Source: an uncultured Candidatus Poseidoniales archaeon
GTDB lineage: Archaea > Thermoplasmatota > Poseidoniia > Poseidoniales > Thalassarchaeaceae
NCBI GenBank assembly: GCA_902560445.1
Contig: CACELO010000008.1
Span: 1 to 46,784 of the forward strand
DNA: 46,784 nucleotides
Reading direction: 5' to 3'
Position numbers and translations under genes: made by a program. The notes under the pieces are model-generated. The model was given only the letters and a program-made list of their open reading frames with translations, ran no database searches and was not told the origin of the DNA. How positions within the stretch are numbered: the first letter of the stretch is position 1; each line of letters starts with the position of its first letter. Below are positions 1 through 46,784 of the stretch, piece after piece.

Positions 1-770
1 CAAAGAGACTGAGCGACTTCATCTTGAATCATATCAACATTCCATATAGCTAACCATTGAGCTTGAAATTCTCCCTCGGCCTGTCGTGTTATTGTCTGTA
101 AAACAGTACCTGTACTTTCTCCGATAGCCGCTACAGCAATACCATCTGAAGAAAGTCGCATCAATAAGCCAACAGGAACTCTAGGCAACCCTCCTGTGAC
201 CAATATCTTACTCCATCCCTCTTCGGGGGTTTCCTTGTAGAGGTCTTCAGCACCACACCATTCAATCTGACAACCACAAGCATCGGCGACGATATCAAGC
301 CGTAGGTCCCCCCACCGTCTTTGTAATTCTGCTCGCCGACTATCCTCCACTTCTACGATCCTCAATTTTGATACTCCCAATTGCATCAAAATCTCAGTCC
401 ACCAATTTCCCCGCGGGGCGACTAACATCACAGAGTCACCGCGTTCAATCTCTAGCATCTGAATAACTTGAGCAGTTTCATAAATACCAGGAAGTAGTGA
501 GTTAGGTGCATCTACATCAGACCACCAAGGCATGCGTAACGCACTTCCTTCGATGTTCTCGCCATCATGCCCTATCGGTAACGGTAGTGCATGCACTCCA
601 CGCGGTGAGCGTAAGAGTACATCACGCAACTCATCATCTTCTATCGCACCCATGAGAACAAGACGCTCAATAGCCTCAGCATGAGGTGCTAAACTCGGCC
701 ATGTTCTAACAAGTGGAAGCGCATTCAAATCGCAGTCAGACCCGTCCTGGACGTTCCAATCCCTCTCCAC
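1..770 (-). CDS. Protein-L-isoaspartate methyltransferase-like protein, 3' end cut by the window edge
   Basis: Read leftward from a GTG at 770; a TAA lies in frame just upstream (791-793), so this is the first usable start. At least 256 codons are present and the C-terminus is missing. The order of segments follows the PCMT family: an N-terminal helix ending RSPRG (VPR in classical enzymes), an alanine/threonine helix IYETAQVIQMLE, the SAM-loop strand, an acidic strand end (IVEVED), then SKILVTGGLPRVP matching the family's 'VTAAAPxxP' strand. The family uses SAM to methylate and help repair damaged aspartyl residues. The glycine-rich SAM loop (usually GTGSGY) reads APRGNWW here, so activity or substrate may differ. 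The family assignment is fairly safe; the function is not. Confidence 0.68.
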   Translation of the reverse strand, partial: MERDWNVQDGSDCDLNALPLVRTWPSLAPHAEAIERLVLMGAIEDDELRDVLLRSPRGVHALPLPIGHDGENIEGSALRMPWWSDVDAPNSLLPGIYETAQVIQMLEIERGDSVMLVAPRGNWWTEILMQLGVSKLRIVEVEDSRRAELQRRWGDLRLDIVADACGCQIEWCGAEDLYKETPEEGWSKILVTGGLPRVPVGLLMRLSSDGIAVAAIGESTGTVLQTITRQAEGEFQAQWLAIWNVDMIQDEVAQSL

Positions 771-871
771 GCTATGTAGTTCTGCAACTTACTCTATTGA
801 AACCCACGCCTCAACGATACCTAGAAGCATCATTTTACACCCTTTTGTGATTGCGGGTTGAATTAATATGT

Positions 872-1651
872 TCAACAAAGTTCTGCAACAGAACCGACCA
901 CTAAACTAGGATTCTGAGGTGCAGCCCCCAAGTCCTCACGAGTGGCTTCACCAGAGAGAACCAGTACTCCATGAACCCCTGCCCTATCGGCCATTTCCAT
1001 ATCTGTATACAATCGATCTCCTACCATTGCACACTCTTCTGGCGAAAGGCCCAGTTCCTCCACTTTGTGAAGAATCATTCCCGCATTTGGTTTACCAGTA
1101 ATATGGCAAGGTTTCTTTCCAGTCGTTGCTTCAAACAATGCCATGTATGCTCCAGTATCTGGCAACCCTCCATCAGGTGATGGACAAACCATATCTGGGT
1201 GGCTAACTACCATGGGAACACCTCGGTGCATTAGGATACTAGCAGTGCTCAATTTCTCGTAAGTTATTTCTGTATCATATCCAAGAACGACGTATTGCGG
1301 GTCGGTCGACCTAGTTTCTATTCCACCATCTTCCAACATTTCTCGCATACCTTCTGTTCCAACAAGATAGGTTTGGTTTATTCCTTCGGCCACCAACCAT
1401 GAGAGTAAATCATGAGTTGATAATAGTACATCATCATCTGTCGCAGGAATATCCATTGCGTGTAATTTTGTGACGTATTGTTTCACAGAGCGGCTTGAGT
1501 TATTTGATAAAAAATACCTCTTGATTCCGGCTTCATCAAGCCGTGAGAGAAATTCTAACGAACCCTCAATCAATTTATCTCCAAGATATATTGTCCCGTC
1601 CAAATCAAGGAATACTGCTTTAATTCCTGCTAGAGTTTCGTCTAGATTCAT
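872..1651 (-). CDS. HAD superfamily phosphatase (NagD/4-nitrophenylphosphatase-like, subclass IIA)
   Basis: A 259-residue protein with all HAD motifs. Motif I is DLDGT (16-20), with Asp16 the expected nucleophile and Asp18 the acid/base. Motif II is FLSNNSS, motif III the lysine of TGKPNAGM, and motif IV MVGDRLYTDMEM. The long cap between motifs II and III, and the order of motifs, fit the HAD-IIA group (NagD, phosphoglycolate and nitrophenyl phosphatases). Such enzymes dephosphorylate small metabolites in the cytoplasm; the substrate cannot be read from sequence. The ATG at 1651 is 9 bases after the stop of the geranylgeranyl reductase gene, so the two are probably co-transcribed. Confidence 0.88.
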   Translation of the reverse strand: MNLDETLAGIKAVFLDLDGTIYLGDKLIEGSLEFLSRLDEAGIKRYFLSNNSSRSVKQYVTKLHAMDIPATDDDVLLSTHDLLSWLVAEGINQTYLVGTEGMREMLEDGGIETRSTDPQYVVLGYDTEITYEKLSTASILMHRGVPMVVSHPDMVCPSPDGGLPDTGAYMALFEATTGKKPCHITGKPNAGMILHKVEELGLSPEECAMVGDRLYTDMEMADRAGVHGVLVLSGEATREDLGAAPQNPSLVVGSVAELC

Positions 1652-1660
1652 GATATCACT

Positions 1661-3037
1661 TCAGGGAAGGACGATAGTCTTGAACAGGAACCAAGGATTC
1701 CAAAGTTCCGTCTGAGCCTCTTTACTGGCGATCATTTCCGACATTATCGTACCAATTTCTTTCTTACGATTCGCCTTTTTTATGAACCAATTTGTAAGCC
1801 TCTTCCACTTCATCATTTTCTGAAGAGTTTTTGAGTTTGTCAACTCTTTACCTAATATTGCCCACAACTCATCCATATATGCTTCGGCAGCCTCTGAAGT
1901 AAAACCACTTGAATGCAAATCCTTATCGAAATGTTTGCTGGTTAACTTGGCAGAAAGCAGGGCATTTCCAATACCTTCTCCACTGAACGGATCAACTAGG
2001 CTGGCGGCGTCTCCAACAGTCATTGCACCCGCCATAGCCCCTCTCCTTGGTTGATGAGAAGGGGGATTTTTCCTAGGAGAGCCAAATGGCAACTGCCAGC
2101 CTTTCCCAGAACCGGGGACCATTTCGGAATTAGCAAATCTTTCTTTGAACCGGGGGTGCTCGCGAATTAACCATTCTTGGGTTTTCTTTAATCCTCTCCA
2201 CCCACCTTTCTTCTTGGCTTCTCTTTCCTCGGAAATCAGCATCCCAATTCCAACGTTGACTACGCCTTCACCCACAGGGAATAACCAAAAATATCCAGGT
2301 ATCACTTCATCAACAAAGTGGATTTCGATTTGCCCTTCGTTCCCTTCGAGGCCCTCCACATTACCCCAATATTCTCGATAACCGCCACAAAAATGATCAT
2401 CATCACGGTGAGGCTCATCAAAAACATCGAGAGTTATTGTTCGAGATACGGGACAATTGTACCCCCCCGCTCCAATGGTAAGAGCGGAGTTGAATACTAA
2501 TTCCTCGGGAGAGCTTCTTCCAAAATTTCCTTTGACTCCTGTGATACGACCACTCTCCCCTTTTCCTTCGACAGTAACTTCAGTCACTGTAAAGCCTTGA
2601 ATTACGGACCCACCATTTTCCCGAACAATCTCTTGACACTTATGGAACATGAGATAGTCAAATTGCTCTCTAGGTAAGGAGTAACCAGATTGTAAACCCT
2701 GTTTTTCGTAAGCCTCTTTTGGCAACATTACCCGAACTTCGGAACCGTTTGCACTTCCGAATACAATCGAGTCAACCACGTAGTGTGGCGACTCATCAAT
2801 CAATTCAAGTACACCTAATTCTTTGGCGTGAGATAGAGATTTACCGCCAACAGCATCACCACAAGGCTTGTCTCTTGGCCAAGCGCCCTTTTCGATTAGA
2901 AGTACCCTACAACCGTTCATCGCATTATAGGCAGCAGCAGCGGAACCGCCCGGGCCCCCACCTACTACGATGACATCAAAATTGGCTCCATCTTCAGGGA
3001 TTTCCCCCGTCTCGATAGGCTGTTTGTAGTCCAGCAT
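1661..3037 (-). CDS. Geranylgeranyl reductase family FAD-dependent oxidoreductase
   Basis: 458 residues. The N-terminal Rossmann fold carries VVGGGPGGSAAA (24-35), followed by the acidic IEKG that binds the FAD ribose. DKPCGDAVGG (56-65) is the PxxYxWG/CG-type motif of geranylgeranyl reductases, and GDAASLVDPFSGEGIGNAL is the second FAD motif. Archaeal members saturate the geranylgeranyl chains of ether lipids; others reduce chlorophyll side chains or quinone precursors. In this context hydrogenation of archaeal membrane lipids is the likely role. ATG 3037 is preceded by a good Shine-Dalgarno sequence (GAGGGGACAGC before ATG). The gene is divergent from cutA and heads a run with the HAD phosphatase. 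Confidence 0.88.
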   Translation of the reverse strand: MLDYKQPIETGEIPEDGANFDVIVVGGGPGGSAAAAYNAMNGCRVLLIEKGAWPRDKPCGDAVGGKSLSHAKELGVLELIDESPHYVVDSIVFGSANGSEVRVMLPKEAYEKQGLQSGYSLPREQFDYLMFHKCQEIVRENGGSVIQGFTVTEVTVEGKGESGRITGVKGNFGRSSPEELVFNSALTIGAGGYNCPVSRTITLDVFDEPHRDDDHFCGGYREYWGNVEGLEGNEGQIEIHFVDEVIPGYFWLFPVGEGVVNVGIGMLISEEREAKKKGGWRGLKKTQEWLIREHPRFKERFANSEMVPGSGKGWQLPFGSPRKNPPSHQPRRGAMAGAMTVGDAASLVDPFSGEGIGNALLSAKLTSKHFDKDLHSSGFTSEAAEAYMDELWAILGKELTNSKTLQKMMKWKRLTNWFIKKANRKKEIGTIMSEMIASKEAQTELWNPWFLFKTIVLP

Positions 3038-3120
3038 GCTGTCCCCTCAGTAGCGCCTAACGTCCTCAGGCATTCAAACTTCACCATCTAATTGATTGCC
3101 TCTACCTATTGCCGGAACAC

Positions 3121-3438
3121 ATGGAAACCGCCGTCTGGGTCGTTCAAACTACACTACCAGGAAATTGGTCTGAGGCAATGGTTGGTGAATGGTGCTTCGA
3201 CTTAGTAGATGCGGGACTTATGGCATGTGCTTATCACTCAAAAATAAGATCAACTTATCGTTGGGGGGGAGCCATTCAGAGCGACCCAGAATGGAGCATT
3301 CAATGCAAAACAAGCGAAACTAGTAAGCAATCCCTCATAGATAAAATTCACTCAAAACACCCGTACGATTTACCTATGGTGGTTTGGTTCAAGGCAGAAA
3401 CCTCCGCGGATTTCGCAGAGTGGGTAAATGAAAAGTAG
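3121..3438 (+). CDS. cutA: CutA-family divalent-ion tolerance protein
   Basis: 105 residues from ATG 3121; a TTG at 3109 in the same frame would add four residues. The protein follows the CutA pattern throughout: an opening strand VWVVQTTLP, the helix DLVDAGLMACAY (classically LVEERLAACVN), the strand STYRWGGAIQSDPEW (IYRWEGKI), the helix ending KIHSKHPYDLPMVV (LHPYEVPEI), and a final FAEWVNEK. CutA forms small trimers with a ferredoxin-like fold, is linked to copper and other divalent-metal tolerance, and is widespread in archaea. The downstream PLP enzyme is separated by a T-rich stretch and a strong palindrome, so co-transcription is uncertain. Confidence 0.9.
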   Translation: METAVWVVQTTLPGNWSEAMVGEWCFDLVDAGLMACAYHSKIRSTYRWGGAIQSDPEWSIQCKTSETSKQSLIDKIHSKHPYDLPMVVWFKAETSADFAEWVNEK

Positions 3439-3445
3439 CCCAATA

Positions 3446-3471
3446 TTTTTCTTTGAACCCTAAGGGTTCAA
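3446..3471 (+). promoter_or_regulatory. T-run plus perfect 8-3-8 palindrome between cutA and the PLP enzyme
   Basis: A run of five T (3446-3450) is followed by TTGAACCC-TAA-GGGTTCAA (3453-3471), a perfect 8-bp inverted repeat with a 3-base spacer. It begins 15 bases after the cutA stop and ends 29 bases before the ATG at 3501. It could be an operator for the downstream sulfur amino-acid gene, an RNA leader hairpin, or part of a cutA terminator. Sequence alone does not decide. Confidence 0.5.
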
Positions 3472-3500
3472 TTGATTTGCTCTTCCTATGTCCGAGGGAC

Positions 3501-4703
3501 ATGAATGAGAAACACTCCGACAAGGAGTTCGCTACCCGAGCAGTATGGTCCGGCACACAAAATATAGAGGGAGCAGCAGTCACCCCGATTTTCAATACAG
3601 CCACATATCAACTGACAGACGAGCGCTATGCTGGATGGGCCGCAGGAGCTCAGCACACTGCACTTTACTCCCGACTTTCCAGCATCAACTCGGAAGGAGT
3701 TGCAATGAAAGTAGCGCAACTAGAAGGCGCCGAGGACGGAGAGGTCTTTGCAAGCGGCATGTCTGCAATATCAACGACTCTGATGTCTCTCTTGTCCAGA
3801 GGAGACCACATGGTAGCAAGCGCAGACTGTTACGGAGGATCTTATGGTTTGATGACAGAGGATTTGCCTAGATTTGGGATTGAAGTTACTATGGCGGATA
3901 TGAGAGACCCAGCATCTTATGAAGCCGCAATACAAGAGAATACCAAGATTCTCTACGTTGAAACTATTACCAATCCAGTAATCAAAGTCTGTGACTTAGA
4001 AGCGATGGCTTCCTTGGCAAAGAAGCACGATTTGATATGCATAGTAGACAACACATTCGCAACACCATGGGCCTGTAATCCAGTCGATTACGGCTTCGAT
4101 TTGGTTATTCATTCGGGGACCAAATATCTCGGAGGCCATTCAGATCTAATTGCTGGAATAGTAGTTGGTCGAAAGGACCTCATCGCAGAGATATTCCCTC
4201 GAAAAGTCCACTTCGGTGGAGCCGCAGACCCACACATGTGCTATTTGCTTGAAAGGGGAATGAGAACTCTTCATGCAAGAATGCCAATCCACACCTCAAA
4301 TTCTGCAGAATTAGCCAGACGACTCGATGCGCATGATATGATAGAACAGGTCAATCACCCTAGTCTTCCGAGCAGCCCAGATTACGAAGTAGCTCAACGA
4401 ACTGTTCCAAAGGGAACTGGTATGATTTCATTTATCGTAAAAGGTGGGGATGAAGCGGCTTTGAAATTCATGAGAAGCTTGGAGATAATTTTCGAAGCAA
4501 CCAGTCTAGGAGGAGTCGAAAGCCTGGTCGAATGCCCATTCAATTCTAGTCACATGTTCGTTCCTGAAGACGTTAGAAATGATGCGGGAATAGTCCCCGG
4601 ATTCGTGAGGATGAGCGTCGGAATTGAGGATGTTGAAGACCTTTGGAAAGACATCTCATCCGCACTTGCAGAAACAGAACAACACCTAGCAACACTAGCT
4701 TGA
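3501..4703 (+). CDS. PLP-dependent Cys/Met metabolism enzyme (cystathionine gamma-synthase/lyase or methionine gamma-lyase type)
   Basis: 400 residues from ATG 3501; an upstream TTG at 3453 lies inside a palindrome and is unlikely to be used. The fold type I PLP signature is clear: IHSGTKYLGGHSD with Lys208 as the Schiff-base lysine, DNTFATP with Asp183 contacting the pyridine nitrogen, ASGMSAIS as the phosphate-binding segment, and YSR (56-58) as the tyrosine/arginine pair that contacts the neighbouring subunit's PLP. Members interconvert cysteine, homocysteine and methionine or cleave them. The usual 'NPT' after YxR is replaced by SSINSEG, so the precise reaction cannot be assigned. The next gene is a LysE-type exporter 9 bases downstream, which suggests a shared amino-acid substrate. 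Confidence 0.88.
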   Translation: MNEKHSDKEFATRAVWSGTQNIEGAAVTPIFNTATYQLTDERYAGWAAGAQHTALYSRLSSINSEGVAMKVAQLEGAEDGEVFASGMSAISTTLMSLLSRGDHMVASADCYGGSYGLMTEDLPRFGIEVTMADMRDPASYEAAIQENTKILYVETITNPVIKVCDLEAMASLAKKHDLICIVDNTFATPWACNPVDYGFDLVIHSGTKYLGGHSDLIAGIVVGRKDLIAEIFPRKVHFGGAADPHMCYLLERGMRTLHARMPIHTSNSAELARRLDAHDMIEQVNHPSLPSSPDYEVAQRTVPKGTGMISFIVKGGDEAALKFMRSLEIIFEATSLGGVESLVECPFNSSHMFVPEDVRNDAGIVPGFVRMSVGIEDVEDLWKDISSALAETEQHLATLA

Positions 4704-4712
4704 GGTGCGGTC

Positions 4713-5312
4713 TTGGACGAGGCAGATTTCGTAGCACTGCTAGTGTTCATCGTACCAATGTGCTTCACTCCGGGCCCAAACAATCTACTCTGCGCCGCTC
4801 ATGGCTCTCAACACGGCTTTCGTGCAACAATCCCCATGACTCTCGGAATGTTAGTCGGCTGGTCTAGTTTGGGCGTGGCAGTAGGTCTCGGCACAGTCTA
4901 TATTGAAGAAAATCAAGAAATTTTCCAAACTTTAACTTGGATAGGTGCAGCATATATCGCTTACCTAGGTTGGAACTTTGCAACCTCCAATCCAAAAATG
5001 CAAGAATCCGAAAAAACAGAGCTACTTGGCTTCAAAACGGGACTAATTCTACAAATTGTGAACGGCAAAGCATGGATCCATTTCCTCGTAATGATGACGA
5101 GTTGGGGACTCTTGTTTGGAAGTGGCGTATCTGGGAAGATTCTGCTAGTGGCAATCAATGCCGCCATCGGCTATCCAGCGGTACTGACTTGGGCAGCATT
5201 TGGTCTGGGCCTCAGCAAAATTTTCTCTTCCCCAGAAAAGACCAGAATCTTGAACGGAGTACTAGGTACATCACTAATTCTAGTAGCAATTTGGGTAGCC
5301 CTTCCCCATTAA
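4713..5312 (+). CDS. LysE/RhtB-family amino-acid exporter
   Basis: 199 residues starting at TTG 4713, the only reasonable start after the previous stop at 4703. The N-terminal membrane segment ends FTPGPNN (18-24), the hallmark of the LysE/RhtB family, followed by GFRATIPMTLGMLVGW and hydrophobic segments near 38-60, 68-90, 110-135, 145-170 and 178-197. The family exports lysine, homoserine, threonine, cysteine or related amino acids through the cytoplasmic membrane. The gene is probably co-transcribed with the Cys/Met-metabolism enzyme. It ends in TTAA (5309-5312), which also supplies the stop codon of the convergent gene. Confidence 0.88.
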   Translation: MDEADFVALLVFIVPMCFTPGPNNLLCAAHGSQHGFRATIPMTLGMLVGWSSLGVAVGLGTVYIEENQEIFQTLTWIGAAYIAYLGWNFATSNPKMQESEKTELLGFKTGLILQIVNGKAWIHFLVMMTSWGLLFGSGVSGKILLVAINAAIGYPAVLTWAAFGLGLSKIFSSPEKTRILNGVLGTSLILVAIWVALPH

Positions 5313-7003
5313 GCAGACCACTGGGCACCAGATACTTCCGCTAACCAATTCATAGAATTGACGTAGTCTTCTTTTGCATCTGGGTCGTCCTTGTTTAGTA
5401 AGGAATCAGCCGCATCCCAAAGTGCAGTCATTGCAGGGACCCAATCTCCCCCTTTGTCTCGACTTGCTTCATCGAACCTCCAAGCATCTGACTCGGTTCG
5501 CTCGTGAACAACAAGCCACGCCCATCCCATTGCCGCATCCAGCCCCTTTGCCTTTCGACACATTGCAACCGTGGAAGCAACACCGTCTTCAGCTCCCTTT
5601 CTAATCAGGGATTCTGCAAAGTCAAGCGGTGAAGGCAAGACTCCTGCTTCCCAAGGCAACCGCTCAAGTTTTCTTGCCGAAGAAACCGACTCATTGAGTT
5701 CTCTGAGGAATGCACCGAATCCTTGCTTCCTTTTCGATTGTTTATTGTGAATAGCCTCAGCCTCTTCCCCTACGAGGCCAAACATAGATTGCAGTATTTC
5801 CATTCCGTTATCCTCCCAAAGAGCAACCAATACGGGGTGGCAAGAACTATCCTCGAATCGAATAACATCATTTTCTGCTTCCAATACAACTCCATCTGAG
5901 CGAACTAAAACACCTCCTTCCAACCCATCCAAAACGATTCCAATTGCTTCTTTTTCATCTTCACTCCCTTGCATATGAGAGAGGAAATCGGTACGCGAAT
6001 CAACATCAAACCAATGATTACCGGTGATGTAACCCTCTTCGATTGAACCCAAAATAGCATTCCTACAAGAGCGTGCGAGTTTATCATCAACTAGTGCTAG
6101 ATTCATCCAAGCGAGTAGAACTTCATCAAGACTTTCTCTCGCTTGAGTAGGCAATTCCCGATCACTAGGCCATCCCGCCGGCCTCCACATCCAATCCGCC
6201 TCAGCCACTGCAGACATCTTTGGCGGCATCATTCCAAGGGCAATCGAGGGAACGAACGGATTCTCACCCGTCTTTGCCAATGCCGCACCGGTAATACCAG
6301 CCTTAATTCCCCCAAATTCTAGTTTCAACCAACCGGAATCTGTGAATTCATCATTTTCGACTATCTCTGCCTCCAAACCTTTCGAGAATCTTACATCGTC
6401 TCCACTCAAATCTATGCTCGATTTTCTCAAACTATCTTCTATCCATTCAGCGGGAGCGCGGGGCTCTTGCCCCGAACAGACAAACCCGCCGTCCCAGGAG
6501 AAGAACCACCAGCCGGCCTTGGCATGGTCGTCCCAAACCAATAATCTGAGACGTGGGTTAGTAAAATTCTGAATCCCAACCATGTGGGATTGTTTTCCGT
6601 TTCCTCTTCGAATAAAACTCGACGCTCCATAGATGGGACTATTGTATACAGAAACCGTCGATGTATCTGCTTCCCCTGCTGCGAGTAAACTACCCGCTAA
6701 GGCTCTCCCGACAACATCGCCTCTTCTCTTCCCCATTCTCTTGCCTAACCATCTACGGTCATGTCGCTTCTTGGAAATGGCATCTACGTCTCTCAAAGTA
6801 GCCGCTAACATATCTCTCCGAGGCTTGCCTAAATTACATTCAATGTCTGGAACGAAAACCTCTGGGTTATCCAACAAAGTCTCAAGATTTTTATCAATTC
6901 TCTGCTGTATCTGCTTCGAGGCCTTTTTTATTCCACGAACACGAACCTTCCTCTTGCGATTTTTATCGCCGGGAAAACTCACCTCGGCTGGGGGTCGTGC
7001 CAT
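5309..7003 (-). CDS. Unrecognised 564-residue soluble protein with a basic N-terminus
   Basis: I do not recognise a family. The protein starts at ATG 7003 behind an excellent Shine-Dalgarno sequence (GGAGGGGACAAT before ATG), so it is surely expressed. Residues 14-95 are strongly basic (runs such as KNRKRKVRVRGIKKASK and GKRMGKRRGD), which suggests nucleic acid or ribosome contact. The middle is rich in aromatic strand-like stretches (RLLVWDDHAKAGWWFFSWDGG). The C-terminal third is helical with several tryptophans. There is no signal peptide or membrane segment. It lies 24 bases downstream of dphB on the same strand, so a link to translation is possible but unproven. A GC-rich inverted repeat (CGGGGC-TCTT-GCCCCG, 6459-6474) sits inside the coding region. 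Confidence 0.8.
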   Translation of the reverse strand: MARPPAEVSFPGDKNRKRKVRVRGIKKASKQIQQRIDKNLETLLDNPEVFVPDIECNLGKPRRDMLAATLRDVDAISKKRHDRRWLGKRMGKRRGDVVGRALAGSLLAAGEADTSTVSVYNSPIYGASSFIRRGNGKQSHMVGIQNFTNPRLRLLVWDDHAKAGWWFFSWDGGFVCSGQEPRAPAEWIEDSLRKSSIDLSGDDVRFSKGLEAEIVENDEFTDSGWLKLEFGGIKAGITGAALAKTGENPFVPSIALGMMPPKMSAVAEADWMWRPAGWPSDRELPTQARESLDEVLLAWMNLALVDDKLARSCRNAILGSIEEGYITGNHWFDVDSRTDFLSHMQGSEDEKEAIGIVLDGLEGGVLVRSDGVVLEAENDVIRFEDSSCHPVLVALWEDNGMEILQSMFGLVGEEAEAIHNKQSKRKQGFGAFLRELNESVSSARKLERLPWEAGVLPSPLDFAESLIRKGAEDGVASTVAMCRKAKGLDAAMGWAWLVVHERTESDAWRFDEASRDKGGDWVPAMTALWDAADSLLNKDDPDAKEDYVNSMNWLAEVSGAQWSA

Positions 7004-7027
7004 ATTGTCCCCTCCATATTCCCCGCT

Positions 7028-7855
7028 TCATGCTTGGTGTCGTCTGCGCTCGTAAGCGTCTCGCTCCAAACCAGTAAATTCGGCAGGTAAAATCAAGCAA
7101 TGTATTCGCCCATCCGCTAATTTCGCTAAATCTTCTAAATCCCCTGATACTACTCTCTGGTCAGAAGTTCCAAGATCACTCAGAAGAATTGCATTCCAAT
7201 TTGTAATTGCAGTAGTCATACTCTCTCTGACTCCCCCCTCGTGCTCAACGAGTTTCTCAAACATCGCTTGAAGGATTTCAACCACTTGTTTTGGTTGCAT
7301 AGGTTGGGGTTTTTCAACACCCATGCCCGTTGGGTCCAAATCTAGCAAAACCAAGGTATGCAGATTATTGGTATAATTTGAATCAATCATTTCCAGAGGA
7401 GAGGTAGGAAGGTATTCTCCATAAGCGAAAGGAAGTGTTACCTGTCGACCAAATCGATATGATTGCAGACCGGATAATGAAACAGCCAGAGAAGTCGCAG
7501 ACAGACCAGGGATTACAGTGAAATTGATACCTTGCTCGGCACAATGTGATTCTAAATCGACATGGGTTGTTGCTTGCATAGGATCTCCAACAACTAACAA
7601 AGCAACCGAATTCTCATTTGCTAGGGATAAAATCTCGGTGGGGTCTTCGACCATGGGCCGCATTGCCTTTTTCCACCCCCCAACCAAACCCTCTAACTGA
7701 CCTTCTTGATTTTCTGGTAAGGTTGCAGTGTACCCCTCTAGAAATCGAAAATCACAAGCTCTAGCATGCTCTATGGCATCGGCCGTCATCAAGCCAAGGT
7801 TACCCGGTCCAAGGCCGATTAGCCAGAGACCCGGAGGGAGCCCGCCGTCCGTCAT
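7028..7855 (-). CDS. dphB: Diphthine synthase (diphthamide methyltransferase)
   Basis: 275 residues if it starts at the ATG of MTDGG (7855); an ATG at 7891 would add 12 residues but run into the start of the divergent gene. It is a tetrapyrrole-methylase-fold SAM enzyme: LWLIGLGPGN at the N-terminus, then FRFLEGYTATLP (DphB has 'EEYTS'), VVGDPMQATTHVDL, VIPGLSATSLAVSLSGLQSYRFG and TLVLLDLDP. Every one of these segments has its counterpart in archaeal Dph5/DphB, which methylates the modified histidine of elongation factor 2 on the way to diphthamide. It is divergent from the Trm5 gene and is followed closely by an unknown basic protein. Confidence 0.88.
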   Translation of the reverse strand: MTDGGLPPGLWLIGLGPGNLGLMTADAIEHARACDFRFLEGYTATLPENQEGQLEGLVGGWKKAMRPMVEDPTEILSLANENSVALLVVGDPMQATTHVDLESHCAEQGINFTVIPGLSATSLAVSLSGLQSYRFGRQVTLPFAYGEYLPTSPLEMIDSNYTNNLHTLVLLDLDPTGMGVEKPQPMQPKQVVEILQAMFEKLVEHEGGVRESMTTAITNWNAILLSDLGTSDQRVVSGDLEDLAKLADGRIHCLILPAEFTGLERDAYERRRHQA

Positions 7856-7889
7856 GGTGAAGCGGGGGGCGTGCCTGCCAGTCATCAAC

Positions 7890-9086
7890 ATGATGCGCCA
7901 CTTGGTCGTTCCAAACCGCGAGGTCGAGGCCGTTTTAGGCCACGTCCGTGCTCGTGGATGGGGTTCTCATAGCCACCGAGTATTCTCTAGCGAAGACGGA
8001 CACTCCCGCCTAATTCCCTTAGATATCGGCGCCCCCCTAGAACTACCAGCAGCCTTAGAATATCCAATTGAGATGCATAAAGGCGTTCCCGATGAAAAAA
8101 TAGAGACAGATTGGCTTGCTCTTCTCACATCGGAAGTAAGCCAACAGACAATACAAGAAAGGGGGGAATCCTGGCCATCAAATCATGAGTTTGTAGGTGA
8201 TATGATGATTGTCAGAATAGACGATGAAGTCGCTCAATTTACGGATTCTATTGCAAGAGCAAAACTCGGAGCACACCCCCACATTCGCTTACTATTAGCC
8301 GATGAGGGAGTAGATGGTGAATTCAGAATCAGACAACTGAAGCCGATAGGCGCTAGGTTAGCCGATAGAGTTCTAGCTGGCCCCAGCCTAGAATTTGCTC
8401 CACCCGAACTCCTGACCACAGAGGTCGCCGTAAAAGAAAGCGGACGCGTTATTCTATGCGATCCTACGAAAGCATACTTCTCTACTAAATTACAAACAGA
8501 AAGACTCGAAACTCTCGCCTTAGCCAAAGAATTACGAAATGAAATCGGTCGCCCTTTGAGAATTGCAGACCCGTTTTGTGGAGTCGGCCCCGCTCTCGCA
8601 ACCTTACTCGCCGAGGCCGATTTAGTCTCTGATTTACTTGCTACCGACCTTAACCCAGACGCAGTAAAACTACTCATGGCAAACCTCTCAAAATGGGATA
8701 GAAGAACATATCCAGAAGGTGCAATCGAGCTTCAGCGTATCCATGAAAACCGACTAGTTGGAATGGCGGATGCACTAACTTTGAGCGATGATTCAGAGAT
8801 CGCAGGAAAATGGGATCTAGTATTGGTCAACTTACCTCATCGCACGATTGAATTCCTTCCTGTAATTATTCCACTACTGAACCGGAATTCTCCTTCTATG
8901 ATTAGAGGCAGAGCAATTGTAGATGAATCAGAAATTGAGCAGGCAAATGAAACGATTCGAGCCTGTCTCCCTAAACTGATGCCGAATAAACCACAACCAT
9001 CTCTGAAAATTAAGCGAGACTACAGTTCTACATTACGCCTTTGCTCCTTCCAAGCGTGGCTAAGTCCTCAGGAGGAAACGAATTGA
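7890..9086 (+). CDS. trm5: tRNA (guanine37-N1)-methyltransferase, Trm5 family
   Basis: About 398 residues. The likely start is the double ATG at 7890/7893 (MMRHLVVPN). The C-terminal SAM domain shows ADPFCGVGPALATLL (D-FAGVGPF in archaeal Trm5), the acidic ATDLNPDAVKLLMANL (ALDxNPxAVxxxxENI) and VLVNLPHRTIEFLP (the MNLPHSAxEFL motif). Trm5 methylates G37 next to the anticodon and prevents frameshifting. The N-terminal part is divergent, as expected for the D1/D2 domains that recognise the tRNA body. Its TGA (9084-9086) overlaps the TTG start of the next gene, so the two are translationally coupled. Family assignment is strong; the exact position modified is inferred. Confidence 0.85.
   Translation: MMRHLVVPNREVEAVLGHVRARGWGSHSHRVFSSEDGHSRLIPLDIGAPLELPAALEYPIEMHKGVPDEKIETDWLALLTSEVSQQTIQERGESWPSNHEFVGDMMIVRIDDEVAQFTDSIARAKLGAHPHIRLLLADEGVDGEFRIRQLKPIGARLADRVLAGPSLEFAPPELLTTEVAVKESGRVILCDPTKAYFSTKLQTERLETLALAKELRNEIGRPLRIADPFCGVGPALATLLAEADLVSDLLATDLNPDAVKLLMANLSKWDRRTYPEGAIELQRIHENRLVGMADALTLSDDSEIAGKWDLVLVNLPHRTIEFLPVIIPLLNRNSPSMIRGRAIVDESEIEQANETIRACLPKLMPNKPQPSLKIKRDYSSTLRLCSFQAWLSPQEETN
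9070..9085 (+). promoter_or_regulatory. Shine-Dalgarno and TTG start deciding the ligase start
   Basis: AGGAGG (9070-9075) lies 7 bases before TTG (9083-9085). The TTG overlaps the Trm5 stop codon (TTGA at 9083-9086). This fixes the ligase start at 9083 rather than an in-frame TTG at 9041 and points to re-initiation of ribosomes arriving from trm5. Confidence 0.8.
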
Positions 9087-10759
9087 AAAATATCCTCAGT
9101 TCTCTTGCAGAGAAAGCCGATGAAAACCCAGACAAGATAGCTTTCATATTCCCCAAAAAAGACACACTCGAGACTGATTACGACCAAATAAGCTTCAAAG
9201 AATTAGAAGAAAAAAGTAGCAGAGCTGCAGATTTTCTCTGGCGCCATGGTTTCCACAGTGGTGTTGTTACACTTGTATTGGTTAAGCCCAGTATAGATTT
9301 TGTCATCCTCCTCTATGGCATGCTGAAAACAGGTGCAATTCCATTACTCCTCCCTAGCCTGAATATTCGTAGTAGATTTGGAAGAAGAGAATTAAGAAAA
9401 ATTCTGAAAAGAGCAAATCCGAGGGGGATTATCGGTTCTACATTCAGCCTCATAGTAAGCAAATTCTTCCTTCTTTCAAACAAGCCAGAAAGAGAACTTA
9501 AATTTTCAAAATTAAAGAAACATTTCTCTAACCATTTAAGCCCTAAATCATTCGAAATAAACTCTGAGCTAGACTGGGGTAAAACATCTGCTTTTGTGAA
9601 GTATACAACGGGAACCACCGGTCCCGCTAAGGGCGTAATTTATACTCATAGTATGTTACATTCCCATCTGAAAGTATTACACTCACAGGGCCTTACTGAC
9701 AGAGACATATTCTACGGTAGGGGAGGAACTCTACTAGTCCATCCAATTCTTGGTATCACATCAATAGTAAACATGTCATCACCAAAACAGACCACAGGAA
9801 TAGACATCGTCCTTGCTTGCAAAAAATGGAAAGCAACGACCGCCTTTCTCTCACCACCTTCGGCAATCAATCTAGCAGGTTATATTGCTACAGAACCTCG
9901 ATCTGAGAATCATAAGATGTTGCCTTCAGTTAGGAGATTGTATGTGGGCGGAGAATCTGTAGCGGCAAAAGTTGCCGAAATAATAGAACCTCATCTTTCT
10001 GATGACCGCCCATCGGACGGTGGTTTTCATTTGGTCTATGGCGCTACCGAAGGATTTCCCCTGTGCTACGCACCATATTCTACGATTACAGAAACTGAAC
10101 ATCAGACATCTTCAGGAAGAGGTGTATGTTTAGGCAGAGAGGCCATTGACGTGAAATTGAGAATATTATCCTACGATAGTTCAGCAGAACTCAATGATTT
10201 ACCCGTCATGAAAAACTCAGACCTAATATCACAAATCCCAATTGGAGAAATAGCGGTTAATGGCCCTGTAGTTTATTCGTGTTTGATAGGAGAAGATGAA
10301 GATACTTTCGGAGGCCAATTATCGTGGGCTATCGATAATACCGACCAGACAAAATGGCATAGAACAGGAGATTTAGGTTACAGAGATGAAGAAGGAAAGA
10401 TTTGGCTTGTAGGTAGAAAATCACATTCAGTAGAATTAGTAGACGGCTCATCCCTTTACACAAAACAGATAGAAGAGTTCTTCAACTCAAACATTGGAAT
10501 CAGAACAGCACTTGTTCAGGGGTTACAAAACGATACCCCAATTTTATTGGTCGAAAAATCCAACAAAAACTGGTCGAAAACAAAGCCTTTGATTATACAA
10601 CAGTTACCTAACCTTTCAGAATTGTATGGGAAAAATTTGAGACTCGAAATTATGCTATTCGAAGAAGAATTTCCTGTTGACAGAGGGCATGAGGCAAAAA
10701 TAGAGAGAGAAAAACTCAACTCTTGGGTAGTCAATAAGTTACAAAATAGCACACCCTAA
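9083..10759 (+). CDS. OleC-like acyl-AMP ligase (possible olefin beta-lactone synthetase)
   Basis: 558 residues of the ANL adenylating superfamily. The P-loop YTTGTTGPAKG is at 174-184, the A5 motif YGATE at 319-323, and the A7/A8 motifs HRTGDLGYRDEEGK and GRKSH near 426-450. Beyond the superfamily motifs, several stretches resemble bacterial OleC: YGATEGFP, the GRGVCLGR segment after it, GEIAVNGPVV, GRKSHSVE and YTKQIEEFFNSNIGIRTALV. OleC activates beta-hydroxy acids with ATP and closes a beta-lactone. No OleA, OleB or OleD homologue is visible nearby, so the substrate may differ, and an ordinary fatty-acyl-AMP/CoA ligase is the alternative. The gene overlaps the trm5 stop and is followed 9 bases later by an anchored hydrolase. 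Confidence 0.75.
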   Translation: MKNILSSLAEKADENPDKIAFIFPKKDTLETDYDQISFKELEEKSSRAADFLWRHGFHSGVVTLVLVKPSIDFVILLYGMLKTGAIPLLLPSLNIRSRFGRRELRKILKRANPRGIIGSTFSLIVSKFFLLSNKPERELKFSKLKKHFSNHLSPKSFEINSELDWGKTSAFVKYTTGTTGPAKGVIYTHSMLHSHLKVLHSQGLTDRDIFYGRGGTLLVHPILGITSIVNMSSPKQTTGIDIVLACKKWKATTAFLSPPSAINLAGYIATEPRSENHKMLPSVRRLYVGGESVAAKVAEIIEPHLSDDRPSDGGFHLVYGATEGFPLCYAPYSTITETEHQTSSGRGVCLGREAIDVKLRILSYDSSAELNDLPVMKNSDLISQIPIGEIAVNGPVVYSCLIGEDEDTFGGQLSWAIDNTDQTKWHRTGDLGYRDEEGKIWLVGRKSHSVELVDGSSLYTKQIEEFFNSNIGIRTALVQGLQNDTPILLVEKSNKNWSKTKPLIIQQLPNLSELYGKNLRLEIMLFEEEFPVDRGHEAKIEREKLNSWVVNKLQNSTP

Positions 10760-10768
10760 CGGCCGGTT

Positions 10769-11806
10769 ATGAAAATCGACCCAAAGAGCCGACCTGTTCA
10801 AATTACAGTAGCTCTGATGATTGTACTTCCCACAGTCTATCTCGGTCTAGGATATGTTATCGCATCCCAAGCAATAGCCGCAAAACCCGGTTGCTATGTT
10901 TGGGAGGATAATCATCCAGATTCGTGGACTTCTTTCGATGATTGGGAATCTTTTGGAACCGGAGAGGTTGCAGAAGAGAGAGTAGCCATTAGGCAAAACT
11001 TCGATGCTAGTCCGTACCAAATGGACTCCTATGAAAATGCAAGCTTCCCACCCAGAGGAGACGACCTGTCGATTACCCTTAGAGGGTGGTATGTCGAAGT
11101 TGATCCAGAAGCGCCAGTTGTTATCCTGACCCACGGAATGCCCTCTAATGGAAATTGCAAACCAGAAATGCTCCTCATGCAAGCCTTCCTTGCCGAGGGG
11201 GGTATCAATTCGCTTTCCTTTAGTTTGAGGAATTACGGTTACAGCGACCAAGTCAGCGACTACATTGCAGTCGGACAGGTTGAGTATGTCGATATTCTTG
11301 GAGCCTATGATTGGCTAATTGATTCCAAAGGATACCAAGCCGGAGAAGTCGGATTGGCCGGAATCTCACTTGGTGGAACAGCAGCCTTTGCCTTTGAGGA
11401 TGAGCCGGGTATTGCGGCGATGTGGCTCGATAGTGCAGTTCTTGACTTCCCGCTAGTTGTTCGCAATGAATTGGGAAGAATGGGCTTTCCCGCATTCCTT
11501 GGAGGAGCAGCAATCACAGTTGGTGGTTGGATGGCAGGCGCCGATCTCGATGGACGAAACCCAATTCATGCTGCTGATGCCGCAGGAGACCGCCCAGTTT
11601 TCCTCACTCATGGGCTTGAGGACACCAGAGTGTCAGTAGAACATGCAGAGCGATTTGAGGAGAGAATGACCCAGAATGGTGGTAATGTCGAAACTTGGTA
11701 TGTCGAAGACAGGGCACACGTTGATGCGATGTGGAGTGATTCGGAAGAATACGAACACCGTCTGACTTCATTTTTCCATGATGCATTTGGTATGAATGGC
11801 AGTTAA
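10769..11806 (+). CDS. Membrane-anchored alpha/beta hydrolase (serine esterase/lipase type)
   Basis: 345 residues. One hydrophobic segment near 11-34 is a signal anchor or uncleaved signal, so the catalytic domain is probably outside. The alpha/beta-hydrolase pattern is clear: VILTHGMPSNG (118-128, oxyanion region), LAGISLGG (196-203) with Ser200 as nucleophile, LTHGLEDTRV with the likely acid, and RAHVDAMW with the likely histidine. OleB, the beta-lactone decarboxylase, uses an aspartate nucleophile, so this is not OleB. Start ATG 10769 is 9 bases after the OleC-like gene, implying joint expression. Esterase, lipase or lactonase activity would all fit. Confidence 0.85.
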   Translation: MKIDPKSRPVQITVALMIVLPTVYLGLGYVIASQAIAAKPGCYVWEDNHPDSWTSFDDWESFGTGEVAEERVAIRQNFDASPYQMDSYENASFPPRGDDLSITLRGWYVEVDPEAPVVILTHGMPSNGNCKPEMLLMQAFLAEGGINSLSFSLRNYGYSDQVSDYIAVGQVEYVDILGAYDWLIDSKGYQAGEVGLAGISLGGTAAFAFEDEPGIAAMWLDSAVLDFPLVVRNELGRMGFPAFLGGAAITVGGWMAGADLDGRNPIHAADAAGDRPVFLTHGLEDTRVSVEHAERFEERMTQNGGNVETWYVEDRAHVDAMWSDSEEYEHRLTSFFHDAFGMNGS

Positions 11807-11816
11807 TGACGCCACT

Positions 11817-11830
11817 ATCTTTTTGCTTTC
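11817..11830 (+). terminator. T-rich run after the hydrolase
   Basis: ATCTTTTTGCTTTC, with five consecutive T at 11820-11824, lies just after the hydrolase stop at 11806. Pyrimidine/T runs of this kind terminate archaeal transcription. There is no accompanying hairpin. Confidence 0.35.
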
Positions 11831-11848
11831 ACATACATAGAGTATAGC

Positions 11849-12348
11849 GTGCCAATAGAAATTCTCGGAGCGATTGCCGCCGATGCTGGGGGAGAATCGA
11901 TGCACAAAAGCAAAGAAAAAAAGAAACTCGAAGCCGCCAAAGACGATCCAGAAGAATATGCAAGAGTCTTGGAAGAAATCGAAAAAAGAAAGGAAAGAAC
12001 AAGGCAGCTGTTTATCTGGTCGGTTTGTTTTTGATTATTCTGGTTTTTCAGTCAGCCCCAACGTTAGGCACCTTTGTCGTAATCAGTTTGACATTCTACG
12101 CGCTAAGAAACGAAAAAACGTCTCCGCAAGGAGATGAAGCCGAAGCTCGAACCGATTCAGACACAAGCCCCAGGACACTCTCTCCATCAGAACGCCAAGA
12201 ACTAATGTCAAGAAAGTGTTCAGTACCTGGATGTAACACAGGAAATTTTCGGATGACAGATTATTGTCATAAACATCAAGCCCACATTTCATCAAATTCA
12301 GAACCAGAAACTGAGGAAGAAGAAAATTGGTGGGGAGACGGGAATTAG
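11849..12348 (+). CDS. Small membrane protein with C-terminal Cys/His motif, split by an apparent frameshift
   Basis: The reading frame from GTG 11849 gives a charged helix (KSKEKKKLEAAKDD, LEEIEKRKER) and stops after 61 codons at 12034. In the -1 frame, codons from about 11996 onward read KNKAAVYLVGLFLIILVF, a good membrane helix, and continue through a second hydrophobic stretch to 12348. That part ends with CSVPGC...YCHKH, a possible zinc site of Cys/His type. One missing A in the run of six (GAAAAAAG, near 11985) would restore one continuous protein. I therefore read this as one gene carrying a real or sequencing frameshift; two overlapping genes, the second starting at TTG 12025, are the alternative. 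No known family. Confidence 0.55.
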
Positions 12349-12424
12349 TGGCGCCCCGACCGGGATTTGAACCCGGGTCGAAGCCTCGACAGGGCTTCAT
12401 GATAGGCCACTACACCATCGGGGC
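12349..12424 (-). tRNA. tRNA-Asp (anticodon GTC), CCA encoded
   Basis: On the minus strand the acceptor GCCCCGA pairs with TCGGGGC. The anticodon stem AAGCC/GGCTT encloses the loop CTGTCGA, giving anticodon GTC (Asp). The T arm is CCGGG-TTCAAAT-CCCGG, and GCCA closes the 3' end, so CCA is encoded. There is no intron. The CCA complement (12349-12351) directly abuts the stop codon of the convergent gene (12346-12348). Confidence 0.95.
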
Positions 12425-12558
12425 AGGAATCGGCACGACTACCGTTCTCTATTTCAATCGCTCGCGTGGAGCGGGTGTTGATATTTTCACAAATTGGTAT
12501 TAGTTATGGAAGAAAAAACGGGGTATTGTTCATCACCCTTCTTCTGCCGCAATTCTCT

Positions 12559-13143
12559 ATGAGTGGGAGCCGCCTTGTCATCGATGTAATCGACAATGGC
12601 GGCCAATGGACACATCGAGAATGGCGTATGTTACGTTACATGGGAGTAGATACCCAAATCCTCGCCAACGATACTCCAATCTCTGAACTTCGAAAATTAG
12701 ACGGATTGGTTCTTTCAGGTGGCGCCGCCCGCGTTGGATTAACCGGAGAACTAGGCAATTGTGCGGCTTATCTAGAGCTAGCTGTTCCAATCTTAGGGAT
12801 ATGTGCCGGCCATCAATTCATGGCTGGCCATTATGGCGGGCGAGCCGCAGAAGCGCCTGCTCCTGAGTTTGGTGCAGCGACAATCAATCTCATCGATGGC
12901 GGAGGGCCATTATTCGATGGCACTCCGGAATCTCAGACTGTATGGGAGAGCCATAATGATGAGGTCGTCGAATTACCTGAGGGGTTCAGAATCACAGCTC
13001 GTAGCGAATCATGCGAGATTCAAGCCATGGAGAACTCAGCATTAAACCGATTTGGATTACAATTCCACCCAGAAGTGAATGACTCCGAGTATGGTTCAAA
13101 GATATTCGAGAACTTCGTAGACATCTGTCGCAGGGCCCTTTAG
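12559..13143 (+). CDS. guaAA: GMP synthase glutamine amidotransferase subunit
   Basis: 194 residues from ATG 12559; longer readings run back into a non-coding leader. It is a class I glutaminase: LVIDVIDNGGQWTHR at the N-terminus, LVLSGG (50-55), LGICAGHQF with nucleophile Cys82, and LQFHPEV with His170 and Glu172 completing the triad. In archaea the glutaminase (GuaAA) and the ATP-pyrophosphatase/synthetase (GuaAB) of GMP synthase are separate proteins, and length and motifs match the former. It releases ammonia from glutamine for XMP amination. The partner gene is not in this window. The stop codon sits in the loop of a GC-rich hairpin (13133-13148). Confidence 0.92.
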   Translation: MSGSRLVIDVIDNGGQWTHREWRMLRYMGVDTQILANDTPISELRKLDGLVLSGGAARVGLTGELGNCAAYLELAVPILGICAGHQFMAGHYGGRAAEAPAPEFGAATINLIDGGGPLFDGTPESQTVWESHNDEVVELPEGFRITARSESCEIQAMENSALNRFGLQFHPEVNDSEYGSKIFENFVDICRRAL

Positions 13144-13148
13144 GGCCC
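13133..13148 (+). promoter_or_regulatory. GC hairpin spanning the guaAA stop codon
   Basis: GGGCCC-TTTA-GGGCCC (13133-13148) forms a 6-bp all-GC stem whose 4-base loop and 3' arm contain the TAG stop of guaAA. The next gene begins at 13197. It may act as a pause or processing site; no T run follows. Confidence 0.4.
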
Positions 13149-13196
13149 AATTACGCGATGAGCAGATTGAAGAAGGGTTGGTAAGTCGACTGCCCG

Positions 13197-13466
13197 ATGG
13201 CGAACAGGCTTACGCTCTACAAGTGCCGCTCCTGCAACCGCACGGACAGAAAGGAGTATGATCCAGACGGCAACGTGCCTTGCAATCACTGTAGTTCCGT
13301 TATGGAAGCAATCGAGGTACGATACAAGTGTGTTCGCTGTGGACACATCGAATGGATGGAAGTTGGGGCAGTAGGTAAGTCATGCCACAAGTGCGGCTAC
13401 CGAATTTTCGTCAAGCCGCGAAAGGAAGGAACCGACCGCGGTTACAAAATTCTCAAAGCGCGCTGA
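13197..13466 (+). CDS. rpoP: DNA-directed RNA polymerase subunit P (Rpb12-like) with an extra N-terminal zinc ribbon
   Basis: 89 residues with two zinc ribbons. The second (Cys45, Cys48, Cys63, Cys66) reads YKCVRCGHIEW...SCHKCGYRIFVKPR and ends YKILKAR, which matches archaeal RpoP (YKCxxC, CPxCxYKILVKPR, YVKAR). The first (Cys10, Cys13, Cys29, Cys32) is additional: typical RpoP is about 45-50 residues with one ribbon. RpoP/Rpb12 is a small structural subunit bridging the large polymerase subunits during assembly. Start ATG 13197 is unambiguous. Next to it are guaAA upstream and an RFC-like gene downstream. Confidence is high for the family, lower for the role of the extra ribbon. Confidence 0.85.
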   Translation: MANRLTLYKCRSCNRTDRKEYDPDGNVPCNHCSSVMEAIEVRYKCVRCGHIEWMEVGAVGKSCHKCGYRIFVKPRKEGTDRGYKILKAR

Positions 13467-13484
13467 AATCTCTTACTTCCTGTG

Positions 13485-13520
13485 GAATTAATGGCGCGGA
13501 GTTCAAGACCCGCCTAATTC
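13485..13520 (+). promoter_or_regulatory. Imperfect hairpin between rpoP and the RFC-like gene
   Basis: GAATTA (13485-13490) pairs with TAATTC (13515-13520), GGCG (13493-13496) with CGCC (13511-13514), and GG (13498-13499) with CC (13509-13510), with bulges AT and C and a 9-base loop. It ends 10 bases before the GTG start at 13531. It could be a leader structure or a processing signal. Confidence 0.35.
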
Positions 13521-13530
13521 ACGCTGATAC

Positions 13531-14670
13531 GTGGCGAGTTGGCTGAGTACACATGCTCCGCGCACCTTCGATGAATTGGCGGTGCCGAAAAGTGTCCAAG
13601 AGACACTCAAGAGTGCAAGCTTAGCCTCAGAACCCCCACATCTATTGATTACTGGTCCAGCCGGCGTTGGAAAAACCGCCTCCTGGCGATTGGTAGCGCG
13701 TCAGATGCTTGGTCCAGGATGGGGGTCTACCACACATGTTTTGCAAGCGCGCGATTTGATGAGAACTCGTGGTGCAATGGCAAAATTTGAGGAATTCCTT
13801 AGGCCTGGTGGTTCGGGTTCATCGGATACATTAGCAGGCCGTATGAGCCTAGATGCCTATGACCGAGGAATCATTTCAGCGTCGGAAGGAGATGTGGCAC
13901 CCGCGGGAGCCGAATTGGAAATCGAACCAGGTAGAATTCCAGTCAGCCGATTATTGGTGATAGAAGATGCAGATCATCTTGGAGGAATTAGACAGGCATA
14001 TCTTCGTCGAATGATGGAAACGGTCGGTGTCGCTAGCAGATTTGTCTTAGTCGCTAGAGCGCCTTCGCGCCTTATCGATGCAATCCGATCTAGGACCCAG
14101 ATGATCCGAATCCCCTCCTCAAGCCGTGAGATTGTAATCGATACAATGCAATCAATTGCCAAATCCGAATCAATCTCAGTCGATGAAGGCGTACTAGGCG
14201 ACTTGGCCTATGTTGCTGAGGGCAATTTACGAAAAGCAGTCTTCACATTGGAGATGTTACATGGACGAAAACTCACCGAAGATCGCTCCGCGGTACATCG
14301 CTTGGTTCAGGCCACAACGTTACAAGCTGGTAGGCATCTTCTGGAACTCGCACTTCGTGGCCGAGTTGTTGAATGGCGGTGGGAGAATGTTCGAGGCCGT
14401 CGTTCCAAGGTACTAGGCGGCGCAATAGCAGAGATTGATCGACTAATGAATGACCACGGATTAGATGCCGATGATATTATTTCACAACTCCATGATGTCC
14501 TGGTTGGCCGCCGTCTTTCATTACCGGATGAACTACGCTCTGATTTGATCACCTCATTGGCGATTTGCGATATACAAATTCGTAGTACTATGCACGCCAG
14601 AATCCCCTTTGAGAACTTTCTGCATAAGGCGGCGACATCTGGTAGAAAGCACGGCCTTGCCTTTGGTTAA
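13531..14670 (+). CDS. Clamp-loader (RFC small-subunit-like) AAA+ ATPase, divergent
   Basis: 379 residues from GTG 13531. The opening WLSTHAPRTFDELAVPKSVQETL matches RFC box II (KYRPxxFDElvG). Walker A is GPAGVGKT (42-49). Walker B is LLVIEDADHL (141-150), where RFC has LDEAD. The arginine-finger box SRC reads SRT (187-189). NLRKAVFTLEML matches the sensor-2 region (NxRxAIxxLQ). A C-terminal collar-like helical domain follows. RFC loads the PCNA sliding clamp. Differences are an insertion of roughly 50 residues between Walker A and B and the lost SRC cysteine. It is therefore RFC-family; it may be a paralogue alongside a canonical subunit elsewhere. The stop codon abuts tRNA-Arg. Confidence 0.8.
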   Translation: MASWLSTHAPRTFDELAVPKSVQETLKSASLASEPPHLLITGPAGVGKTASWRLVARQMLGPGWGSTTHVLQARDLMRTRGAMAKFEEFLRPGGSGSSDTLAGRMSLDAYDRGIISASEGDVAPAGAELEIEPGRIPVSRLLVIEDADHLGGIRQAYLRRMMETVGVASRFVLVARAPSRLIDAIRSRTQMIRIPSSSREIVIDTMQSIAKSESISVDEGVLGDLAYVAEGNLRKAVFTLEMLHGRKLTEDRSAVHRLVQATTLQAGRHLLELALRGRVVEWRWENVRGRRSKVLGGAIAEIDRLMNDHGLDADDIISQLHDVLVGRRLSLPDELRSDLITSLAICDIQIRSTMHARIPFENFLHKAATSGRKHGLAFG

Positions 14671-14748
14671 TGGCGGGCGCGGCAGGATTCGAACCCGCGG
14701 TCCCTGGCTTAGGAGGCCAGTGCATTATCCAGGCTATGCTACACGCCC
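14671..14748 (-). tRNA. tRNA-Arg (anticodon CCT), CCA encoded
   Basis: On the minus strand the acceptor GGGCGTG pairs with CGCGCCC (one G-U pair). The anticodon stem CTGGC/GCCAG encloses loop CTCCTAA, giving anticodon CCT (Arg, AGG codons). The T arm GCGGG-TTCGAAT-CCTGC and 3' GCCA are clear. No intron. The CCA complement (14671-14673) starts at the base after the TAA of the convergent RFC-like gene. Confidence 0.95.
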
Positions 14749-14854
14749 ACTTCGGCGACTGCATCCACCTCAAGAACTCTGAGGGTGTCCAAATTGCTAC
14801 TTTGACCTCTGATTTGAGCCGAGAGAATCAAGCCATGTTCGATGTCGGACAGGC

Positions 14855-16318
14855 ATGGCGAGTGAGCGCAGCCTACCAACTCCCTACGCCAAGGAGAGTG
14901 ATCGGCAGGCGCAACAAGAGCAGGCATTGAGTCTGCGAGTAAAGGCCAGGGATGCAGGTAGGAGATTTTGGGTCAGGGCGGCTACAAGCAACCCTCAACC
15001 ACAGTTGCGTAACTTGTTGTCATTTGCCGCTCCGGTTACAACGAGTACTCTTCTAATTGGATGGGAATATGCTTCATTTCAAGTAGCGATTGCAGTTCAT
15101 GTTGCACTAAGCCTTAGCCTAATACCCGCCTTTTTCGCCGCCTCCTTCGCTCGAATGTCTGCTAGAGACAGACTTCGCTTACGAGCAGTGGGGTTCCGCT
15201 CTATGAATTCGTACCCTGGTGTGGAACGTATACTCAACTCGCTCGATGAAAGGAGAATTAGAGAGAGGGTTAGAATTTCATGCAGCCTTCTTGCAACAAT
15301 CGCCCTCGCTTCCCTCTGGAATCTAGATGCTGGAGATACTCTTAGCTCGCTAGTTCTAGGGGCCTGTATCGCATTATCTACTATTTGTGCTTTCAACACC
15401 CAACAACTGGAAACCTCAATCCCCATGCGGTCAAATTCCTTCCCTCTACTGTCTCTGCACGCACCAACACTACATGATAGCACACTAGATCGAGTCTTGT
15501 CAGATCTCCTGGTCGCTCATCTAGACCCGGAAACAGCCAGCCATTGGGATATTTGGATCAAATCACTAGTTCACGATGCTCGAAGCGACCAAACCCCAGA
15601 ATCAGCAGTCGAACATCTGCTTCAAGCAATCCATTTGGAACACCTAGGATTACTCGATGAAGACGGCCTACTAAGCGAAACACGCAGGGTCTTCAAGGTC
15701 TCTGCAATCGACGGTCTTTTCTCCTCAAATTCCAAGTTCAACATGATAACTCTTAGACGTTTACTTGCTCATACTAGGGCTTGGCAACCCGGCCTTTTCC
15801 GCCTCACAGACAGATTACAAGATTCAGTCATCAGAGGAGACCCTACTCTTACCGAGGAGGCTTGGAGATTAGATCTCGACCTACCACCTAGGTGCGGCCA
15901 AGGTCAAGGAAATCTATTCGTGATGATACACAACCATTCAGGCAAGAATCAGTCGGTTGAAGTTGACATATTGGCTGCTGAAGGAGAACCGGAAATACAA
16001 ACACTCCGAGTCTTTGCAAACTCCTCCTCTCAACCCAAATCATCGATTCCTTTAGGAGAGCAGAGAGGTGCATTGACCGAATCATTTGGCCGTCTTCTAG
16101 CGGACTCAACAGTTCTCTGGATAGGCTTGGCGTGGCCCGATTCCATATCTGGTCCGCACCCCGTACAGGTCACTCTAAGAAATGAGGAAGGAGAGACGAT
16201 TGAATCAATTGTAGTAACTACCCTACTTTCCTCAGGAGTTCAGGCAGAAAGTATGGGTCATAGAATGGCCGATGCTGCATCCGAGGTACGAAGAATCGCC
16301 CTTGCACTTGCAGATTGA
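14855..16318 (+). CDS. Unrecognised 487-residue membrane protein
   Basis: I do not recognise the family. From ATG 14855 the N-terminal 50 residues are polar. Four hydrophobic segments follow, near 54-74, 76-98, 140-157 and 160-180, in two hairpins separated by a basic, arginine-rich loop (RMSARDRLRLR). The remaining 300 residues look soluble: a helical part near 200-310 and a strand-rich C-terminal domain (LFVMIHNHSGKNQSVEVDIL, WIGLAWPD, VQVTLRNEEGETIES) resembling an Ig-like or beta-sandwich module. There is no Cys/His cluster or nucleotide-binding motif. A perfect short hairpin lies 10 bases after the stop. The position between a tRNA and a flavoprotein gives no functional hint. Confidence 0.75.
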   Translation: MASERSLPTPYAKESDRQAQQEQALSLRVKARDAGRRFWVRAATSNPQPQLRNLLSFAAPVTTSTLLIGWEYASFQVAIAVHVALSLSLIPAFFAASFARMSARDRLRLRAVGFRSMNSYPGVERILNSLDERRIRERVRISCSLLATIALASLWNLDAGDTLSSLVLGACIALSTICAFNTQQLETSIPMRSNSFPLLSLHAPTLHDSTLDRVLSDLLVAHLDPETASHWDIWIKSLVHDARSDQTPESAVEHLLQAIHLEHLGLLDEDGLLSETRRVFKVSAIDGLFSSNSKFNMITLRRLLAHTRAWQPGLFRLTDRLQDSVIRGDPTLTEEAWRLDLDLPPRCGQGQGNLFVMIHNHSGKNQSVEVDILAAEGEPEIQTLRVFANSSSQPKSSIPLGEQRGALTESFGRLLADSTVLWIGLAWPDSISGPHPVQVTLRNEEGETIESIVVTTLLSSGVQAESMGHRMADAASEVRRIALALAD

Positions 16319-16327
16319 GACATATTT

Positions 16328-16344
16328 TCGGGGCGAAGCCCCGA
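16328..16344 (+). promoter_or_regulatory. Perfect 7-3-7 GC hairpin before the flavoprotein gene
   Basis: TCGGGGC-GAA-GCCCCGA (16328-16344) is a perfect inverted repeat with a GAA triloop. It begins 10 bases after the preceding stop (16318) and ends 45 bases before ATG 16390. It may be a terminator-like or leader hairpin. Confidence 0.5.
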
Positions 16345-16389
16345 GCGTCATCTTCATGTCGCAAACACGATTCGCTCAAGACGAGAATC

Positions 16390-17820
16390 ATGGAGTCTTG
16401 GAATCTAGTTATCGTTGGCTCGGGCCCTGCCGCCCTAAGAGCCGCTATTGCCGCAGCGGATGCTGGAACTACGCCCCTGCTTTTGGAATCCTCTGGAATA
16501 GGCGCCGGTACCTCGGGCGCGGATCTCGCCGGCCTTGCAGTATCTATCGATGAAGTAAGCTCCTCCGGCCATCGTGATGACACTATTTCTACCGGCGGTG
16601 AAACCACAGACAAGGTAGCAGCTGCAAGGGTTTGTGGAGAAGCGCCCAGCATCCTTGCAGAACTGGAAAGATGGGGCCTTGTTCTCCGTCGCCGAGAAGG
16701 AGGACTTCCTCACACGACTCAAATCGCCGGACACAGTATGCCTAGACTGACGGGCTGCGGAGATGCAACCGGACGAAACATCGTCCGTATTCTCGAAGAG
16801 CAAGCGATGAAGAGAGGTGTTATTCGCCGTTCAGATATACAAGCAATGTCGTTGGTTATGGATGGTAAGCAAGTAAGAGGCCTTACCGCTTACGATACCA
16901 ACACGGGCACAGTCATTGGGATCCAAGCCAAGGCGGTAGTCCTCGCTACCAATGGCTATCAAGGGATTTGGTCGAGCCCATCAGACGGAGCCGGATTGGG
17001 TTCAGCACTGATTGCCTCAGCCAGCCTTACACTCACTGGAATGGATAATAACCCTACCCACCCACTTACTGTAAGGGGAACAGACCTCAACATAACGCTC
17101 GATGTATTAGGCTCAGGCGGCAGAGTTAGGAAATCCAGTGGAGAGGATGTTGAACCCAGAGAAGTTGGCGATGATGACTGCGTCCTAGATTTGAGGGGCT
17201 TGGAATCTGATGCTAAGACTTGGTTCTCCACCACACATACTAGAATCAAGGATAGAACAGGTCTAGATATGTCTAGAGATGTGATTCCAATTACAACAAG
17301 CATTGCTACAACCACAGGGGGCGCCCCAGTGGATGAGCATGGCCGAGTAACCTTCTCAAAAGGAAAAAAATGGGCAACTGGTCTCTATGCAGCCGGGCGC
17401 TCTGCAAATAATGGAATGCATGGCGAGGAAATATTGGCGGGTAACCTAATCCTCGATGATTTAGTAGGTGGAGCAAAGGCTGGAAACCATGCAGGTACTT
17501 GGGCCAAAGGAGCACCTTATGGAGGCTCAAATTTAGTTGAAAAATCAATTACAAAATCCTCAAAGAGACTTGAATCTTTGAAGTCAGGAGAAGGAGTATC
17601 TGTCGGTCAAGCATCAGCAACTTTGGCTTCTGTAATGTCCTCTTGCAAGAATGGCTCTAGAGATAAATCCTCACTCAAAGCCGCCGCAGATGCTATTGCT
17701 GAGATGAAGAAAAAAGGAATCAAAGTAACAGATCAATCAAGTGTGATGAATACCGAGATGTGTACGGCTCTGAAACTCCAGGGAATGATTGCTATCGCAG
17801 AGCAGATTACAAAATCTTGA
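16390..17820 (+). CDS. FAD-dependent oxidoreductase of the succinate dehydrogenase/fumarate reductase flavoprotein family, active site altered
   Basis: 476 residues from ATG 16390. The FAD fold begins LVIVGSGPAALRAAIAAADAG. Family-specific stretches follow: GGETTDKVAAARVCGEAPSILAELERWG (capping region), GDATGRNIVRILEEQ (ADRTGHAMLHTLYQQ in SdhA), VVLATNG, and a C-terminal FAD site GLYAAGRSANNGMHGEE...GNLILDDLVGGAKAG. The histidine that carries covalent FAD in SdhA (SHTVAAQGG) is not seen; the segment reads GTSGADLAGLAVS. The conserved CHYMMGG and NRLGGNS motifs, which supply a catalytic histidine and arginine, are also absent. No SdhB-like iron-sulfur subunit is adjacent. It is a family member, but probably not classical SdhA; L-aspartate oxidase or another dehydrogenase is possible. 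It ends 3 bases before the HIT gene. Confidence 0.72.
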   Translation: MESWNLVIVGSGPAALRAAIAAADAGTTPLLLESSGIGAGTSGADLAGLAVSIDEVSSSGHRDDTISTGGETTDKVAAARVCGEAPSILAELERWGLVLRRREGGLPHTTQIAGHSMPRLTGCGDATGRNIVRILEEQAMKRGVIRRSDIQAMSLVMDGKQVRGLTAYDTNTGTVIGIQAKAVVLATNGYQGIWSSPSDGAGLGSALIASASLTLTGMDNNPTHPLTVRGTDLNITLDVLGSGGRVRKSSGEDVEPREVGDDDCVLDLRGLESDAKTWFSTTHTRIKDRTGLDMSRDVIPITTSIATTTGGAPVDEHGRVTFSKGKKWATGLYAAGRSANNGMHGEEILAGNLILDDLVGGAKAGNHAGTWAKGAPYGGSNLVEKSITKSSKRLESLKSGEGVSVGQASATLASVMSSCKNGSRDKSSLKAAADAIAEMKKKGIKVTDQSSVMNTEMCTALKLQGMIAIAEQITKS

Positions 17821-17823
17821 GGA

Positions 17824-18249
17824 ATGTCAATGAGCGAAGAGCCAACAATCTTCACTCGTATCATCAATGGTGAGTTACCTTGCCACAAGGTGTATGAGGA
17901 CGATCTCATTATTGCATTCTTGGATATTCAACCCCTAACAAGAGGGCATACATTGGTTATTCCAAAAGAACCGGCCCCTACAATTGACCAATTGAGTTCA
18001 TCTTCCGCAACAGCTCTTGGTAAGGCTCTACCTGTGGTAAGCCGGGCCGTACTCAAGGCGACTGGGGCGACCGCATACAACCTCATCCAAAACAACGGGC
18101 ACGAGGCGGGTATGTCTATCGCTCACGTACACATTCACATCATTCCACGATATCCTGACTCAACTCATTCTTTCCTCTGGGAATATGGAAAGATAGACCA
18201 TGAAGACGCAAAAATCCTTGCTGAAGGCATTTTAGCAGCCACAGAGTAG
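17824..18249 (+). CDS. HIT (histidine triad) family nucleotide hydrolase
   Basis: 141 residues from ATG 17824; a second ATG at 17830 is equally possible. The N-terminus has the classic IFTRIINGELPCHKVYEDD, then AFLDIQPLTRGHTLVIPK, and the triad HVHIHIIPR (101-109), where His103 is expected to be the nucleophile. Members cleave nucleoside phosphoramidates or dinucleoside polyphosphates, releasing AMP. It is cytoplasmic and of usual family length. It follows the flavoprotein gene by three bases and precedes the acyltransferase by 39, so the run is probably a single transcript; the genes need not share a pathway. Confidence 0.93.
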   Translation: MSMSEEPTIFTRIINGELPCHKVYEDDLIIAFLDIQPLTRGHTLVIPKEPAPTIDQLSSSSATALGKALPVVSRAVLKATGATAYNLIQNNGHEAGMSIAHVHIHIIPRYPDSTHSFLWEYGKIDHEDAKILAEGILAATE

Positions 18250-18288
18250 AATCGGTGTGTTCTCAACCCCCAGCATCCTCGGAGCCCC

Positions 18289-19779
18289 GTGTCGGACTCA
18301 GAAGGCGCGCCCGAGATACTACCAGAGTTGTCTGAAAGCGCGACTAGATTGAAGCGAGATAAACTGACTCGTGTCCCATATAACCACGAAGGTAAACATC
18401 CAGGTAAGCGATGGGCTCAACTAGCACTTGATTTGATGTTTGAATTAGGGAACAAAGCAATTTTCAGGCGATATGAAGCCGACCCAACCCCCTCTGCAGA
18501 AGGGGGAGTTATCTATGTTGCAACCCACATCAATGGACTGATCGACCCTATGGTGATTACTCGCGTGCAAAATAAGCGAGTAATTTCCCTCGGCCGTCAT
18601 GATTTGACTACTCGTCCCGTAATCGGTTGGTGGGCTAGACGATTTGGGACCCAACCCGTCCTCCGTCGAGCAGAGGTAGAAGCAGGCGTTGTAGATGCAG
18701 ATTTTGCCAGACATATCAATGACAGAGGTATGTTGACCGTCGCATCATGTCTAGCAACAGGGCATTCGGCAGTTGTGATGCCAGAGGGCAAGTCACATCA
18801 AGACTGCAAACTACATGCGTTGCGAACAGGATCTTCTCGCTCGGCACTCGCTTCTGCTGCTATTGCGGACGAGAGGGGTTTACCCGCACCAGTAATCCAA
18901 ACGGTTGGCCTACATTGGCGCACTCATCATTGGCTCCGCACCGACAATTATGTTGAGTTCGGGGACCCGATTGAGATTCCATCGATATACTCACCTGAAG
19001 ACAGAACTCGTCTAGTTTCAGGGGAATGGGTTGAACCTAATCATGATGCCACCAGAGAATTACGCGACCGTATATTCGATACCCTCTCACCAATGACTCC
19101 CGATGCTCCCGATTGGGAGACTTATCGGGCATGGAAACTTCTAGCCCACATTGGCGCTAACAAAGCCGGCCCTCCACTGACAACACTGGCTGAAGAAGTC
19201 CAAGCTACTAGACAAGTAAGAGAAAACATAGGTAGAGATGAAAATAATCCAATGATTGAACAAGCTAAAGAAGCAGCAGCAATCCTCCATAAGAACGATT
19301 TGTATGCAACCGCATTAGATTCCTCAAATAGTTTGCAAGGAAAATCAATTTCTGAACATCTGCTCGGCCTTCTTGGCTTACTCCTGATTCTCTCCACGTT
19401 GCCAATTACTCTTCCTTCATCAGGAATACAATGGGGGCTTGCAAAATTCATGGCCGAAGGTAGCGATGAGGGATTGGACTCACGCACAACTTACTTCATG
19501 CTTGCAGGAATGTTTTCACCAATATTTTTCTGGCCTCCTGCGGCATTACTGGGCACCTATCTATACGCAGGTATATCGATGCAATTAGTAGTGTTATACA
19601 CGTTCATCTTACTAATGCTCGCTTTCTATTTAGCAGCCTCAATCGCATTATCTGGCTACGATTTGTGGTCTGACTCTGCAAGTGCATCACGACGTGTGAA
19701 ATTGAGTAAAAGTATAGAGGGAGAAAGATTTCATGAACTCATTGAAAAAATCTCTTTTAGACTCGGCGCTCTCAAATAG
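18289..19779 (+). CDS. PlsC-superfamily acyltransferase of Sct1/Gpt2 type, membrane-bound
   Basis: 496 residues from GTG 18289. The acyltransferase core has YVATHINGLIDPMVI with His80 and Asp86, an HX5D spacing. This differs from the HX4D of most PlsC proteins but matches the fungal glycerol-3-phosphate acyltransferases Sct1/Gpt2 (PHANQFVDP). The second block is VMPEGKSHQDCKLHALRTG, where those enzymes have FPEGGSHDRxDLLPLKAG. Three or four hydrophobic segments lie in the C-terminal third (near 355-375, 400-425, 428-455), again as in the Sct1 group. The expected reaction is transfer of an acyl group to glycerol phosphate or a related alcohol at the membrane. That is unusual for an archaeon, whose lipids are ethers. 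The substrate is inferred only. Confidence 0.75.
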   Translation: MSDSEGAPEILPELSESATRLKRDKLTRVPYNHEGKHPGKRWAQLALDLMFELGNKAIFRRYEADPTPSAEGGVIYVATHINGLIDPMVITRVQNKRVISLGRHDLTTRPVIGWWARRFGTQPVLRRAEVEAGVVDADFARHINDRGMLTVASCLATGHSAVVMPEGKSHQDCKLHALRTGSSRSALASAAIADERGLPAPVIQTVGLHWRTHHWLRTDNYVEFGDPIEIPSIYSPEDRTRLVSGEWVEPNHDATRELRDRIFDTLSPMTPDAPDWETYRAWKLLAHIGANKAGPPLTTLAEEVQATRQVRENIGRDENNPMIEQAKEAAAILHKNDLYATALDSSNSLQGKSISEHLLGLLGLLLILSTLPITLPSSGIQWGLAKFMAEGSDEGLDSRTTYFMLAGMFSPIFFWPPAALLGTYLYAGISMQLVVLYTFILLMLAFYLAASIALSGYDLWSDSASASRRVKLSKSIEGERFHELIEKISFRLGALK

Positions 19780-19800
19780 GACAGCCAATAGCCGACATTC

Positions 19801-20436
19801 ATGGATGGCAAGTCGGCGGCTAGCGCAGTTACGGATTGGCTAGCACGTGAGAAACTTGAATCTAGGGAAGTTACGGACCCTCAAGCAGTTATACATCTCC
19901 ACGTCAAATATCCTCCTACTAAACAAGGACATGTCTTCAATATTGTAGTCCCTAAGAATCGGAATCTTGTGTTGATTTACTCGATTACTAGAGTGGACGA
20001 GGGCCAACAAGATGAGATGCGTGACCATGGCAAAGAAGATCCTGATGCTTGGGAGAAATGGCTTCATGACACCAGAATACAATTGACTCGTTCTAACCTC
20101 GATTGGGTACTCCACGTAGGTAAGTCAAAGGACGATTCCCCCGGTCCCCTGCAAGCATTCAACCTCTCAAGGCCAATATGGTTCGACGGACTAACTCAAA
20201 ACGAATTTATGCAAACAATGAGAAGTGTTTGGCTATCTAAATTAGAACTAATTCATCAGGTGAAGTATGCTTATGGAAAAGGAATCGGTAAACCCGGTAA
20301 GGTAGACGATTGGGAAGCAAAGAAAGCCAAGCAAAGCATAACAAAAGTCCCAAAAAAGGAACCTAAAAGCCATTCAATCGACACCGATGAGACCGGCGGA
20401 TTCGGTAGTGATTTCGACCCCGCAGAATGGGTCTGA
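19801..20436 (+). CDS. DUF2299-like protein of unknown function
   Basis: 211 residues from ATG 19801. The layout resembles the DUF2299 family of archaea: an N-terminal helix VTDWLAREKLESREV, strands IHLHVKYPP, FNIVVPKNRNLVLIYS, a central helix WEKWLHDTRIQLTRSNLDWVL, then RPIWFDGLTQNEFMQTMRSVW (family pattern RxIYYDGLTxxxFM). That fold is similar to small secretion-chaperone-like domains. After residue 165 comes a charged, low-complexity tail (KKAKQSITKVPKKEPK) ending in an acidic DFDPAEWV. No catalytic residues are evident. It is 21 bases downstream of the acyltransferase. The family call comes from memory and is moderate. Confidence 0.6.
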   Translation: MDGKSAASAVTDWLAREKLESREVTDPQAVIHLHVKYPPTKQGHVFNIVVPKNRNLVLIYSITRVDEGQQDEMRDHGKEDPDAWEKWLHDTRIQLTRSNLDWVLHVGKSKDDSPGPLQAFNLSRPIWFDGLTQNEFMQTMRSVWLSKLELIHQVKYAYGKGIGKPGKVDDWEAKKAKQSITKVPKKEPKSHSIDTDETGGFGSDFDPAEWV

Positions 20437-20474
20437 ATTTTCAATGGAATCAGATAATCTTCCATCTTTGTCCT

Positions 20475-20499
20475 CGCGTGGGCGCATGACGCGTGGGCG
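20475..20499 (+). repeat. Direct repeat CGCGTGGGCG, two copies, 15-base period
   Basis: CGCGTGGGCG occurs at 20475-20484 and exactly again at 20490-20499. The copies lie upstream of a weak TATA-like TTAAGTAT (20506-20513) and the start of the giant surface protein at 20564. Position and spacing suggest an activator or repressor site just upstream of the core promoter. Confidence 0.45.
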
Positions 20500-20563
20500 T
20501 GCAGGTTAAGTATCCAAACAAACCAACAAGGAATATTGTAGCAGCAATGCTGGAGGGAACGAG

Positions 20564-23500
20564 ATGGAGACAAAGAAGGTAAGGAGTAGCATGACGTTGG
20601 TTCTCATCATGGTGATGAGCTTGTTTGCTACGTTGGAATTCTCAGATAGAGCAGAAGGAAGTGAGATTGTAGTGACAGATGCGATCCAAGTAGTCGCAAG
20701 TGGAACGCATAATGACAGAATGGTTACCGTGGATGCAGATTCTATGGGCAACACTCACTTTGTTTGGAGTAGAAATACTCAGCATTTATACTACAAAATG
20801 CTTGACCCGAGAGGAGAAGTCCTAATCGACGAAACCCAAATCTCTAATCCAGGAACTCACCGTGCTAATCATCCAGATGTTGCTGTAGATCACGATGATA
20901 ATGTCCATATTGTTTGGACCGATAAATCAGGACAGTGGACAATATTCTATACCCTCTTAGACCCGTCCCAAGATGATCAAGATGGCAGCTCAGGTTTGGA
21001 TGCAGTTCTTTCAATAATCAATGATGAAGAAATAGCCAGTCACCAGCAAAATCGTGATTGGCCTGCTGTAGCCATAGACTCTCAGAATAACCCACATATA
21101 GTCTGGGAAGATTCGTACGAACAACTCGACAAATTTTACCAACAGCCTCAGATATACTACTCAATGCTAGAAATCGATCTTCCAGGTCGTGAAGCAATTG
21201 TCGCAATAGGCAACACACTTCTAACTCCAATCATCGGACACAAAGGACACCCAGATATTGCGATTGACGCAGATGACTTCGTGCAAGTTGTCTGGGACGA
21301 CACTCGAGGCGGTAAAGTAGAGATGGTCGCACCTATCGACACATCTGGCTCAATGAATACAGAATGGGCCGACATGTGCGTTGTTTTCTATGGAGGAAAC
21401 TTTGCCAGTGGAGGCGCCTTTGAAGGACTCAAGCCGATGCTACAAAACGGAAACATCACAGTATTCGAGACTCTTTATGCACTAAGTGGAAACTGGCCTG
21501 CTGCCGCAACTTCAGGTAACTGTGCAAACGCATACCAGACAGGCGGCTCTGGGAGCCAAGGGCCACGCAACACTCATCTTGGCCAAACTCCAACCGACGA
21601 CTCCGGCGGTATTCGTTATCTGACGGAAGTAGTCTATGACAACCAAGCAACTAACCTCCCTCAAGACGGCGGGTATTATTCTGAATTCTGGGGCCCTGGA
21701 ACAACTTGGGCCTGCCTATCTTGGAGAGATATTCAGGGCCGAATGGGTAACGCCGCGAACCCACCAACACAGTTGGACCACAGATGGAACCCGAATGCAA
21801 CCAAGATTGTAATTCCGATTTCAGACGAAGGCCCATACGGAGGAGACCCAGCACAGGCCTCAGATGATATTCAAAGTATCAATGAGGCACACGATGCTTG
21901 TGTAGAGGCAGGTATTGTTCCTGTGCCTCTATTGGCAGCAGGTTGGGGCCAAGGCTCTACAGACGTAGGGTCTCACATGCAAGACCTCGCCCAATGTCCA
22001 AATGGATTTGTCTCACTAACCACTAGAACGTGTCCAGGTTCTACAATTCGCAACACAGACGCAGGCGGAAAAACATACAGCTTCCCTACCTCAGCTAGTA
22101 GTGCTACCGAACTTCAACAAATGGTCGAAGCCCTAGTTTATCTTGCAACCAATAATTCCCGTGAGATATTTTTAACTATTCTAGATCCTTATTCAGTATT
22201 GGATAATCCACCTCCTGGCTGGACAAAGGGAACGGCGGGTACAACCGTATCGAATAATCGATATGTCGAAGATATCGGCCCATCAACAGACCAGTTGGGA
22301 TATGGCCACTTAGTAGTCGTAAACGATACACGAATTACCCTTCAAGACGCATTCAGCCTACATCCCTCGATTGCAATTGATACGTCTGGAAACACACATA
22401 TTGCATGGATGGACGGCCGCGCCTATGGCTTCGATATTGATGTAAATTACGAAATCTACTATGCTAGACTAAGACTTCGCGGCTCAGCAGCTTGGGATGG
22501 GGCACCCTCAGGACTCCCATCCTATGGGATCAAGCAAATCACAGACTCTGCTATATCCACAGTAGAGGGACTCAATAATATCGATAGTCAGAGGCCATTT
22601 GGTGCTAATTCACACATGCCTGAAATTCTAACCGATTCTTTTGACAATGTACACATTTCATGGCTAGACAATAGCAACGAAACTCAGGGTGAGACAATCA
22701 TGTACACACGTCTAAACCATACTAACGATGCTCACCCGAATGGCTTCCCACTGAACTCGTTGGCTTCGGGAATAATCGAGGAATGGGAACTTCATGAAAT
22801 ATCAACTTGGGATTCAGATAAGTTAGGCCCTAACTCACCTTATGCGCCAGATCTAGGTCAGCCGCCCGCATTCGCCAACGATCTAGGCAGTGGAGTACAT
22901 ATCGCTTGGGCAGATACCAACCGATGTGATGAAAACAATAACCAAGGAAAATATACTCTGTGTTATGTTCACGTACTAACAGGTCTAGTTGCAGTAGATT
23001 TAGCTGAAGATGAGACCTTCTATCACACCATTGAGCCCGGCCAGCAGACAACTTACAACATGACTATCTCAAACCCAACTCCAGGACCGGCAGAACTTGT
23101 CGCTGACTCATACACAGTAAGTTTACTAGGTGTTCCAAATAATTGGACTGTGACCTTGTTCTTCTCTACAAACCACACACCAATTTTCGACTCGACACCA
23201 GTATTCCTGCGTGGTGGAGATGTAGTGCCGGTATACATGCGCGTGCGTGCACCTACTATCTACCAAGCCCATGCGGATGAACTAGCTGCAATTACTGTAA
23301 GCGTCGTATCTCACAAAGACCCAGCGATTAATGATGAGAGACTTACTTTGACTTTAATGGACGTAGTCCATGGGATTAATCTGGACACCAGCCACTATCA
23401 GGTAGACGTTGAACAGGGGCAATCGGCAATATTCTCGATTACCGTAACGAATACAGGAAATGTCTACGATACATTTGCTTTCTATGACCCAACCACTCAT

Positions 23501-25663
23501 GAAGGCCAAACCGAATGGGGCCTACCTTTCGGTTGGGGAGTTTCTTTCCCAACCTCGCTTTCTTTGGATCCAACACAATCGGTAACGCGTAATTTGCAAG
23601 TCAGCGTTCCAACCTCTCAAGAACCGGGAACATTCGTTATTTATCTGAAAGGATGGTCTACTGGAGAACCGGTATTATCGATTGATAGAGGAACTTTTGA
23701 TGTACTCGAATTATGGGTCAATGTATCGATAAGAAGTTCTGGTAATATTATTTTCAATCTAGGAGATACAAACGAACATGTTCTACCTGGTGAATGTGCG
23801 GAATTTGACATAGAAGTCACCAAGCACTACACACCTGGATTCCTTGTCTTTACAACTCCAGGCGGTCCCGATGAAAGACCGCCTGAGATATCAGAATCGA
23901 CCTGGCGTTATGATAACTGGGTAGTAGATCTAGATTTCGCCGATGCTCCAGGTGGTAATGGAATTGGAGATAATGAACCAAGATATTGGGGTATAATCGA
24001 AACACCCTATACTGTTACTGCAATAATGTGTGCTCCATACAATGCTACGGCTGGGCTGGGCGAATCTGTAACCGTCAAAGCCAATTTAGAAGGAGCACCT
24101 AAAGTGAGAGACTCAGTTGTATTGGTGACCAATGTAATCCAAGTCTATGACTTAGAAGCATCAGTTCCACAAACCAACTTGGAATTGCACCCAGGCGAAT
24201 CCTTCCAACTCGACACGATCATAGAGAACACAGGTAATGGCCCGGATAGATACGATATTGCGGTTAATTCAATAATCGATTCAAACGGAGCCTCCGCTGT
24301 TTGGGATATTGAAATTCCACGAGTAATTTTCGAAGAACTCCCTCGAGATGAATCTCAAGAAGTAGCCATCCAGATTAATGTCCCAGAGAAGACTTACGCC
24401 GGCGAATACACCGTACGCTTAGACGTCTTGAGCGAGGAACCATATGATGGAACCAAATTGAGAGATACAATTGTCTTGAATATCGAAATCATAGAATTCC
24501 ATGACATGCGAATAGAACTAGATCCAGCTATCGAATCTCGAATCAAAACTACCGCACCTGGTAGAACCGTGCGCTTCACAATGAATGTCAGTAACTTTGG
24601 AAATGTCGATGATCACCCATCGATACATAATCACACTCAGAACACCGCTGGCTGGGACCCTGTTCCAGGCATGAACACCCTGAGTGGGTGGGCAGTCAAT
24701 TATGCTCTGATTGAAGGATTCGATACCGAATTCCCAATCGAACGCCCATGTGTTCAATTGATAGTTGGACAGGACACTCCAGAAAATGACTGCTACATGA
24801 CAGCAGTTGGGACATCGGCTGGGACGGTGATGCTCCCCGTCATGCCTGCGTATACTACGTTACAACTTGTTGCGATAATTGACATAGATTCAGGTGCCAC
24901 ATTACAAGACCGTGAGATAGGAATCAAGGTCCAATCCGCCTTCGGCTCATCCGAAGTAGACGGAGACCATGATGAGACACCAATTTGGGAGGATTCCTGT
25001 ACTATAGATCAAAACGAAGACGGCTTACCAGACCTTGTTCATCCATTCTGTGATACAAACGAACAAATCCTCGAGCTCCGATTGAGAGCGCCAGATTTGG
25101 AAATTATGAGTGTCGTGGTTGATTCTACTAAAGCCAAGGTTGGAGAGATGCTACCAGTAACTGTAGAAATCAGAAATGTTGGAAATATACATGCGACTGA
25201 TGTTAATATCATACTCTGTGTTGATCAATCAGAGAGGTCGATTGAGAAGAATGGCTGTCTAGAGGAAAATGTAGCCTACAGGCAACTAATTGAGGCAGTC
25301 ATGCCGGTTGGAACTAATGCGGATGACTCCCCACCAAAGATTACCCTTCTGTACCTAGTAAAGGCCGGAACTCACGACGTGGTTGTGGTAGTCGATCCAG
25401 ACAACAATATCGTTGAATCCGACGAAGACAACAACATAATGCCCGTTCCAGGTGGAGAAATGGGGTCAAATTGGGGGGTACTCGATACTGGTGTAGAGAT
25501 TGTGGCAATATATTCGGTTCCTGCAATTATTCTAGGCGCAACGGTGGCTCTGATGTGGGTTGCAGGAGTAGTCATGTATGGACGCAGAATGGAAGCCCTA
25601 GCGCGCTTCGCAGAAAAGAGTAGCCTAATGGCTAACCTAAGCGATGACGATCAAGTATTCTGA
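20564..25663 (+). CDS. Giant secreted, membrane-anchored protein: interrupted beta-propeller with vWA domain and Ig/CARDB-like repeats
   Basis: 1699 residues; ATG 20564 follows the ribosome site GGAGGG. A signal peptide covers about 1-32. Seven repeats of the pattern D-x3-N-x-H-(I/V)-x-W-x-D follow, near 58, 110, 173, 236, 606, 691 and 775, as in propeller or sialidase-like folds. Between the fourth and fifth, about residues 253-535 form a von Willebrand A-like domain with MIDAS motif DTSGSMN (Asp259, Ser261, Ser263) and several cysteines. From about 797 on there are some six Ig-like/CARDB-type modules (recurring 'GQxxxxxxTVTNTGNxxD'), the last being DLEIMSVVVDSTKAKVGEMLP. A membrane helix (about 1648-1672) and a short cytoplasmic tail end it. 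It is probably a surface adhesin or sensor of the cell envelope. Convergent with the regulator at 25670. Confidence 0.85.
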   Translation: METKKVRSSMTLVLIMVMSLFATLEFSDRAEGSEIVVTDAIQVVASGTHNDRMVTVDADSMGNTHFVWSRNTQHLYYKMLDPRGEVLIDETQISNPGTHRANHPDVAVDHDDNVHIVWTDKSGQWTIFYTLLDPSQDDQDGSSGLDAVLSIINDEEIASHQQNRDWPAVAIDSQNNPHIVWEDSYEQLDKFYQQPQIYYSMLEIDLPGREAIVAIGNTLLTPIIGHKGHPDIAIDADDFVQVVWDDTRGGKVEMVAPIDTSGSMNTEWADMCVVFYGGNFASGGAFEGLKPMLQNGNITVFETLYALSGNWPAAATSGNCANAYQTGGSGSQGPRNTHLGQTPTDDSGGIRYLTEVVYDNQATNLPQDGGYYSEFWGPGTTWACLSWRDIQGRMGNAANPPTQLDHRWNPNATKIVIPISDEGPYGGDPAQASDDIQSINEAHDACVEAGIVPVPLLAAGWGQGSTDVGSHMQDLAQCPNGFVSLTTRTCPGSTIRNTDAGGKTYSFPTSASSATELQQMVEALVYLATNNSREIFLTILDPYSVLDNPPPGWTKGTAGTTVSNNRYVEDIGPSTDQLGYGHLVVVNDTRITLQDAFSLHPSIAIDTSGNTHIAWMDGRAYGFDIDVNYEIYYARLRLRGSAAWDGAPSGLPSYGIKQITDSAISTVEGLNNIDSQRPFGANSHMPEILTDSFDNVHISWLDNSNETQGETIMYTRLNHTNDAHPNGFPLNSLASGIIEEWELHEISTWDSDKLGPNSPYAPDLGQPPAFANDLGSGVHIAWADTNRCDENNNQGKYTLCYVHVLTGLVAVDLAEDETFYHTIEPGQQTTYNMTISNPTPGPAELVADSYTVSLLGVPNNWTVTLFFSTNHTPIFDSTPVFLRGGDVVPVYMRVRAPTIYQAHADELAAITVSVVSHKDPAINDERLTLTLMDVVHGINLDTSHYQVDVEQGQSAIFSITVTNTGNVYDTFAFYDPTTHEGQTEWGLPFGWGVSFPTSLSLDPTQSVTRNLQVSVPTSQEPGTFVIYLKGWSTGEPVLSIDRGTFDVLELWVNVSIRSSGNIIFNLGDTNEHVLPGECAEFDIEVTKHYTPGFLVFTTPGGPDERPPEISESTWRYDNWVVDLDFADAPGGNGIGDNEPRYWGIIETPYTVTAIMCAPYNATAGLGESVTVKANLEGAPKVRDSVVLVTNVIQVYDLEASVPQTNLELHPGESFQLDTIIENTGNGPDRYDIAVNSIIDSNGASAVWDIEIPRVIFEELPRDESQEVAIQINVPEKTYAGEYTVRLDVLSEEPYDGTKLRDTIVLNIEIIEFHDMRIELDPAIESRIKTTAPGRTVRFTMNVSNFGNVDDHPSIHNHTQNTAGWDPVPGMNTLSGWAVNYALIEGFDTEFPIERPCVQLIVGQDTPENDCYMTAVGTSAGTVMLPVMPAYTTLQLVAIIDIDSGATLQDREIGIKVQSAFGSSEVDGDHDETPIWEDSCTIDQNEDGLPDLVHPFCDTNEQILELRLRAPDLEIMSVVVDSTKAKVGEMLPVTVEIRNVGNIHATDVNIILCVDQSERSIEKNGCLEENVAYRQLIEAVMPVGTNADDSPPKITLLYLVKAGTHDVVVVVDPDNNIVESDEDNNIMPVPGGEMGSNWGVLDTGVEIVAIYSVPAIILGATVALMWVAGVVMYGRRMEALARFAEKSSLMANLSDDDQVF

Positions 25664-25669
25664 TTGGAG

Positions 25670-26407
25670 TTAGCGGGCTAGCCACCATGGAAGCGGCGTC
25701 CCCTCGCGAGCAGCCACCAGGCTACCTGTGTTTGAGGCGAAGTCACGTAGCAATCTTTCACGAAGACCATCCATCATAAGTTCTGCATCCATTGATTGGA
25801 TACGTAATCCTTGGGAAAATAAGTCCAGATCCAAAGGCCTTCTTGGATGGTTCAGCATAGCATGGGCGAGCTGCCTTTCTTCGTAGGTTTCAGAGGATTC
25901 GTCAATATAGGGAGCAACTTTCTGCATTACCTGTTGGTGCAGAGCGATTATCGCATCTCTCTGCTCATCAATTCTCTCAAGTGCCTTATCCATATCGGAA
26001 AGCATCGACATAGCCTCAACTAATGGTAGCCGCCTTCGGGTGCCAATATTGTCTACTACAGAATCTAAGTCTTCCGGCAGATTAGATGACAAACGAATAG
26101 GTCCTCCTTTGGGCATAGTTCTGTGTTCAGCACGGAACAGGTTAGGTCCTAAATCGAGTCTTAGCGAAAATGATTGATTGACCGTGTACATCTTTTTGGG
26201 TGGGCCTCCTTTGACAGATGGCACTTTTTCAGATTCAACGAATCCAACCTCTTCCAGAACCCTCAGGTGCTTTACCACGGCCTGTTGACTAATTTCAAGT
26301 AATTCAGACAACTGTAAAGGGTAGTGCGGCTCCTTAGCTAGACGCTTCAAAATAGCTCGACGTGCCTTGTTTTCAAGGATGTTGAGAGCCTCATCAAAGT
26401 CCACCAC
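25670..26407 (-). CDS. ArsR-like winged-helix transcription regulator
   Basis: 245 residues from GTG 26407 (a second GTG follows at 26404). The N-terminal 75 residues form a winged helix: LENKARRAILKRLAK, the recognition part LSELLEISQQAVVKHLRVLEEVGFVESEK, then a wing KGGPPKKMYTVN. This is the common archaeal ArsR/HTH_20 type. Residues 80-245 are a longer, mostly helical regulatory part (LSDMDKALERIDEQRDAIIALHQQVM) with no metal-binding cysteines, so it is unlikely to be a metal sensor. It is convergent with the giant surface protein; its targets are unknown. A TATA-like AATAAAAAC (plus-strand 26441-26449, TTTTTATT on its own strand) lies about 35 bases upstream. Confidence 0.85.
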   Translation of the reverse strand: MVDFDEALNILENKARRAILKRLAKEPHYPLQLSELLEISQQAVVKHLRVLEEVGFVESEKVPSVKGGPPKKMYTVNQSFSLRLDLGPNLFRAEHRTMPKGGPIRLSSNLPEDLDSVVDNIGTRRRLPLVEAMSMLSDMDKALERIDEQRDAIIALHQQVMQKVAPYIDESSETYEERQLAHAMLNHPRRPLDLDLFSQGLRIQSMDAELMMDGLRERLLRDFASNTGSLVAAREGTPLPWWLAR

Positions 26408-26481
26408 GACTTACCAACTCAAAGTTGTGTAGTGGATGGAGGAATAAAAACCCAAGTGTGTAATGAAAGCGCCTATTTCAC

Positions 26482-27264
26482 TCAACCTTCGTCCCAGCCC
26501 TTCCAGGCATCCTCGCCTTCTTCTTCTCCAATCTGCAAATCATTTTTATCGTACGTTGGATCGATGGTTTGGTCATTAGGCGAACTCCTAACGAATGGGT
26601 CTGGTACATCTGAACTTTCCGTATTCTGTTCCTGATGTGCATGATAGAGCTCATCTGTAGTCATTACTCGTCCATCGATAATTAGCCCACTAACTTGTTT
26701 TCCGTCCTGGTTTGATTTATTTCGGAACATCAATATTCCAAAAATCAATGCGATAATTCCACTCATCACTCCTAAGCAACAAGCCCCAAAGGTAGCTAAG
26801 ACCAACGGCTCTGTCAAAAATTCAATGTCAGATGCCGAATCATCAACCAACCATAGTACCGAATCACCATCATTATGTAGAGTGAATGTGCCACTCTGAC
26901 ATCCATTTGGAAAACAGAAAACCCTTACTGGAGCATATGAAGTTCCGTTCACAAATCTTTCAACATGTAATCTAGTGGGGCTATCTCCAGAAAATTCCTG
27001 ATTCTCATCATCGAACAACAAACGTAATTCTGCAGCGGGGTCATTTTCGCCATCATTCACCCTTAGTGCAACGTAGACATGCCCACCGACAAAATCTACT
27101 GAGGAACTTCCACCGGCCTCAAGTCGCGCTACATTTTGTTGTTCTGGATCGAGCATCGGTTCCATTTTCTCAACAGCACTCGGTAGGATTGCCATGAATG
27201 TAATTAGCAATAGCACAGAGATTGCAGAAGACCATTTCGCAACCCGTCGGAAGTTCACAGCCAC
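26482..27264 (-). CDS. Unrecognised two-helix membrane protein
   Basis: 260 residues. A hydrophobic N-terminus (about 12-32, SAISVLLLITFMAILPSAV) serves as signal or first helix. The middle 130 residues look like an extracellular beta-rich domain with one cysteine pair (VFCFPNGCQSG). A second strong helix is at about 155-182 (LATFGACCLGVMSGIIALIFGILMF). After it comes a hydrophilic, acidic cytoplasmic tail with SGLIIDGRVMTTDELYHAH and an acidic end EEEGEDAWKGWDEG. The GLIxDGRVMTxDE segment resembles short C-terminal regions of other archaeal membrane proteins, but I cannot name a family. It lies on the same strand 74 bases before the regulator gene; joint transcription is possible. Confidence 0.75.
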   Translation of the reverse strand: MAVNFRRVAKWSSAISVLLLITFMAILPSAVEKMEPMLDPEQQNVARLEAGGSSSVDFVGGHVYVALRVNDGENDPAAELRLLFDDENQEFSGDSPTRLHVERFVNGTSYAPVRVFCFPNGCQSGTFTLHNDGDSVLWLVDDSASDIEFLTEPLVLATFGACCLGVMSGIIALIFGILMFRNKSNQDGKQVSGLIIDGRVMTTDELYHAHQEQNTESSDVPDPFVRSSPNDQTIDPTYDKNDLQIGEEEGEDAWKGWDEG

Positions 27265-27304
27265 ACCTTACTCAGTGAGCACTCACATTTGATGCTTGGT
27301 CTCA

Positions 27305-28405
27305 TTATCGCCCTAGGATTTCCGCAAGTTTTTCTGGAAGATAGGTATCAGTTACGAAATCCAAACCATACTTCGCGAGTGACTGCTGCTCAGCTTTCTT
27401 ACCTAATTCAAGCATCAGTTTGATTTCCTCTTGCCAGTCAGCATCAGCAAATCGCGGGTCACTTAATTCTGCATTCAGTGCTTGAATATCTTTACTCGAC
27501 AGGTCATCAGCAGGCAAGTCATACGACTCAATATCCCCAGCCCGAATCCCAAGATAAACAGCGCTTGGTGTTGCAAGATATTCTGAAATATGCGCGGTTT
27601 TGATAGCACCATAAGCGATTGACGCGTATATTCTGTAAGACCAAGGGTCGCCGTCGAGGAAGACTAGAACAGGTAAATTCCATTCTTCATTCATTCTCTT
27701 AATGATTCTACGAGTGGAACGAGCCGGCTGGCCCTTGAGATGAACTAGAGCACATCGAGAAGACTCATCAAATCCATTTTCCACCAGCCTGTCAAACATT
27801 CCACCAGTCTCTATAGCCATTACAAAATCGACATCATGGTCGACTAAGCGTAGTTTCTCAAGCTCGACATTGTAAGGGACACCGTAACCTGAATCCCCAA
27901 CATCGTCACGACAATTTATCCGCATCCATTCGCCTCGTCGATTTCTTTCTTCGAAGGTAATGTTCCCGATGATTCTCGCACCGTCTTCTTCAGGCCTTAA
28001 TTTGAAGTCCTCTCTCATACATTTGGTTATGATTTCTAAATCTTCAGCGAGATTGTTACTTTCGTTTTGAGAACCAAATTTTCCATGCCCCCATCCTTCC
28101 GAAATATAGTACATTTCTCTTAATGTCGAAGATTTTCCTGCCTCGATCATCTCCTCGATAAATTCTGTAACGTGCAGGGCACGCAACAATTGTCTTGCAC
28201 TTCCAAGGGAGGTAGCATCTCTAGTAGACCTCTTCTTCCCGTATTTGTAAACGCCGAGTTTAGAGTCAAAGGAAATGTTCTGCTTTGTCCTCACAGGCAG
28301 TGTCATAGTGGGAGGATCTCCCTTGAGCATCTTGTTATGCATCTCACCAGCTATATCGTGTAGAGCTTCGATTACCTGCTCTTTTGTGTATCCATTCGCA
28401 CTCAT
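27305..28405 (-). CDS. top6A: DNA topoisomerase VI subunit A
   Basis: 366 residues; the start overlaps the top6B stop by four bases, typical of this pair. It has the winged-helix CAP domain with the catalytic tyrosine in [11 protein letters not shown] (Tyr99/Tyr100). The Toprim domain binds magnesium through Glu199 ([13 protein letters not shown]) and the Asp251/Asp253 pair (FLDGDPWSY). The enzyme is the A2B2 type IIB topoisomerase that cuts both strands, forming 5'-phosphotyrosine links, and relaxes or decatenates DNA. It is homologous to the meiotic protein Spo11. Length and motifs are complete. Confidence 0.96.
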
Positions 28406-30486
28406 TCAGCACCACCATCCTTCATACCAAACCAATCTTCATTCAAATTATCACCAGAAGTCGTGACCGCTACTGAAGGAGAGGGCTCCATCGGTTCGGC
28501 TCTGTCTAACACCCTTTCCAAGGATCCAATATCTTTGTCTCTTGAGTGTTCGGCTTCGGCCACCGCCAAAGCCTCGACTTTACGCATTTCATCGAGTAAT
28601 TTTTCATCGATTTTGTTAGCACCGATAATATCACCATTACCACGGAAGAAAATATCAGTTTCATTCCAATCACCCTTTGTTAACCCCTCAACTGTAAACC
28701 GAATTTCAGCAGATTCTCCGGGATTGAGAGTATCCAGCCTCCAAGCCCACAAACCGTTGGTTTCCTTCCTTCCTCCCCGGGGGTTTTCGACCATACTCAC
28801 GCCTTCTCCTTCAGGCCATTTTGCTAGGATGGTATAGGCCCGAGCTCTTGCGGTGTAATTGTATATCGTAACCGAACAAATATTCTGCTTAGCGTCGTTA
28901 TCCCAAGAGACTTCATCTTCGAGGAAAACCGCATTCATGATTCGAGTTATGACTGGAGATAGATCAGGCTCCTCTCTTCCCAACATTTCACTTGATTTTC
29001 TTGATATCTCTGGTAAAATAATGTTGATTAAGTCGAATTTTTCTTGAGCTTTCTTTTTCTGTTTACTCTTTTTTAGATGATTCTTCAGACCACGTCCAAC
29101 TTCAAGCATAGCCCTTCGAATTTCTTCGCCGACCTCTACATTATCAGAAACAGCCTCCTTCGCTTCACTGGTAAATTGTACGTTTGTGGAGGCCAGATGA
29201 ATCAACACTGCGGCGGGCCCCTTCGGTAGGCCTTTCCCACCAGGATGGTCGAGGCCATATTGTTTCCAATTCACAGATTCAAGCGCCTTTGTCATGAGGC
29301 ATCCACCTTGCTGGTACATCAGTGGAACTCTATTTGCAAATCGGAGCACTTCTATCGGTCCATCAGCTGCTAAATCACCTCCGAAAACAAGGCCGACTTC
29401 AATTTGGAAAGGATTTCCTTGACTTACTGTGGGCTTCCTTGTAACCGTTGAAGCAAATCTAGAATCGATTGCTTTTGACAACCCTTTCTTGATGAGAATT
29501 TCCTCTATTGGAGAAAGGCAATCAGTAGGCGGTGCTAGTAATTTAACTTCTTGAAAAGAGTCTAACAGGGCCTGTGCTTCATTGGCCTTTATTCTAACAG
29601 GAGTTCGACTTTCCTCTAATTCGGCCCTACTAAGAATTTCTTTGGCGGCCCTCATACTAACCCCTGAGAAATTGTGCCTGAGGAAGGAAGTTAACTTCCT
29701 TTCATCTGCCTCTTTGAGCATTCTCTGGAGTTGACCCAGATGTATGCCATGGGGGTGAGGCTTGATTTCCTCAACCACTCTTGGTAATTTTTCTGTGGTT
29801 CTTATCCAATGACCATGATCAATTATTTCACCGTCTCCATCGCGTACGGTTAGTTGAATCGTAGCGTGAGGATTTACGATACTTGTCATCCTAAGGTACT
29901 GGTGAACTGATTGCCTTCCTCGCTGATATTTTGCCTTCATCACAGTTTTTATTTTTAGGCCGTTTACAACCTCTTCACCATCTTCAAACCAAACATCTCT
30001 AATTTCATTTGATTTAGTTGCTTTATTTTTCCTAGTGTCTAGCCCTAGGTCTACGTGTACGGCCGAACTATCAGATTTGATTTTAGAAATTACATGAGTT
30101 TTGGAACCAGTAGTCAATTGACTGTACATCACAACCCCAGTTATTCCGATTCCTTGCTGTCCACGAGTTTGTCGAATCGCATGGAATCGAGATCCTAGCA
30201 GAAATTTTCCAAACACATGCTCAACGGAATCTCGTGGGATACCGGGCCCATTATCCTGACAAATTAACTCTAACTTGTCACCTTTGAGTTTGTTTATCTC
30301 TACTTTTATTGTTGGAAGGATTCGCGCTTCCTCACAAGCGTCAAGTGAGTTATCCACCGCTTCTTTGACTGCTGTTATCACTGCTCTCTGAAGGGTGTCG
30401 AATCCTAGGAAATGCTTGTTCTTCTCAAAGAATTCACTAATCGAAATCTGCTTCTGTTTACTTGCAATTTTCTCAGCATCTACCAT
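28402..30486 (-). CDS. top6B: DNA topoisomerase VI subunit B
   Basis: 694 residues from ATG 30486 (MVDAEKIASKQKQISISEFF); an in-frame start at 30528 would add an unlikely 14-residue extension. The GHKL ATPase motifs are in place: EAVDNSLDA (42-50) with Asn45 for magnesium, CQDNGPGIP (76-84), and RGQQGIG (108-114) forming the ATP lid. A helix-two-turn-helix region and transducer domain follow (QREV-equivalent lysine region LPKGPAAVLIHLAS). About 100 extra C-terminal residues (ENPRGGRKETNGLWAWRLDTL, strand-rich) match the Ig-like domain found in some archaeal Top6B proteins. Co-translated with top6A. Confidence 0.96.
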   Translation of the reverse strand: MVDAEKIASKQKQISISEFFEKNKHFLGFDTLQRAVITAVKEAVDNSLDACEEARILPTIKVEINKLKGDKLELICQDNGPGIPRDSVEHVFGKFLLGSRFHAIRQTRGQQGIGITGVVMYSQLTTGSKTHVISKIKSDSSAVHVDLGLDTRKNKATKSNEIRDVWFEDGEEVVNGLKIKTVMKAKYQRGRQSVHQYLRMTSIVNPHATIQLTVRDGDGEIIDHGHWIRTTEKLPRVVEEIKPHPHGIHLGQLQRMLKEADERKLTSFLRHNFSGVSMRAAKEILSRAELEESRTPVRIKANEAQALLDSFQEVKLLAPPTDCLSPIEEILIKKGLSKAIDSRFASTVTRKPTVSQGNPFQIEVGLVFGGDLAADGPIEVLRFANRVPLMYQQGGCLMTKALESVNWKQYGLDHPGGKGLPKGPAAVLIHLASTNVQFTSEAKEAVSDNVEVGEEIRRAMLEVGRGLKNHLKKSKQKKKAQEKFDLINIILPEISRKSSEMLGREEPDLSPVITRIMNAVFLEDEVSWDNDAKQNICSVTIYNYTARARAYTILAKWPEGEGVSMVENPRGGRKETNGLWAWRLDTLNPGESAEIRFTVEGLTKGDWNETDIFFRGNGDIIGANKIDEKLLDEMRKVEALAVAEAEHSRDKDIGSLERVLDRAEPMEPSPSVAVTTSGDNLNEDWFGMKDGGAE

Positions 30487-30570
30487 CGCGACTACCCCCT
30501 TCAGGTCCTCCCATAGTCCGAATGACAAGGGGCCTGCTTGCGGTCGAGATCGCCCGAGTGCTTAGGGCCT

Positions 30571-32508
30571 TTAACTCTGTGCAAACAAATCCGGATGCCA
30601 AGCAGTAATCTTCCCAGTGAAAGCACTAGCCATTACAGTTAGAGGGCTTGCAAGGTACAATTTCCCAGGTCCAGAGCGACCTTGGAAATTACGATTTATC
30701 GCCGAGACAGTAACTTGATCTTCGAGATCAGAAACTCCTGGTCCAGCGCCAATGCAAGCACCGCATCCGGGGTCGATTAGTTTGACACCAGCGCGCTCGA
30801 ACAACTCGCTCCATCCGTTACGCTCTGACAAATCCTTAACAGTCTTAGAACCAAATTGGATGTAACAATCAACATCTTTTGCTACCGTTAATCCAGCATC
30901 TAGAGCTGCCTGTGTCACCATTGCGTAATATGCGAAATCATCATCTTTACCGGCTGTACAAGAACCAGCATATGCAATATCAACTTCCACATCTCCTAAG
31001 TCCTCTATGTATGCTCCGTTTGTAGGGTCGGATGGAATTCCCGCATCGGGGTCTCCAGGATGTGCTACCATCGGTCTAATTGCAGACAAGTCAATCGTAT
31101 GTACGCCACCGTGGTAAACAGCATTTTCATCAGGAAGAACGAAGGCCGAACGAATCTCATTTTCAGTCAAATCATCACGTCTCGCCATTAACCATTCAAC
31201 AGTCAAATCATCTGGTTCACAGATACCAGTCTTTGCTGAACACTCCGTGGCCATATTGCAAAGAGTTGCTCTTTCATCCATGGAAAGAGACGCTAATCCC
31301 GGTCCACCGAATTCCATTGAACGGTCGAGAGTATCGGATTGCGCTGCATACTTCCAAAGGATATGTAGAATTACATCCTTTGCAGTACAACCTGGATCTA
31401 AACTTCCAACCAAATCGAATCTAATACTCTCTGGAACTTTTACGAACGCGAATTGGTTGTGTACCAAGTTAGCGTACTCAGTTGAACCAACTCCGTATGT
31501 CAGGGCATTACTAGCACCACCCATGCAAGTGTGACTATCTGTGGCTTGAATGAAGTCACCAACATCGATGAATTCCTCTCGAGCAACTTGATGACAAATA
31601 CCGGGACTTACACCATTCACCGCGGAATAATCGCGTACTCCCGTGTGCTGCTGGAAAGCTACTTGCAAATCACGCAAGGTCTGAATCTTATCCTCAAATT
31701 TGGCAAACCTTGCGACCCCTGTCGCATACAAGAGATGGTCTTCAAAGACTGCAAATTTTGGTGGATTTGGTAATGAATAATCCTCGCCATATTCAGCAGC
31801 CAGGAAATTGTGAACCTGAGCTGTAGTGAATTCATGGGAATACCCCCCATCAACTTGCGCAAGTACAGCATCTCCCGGTTTGACATATCCGCGAATACCA
31901 TCCTGTCCAAGCAATTTGTTGGAAATCATCTTCTCTGCCATCGTCATTGGAACTGGCTCATTACTTACTACAGGCAATTCAACATCGCCAGCCTTCATTC
32001 TCTTAGCGAATGGGAAGACCCCCCCATTCTCTACAATTAGCTTAGTCACAGGGTCGTATTTACCTGTGAACTCGTCCAGTCCGATACTCTCTCCGTTCTG
32101 TAGACGCTCGAGCATTGCATGGTCGCCCATTAATTGGCCTAGATTGATGTTATTTCTCTCATGAATAGGAGCGAAGGATGCGGCGATGACAATACGGATT
32201 CCTGACCACCTCTCACATTGAGCGGCCGTCTCTCTACTACTTCCAGTTCCCTTTCGATGTCCACTAACAATTACCTCAAATCCACCATCAATCAATGCTC
32301 GTGGCTCAAAGACACGACTACCTTCATGCAGAAGTCCTGCGTAGGCATTCTCTGCCAAGATTGCAGGATCATGATCAAAACATACCCAGGCGGGGGTCAT
32401 AACATCGGTGTTGATATCATCGAGCAAGTCATCGACAGACAAATCTTCCATTCGAAGATTAACACCTTCATACAACTGCTTACGAATCAACTCCAAATCC
32501 TTTGTCAA
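30571..32508 (-). CDS. Aconitase-family iron-sulfur hydro-lyase with the swivel domain at the N-terminus
   Basis: 645 residues from TTG 32508; a later ATG (32451) would remove 19 residues. The first 200 residues are the swivel (LeuD-like) domain: DDINTDVMTPAW, SGHRKGTGSSRETA, ASFAPIHERNNINLG. The catalytic LeuC-like part follows: FEDHLLYA, QATDSHTCMGGASNAL, YAGSCTAG (Cys517) and DPGCGACIG (Cys582, Cys585). The three cysteines are the expected [4Fe-4S] ligands. NRNFQGRSGPGKLYLASP closes the active site. Most fused aconitases place the swivel last; AcnB places it before the catalytic part but after a HEAT-like domain that is absent here. Citrate/isocitrate isomerisation is the likely reaction, given icd in the same window; homoaconitase or isopropylmalate isomerase activity is the alternative. 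Confidence 0.88.
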   Translation of the reverse strand: MTKDLELIRKQLYEGVNLRMEDLSVDDLLDDINTDVMTPAWVCFDHDPAILAENAYAGLLHEGSRVFEPRALIDGGFEVIVSGHRKGTGSSRETAAQCERWSGIRIVIAASFAPIHERNNINLGQLMGDHAMLERLQNGESIGLDEFTGKYDPVTKLIVENGGVFPFAKRMKAGDVELPVVSNEPVPMTMAEKMISNKLLGQDGIRGYVKPGDAVLAQVDGGYSHEFTTAQVHNFLAAEYGEDYSLPNPPKFAVFEDHLLYATGVARFAKFEDKIQTLRDLQVAFQQHTGVRDYSAVNGVSPGICHQVAREEFIDVGDFIQATDSHTCMGGASNALTYGVGSTEYANLVHNQFAFVKVPESIRFDLVGSLDPGCTAKDVILHILWKYAAQSDTLDRSMEFGGPGLASLSMDERATLCNMATECSAKTGICEPDDLTVEWLMARRDDLTENEIRSAFVLPDENAVYHGGVHTIDLSAIRPMVAHPGDPDAGIPSDPTNGAYIEDLGDVEVDIAYAGSCTAGKDDDFAYYAMVTQAALDAGLTVAKDVDCYIQFGSKTVKDLSERNGWSELFERAGVKLIDPGCGACIGAGPGVSDLEDQVTVSAINRNFQGRSGPGKLYLASPLTVMASAFTGKITAWHPDLFAQS

Positions 32509-32560
32509 AAATAGTACCCTTTTGTTAGGGTTAAGATTAACTTTGGAAGGTGGCCAAGAC

Positions 32561-32570
32561 TGTATATCAA
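32561..32570 (-). promoter_or_regulatory. Candidate TATA box of the aconitase gene
   Basis: The minus strand reads TTGATATACA at 32570-32561, about 55 bases before the TTG at 32508. That leaves a leader of roughly 30 bases if transcription starts about 25 bases downstream. Seen by eye only. Confidence 0.35.
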
Positions 32571-32677
32571 CACCTCTCGCTTAATCTACGCCAAGGTCTG
32601 TTGCTATTTCACCATTCGCGCAAGAATGCTCAGGCTTGTAGACCTTCATTTAGAACTAGTTTACTATACCTCTAAGG

Positions 32678-32686
32678 TTTAAATAA
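32678..32686 (+). promoter_or_regulatory. TATA box of tfb
   Basis: TTTAAATAA at 32678-32686 is the clearest TATA element in the window. Transcription would start near 32708-32712, at or just before the hairpin of the tfb leader. It sits in the 229-base region divergent with aconitase. Confidence 0.6.
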
Positions 32687-32708
32687 CAAGTCCATCGCGA
32701 ATATTTTA

Positions 32709-32730
32709 TCTTTCGGGTCGAAAGAGGTGA
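32709..32730 (+). promoter_or_regulatory. Leader hairpin touching the tfb ribosome-binding site
   Basis: TCTTTCG-GGT-CGAAAGA (32709-32725) is a perfect 7-bp inverted repeat with a 3-base loop. The Shine-Dalgarno GAGGTGA (32724-32730) shares its first two bases with the stem and lies 7 bases before ATG 32738. Folding could restrict ribosome access, or the palindrome could bind a protein such as TFB itself. Confidence 0.5.
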
Positions 32731-32737
32731 TTAATAA

Positions 32738-33664
32738 ATGTCAGAATATCTTGTAGAAGACACTGTCAAGTGTGATGAATGTGGTTCAAGAAATCTAGAC
32801 CGCGACGAAACTCGTGGTGAAATTGTGTGCCAAGATTGTGGACTTGTCCTTGAAGACAAGGTTATCGATCAAGGTGCTGAGTGGCGTGTGTTTAGCCCCG
32901 AGCAAGGTGACCAGCGTGCACGTACTGGTGCACCAATGACTGTAATGCTTCACGACAAGGGTCTTTCCACCGATATTGATTGGCAGAACAAGGACTACTC
33001 AGGAAAGACAATCTCTTCCAGATACCGCTCCCAATTCTACCGAATGAGAAAGTGGCAGAAGCGCTCTCGAGTAAGCAATGCAACAGAGCGAAACCTCGCA
33101 ATGGCTCTTGCAGAATTGGATAGAATGGCCAGCCGCCTAGATCTTCCAAAGAGTATTCGAGAAACCGCAGCTGTCAACTACAAGAAAGCGGTCGAGAAGA
33201 GACTCATTCGTGGTCGCTCGATTGAAGGTGTAGCAGCAGCATCCCTGTATGCTGCTTGCCGCCAGTGTAACAATCCAAGAACACTCGATGAAATCGGAGA
33301 TGCTAGTAGAACCGGTAGAAAGGAAATTGGACGCACCTACCGATTCATGGTTCGTGAATTAAAGATGAAGATTCCACCAACCAAGCCTGAGGATTACATT
33401 CCTCGATTCTGTTCAGGTCTTGACCTAGATGCCGAGGTACAAGCCAAGGCATACGAACTGATTCAGAAGGCCCAGGAAAAGGAACTAACCAGCGGCCGAG
33501 GCCCAACCGGTATCGCGGCTTCAATCATCTACATCGCATCGGTTCTTTGTGGTAAGCGCAGAACTCAGCGAGAGGTTGCTGAAGTGGCCGGTGTCACTGA
33601 GGTTACAATCCGAAATAGGTACAAGGAACTCATCCAGAACCTCAATATCGAACTAGAGATTTGA
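32738..33664 (+). CDS. tfb: Transcription initiation factor B (TFIIB homologue)
   Basis: 308 residues from ATG 32738 with a Shine-Dalgarno 7 bases upstream. The N-terminal zinc ribbon (Cys12, Cys15, Cys31, Cys34: [22 protein letters not shown]) binds RNA polymerase. The B-finger/reader region follows ([21 protein letters not shown]). Two cyclin-like repeats, about 112-205 and 210-302, bind TBP and [22 protein letters not shown] and [19 protein letters not shown] are their matching core helices. The C-terminal helix-turn-helix [20 protein letters not shown] reads the BRE element. The protein is complete and canonical. A HEAT-like gene starts 10 bases after it. Confidence 0.97.
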
Positions 33665-33674
33665 GTCGGTCTAA

Positions 33675-35003
33675 ATGGCCAGACGGGAAGGTAACGCCCT
33701 AGTCTGGCAGAAAACCGATGAAAGACTCAAGGAAGCGGTGCGTGAAGCATTTGGGATTGCACCACTACCTAATCCTCCTCTAGAATTGCCAGATTTCCCC
33801 GCTATCCCTCCTGCCGATTCCGAATCATTAGCCCGGCAGGCAGTTGGAATTTTTGCAATTGACCGTCAAGGATTCAATATGCGATTAGCAGAAGTTTGCG
33901 ATATACACTTACCGGATTATGTTCGACGCTCAATAGATTCAGAGAAAGCCGAATCTGAATGGCTAGCATCCAACTCGGAAACAATTGCAGAGAGAGTACT
34001 CGCGCTTCAGGTTAGAGACTGGTTAGCAGTTGCATTAGATGAGAATGTGCCAGATACAGATAGGTGGTATCTTGGTTCGGGTTTGCTTGTAGGTCTTGCA
34101 CTGGGTGGTACAGAAGTTGCCAGAGATGATTGCTACTATTTGCTTGAATCAATCGCTTATGCGGTTACTCCAGGAAATTTACCCTATTCGAATGTGATAG
34201 GTCATCATCAAATTGCATGGTCTCCCGAGATGTCGGCTAACAACCCACTACCTCCTCACCCTGCAGGTGTAATGGCTGCGGCCACAATTCTCGATACATT
34301 ATCTATGAAACCAGAATCTTCAGTCAAGATTCTACCAAAATGGTTGGAGAATCTATCTGTCTCATTACATCTCTGCCCGACATTGGCAATCCCTTCCCGT
34401 GTGATCGATGCACTCGGGCGGACCGATGATGACAGCAGCCCATATGTACGAGCAGGAGTGCAAATGCTATCACATTCACCAGAAGAAGCAAAAGATATTC
34501 TCGTCGCATCTGCAGATCATCGCTCTGTAGGTACTAGAAGGACCATAGCAGAAAATCTCTCTCGAATCCACGCTCAAGAAGCAACACTTGCTCTTACGTT
34601 GGTTGACCGACTGTCCTCTGAGACGGACGAATCAATACAGACACTTTGCGCCTCATTTGTAGGGGTATTAGCTCGCCTTTCCGAAGAAGAATTCGTTGGA
34701 AGGGCACAATCCATTCTTGCTAAAGGAAACCAAAAAGCAACGCAGAGGCTAGTGGAATCTGGGCTCCGAGATTACCTCTCAACAAATCCAACAGATTCTG
34801 CTAAACTCCTCCCCTCAGCCTGGTTAATGTCCTCTGAGTTAGGGCGCTCTCGGGTAGGCAATCTGATTGTTGAACAAGCAAGAGTTTCTCCCGAAGCATT
34901 CCAAAGAACATGTCAAATTGTCAATCAAGCCAACCTAGAATCTTTTCAGAAGTTGTCAAAATGGGTTAAAATGAGAAGCCCGGATGCCTACGAATTACTG
35001 TAG
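33675..35003 (+). CDS. Unrecognised 442-residue HEAT-like repeat protein
   Basis: No family recognised. It starts at ATG 33675, only 10 bases after tfb, so the two are almost certainly one transcript. The protein is soluble and almost wholly helical. The second half shows HEAT-like units of about 35-40 residues, e.g. RVIDALGRTDDDSSPYVRAG, KDILVASADHRSVGTRRTIA and ESIQTLCASFVGVLARLSEE. No signal peptide, membrane helix, metal site or nucleotide motif is seen. Such repeat proteins commonly act as protein-protein scaffolds. The tight link to tfb makes a transcription-related role worth testing. It ends convergently with the ribonucleotide reductase gene, leaving a 3-base gap. Confidence 0.75.
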   Translation: MARREGNALVWQKTDERLKEAVREAFGIAPLPNPPLELPDFPAIPPADSESLARQAVGIFAIDRQGFNMRLAEVCDIHLPDYVRRSIDSEKAESEWLASNSETIAERVLALQVRDWLAVALDENVPDTDRWYLGSGLLVGLALGGTEVARDDCYYLLESIAYAVTPGNLPYSNVIGHHQIAWSPEMSANNPLPPHPAGVMAAATILDTLSMKPESSVKILPKWLENLSVSLHLCPTLAIPSRVIDALGRTDDDSSPYVRAGVQMLSHSPEEAKDILVASADHRSVGTRRTIAENLSRIHAQEATLALTLVDRLSSETDESIQTLCASFVGVLARLSEEEFVGRAQSILAKGNQKATQRLVESGLRDYLSTNPTDSAKLLPSAWLMSSELGRSRVGNLIVEQARVSPEAFQRTCQIVNQANLESFQKLSKWVKMRSPDAYELL

Positions 35004-35006
35004 AAA

Positions 35007-38000
35007 TTAGGAGCAACCGGTAGTGGCTCCGCAGGCATTGCACTTCAGGCAAGTTCCATTGCGAACCATCTGACTACTTCCGCACTCGTCGCAGATATCT
35101 CCAGTAAAGCCACGCTCACGAGCCATCCGGCGAATACGAGAATCCTCGTCCTCAGATGGAGCAACCGCATTCAGAGTCAACTGTACATCTCTCTTTTCTC
35201 CTTGCGTCCGTACCAATCCCTCTTCTGTTTGCTCGGGTCTGCTGATTGATGTTGATACCATATCTTCGGCAGAGACATGAGCTAGATCGTCACGCTCTAG
35301 ATATTGAATTGCTAGTTCACGGAATATGTAATCGACAATTGAAGTTGACATCTTAACCCGGCCACTACCACCGGTTACCATTCCACTCGGGTCGAACTTC
35401 TGGAAAGTGAACGACTTCACAAATGCGTCTAGAGGAACACCATATTGTAATCCAATCGACACTGCAATCGCGAATTGATTCAGTAGAGATCTCCACGCCG
35501 CACCCTCTTTCGAGGTTGTAATCATAATCTCGCCCAAACGACCGTCATCATAGTTGCTTGAAGATAGATAAACAGTGTGCCCACCAACTCTAGCCTTCAT
35601 TGTACTAGATGATCTGACATCAGGCAGAGGCCTTCTTGTTGCGATATAATTGTGGACAAACTGTTCGGCCACAACTGTAGCTGCTGGAGCAGGTATTGGA
35701 AGGGCTTCGGCAGTTTGCTCTACCATCTTGTGAACAACAGTAACAGCCTCATCTTCATCCTCCTCATCCAGAGATGTAGCATCAACTAGCTGATTCATCA
35801 GTGGCTGACTGAGTTTACTTCCATCCCGATAAATCGCACATGCCTTAATCATGGTATCATAACTTAGGTCATAGGCCTCTCTAATATCCTCAATCGAGGC
35901 ATCGGCTGGCATGTTGATTGTTTTCGAAATTGCTCCGGAAATGAATGGCTGAGCGGCTGCCATCATCAATACGTGAGCTTTCCAATCGATCGATCTCTTT
36001 CCATACTTACCACAAGGAGTTGCACAATCGAACACAGCCAAGTGCTCATCCTTTAGTCCAGGTGCACCCTCAATTGTACCATATCCAAAGACGTGATCAT
36101 TGGCTTGATCAATTTCATCATTAGAGAATCCAAGGTGGCCGAGTGTGTCAAAGAATGGGTCCTCAAATTGTTCTTTCGAAATCCCTAGAGTTTCTGTACA
36201 GAAATCTTCTCCGAGGATAGACGGCGCAAATGCAGAGCGTATATCGAAAACATCTGGGAAGCTTGACTCTACTTTCTTCACCATCTTTGCATTGAAGCCA
36301 GCGGCTTTCAATACCTTAGAAGATACAGTAGGGCAGTTGCCTAGTGAAGCAGTTCCCATAATGTACTCTTGAATTGCTTGCGTTTCCTTTTCTGAGTACC
36401 CCAATCGTCGTAGAGCGTTTGGTACTCCGTGGTTGATGATTCTTAGAGAGCCTCCGCCAGCTAGTTGTTTGTACTGAACTAGTGAGAATTGTGGTTCTAC
36501 TCCGGTGGTGTCAGCATTCATTACTAATCCAATAGTTCCTGTAGGGGCGATAACGGTAGTCTGTGCATTTCTGTAACCATGCTCTTCACCTTCTCTTATG
36601 GCGCGGTCCCATGATTCTCTAGCAGCGCCAAGAAGGTCCTTTGGACACTTCTTTGCATTAATTCCCATTGGTAATACAGACAAACCATCGTATTCCTCTG
36701 CCGGAGCATCGTATGCTGCAAGGCGGTGATTCTTCATTACACGCAACATATGTTCTGCATTCTCTGAATAGTTCGGGAATGGCCCTAGGACTGAAGCCAT
36801 CTCGGCACTGGTTGCATAGGATTCACCACACATAATCGAAGTAACAGCGCCACAAATCGCGTAGCCTCTTTCATCATCATAGGGAATTCCCATGTGCATC
36901 AGTAGTGAACCGATGTTGCAGTAACCGAGACCAAGAGTTCGGTATTCGTAGGACTGACGGGCGATTTCAGCCGAAGGGAATTGTGCCATCAGTACGCTAA
37001 TTTCTAATGTAGCAGTCCATAATCTGACGGAATGTCGAAAGTCTTCAACATCAAAGGTTTGAGTCGCCTTGTCATAGTAATGTAGTAGATTTATGCTAGC
37101 GAGATTACAAGCGGTATCGTCAAGGAACATGTATTCACTGCAAGGATTTGAGCCGTTAATTCGACCGCCTTCAGGACAGGTATGCCATTCGTTGATTGTT
37201 GTATCGAATTGAACTCCTGGATCCGCACAAGCCCAAGCGGTGTATGCTACTTTGTCCCATAATTCCGCTGCCGGCATCGTCTTGCAAGGTTCAGGCTCTC
37301 TTCCCTCTTGACCAGCCTTCTTTAATTCGGTTCGGTGGTAAAGATTCCAATCCCCATCGTTACGAAGGGATTCCATGAATGAATTAGGCACTCGAACCGA
37401 ATTGTTGGAGTTTTGACCGGATACAGTTGCATAACCCTCTCCTTGCCAATCAGTATCCATTTGTTCGAATGTTAAACTCTTCCATCCTTGATTTGCAAGG
37501 TCAAGAATTCTCTTGATATGTGGCTGAGGGACACTATCACGTACCGCTTTTATCATTGCCATTTTGAGAGCGCCATTAACTGCTGGGTCAGTCTTAGAAT
37601 CATCTTCATCATGACTCCATATAGCTGATAAAATAGCATCTGAATGTTTCTGCAAAAGACTTGAACCAATTACTAGAGCCGATACCTTCTCCTCTTCTGT
37701 GAGTTTCCAATCAATGTATTCTTCGATATCCGGATGATCAAGATCTAGAGTAACCATCTTTGCTGCCCGGCGAGTTGTACCTCCAGATTTGATAGCCCCA
37801 GCCGCCCTATCACCAATCTTTAGGAAGGACAGAAGGCCACTGGAAGTACCTCCACCAGATAGTGGCTCTCCAGCCCCTCTTATCTGAGAGAAGTTCGAAC
37901 CGGTCCCCGATCCATACTTGAATAATAGAGCCTCTCGATTCCATAGGCCCATAATCGATTCAGTTCCTCCAACCAAGGAATCGCCTACTGATTGAATGAA

Positions 38001-38654
38001 GCAAGCATGAGGTTGAGGGTGCGTGTAAGCATCTTCTGAAAGCTTCAATTCACCAGTGACTGCATCTACGTAGTGGTGCCCTTGAGCTGGACCTGTTATT
38101 CCATAAGCCCAATTCAAACCAGTATTGAACCACTGCGGGCTATTTGGCGCAGATCTCTGGCTTGCAATTAGGTAAGCCATTTCATCATAGAAGGCACGAG
38201 CATCGGCTTCACTGGCAAAGTAGCCGTGAGTCCAACCCCAGTAGGTCCAGGTGCCTGCAAGGCGGCGGAACAATTCCCGACCATCCGTCTCACCGACAAA
38301 CCTGTCCTCTGGAGCGAGGGACTGAAGCTTCTCATGATCAGGCTCGCTACGTTGTAGCCATCCTGGGACCCCGTCCTCTGCCACCTTGCGCAGAGCAGCA
38401 GGAACACCAGCCTTCCTCAGATATTTCTGAGCGCAAACTTTTCCTGGTACGCCAGCAAACCCAGAAGGCAACTGAACACCATGAATTTCATCAGCGAGAC
38501 TTCCGTCAGGGTTTCGGATCTCTACACTCATCTCAATCCAATCGAAGGCATCAAAGGGGTCAGCACCCGCTGTAGTAAAACGCCGTTCTATCACTAATCC
38601 CTTCTCAGCTTCACCTTCTTCGGCAACGACCTCATCATTTGTTCGCGTCTGCAT
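35007..38654 (-). CDS. nrdJ: Adenosylcobalamin-dependent (class II) ribonucleotide reductase
   Basis: 1215 residues from ATG 38654; a GTG at 38702 would add 16 residues but lies within a strong hairpin. The family's blocks are present in order: HACFIQSV with the first redox cysteine, KYGSGTGSNFSQIRG, SGGTTRRAAKMV, NGSNPCSEY with the thiyl-radical cysteine (about 505), GLGYCNIGSLLM, and APTGTIGLVMNADTTGVEP. After the barrel comes a long C-terminal region ending in a zinc ribbon CDECG...CLKCNACG. This matches the vitamin B12-dependent type, which converts ribonucleotides to deoxyribonucleotides without oxygen or a second subunit. It implies a need for cobalamin. Confidence 0.94.
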   Translation of the reverse strand: MQTRTNDEVVAEEGEAEKGLVIERRFTTAGADPFDAFDWIEMSVEIRNPDGSLADEIHGVQLPSGFAGVPGKVCAQKYLRKAGVPAALRKVAEDGVPGWLQRSEPDHEKLQSLAPEDRFVGETDGRELFRRLAGTWTYWGWTHGYFASEADARAFYDEMAYLIASQRSAPNSPQWFNTGLNWAYGITGPAQGHHYVDAVTGELKLSEDAYTHPQPHACFIQSVGDSLVGGTESIMGLWNREALLFKYGSGTGSNFSQIRGAGEPLSGGGTSSGLLSFLKIGDRAAGAIKSGGTTRRAAKMVTLDLDHPDIEEYIDWKLTEEEKVSALVIGSSLLQKHSDAILSAIWSHDEDDSKTDPAVNGALKMAMIKAVRDSVPQPHIKRILDLANQGWKSLTFEQMDTDWQGEGYATVSGQNSNNSVRVPNSFMESLRNDGDWNLYHRTELKKAGQEGREPEPCKTMPAAELWDKVAYTAWACADPGVQFDTTINEWHTCPEGGRINGSNPCSEYMFLDDTACNLASINLLHYYDKATQTFDVEDFRHSVRLWTATLEISVLMAQFPSAEIARQSYEYRTLGLGYCNIGSLLMHMGIPYDDERGYAICGAVTSIMCGESYATSAEMASVLGPFPNYSENAEHMLRVMKNHRLAAYDAPAEEYDGLSVLPMGINAKKCPKDLLGAARESWDRAIREGEEHGYRNAQTTVIAPTGTIGLVMNADTTGVEPQFSLVQYKQLAGGGSLRIINHGVPNALRRLGYSEKETQAIQEYIMGTASLGNCPTVSSKVLKAAGFNAKMVKKVESSFPDVFDIRSAFAPSILGEDFCTETLGISKEQFEDPFFDTLGHLGFSNDEIDQANDHVFGYGTIEGAPGLKDEHLAVFDCATPCGKYGKRSIDWKAHVLMMAAAQPFISGAISKTINMPADASIEDIREAYDLSYDTMIKACAIYRDGSKLSQPLMNQLVDATSLDEEDEDEAVTVVHKMVEQTAEALPIPAPAATVVAEQFVHNYIATRRPLPDVRSSSTMKARVGGHTVYLSSSNYDDGRLGEIMITTSKEGAAWRSLLNQFAIAVSIGLQYGVPLDAFVKSFTFQKFDPSGMVTGGSGRVKMSTSIVDYIFRELAIQYLERDDLAHVSAEDMVSTSISRPEQTEEGLVRTQGEKRDVQLTLNAVAPSEDEDSRIRRMARERGFTGDICDECGSSQMVRNGTCLKCNACGATTGCS

Positions 38655-38692
38655 CACAACCACTTCCGAATTAATTCCCCGACTCAATTCTC

Positions 38693-38712
38693 TCCTTCGC
38701 ACGCGCGAAGGA
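38693..38712 (-). promoter_or_regulatory. Perfect 8-4-8 hairpin in the nrdJ leader
   Basis: TCCTTCGC (38693-38700), loop ACGC, GCGAAGGA (38705-38712) form a perfect 8-bp stem about 38 bases before the ATG at 38654. It is too short for a cobalamin riboswitch. It could be an operator or leader hairpin controlling deoxynucleotide supply. Confidence 0.5.
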
Positions 38713-38828
38713 TTTGGCTGTGCCCGAAGACGGACTTTAATGAGTTCGGAAAATACGTGTTCATTACCAGTAAATAATACTCAAGATTCATCTTATCCAG
38801 AAAACGCCAATGCGTGTAAAATTACAAG

Positions 38829-39221
38829 TTACGGTCGTAAATCAAGTGTCCAATCTACACTGGCTCCGGACCTTGAAATCATAATTCCAACTGAACAATC
38901 CTTCTCATGTGAAAGTGTGAGTATTCTTCGGACCAACATCTCTGGTACATCTCCCTCAACTACATAGTGCATATTCACTGAAGTAAATACTCGCGGTGGC
39001 TCATCAGCCCTCACCCCTTCTACATCTACCCACATTGCTCGAACCTTTTCCATTCTATCTTTGAGTCCAACTCTCAAGTCAACTAGTGAACAGGCGGCGT
39101 GGGCCTGCAGTGCCATCTCCATCGGGCTTGGTGCGGTATCGGAATAGATTGGTGTGACCTTACCTGATTCGGTTTCACCTTCCAGTGTTCGCCCACCAGT
39201 CCATCGAACTACGCTCTTCAT
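38829..39221 (-). CDS. OsmC-family protein
   Basis: 130 residues from ATG 39221 ([12 protein letters not shown]); longer readings run into the promoter of icd. The OsmC fold is recognisable: N-terminal strands, then [18 protein letters not shown] (family pattern SPxELLLAALAxCxxxDV) with the first reactive cysteine, a central strand with VDVEG, and the C-terminal helix [15 protein letters not shown] (LSHEKYCPVSxxL) with the second cysteine. OsmC/Ohr proteins reduce organic hydroperoxides with this cysteine pair; YhfA-type members of this shape are less well understood. It is divergent from isocitrate dehydrogenase and precedes nrdJ on the minus strand. Confidence 0.87.
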
Positions 39222-39293
39222 GCCCCCTCCTCTATCGCGTCCGTCTTGAGGGTTGGCTTCTTGAGGCAGAGGCGGCTGGCACGACTGAGTAAA

Positions 39294-40523
39294 ATGACTG
39301 AGGGTAGTGTAATTACAATGGCAAAGGGTCATTTGAGCGTACCCGATCAACCAATAATCCATTACATCGAGGGAGATGGAATTGGAGTCGACATTACTCC
39401 CGTAATGATTGATGTAGTCGATGCAGCAGTCCGCAATGCATACTCAGGAACTCGTCAAATACACTGGTCTGAAGTATTGGCTGGAGAAAAGGCATTCAAC
39501 GCCACGGGCGAATGGTTACCAGATGAAACATTAGAATCAATGAAGAATGGTCTAGTATCCATCAAAGGACCTCTTACAACTCCTGTAGGTGGAGGAATCC
39601 GAAGCCTCAATGTCGCACTCCGACAACAACTGGATTTGTTCGCCTGTGTCCGTCCAGTTCGCTGGTATGCTGGTACTCCCAGCCCCGTACGAGACCCCGG
39701 CGCAGTAGACATGATTATTTTCAGAGAGAATAGCGAAGATGTGTACGCAGGAATAGAGTGGGAATCTGGTAGCGAGGAAGTCACGAAAGTGATTCAATTC
39801 CTACAAAACGAAATGGGTGTCGAAAAGATTCGATTCCCCGACACCTCTGGAATCGGAATCAAACCTATTAGTGTCGAAGGCACAGCTAGAATAGTACGGG
39901 CAGCAATCAGATACGCAATCGATAATGATAAGGATTCGGTAACTCTTGTTCACAAAGGAAACATCATGAAATTCACAGAAGGTGGATTCAGAGATTGGGG
40001 CTACCAACTAGCCAAAGATGAGTTCGGAGCAGTAGAATTAGACGACGGTCCTTGGTGCACATTGACCAATCCAAACACAGGAAACACGATTGTCATCAAG
40101 GATGTAATTGCCGACGCAATGCTACAACAACTCCTCACGCGCCCACGCGAGTACGGTGTACTTGCTACAATGAATCTGAATGGTGATTACATCTCTGACG
40201 CGCTAGCAGCACAGGTAGGTGGAATCGGTATTGCCCCAGGCGCGAACATCAACTATGACACTGGAATTTCTATCTTCGAAGCGACACATGGAACAGCGCC
40301 AAAGTATGCCGGACAAGACAAAGTCAATCCAGGAAGTCTAATCCTTTCAGCTGAGATGATGCTCCGACACATGGGTTGGGGGGAGGCAGCAGATCTAATC
40401 GTTAAGGGAATGGAAGGCGCAATTTCAGCAGGAACTGTAACCTACGATTTCGAGCGTCTGATGAATGATGCGACACTACTCTCATGTTCTGAGTTCGGAC
40501 ACGCTTTAGTAACCCATATGTGA
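39294..40523 (+). CDS. icd: NADP-dependent isocitrate dehydrogenase, close to the E. coli type
   Basis: 409 residues from ATG 39294. It aligns without gaps over most of its length with E. coli Icd as I remember it: [79 protein letters not shown]. Ser104 corresponds to the serine that in E. coli binds substrate and is phosphorylated by Ace[12 protein letters not shown] and TYDFER keep the lysine, tyrosines and arginine that select NADP over NAD. It oxidises isocitrate to 2-oxoglutarate and CO2. The high similarity suggests transfer from bacteria. It is followed by a methyltransferase 9 bases later. Confidence 0.95.
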
Positions 40524-40532
40524 GATGGTACT

Positions 40533-41210
40533 GTGTCCGAGCTGAGCGAGCAAGAGCTTGCTAAACTTCGTGAATTCATCCATGAAATGGCCCGTAAAGC
40601 AGAAGATTCGGGCGACCCGTTAGCTTGGTTTGAAGACCTTTACAGAATTTCTGAGGGAGACGATTCAATGATTCCATGGTCTGATGGGTATCCGCACCCA
40701 TTTCTAGTAGAATGGAATGAACAAAAAGTATCTCGAGGGCGAGCATTGGTTGTTGGATGTGGTCTTGGCGAAGATGCAGCTTACCTAGCTCGAACAGGAT
40801 GGGAAGTTACGGCATTCGACCTCTCTTCAACTGCGGTTGAATGGGCATCCCAGATACACCAAGAGCCTAATATAGAGTGGAGAGCAGAAGATTTGCTCAA
40901 TCTACCAGAGGAATGGAAAGGTGCCTGGGATCTAGTATTGGAAGTACATATACTCCAAGCAATCCCTCCAGAAATTAGACAAGTTGCTGCAACGAAGTTA
41001 GCTCCATTAGTGGCATCCAATGGCAATTTGGTTTGCATAGGTAGAATCAATCTAACAGGCGAGGAACTCGATGGACCACCCTGGCCTTTGGATCGCCAAT
41101 TTATTGAGATGGTAGGGTCACAATTGAATCAAACAGAATTCTTAATTCAAAACCGGCCAAATGACGAACCCGAAGTTAGTCGGTATCTGGCGACCTGGAG
41201 TTCGGATTAA
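40533..41210 (+). CDS. Class I SAM-dependent methyltransferase (TPMT-like)
   Basis: 225 residues from GTG 40533. SAM motif I is ALVVGCGLGEDAAYLARTG, followed by VTAFDLSSTAVEWA (acidic ribose-binding end) and WDLVLEVHILQAIPP (motif IV region). The N-terminus DPLAWFEDLYRISEGDDSMIPWSDGYPHP resembles the thiopurine methyltransferase/tellurite-resistance group, in which a tryptophan-rich lid covers the SAM site. Substrates in this group are small thiols, halides or metalloids; here the substrate is unknown. It is probably co-transcribed with icd. It ends 18 bases before the convergent PIN-protein gene. Confidence 0.85.
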   Translation: MSELSEQELAKLREFIHEMARKAEDSGDPLAWFEDLYRISEGDDSMIPWSDGYPHPFLVEWNEQKVSRGRALVVGCGLGEDAAYLARTGWEVTAFDLSSTAVEWASQIHQEPNIEWRAEDLLNLPEEWKGAWDLVLEVHILQAIPPEIRQVAATKLAPLVASNGNLVCIGRINLTGEELDGPPWPLDRQFIEMVGSQLNQTEFLIQNRPNDEPEVSRYLATWSSD

Positions 41211-41228
41211 TTATGACCAAAGACGAAA

Positions 41229-44200
41229 TCAATTTCTAAGAATGTGACTATTCAGCTGCTGAGCAGTCGAAATCGCATCGAATCCGAAGTCGTCATGCAA
41301 GGCTCTTGAAATTAGAGTGAAGTCAGAATCTCTTGTGGCTACTAGCACACAACCGACGTCAGGAACTGTCGACGCTGCGTGAATGGTTGAATCTCGCATT
41401 ATGTCAAGGTCGCCAGGCTCGGGGAAAATATCTCTGCCATCAATTTCACTTCTTGGTGGGGGATCATCTCTAGCCAACTGCTTGGCTTCCGTAACTTTCT
41501 CGAAAATTTCTGAGTGCCGAATTAGGAAGGCGTCTAGGTCAACCTCTAGCTTAGCATCCATATCGACCTCTGCTCTAAATTTACCGAAGGTTCGCAGAAT
41601 ATACTCGACCCTTTGTTGTAGAAGTTTCGAGGTAACAGTCGATTTCCAAACCTTGTTGTCGATGTGCACATCACTGAACAGAGCACGTGCAATCTTTGGA
41701 GATCTTGTTCGATTTAGGAACTCGGCTTCAGCCGACATCGGTATACACAAATGAACTCGACCTTCTTCACTACGTCTCTTGAGCATCCATACGAAAGCTC
41801 TCTCCACAGTCCAATCGAATGTACCATAGTTGTCTTGAGAAATTTGGCCCAACAAGTCATCCTTCAGAGCATCGATTAGGATATTGGTATCGACTAATAC
41901 TAATGGTCTTAGAGAAAGATTGCTCAATGACCGACGCTGACGAACTGGAATATTGTTACTGTGTCGGCGGAATAATGCCTTTTGTGACCGGACCAAAGTC
42001 TGAATTTGCCGCGAATCAAAATTCTCTGATTGAATAGCAGTTTCGAACATTCTAAGCCCTCTAATTGGTGAGATATCAGCAACTTCTTGGGCGATTAGCG
42101 TAATCGCAAGAACATCCTTTCTTTCATTCAATTCCATCAAGAATCTACCTTCAAGTTCATTTCTTCTGCCGGGCTGCTTACGACGCATCATCATCTGTGC
42201 CGCTAGAACACGGCCACGGAATGGATCCTCTGGTAATCTATGCTCAGAAGCGTATCTTAGAGCTCTATCGAGTACTTCCAATCTACGCTTAACAACATCC
42301 CTATCTTCACTATCTTCACTAGGCTCTCTTTGTGAGACATATTCCATTATTCGTTGTGTAGCAATTTCATTACGACCGGCAATAGCGTCTGCACAGACTC
42401 TTAGATATAGTTGGAATCTTGATGTAACAGATGCAAGTAATTCTGGATGTTTGTCAATCAAATAAATTGCTTCTTTCCATCCTCCTGCAAGAGCAAATTC
42501 AATCAATGATTTTCGAAGTAACATAGATGATTGTTCGAAATCTCCTCTAATTCTCATCGCCGCATCTCGGTATGAGCGAGCCGCATTGACACGGTCCCCC
42601 TTCTTTACGGCAATTGTGGCTCTGATAATTTGGTGGTTTGACGAGCCATTGTCATGCTGTCTATACCACATTTCCAAATCAGGAATCGCAGCATTGTGTT
42701 CCAATACTAGGTCTGTAGCAAATCGGATTGTGCGCAGTTCTACTCCTTCGGTTGAACATAAGGCACCCAATGCTGACAGGGCGGAATCACCTCTTTCTTC
42801 GACTCCACTTTGTAGGTCCATAGTCGCTCTATTCAATCTCAAGGCGCTGATTAGGACATCGAATAGGCTTCTCTCAAGAAAGGTTAAATTAGCATCTTTA
42901 ACCGATTGTTCTAATCGTTCTATTCGATTTTCTTCAACCAAACCATCACCGTCTGCACGAAGAGCGGCCCTAACTTGGTTGAGTGCTTCAAGTCCTTTCG
43001 AATCCAATTTTTCGTGAACAGCATCCATTGAGGAGGGGTTGCCACTCAAAAGCGCAATCAATGAAGAAGAGGACACAGTCATAACCTCATCATTTTCAGT
43101 TTCTGCGAGTCCAAGGATGGCTCTCTTCCTCATCGCTTCGAGCTCCTGCATCATCGAAACTCCTTGAGCTGCAGGAATCAGATGCCAAACCAATAATGCA
43201 CGGTGAGGATATTTTGATACTAATTCAGGATGACTTAGGAATTCATCACTGAGCCCCTCCACATCTGCGGATAATGTGTAAATATCGAGTACTTCTTCCT
43301 CTATACCCATGTCTTTTGTTGAGAGTTTCTGCGCCGCTTTCTTCCTGATGCTTAGAGGCGCCGAAATATTCCGCATCACACTCAGAGTTAATTCATCTGA
43401 CGATTTTGCAAGACCCTTCAAAATTAACTCATGAATACTTGAATCCCCAGTTTCAGAAATTAGGTTGATAGCAATACTCATTTCTTCTTCATTACTAATT
43501 TCTAAGCCCCCGAGTATTGCGATGGTTTCAGCCCCTCGATTTGCAGATATGAGGCCTGAAATTACCGCCCAACTAAGCGAATCCGCGGGCTCGATACCAG
43601 CATTTTCGAGTATTTCGATACCACTTAATAGCGAGTCAACATCAGTTGTATTTCCCGTCTGAAAATTCTTCCATGCCTCAATTCGTATTGCCTTAGCGAG
43701 TCTATCTTCTCCATCATTAGAAATGGCTTCTTGCCATTTTTCAATTGAACCGGCCCTTAACGAGAGGAGATATGATTGTGACTTCACTAAGTCTTGCAAC
43801 TTTTCAGAATCTATGTTATCAAATATCGAACTAAATTGTTCATTACTTCCAGCCGCCAATAACATGAATTCTAAGAGGGCGTAATCTCCGGTCATATCTG
43901 TTAAAGAAGGATTCATCCATAACTTCCATTTCTGCGGACGAGGTTTTCCAGAACGTAAATCGCGAGTTATTTTCTGAAGAGCTGATGCCTGATGGACATC
44001 TAATTGTAGAGTGCAGGATTCCAGCCAACTGAGTAATGCGGATGAATCACGAGGATCGAAATCGGCTTGAATCAACCAATCCCCTGTGTCAATATTTTGT
44101 TCTTTTTCTGATATCGGAAATCTACCTAGCTCCGCAATCAAAGGGGCTTCCCTAGCCATACGCTCCCAGACGGGATGAACCCCAGTTTCACACTCTTTCC

Positions 44201-44588
44201 TTAATGATTGAAAATACTCATCCCATTCATCTTTCCACGAAGCCCCCATCTTGTGCTTTTGAGCAATTAAAACCGCCAATCTGTATGCCGCTGACTCCTT
44301 TGAGCGGATTACTGATTGTGGCGATTCTAAACGGTCTTGTAATCCAGATCGGCCACCTCTTCCTCCTCTTCGGCCTATACGCCGATTTGGTCTAGCGGGT
44401 TTTCCATTCGATGAATCCGGATCGATAGATTCCGGCACCGCCTGATTGACCGCTAAGAAGGCCAAAGCTTTCCATTCCTTATTGAGTAAATTCCATGCCT
44501 TTGGTCGCTGGATTTCCGATTTCCTCCTCCCTGAATCGTCACCTGCTCTCTGCAGTTGTTCGACGCAATCAAGAAGATAATCCTCCAA
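41229..44588 (-). CDS. Giant helical-repeat protein with N-terminal Arg/Gly segment and C-terminal PIN nuclease domain
   Basis: 1119 residues from TTG 44588, the first start after an in-frame TGA; GGAG in the leader is a plausible ribosome site. Residues 66-81 are Arg/Gly-rich (RPNRRIGRRGGRGGRSG), like RNA-binding RGG boxes. About 100-880 is almost wholly alpha-helical with HEAT/TPR-like character. The C-terminal 230 residues form a PIN domain: VDTNILIDAL (Asp about 897), SAEAEF (Glu about 951), DIMRDSTIHAAS (Asp about 1064) and ATRDSDFTLI (Asp about 1085), the four acidic metal ligands of the family. PIN domains are metal-dependent RNases. A role in RNA processing or decay is inferred. The combination is unfamiliar to me. 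Two hairpins lie in its leader. Confidence 0.82.
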   Translation of the reverse strand: MEDYLLDCVEQLQRAGDDSGRRKSEIQRPKAWNLLNKEWKALAFLAVNQAVPESIDPDSSNGKPARPNRRIGRRGGRGGRSGLQDRLESPQSVIRSKESAAYRLAVLIAQKHKMGASWKDEWDEYFQSLRKECETGVHPVWERMAREAPLIAELGRFPISEKEQNIDTGDWLIQADFDPRDSSALLSWLESCTLQLDVHQASALQKITRDLRSGKPRPQKWKLWMNPSLTDMTGDYALLEFMLLAAGSNEQFSSIFDNIDSEKLQDLVKSQSYLLSLRAGSIEKWQEAISNDGEDRLAKAIRIEAWKNFQTGNTTDVDSLLSGIEILENAGIEPADSLSWAVISGLISANRGAETIAILGGLEISNEEEMSIAINLISETGDSSIHELILKGLAKSSDELTLSVMRNISAPLSIRKKAAQKLSTKDMGIEEEVLDIYTLSADVEGLSDEFLSHPELVSKYPHRALLVWHLIPAAQGVSMMQELEAMRKRAILGLAETENDEVMTVSSSSLIALLSGNPSSMDAVHEKLDSKGLEALNQVRAALRADGDGLVEENRIERLEQSVKDANLTFLERSLFDVLISALRLNRATMDLQSGVEERGDSALSALGALCSTEGVELRTIRFATDLVLEHNAAIPDLEMWYRQHDNGSSNHQIIRATIAVKKGDRVNAARSYRDAAMRIRGDFEQSSMLLRKSLIEFALAGGWKEAIYLIDKHPELLASVTSRFQLYLRVCADAIAGRNEIATQRIMEYVSQREPSEDSEDRDVVKRRLEVLDRALRYASEHRLPEDPFRGRVLAAQMMMRRKQPGRRNELEGRFLMELNERKDVLAITLIAQEVADISPIRGLRMFETAIQSENFDSRQIQTLVRSQKALFRRHSNNIPVRQRRSLSNLSLRPLVLVDTNILIDALKDDLLGQISQDNYGTFDWTVERAFVWMLKRRSEEGRVHLCIPMSAEAEFLNRTRSPKIARALFSDVHIDNKVWKSTVTSKLLQQRVEYILRTFGKFRAEVDMDAKLEVDLDAFLIRHSEIFEKVTEAKQLARDDPPPRSEIDGRDIFPEPGDLDIMRDSTIHAASTVPDVGCVLVATRDSDFTLISRALHDDFGFDAISTAQQLNSHILRN

Positions 44589-44602
44589 ATCGAATCACTC
44601 CG

Positions 44603-44659
44603 GTAGGCACATCGCCCCATCCCTGCCTACATCAACACATCGCCTTGCTATGCAAGGCG
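44603..44659. promoter_or_regulatory. Two inverted repeats in the divergent region between the PIN gene and the DUF4079-like gene
   Basis: GTAGGCA (44603-44609) pairs with TGCCTAC (44624-44630), loop 14. CGCCTTGC-TAT-GCAAGGCG (44641-44659) is a perfect 8-3-8 palindrome. CACATCGCC is also directly repeated at 44608-44616 and 44636-44644. The cluster lies between starts at 44588 (minus) and 44702 (plus), so it may control both. Confidence 0.5.
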
Positions 44660-44701
44660 TTAGAAGGAGACCTCAAGACCCCTAGAGTGTGGGGAAGCAA
44701 C

Positions 44702-45175
44702 GTGGAAATCACCCAAGTGCTAATCCTCTTGTTGCATCCAATCGCGGCATTGGTTGTAATTCGAGAATTCGTTAGGCAACGAAATTGGCGCAAGTTGAGC
44801 ATTTCACTAAAGGGATCAGAGAGGGCCGCAGAACTCGATAATCATGAGATTCAAGGCGAGCGATTATTTCGCTGGGTAGTGATTGTAATCGCTTTAGCAT
44901 TCGCCGCCAAAGCAGCATCTGCCATAATCTCAGGAGAAGATTTCGCAGCTGACGTACTAATGCCAGGACATTTCCATGGATGGGGGGGATTACTTGGGCT
45001 AGCGCTGATGACTTACCTCTGGATTTCAGGAAGAAAGACAAGCGCCAAAAAAAGAGCAGGAGAATCATTCGCGAAATTCAAAGAATTACACGGCCGACTT
45101 AGTGATGTAATGATGGGATTGATTGCTATTCATGCCTTCCTTGGCTTCCTCTATCTTATACAATTAATCGGCTAG
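44702..45175 (+). CDS. Small membrane protein, DUF4079-like
   Basis: 157 residues from GTG 44702 (MEITQVLILLLHPIAAL); longer readings run through the hairpin region and the divergent gene. Four hydrophobic segments lie near 5-22, 59-78, 95-112 and 135-155. Histidines fall at segment ends (LLLHPIAAL, MPGHFHGWGG, KELHGRLSD, IAIHAFLG), as in DUF4079 and cytochrome b561-like proteins, where such histidines may bind haem. A role in membrane electron transfer is therefore conceivable, but not shown. It overlaps the convergent DHH gene by CTAG (45172-45175), which provides both stop codons. Confidence 0.7.
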   Translation: MEITQVLILLLHPIAALVVIREFVRQRNWRKLSISLKGSERAAELDNHEIQGERLFRWVVIVIALAFAAKAASAIISGEDFAADVLMPGHFHGWGGLLGLALMTYLWISGRKTSAKKRAGESFAKFKELHGRLSDVMMGLIAIHAFLGFLYLIQLIG

Positions 45176-46185
45176 CGATTCGCCCACATTTTCAACCACT
45201 CTCGAATATTCTTATCAATATCTTCGTGGACAATGTTTCTCTCAACCCTTTGGCCATTTTCTAGTGATTGAATTCTACAACCGCATGCATTGGCATGACC
45301 ACCTCCGTCGGGATCAAATCTTGTTGCCAACTCAGTTAGGTCGAATATCCCTCCTTCTGTGTGTAGGAAAGAGTTGGTGTAAAACGAAGCCGAAACTGGA
45401 TAACGATCTTCCTCACCAAATCTAGCACCAACATCTCCATGAATTACTATACAAGCATCACAATCATCGCCTACTAAGGCAGTTACACGATAACCGTTAG
45501 AGCGCACATTCATATCTTCTAATCGAACAACTGCTAGCCTATCAACTACTTCTAATCTCTCCGCAATTATTGTATTTGCACGAGTAAGATATTCTTGCCT
45601 TTCAGCGACGACAGATGATATATTTTCAGAAGAGAGAATCTCCTCGACAGAGTCACCACGACTCAAAGCCTCTAAAATTTCTAGAGAGATTACATCATTA
45701 CCTCCGATGATTCTTCCGAGCCATACCACGGGGTGATCTGAGAGAAATTCCTCTTTGCTAACAGCGCCTCCATCCAATTTGTCGACCCATTTCATAAGAT
45801 CTGTCAAATCGGAAACATCGACGACTTCACCAACTAAATCAAAGGCGATTCTTGCCGCCGATGGAGTGGGCTTCCAAACCACTACCGTCTCAGAATCTTC
45901 TTCAGCATCAATTGGTGCATTTGATTGATGGTGGTCAATACTTAATCCGCATTGAGAATGCCTAGGCAAATCACAAACCGCAGTATGTCTGTCGATTACT
46001 TCATCCAGTATTCCAGCCCGAAGTGCTCCTGGGTGACCGAATACAACATCCGCCTCTTTCCACCATCTTCTCAAAATAGCACCAGTCACTACTCCATCAA
46101 GATCAGAATCCGTCACAATTCGACGAATATCGAGCGACAGGGCAGGGTGAGCCATCATATGACTGCGCCAGAACCTACCTATCAT
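45172..46185 (-). CDS. DHH/DHHA1 family phosphoesterase
   Basis: 337 residues from ATG 46185; ATGs at 46158 and 46155 are also possible and sit closer to the conserved core. The DHH motifs are clear: VTDSDLDGVVTG (metal site I), AVCDLP (II), LSIDHHQSN (the DHH itself), and the C-terminal DHHA1 RNA/nucleotide-binding motif GGGHANACGCRI. Members include RecJ-like exonucleases, nanoRNases/pAp phosphatases and c-di-AMP phosphodiesterases. The small size and the close GGGH motif favour a NrnA-like enzyme that degrades short oligonucleotides. It is cytoplasmic and divergent from the Nudix gene. Confidence 0.87.
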   Translation of the reverse strand: MIGRFWRSHMMAHPALSLDIRRIVTDSDLDGVVTGAILRRWWKEADVVFGHPGALRAGILDEVIDRHTAVCDLPRHSQCGLSIDHHQSNAPIDAEEDSETVVVWKPTPSAARIAFDLVGEVVDVSDLTDLMKWVDKLDGGAVSKEEFLSDHPVVWLGRIIGGNDVISLEILEALSRGDSVEEILSSENISSVVAERQEYLTRANTIIAERLEVVDRLAVVRLEDMNVRSNGYRVTALVGDDCDACIVIHGDVGARFGEEDRYPVSASFYTNSFLHTEGGIFDLTELATRFDPDGGGHANACGCRIQSLENGQRVERNIVHEDIDKNIREWLKMWANR

Positions 46186-46263
46186 TTGTTTGGCCCGATA
46201 GTTTTGCTCTATAGGTCGATTATCTGGTTTACATTTGATGGGAACAGGAGAATCGACAAATGT

Positions 46264-46695
46264 ATGATGCCTATCCCGGCCCGTATGGAGACGTCATGCG
46301 GCTTTGTTCTGGTCAATTATGACAGCGTTCTCCTATTGCAATACCCGCAAGGACATTGGTCGTATCCCAAGGGCCATGTCGAGGGAGATGAGGATCATTA
46401 CCAAACCGCTATCAGGGAGTTGAAAGAAGAAACCGGAATTAGTGACATAGAGATTGATTCCGGTTGGAGCTACAGAACAGAGTACGCCTTCCAAAGCAAG
46501 GGACGAACGATAGATAAGCAGGTATATTGGTACATTGCTTCAACCGATAAACTTGAGGTTAAATTATCTCATGAACACACTAACTATCTTTGGCTTAGTT
46601 TAGATGAAGCCGAGGAACAAATCACTTTCGACCAGGAAAAGGAAGTGCTACGCTCAGCGAGAGAACACATGCAGAAGATGGGCATGGCAATCTGA
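46264..46695 (+). CDS. Nudix hydrolase (Ap4A pyrophosphatase-like)
   Basis: About 143 residues if started at ATG 46264; ATGs at 46267 and 46285 are in frame and the last (METSCGFVLVN) is equally credible. The complete Nudix box is GHVEGDEDHYQTAIRELKEETGI, in the pattern GX5EX7REUXEEXGU, with the acidic residues that bind magnesium. The flanking CGFVLVNYDSVLLLQYPQGHWSYPKG and VYWYIAS, WLSLDEAEEQI match the Ap4A-hydrolase/bis-nucleotide group. It would clear alarmone-like dinucleotides or damaged nucleotides. Together with the HIT protein it gives the window two candidate dinucleotide polyphosphate hydrolases. Confidence 0.9.
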   Translation: MMPIPARMETSCGFVLVNYDSVLLLQYPQGHWSYPKGHVEGDEDHYQTAIRELKEETGISDIEIDSGWSYRTEYAFQSKGRTIDKQVYWYIASTDKLEVKLSHEHTNYLWLSLDEAEEQITFDQEKEVLRSAREHMQKMGMAI

Positions 46696-46784
46696 TTTCT
46701 AAAGAATCAGCCTACCCAACCAATTCTATGTAACTAAAAGAATAGCAACAGTAAAAACCATGTCAAATATTACTTTGAGAGTGA

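Follow-up and report, generated by a model that had tools for sequence, protein, structure and literature searches.

A probable single-gene cassette for an OleC-group ligase in MGIIb archaea

Known relatives and layout of the locus

The closest described systems are OleC (models NF045786 and NF045785), the LstC-type ligases of Rhodococcus and Streptomyces plasmids, and the PRK09274-type 'fatty acid CoA ligase family protein' (NF006754). In four plasmid records examined, the LstC-type ligase gene lies beside genes for a ketosynthase-III-type protein, an OleD-like reductase, an NRPS, and a formyltransferase; we take these clusters to be lipstatin-type and their genes to be LstA–LstD. OleB has a haloalkane-dehalogenase-like fold with an Asp nucleophile. 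We compared these systems with a locus in the window, i.e., the whole 46,784-nt stretch of archaeal DNA analysed here (Table 1). The OleC models gave a full-length match over ligase residues 3–551, and the YGATE, HRxGD, GRK, and FPVDxxHxAKIxRE patterns are common to the ligase and OleC. All four OleC-type segments quoted in the original prediction were located (residues 319–326, 345–352, 444–451, and 467–478). Unlike OleC, the MGIIb ligase falls outside the OleC+LstC clade, has a different A4 region, and is accompanied by no OleA, OleB, or OleD in 13 ligase loci. The six best matches in the plasmid collection were LstC-type ligases (25.8–29.0% identity over 94–100% of the query), whereas none of the genes neighbouring them in the four records adjoins the MGIIb ligase. 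NF006754 was the best family match and lies on the same side of a 100/100 branch, but the ligase scored below its cut-off of 478 bits.

Table 1. Features of the trm5–tRNA-Asp interval (window coordinates; we take A3, A5, and A10 to be the applicable motif names)
Feature	Coordinates	Strand	Evidence or remark
Trm5/TYW2-family tRNA methyltransferase gene (P0003)	7854..9086	+	Upstream, overlaps ligase start; PF02475 33.6 bits and PF25133 33.0 bits, both above cut-off; a match in 49 of 59 relatives
GGAGG, Shine-Dalgarno-like	9071..9075	+	Within trm5 tail, 7 nt 5' of ligase TTG
OleC-like adenylate-forming ligase (P0001)	9083..10759	+	558 aa; TTG start at 9083, stop 10757–10759; PF00501 104.9 bits; NF006754 296 bits; OleC models 228.7 and 212.9 bits
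Phosphate-binding loop YTTGTTGPAKG (A3), ligase residues 174–184	9602..9634	+	Motif alignment
YGATE (A5), ligase residues 319–323	10037..10051	+	Its A is an OleC/LstC-specific column
Lys539 (A10 lysine) in FPVDxGHEAKIxRE of ligase	10697..10699	+	Aligned with OleC/LstC FPVDxRHNAKIxRE
Membrane-anchored serine hydrolase (P0002)	10769..11806	+	345 aa; ATG start at 10769, stop ends at 11806; PF00326 42.4 bits (cut-off 22.6); neighbour, no conserved partner
Hydrolase Ser200 codon, GISLG	11366..11368	+	
tRNA-Asp(GTC)	12349..12424	-	Far border of variable site; 3' end points to cargo

The TTG of the ligase overlaps the TGA of the trm5/tyw2-type gene, and GGAGG was present in all ten trm5 tails with a ligase behind them and in 0/3 tails without one; the predicted translational coupling to trm5 is thus well supported, and it was found in two genera. 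Within 8900–12600, Rfam returned nothing except the tRNA, and scans of 8900–12500 gave 4 promoter-like sites (5.6 expected) and 7 terminator-like sites (3.5 expected).

The exported-looking hydrolase of the original prediction, with Ser200 in GISLG and a start 9 nt past the ligase stop on the same strand, was verified in gene, spacing, and serine. It is an alpha/beta serine hydrolase of the S9/esterase type, supported by PF00326 and by a match to the PDB esterase 5g59 (phmmer E 7.5e-16, residues 101–336); it differs from 5g59 in carrying a segment at its N-terminus that looks hydrophobic by eye, and in the longer stretch ahead of the hydrolase domain. Ser200 in GISLG speaks against a role as OleB, and BLAST found no significant likeness (best E 1.8) between the hydrolase and L127's OleB-like protein, which has AHDWG.

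The absence of Ole partners around the ligase, also predicted, was borne out: with E values up to 1e-3 accepted, nothing resembling OleA, OleB, or OleD was detected in the window or in the 12 other ligase loci. In genome-wide scans of 8 of the 14 ligase-bearing genomes, the best scores for an OleD-type model (PF01073) were 82–90 bits, versus 195–206 bits for true neighbours, and a KSIII model found at most one KSIII_C protein per genome and none in G000. The single KSIII scored, from the ligase-free genome G005, was a FabH.

Family placement of the ligase

The ligase scored 228.7 bits (E 1.1e-67) with the OlefBLtnSynXan model, and among families that do not belong to the OleC/PRK09274 group the highest score was 88 bits; judged by these profile scores, its likeness to OleC is far above chance. 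The two OleC scores, 228.7 and 212.9 bits, fall within the range of non-OleC group members (145–267 bits) and amount to about a quarter of the OleC equivalog cut-offs (900 and 850 bits), below both. Among the comparison rows, L135 and L138 scored 1007.6 bits and the ole-cluster row L136 scored 643–667 bits.

In both trees, the OleC/PRK09274 group including the ligase was split from ordinary acyl-CoA synthetases with 100/100 support, and the ligase clade itself was supported at 100/100. OleC and LstC formed a clade without the ligase (98/95 in tree 1 and 97/99 in tree 2), and the LstC rows formed one clade that also excluded it (100/99 and 100/100, respectively). The stem of the ligase clade was long (1.37 and 1.61, respectively). 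The AU test did not reject joining the ligase clade with the other PRK09274-type rows (p-AU 0.21), with OleC without LstC (p 0.161), or with the ordinary-synthetase side (p 0.216), and given the last of these values the clade may be basal. Near copies (L099, L106, L108, L101, and L066) were excluded from tree 1; 16 rows were excluded from tree 2, because they formed long branches, were near copies, or belonged to the ordinary synthetases, of which some were removed; and the fragment L130 was left out throughout. PRK09274-type sampling covered Pseudomonadota, a few plasmids, and Thermoplasmatota.

In the alignments, Lys539 was invariant (13/13 rows), and the ligase shares 7 of the 15 columns specific to OleC+LstC, differing at the other 8. 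It has 0/9 of the columns specific to the other, non-OleC PRK09274-type ligases and just 2/24 of those specific to ordinary synthetases, together with 5/14 of those common to the PRK09274 group versus ordinary synthetases. G98, L325, and C443 (numbered by the window's ligase), which are invariant in OleC+LstC, differ in all 12 MGIIb rows, and the motif alignment also revealed an A4 region unlike that of OleC and an altered acyl-pocket region. The acyl pocket is placed at residues 206–236 and 325. Considering the 5/14 group columns, the changes at G98, L325, and C443, and the A4 difference, the substrate of the ligase, and even its chemistry, may differ from those of OleC. The predicted structure was weak (mean pLDDT 56.9) and insufficient for reading the active site.

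These sequence comparisons suggest that, next to OleC/LstC and the remaining PRK09274-type ligases, the ligase represents a third lineage, specific to MGIIb, with a loose branching order within the group. The original prediction of an OleC-like beta-lactone synthetase therefore stands in part: membership in the OleC-containing group holds (100/100), but a proper beta-lactone synthetase is not supported, given the OleC+LstC clade that leaves the ligase out (97/99) and the missed cut-offs. An assignment to OleC proper failed on the equivalog cut-offs, the clade position, and the OleA/OleD neighbourhood. Nesting within ordinary acyl-CoA synthetases, named as one of two outcomes that would overturn the prediction, was not observed, as the ligase formed its own clade in both trees; descent from ordinary synthetases is likewise not supported by the trees or the specific columns.

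Distribution and exchange at the variable site

The ligase was found in 14 of 148 genomes of one MGIIb family, covering 4 of its 11 genera, with one of the 14 being a contig-edge fragment; because many genomes are incomplete, this count is a lower bound. All 23 sister-family genomes examined lacked it. In a search of the genome contig collection, 12 of 13 confirmed loci were MGII-type and the 13th was an ordinary match at 21%. Viral contigs, scanned once with alignment A1, gave no confirmed relative. Within the searches made here, the ligase clade was found in only one MGIIb family.

In two genera, the ligase lies between trm5 and tRNA-Asp, and in g5 and g11 it lies behind an unrelated membrane/kinase-like gene. 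Fifteen ligase-free trm5–tRNA-Asp intervals could be read through to the tRNA; some were empty, some contained other cargo, and two contained the hydrolase. No integrase was recognised, and the tRNA end showed no repeat: 24 bases taken from the end of tRNA-Asp occur a single time in the window. The repeats listed near the cargo were short, with two copies each. Obligate pairing with the kinase-like P0004 was rejected because five of the eight genomes with P0004 (one a fragment) fall outside the set of 14 ligase-bearing genomes; flanks were read for four of these five. P0004 had no match at E 1 in a PDB search.

The ligase, trm5, and the hydrolase have different histories. Between the window and G010, dS was 0.091 for the ligase, 0.807 for trm5, and 0.355 for the hydrolase, and between the window and G004 the corresponding values were 3.165, 0.409, and 0.538. 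The identity profile shifts at the ligase start; two deeply diverged ligase alleles (64% identity) occur in far more similar surroundings, and one allele is nearly identical in genomes with differing trm5 genes. The ligase thus appears to have been exchanged between relatives by recombination. Omega was 0.06–0.29 wherever dS was computable, and the ligase is a real gene under selection.

Proposed function and alternatives

Overall, we consider it probable that this is an OleC-group ligase of an MGIIb lineage, encoded by a one-gene exchangeable cassette, with the hydrolase as no partner and acid adenylation as its likely activity. The gene would travel as a one-gene cassette at the variable trm5–tRNA-Asp site in two genera, would be translated from the Shine-Dalgarno-like sequence in the trm5 tail, and would be swapped between relatives by homologous exchange. 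Our best guess is that the substrate is a free carboxylic acid, perhaps with a 3-hydroxyl, which the enzyme adenylates: it would bind ATP and the acid, which may be lipid-derived, and form an acyl-adenylate through the conserved A3/A5/A7/A8 set and the A10 lysine. This intermediate might be resolved by OleC-like ring closure through a 3-hydroxyl or be passed to another acceptor. That a beta-lactone is formed is a tentative reading, and its fuller version seems quite unlikely. In that version, a stand-alone archaeal beta-lactone synthetase would act independently of OleA/OleD on 3-hydroxy acids supplied by beta-oxidation, closing them to reactive beta-lactones, and MGIIb plankton would keep its gene as a cassette of one gene with swapped alleles.

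The original prediction had joined the two genes in a route in which the anchored hydrolase would open the lactone or activated acyl produced by the ligase. The genes are indeed adjacent, both are under purifying selection, and they lie side by side in all five ligase-bearing genomes of the window's own genus. However, a survey of gene neighbourhoods found the hydrolase next to the ligase at only 5 of 13 loci and absent from the other 8, the second of the outcomes that would overturn the prediction; G007 and G005 carry the hydrolase without a ligase at the same trm5–tRNA-Asp site, and G022 has the ligase and no hydrolase match. Among 59 relatives, 28 have hydrolase homologues (23 of them without the ligase), or 14 at ≥50% identity (9 without), against 6 with the ligase. 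The divergences of the two genes also disagree, and the N-terminal segment would place the hydrolase outside the cell and the ligase inside. On neighbourhood and divergence, we reject the two-gene route as very improbable; the hydrolase looks like a chance neighbour, another resident of the variable site. An even fainter prospect, which the coupling to trm5 in two genera might suggest, is that the ligase assists Trm5/TYW2 in tRNA modification, the modified guanosine bearing the carboxylate that it would activate. Against this, in g5 and g11 the ligase sits behind a different gene, and of the 49 relatives in which trm5 was matched, 43 gave no match to the ligase.

A more serious alternative, plausible if short of probable, is an acyl-CoA or acyl-AMP ligase that makes no lactone and instead prepares fatty acids, or acids of other kinds, for beta-oxidation or for transfer by activating them. 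PMC6461757 reports that fatty acid degradation is encoded in every MGII genus (see also PMC6336850). The position of the clade outside OleC+LstC, from which descent does not imply the lactone activity of those enzymes, the OleC-model scores, which are not above those of non-OleC members, and the changed acyl-pocket region all agree with such an enzyme, but the near absence of ordinary-synthetase columns and the OleC/LstC-like A10 tail do not, and so rare and patchy a gene is unlike a core degradation enzyme. We regard as rather unlikely a cassette for small-molecule competition, in which the product of the ligase would be a signalling compound or a reactive one, and frequency-dependent selection would keep the gene as a rare allele that is swapped. 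The different cargo at the site across genomes, the diverged alleles in similar surroundings, the same allele beside differing trm5 genes, and the best plasmid matches, which lie in lipstatin-type clusters in the four records examined, would suit it. Against it, no gene recognised as serving resistance, export, or tailoring accompanies the ligase in all settings, PADLOC models match neither the ligase nor the hydrolase, and the lipstatin-type ligases are ≤29% identical and come from plasmids, a biased sample. A defence role was rejected, as none of five proteins, the ligase and hydrolase among them, matched PADLOC.

If the preferred acid-adenylating ligase does close beta-lactones, uncultured archaea of the ocean would have this chemistry while lacking the other parts of the Ole pathway, in a gene spreading alone, and the cassette would be a chemical tool for a few lineages that is missing in close relatives. 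Even if it is merely an unusual acid-activating enzyme, the trm5–tRNA-Asp site shows MGIIb swapping a single metabolic gene among close relatives, with a ribosome-binding-like sequence lying in the tail of the host gene. Adjacency at a variable site in compact genomes is weak evidence for a common pathway.

A 2020 survey reported no ole-type clusters in Archaea. Separately from the ligase studied here, another Thermoplasmatota family, f11, has OleA-like proteins, and we observed ole-type clusters in three of its genomes.

Gene order and distribution of the ligase

The ligase of the window starts inside the tail of trm5, and the coupling to that gene proposed in the original prediction was well supported. 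Its TTG overlaps the trm5 stop codon, and GGAGG was found 6–7 nt before the TTG within all ten trm5 tails followed by a ligase, and in none of the three printed tails lacking one. The start position was further supported by two relatives (L074 and L070), since both have ATG at the equivalent position. Every motif quoted in the original prediction was also located in the ligase.

Features of the window and of the compared loci
Feature	Source	Coordinates	Strand	Remark
Trm5/TYW2-family gene	window		+	upstream of ligase
Ligase	window	9083-10759	+	start TTG, overlapping trm5 stop
Hydrolase	window	10769-11806	+	followed by small ORFs
Small ORFs	window	11849-12348		cysteine/histidine-rich tail (CSVPGCNTG...CHKH)
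tRNA-Asp	window		-	beyond small ORFs downstream of hydrolase
Variable cargo site	window	9087-12348		same interval in L181-L197
608-aa ORF	G025, L185	285-2111		of reversed locus
Membrane/kinase-like protein	L074	6583-8001
Membrane/kinase-like protein	L070	6584-7993
Membrane/kinase-like protein	L231	523-1932
Non-OleC PRK09274-type ligase setting	L131	1174-8444
ole-type cluster	L129 (G085:C36)	5077-10583
ole-type cluster	L127 (G118:C64)	4300-7977
ole-type cluster	L128 (G077:C109)	1610-5320
OleC-like contig-edge fragment	L130 (G121)

The ligase was found in 6 of 59 relatives, in 14 of 148 family genomes (4 of 11 genera; one a contig-edge fragment) and in none of the 23 genomes of the sister family. 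Homologues of the hydrolase were found in 28 of the 59 relatives (14 at ≥50% identity), five of which also carried the ligase. The hydrolase adjoined the ligase in five of the 13 ligase loci compared, which comprise the window and L066-L077. Five loci of the g6 type had the order trm5, ligase and guaA without the hydrolase, with tRNA-Asp between ligase and guaA in the three scanned, and in three g5/g11-type loci the ligase faced an MFS transporter. In two genomes (G007 and G005), trm5 was followed by the hydrolase and the ligase was absent; the proposed pairing of the two genes was thus not conserved in close relatives.

In the two g5/g11-type loci with upstream sequence, the ligase was preceded by a membrane/kinase-like protein of 469–472 aa, with several hydrophobic segments and, by eye, a C-terminal kinase-like stretch (DIHAGN, LVDGE). 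This protein was present in 8 of the 148 family genomes, being followed by the ligase in three, and its L074 copy had no match in Pfam, NCBIfam, PADLOC or PDB.

Relationship to the OleC-containing group

Pfam assigned the ligase to AMP-binding, and its top NCBIfam family was PRK09274/NF006754 (296 bits; cut-off 478), the group containing OleC, LstC and other ligases. Two OleC models came next (228.7 and 212.9 bits; cut-offs 900 and 850, respectively), after which scores fell to 88 bits. On the OleC models, two gammaproteobacterial OleC rows reached 1007.6 bits at best, one ole-cluster row 643–667, two rows belonging to ole-type clusters in a different family of Thermoplasmatota 523–587, one lipstatin-type ligase 427–536 and four non-OleC PRK09274 members 145–267; by raw score, therefore, the ligase of the window's lineage (taken to be MGIIb) is no closer to OleC than the non-OleC members are. 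A non-OleC PRK09274-type ligase (L131, grouped with L083 and L139) was accompanied at L131 by lipid-kinase-like, prenyltransferase-like, PPDK-like and WbuX-like proteins; L139 had similar gene sizes, with three neighbours lacking an NCBIfam match.

A 47-row tree united all 12 MGIIb ligases in a single clade (100/100; stem 1.37) that was sister to OleC+LstC (93/87). The split between the OleC-containing group, including the MGIIb ligases, and the ordinary synthetases received 100/100, and nesting inside ordinary acyl-CoA synthetases, which the original prediction had named as contrary to it, was not seen. In a second tree (42 rows), with extra OleC rows and the longest branches removed, OleC+LstC cohered (97/99) and the MGIIb clade lay alongside, its branching order not settled; three alternative placements were not rejected by AU tests (p = 0.21, 0.216 and 0.161). 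It is therefore fairly safe to regard the MGIIb ligases as a separate lineage of the OleC-containing group, while a position as sister to the beta-lactone synthetases is the favoured one among several.

Of 15 columns specific to OleC+LstC against both other groups, seven were also found in the MGIIb ligases, as were 0 of 9 specific to other PRK09274-type ligases, 2 of 24 specific to ordinary synthetases and 5 of the 14 that distinguish the PRK09274 group as a whole from ordinary synthetases. YGATE, HRTGD, GRK and the A10 lysine were invariant (13 of 13 rows). The A10 tail, FPVDxGHEAKIxRE, resembles the FPVDxRHNAKIxRE of most OleC/LstC rows shown, unlike the remaining ligases with patterns such as IPxDxRHxxKVDY. 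The MGIIb ligases differ from OleC+LstC in the A4 region and in three OleC+LstC-invariant columns, and their substrate is therefore probably different.

Probable exchange at a variable site

The interval from trm5 to the tRNA-Asp 3' end is a variable cargo site of the family, empty or occupied by different genes. No integrase was recognised there, and the window held no second copy of the tRNA end. Fifteen intervals without the ligase were read through to the tRNA, so its absence is not an assembly gap; some were empty, and others held a GDP-mannose-dehydratase-like gene or further ORFs. Several genomes carried small ORFs with a cysteine/histidine-rich tail here, like those of the window (cluster C8, 10 ORFs). 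In another genus (G025), the site held a 608-aa ORF that by eye is lipoprotein-like, with a different alpha/beta hydrolase domain.

Synonymous divergence of the ligase, trm5 and hydrolase was 0.091, 0.807 and 0.355 between the window and G010, and 3.165, 0.409 and 0.538 between the window and G004, respectively. DNA identity to G010 rose from about 0.78–0.91 to 0.94–0.99 at the ligase start and decayed inside the hydrolase, the common tract extending into the start of that gene; identity to G004 was 0.62–0.72 across the ligase and 0.80–0.97 in the flanks read. The simplest reading would be that the ligase was swapped by homologous exchange, largely alone. Omega was 0.06–0.29 where computable, as for a working gene. 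The ligase's membership of the adenylate-forming group (by sequence), its selection and its start within the trm5 tail can be regarded as shown.

Possible chemistry and ole-type clusters

The absence of Ole partners proposed earlier held in all 13 ligase loci, none of which had an OleA-, OleB- or OleD-like match. In a wider search of ten MGIIb genomes (8 of the 14 with the ligase and two without), the best PF01073 matches were 82–90 bits, versus 195–206 for true OleD neighbours. KSIII_C proteins numbered at most one per genome, with none in the incomplete genome of the window; the single KSIII scored was FabH (378.7 bits), from the ligase-free G005, and a different-looking one in G009 may be contamination. 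The hydrolase was excluded as OleB by its serine nucleophile and the lack of significant similarity.

The ligase would form an acyl-AMP. Beta-lactone formation is a tentative candidate for its second step, because of the A10 tail and specific columns common with OleC/LstC; since the MGIIb clade lies outside OleC+LstC, such chemistry is not implied by descent. Marine group II is reported to degrade fatty acids (PMC6461757, PMC6336850), which could supply 3-hydroxy acids. A fatty-acid-desaturase-type gene a few genes upstream of the L074 ligase (g11) is a weak hint of lipids. No description of the ligase clade was found in open-licence literature on marine group II and beta-lactone, or among open-licence paper titles on Poseidoniales and acyl-CoA synthetase.

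Among 389 genomes of the phylum, the NF006754 cut-off was passed by only three, all from another Thermoplasmatota family (f11). There, 4 of 8 genomes had an OleC-like protein (476–689 bits on NF006754); one of these is a fragment at a contig edge, and the other three exceed the cut-off. At each of the three intact loci the OleC-like gene was adjoined by an OleD-like gene (PF01073, 195–206 bits) and an alpha/beta-hydrolase gene; the two OleD-like proteins scored on the OleD models reached 384–399 bits at best (cut-off 580), and the two hydrolases scored by NCBIfam were haloalkane-dehalogenase-like, as is OleB. The G085 cluster also contained a pair of OleA/LstA- and LstB-like genes, matching the plasmid LstA and LstB of lipstatin-type clusters at 38% and 31%, respectively. 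A 2020 survey (PMC7158056) reported that Archaea lacked ole clusters. The genes around the f11 clusters look archaeal; neighbours included proS family I at L127 (above cut-off) and pantoate kinase at L129 (under its cut-off).
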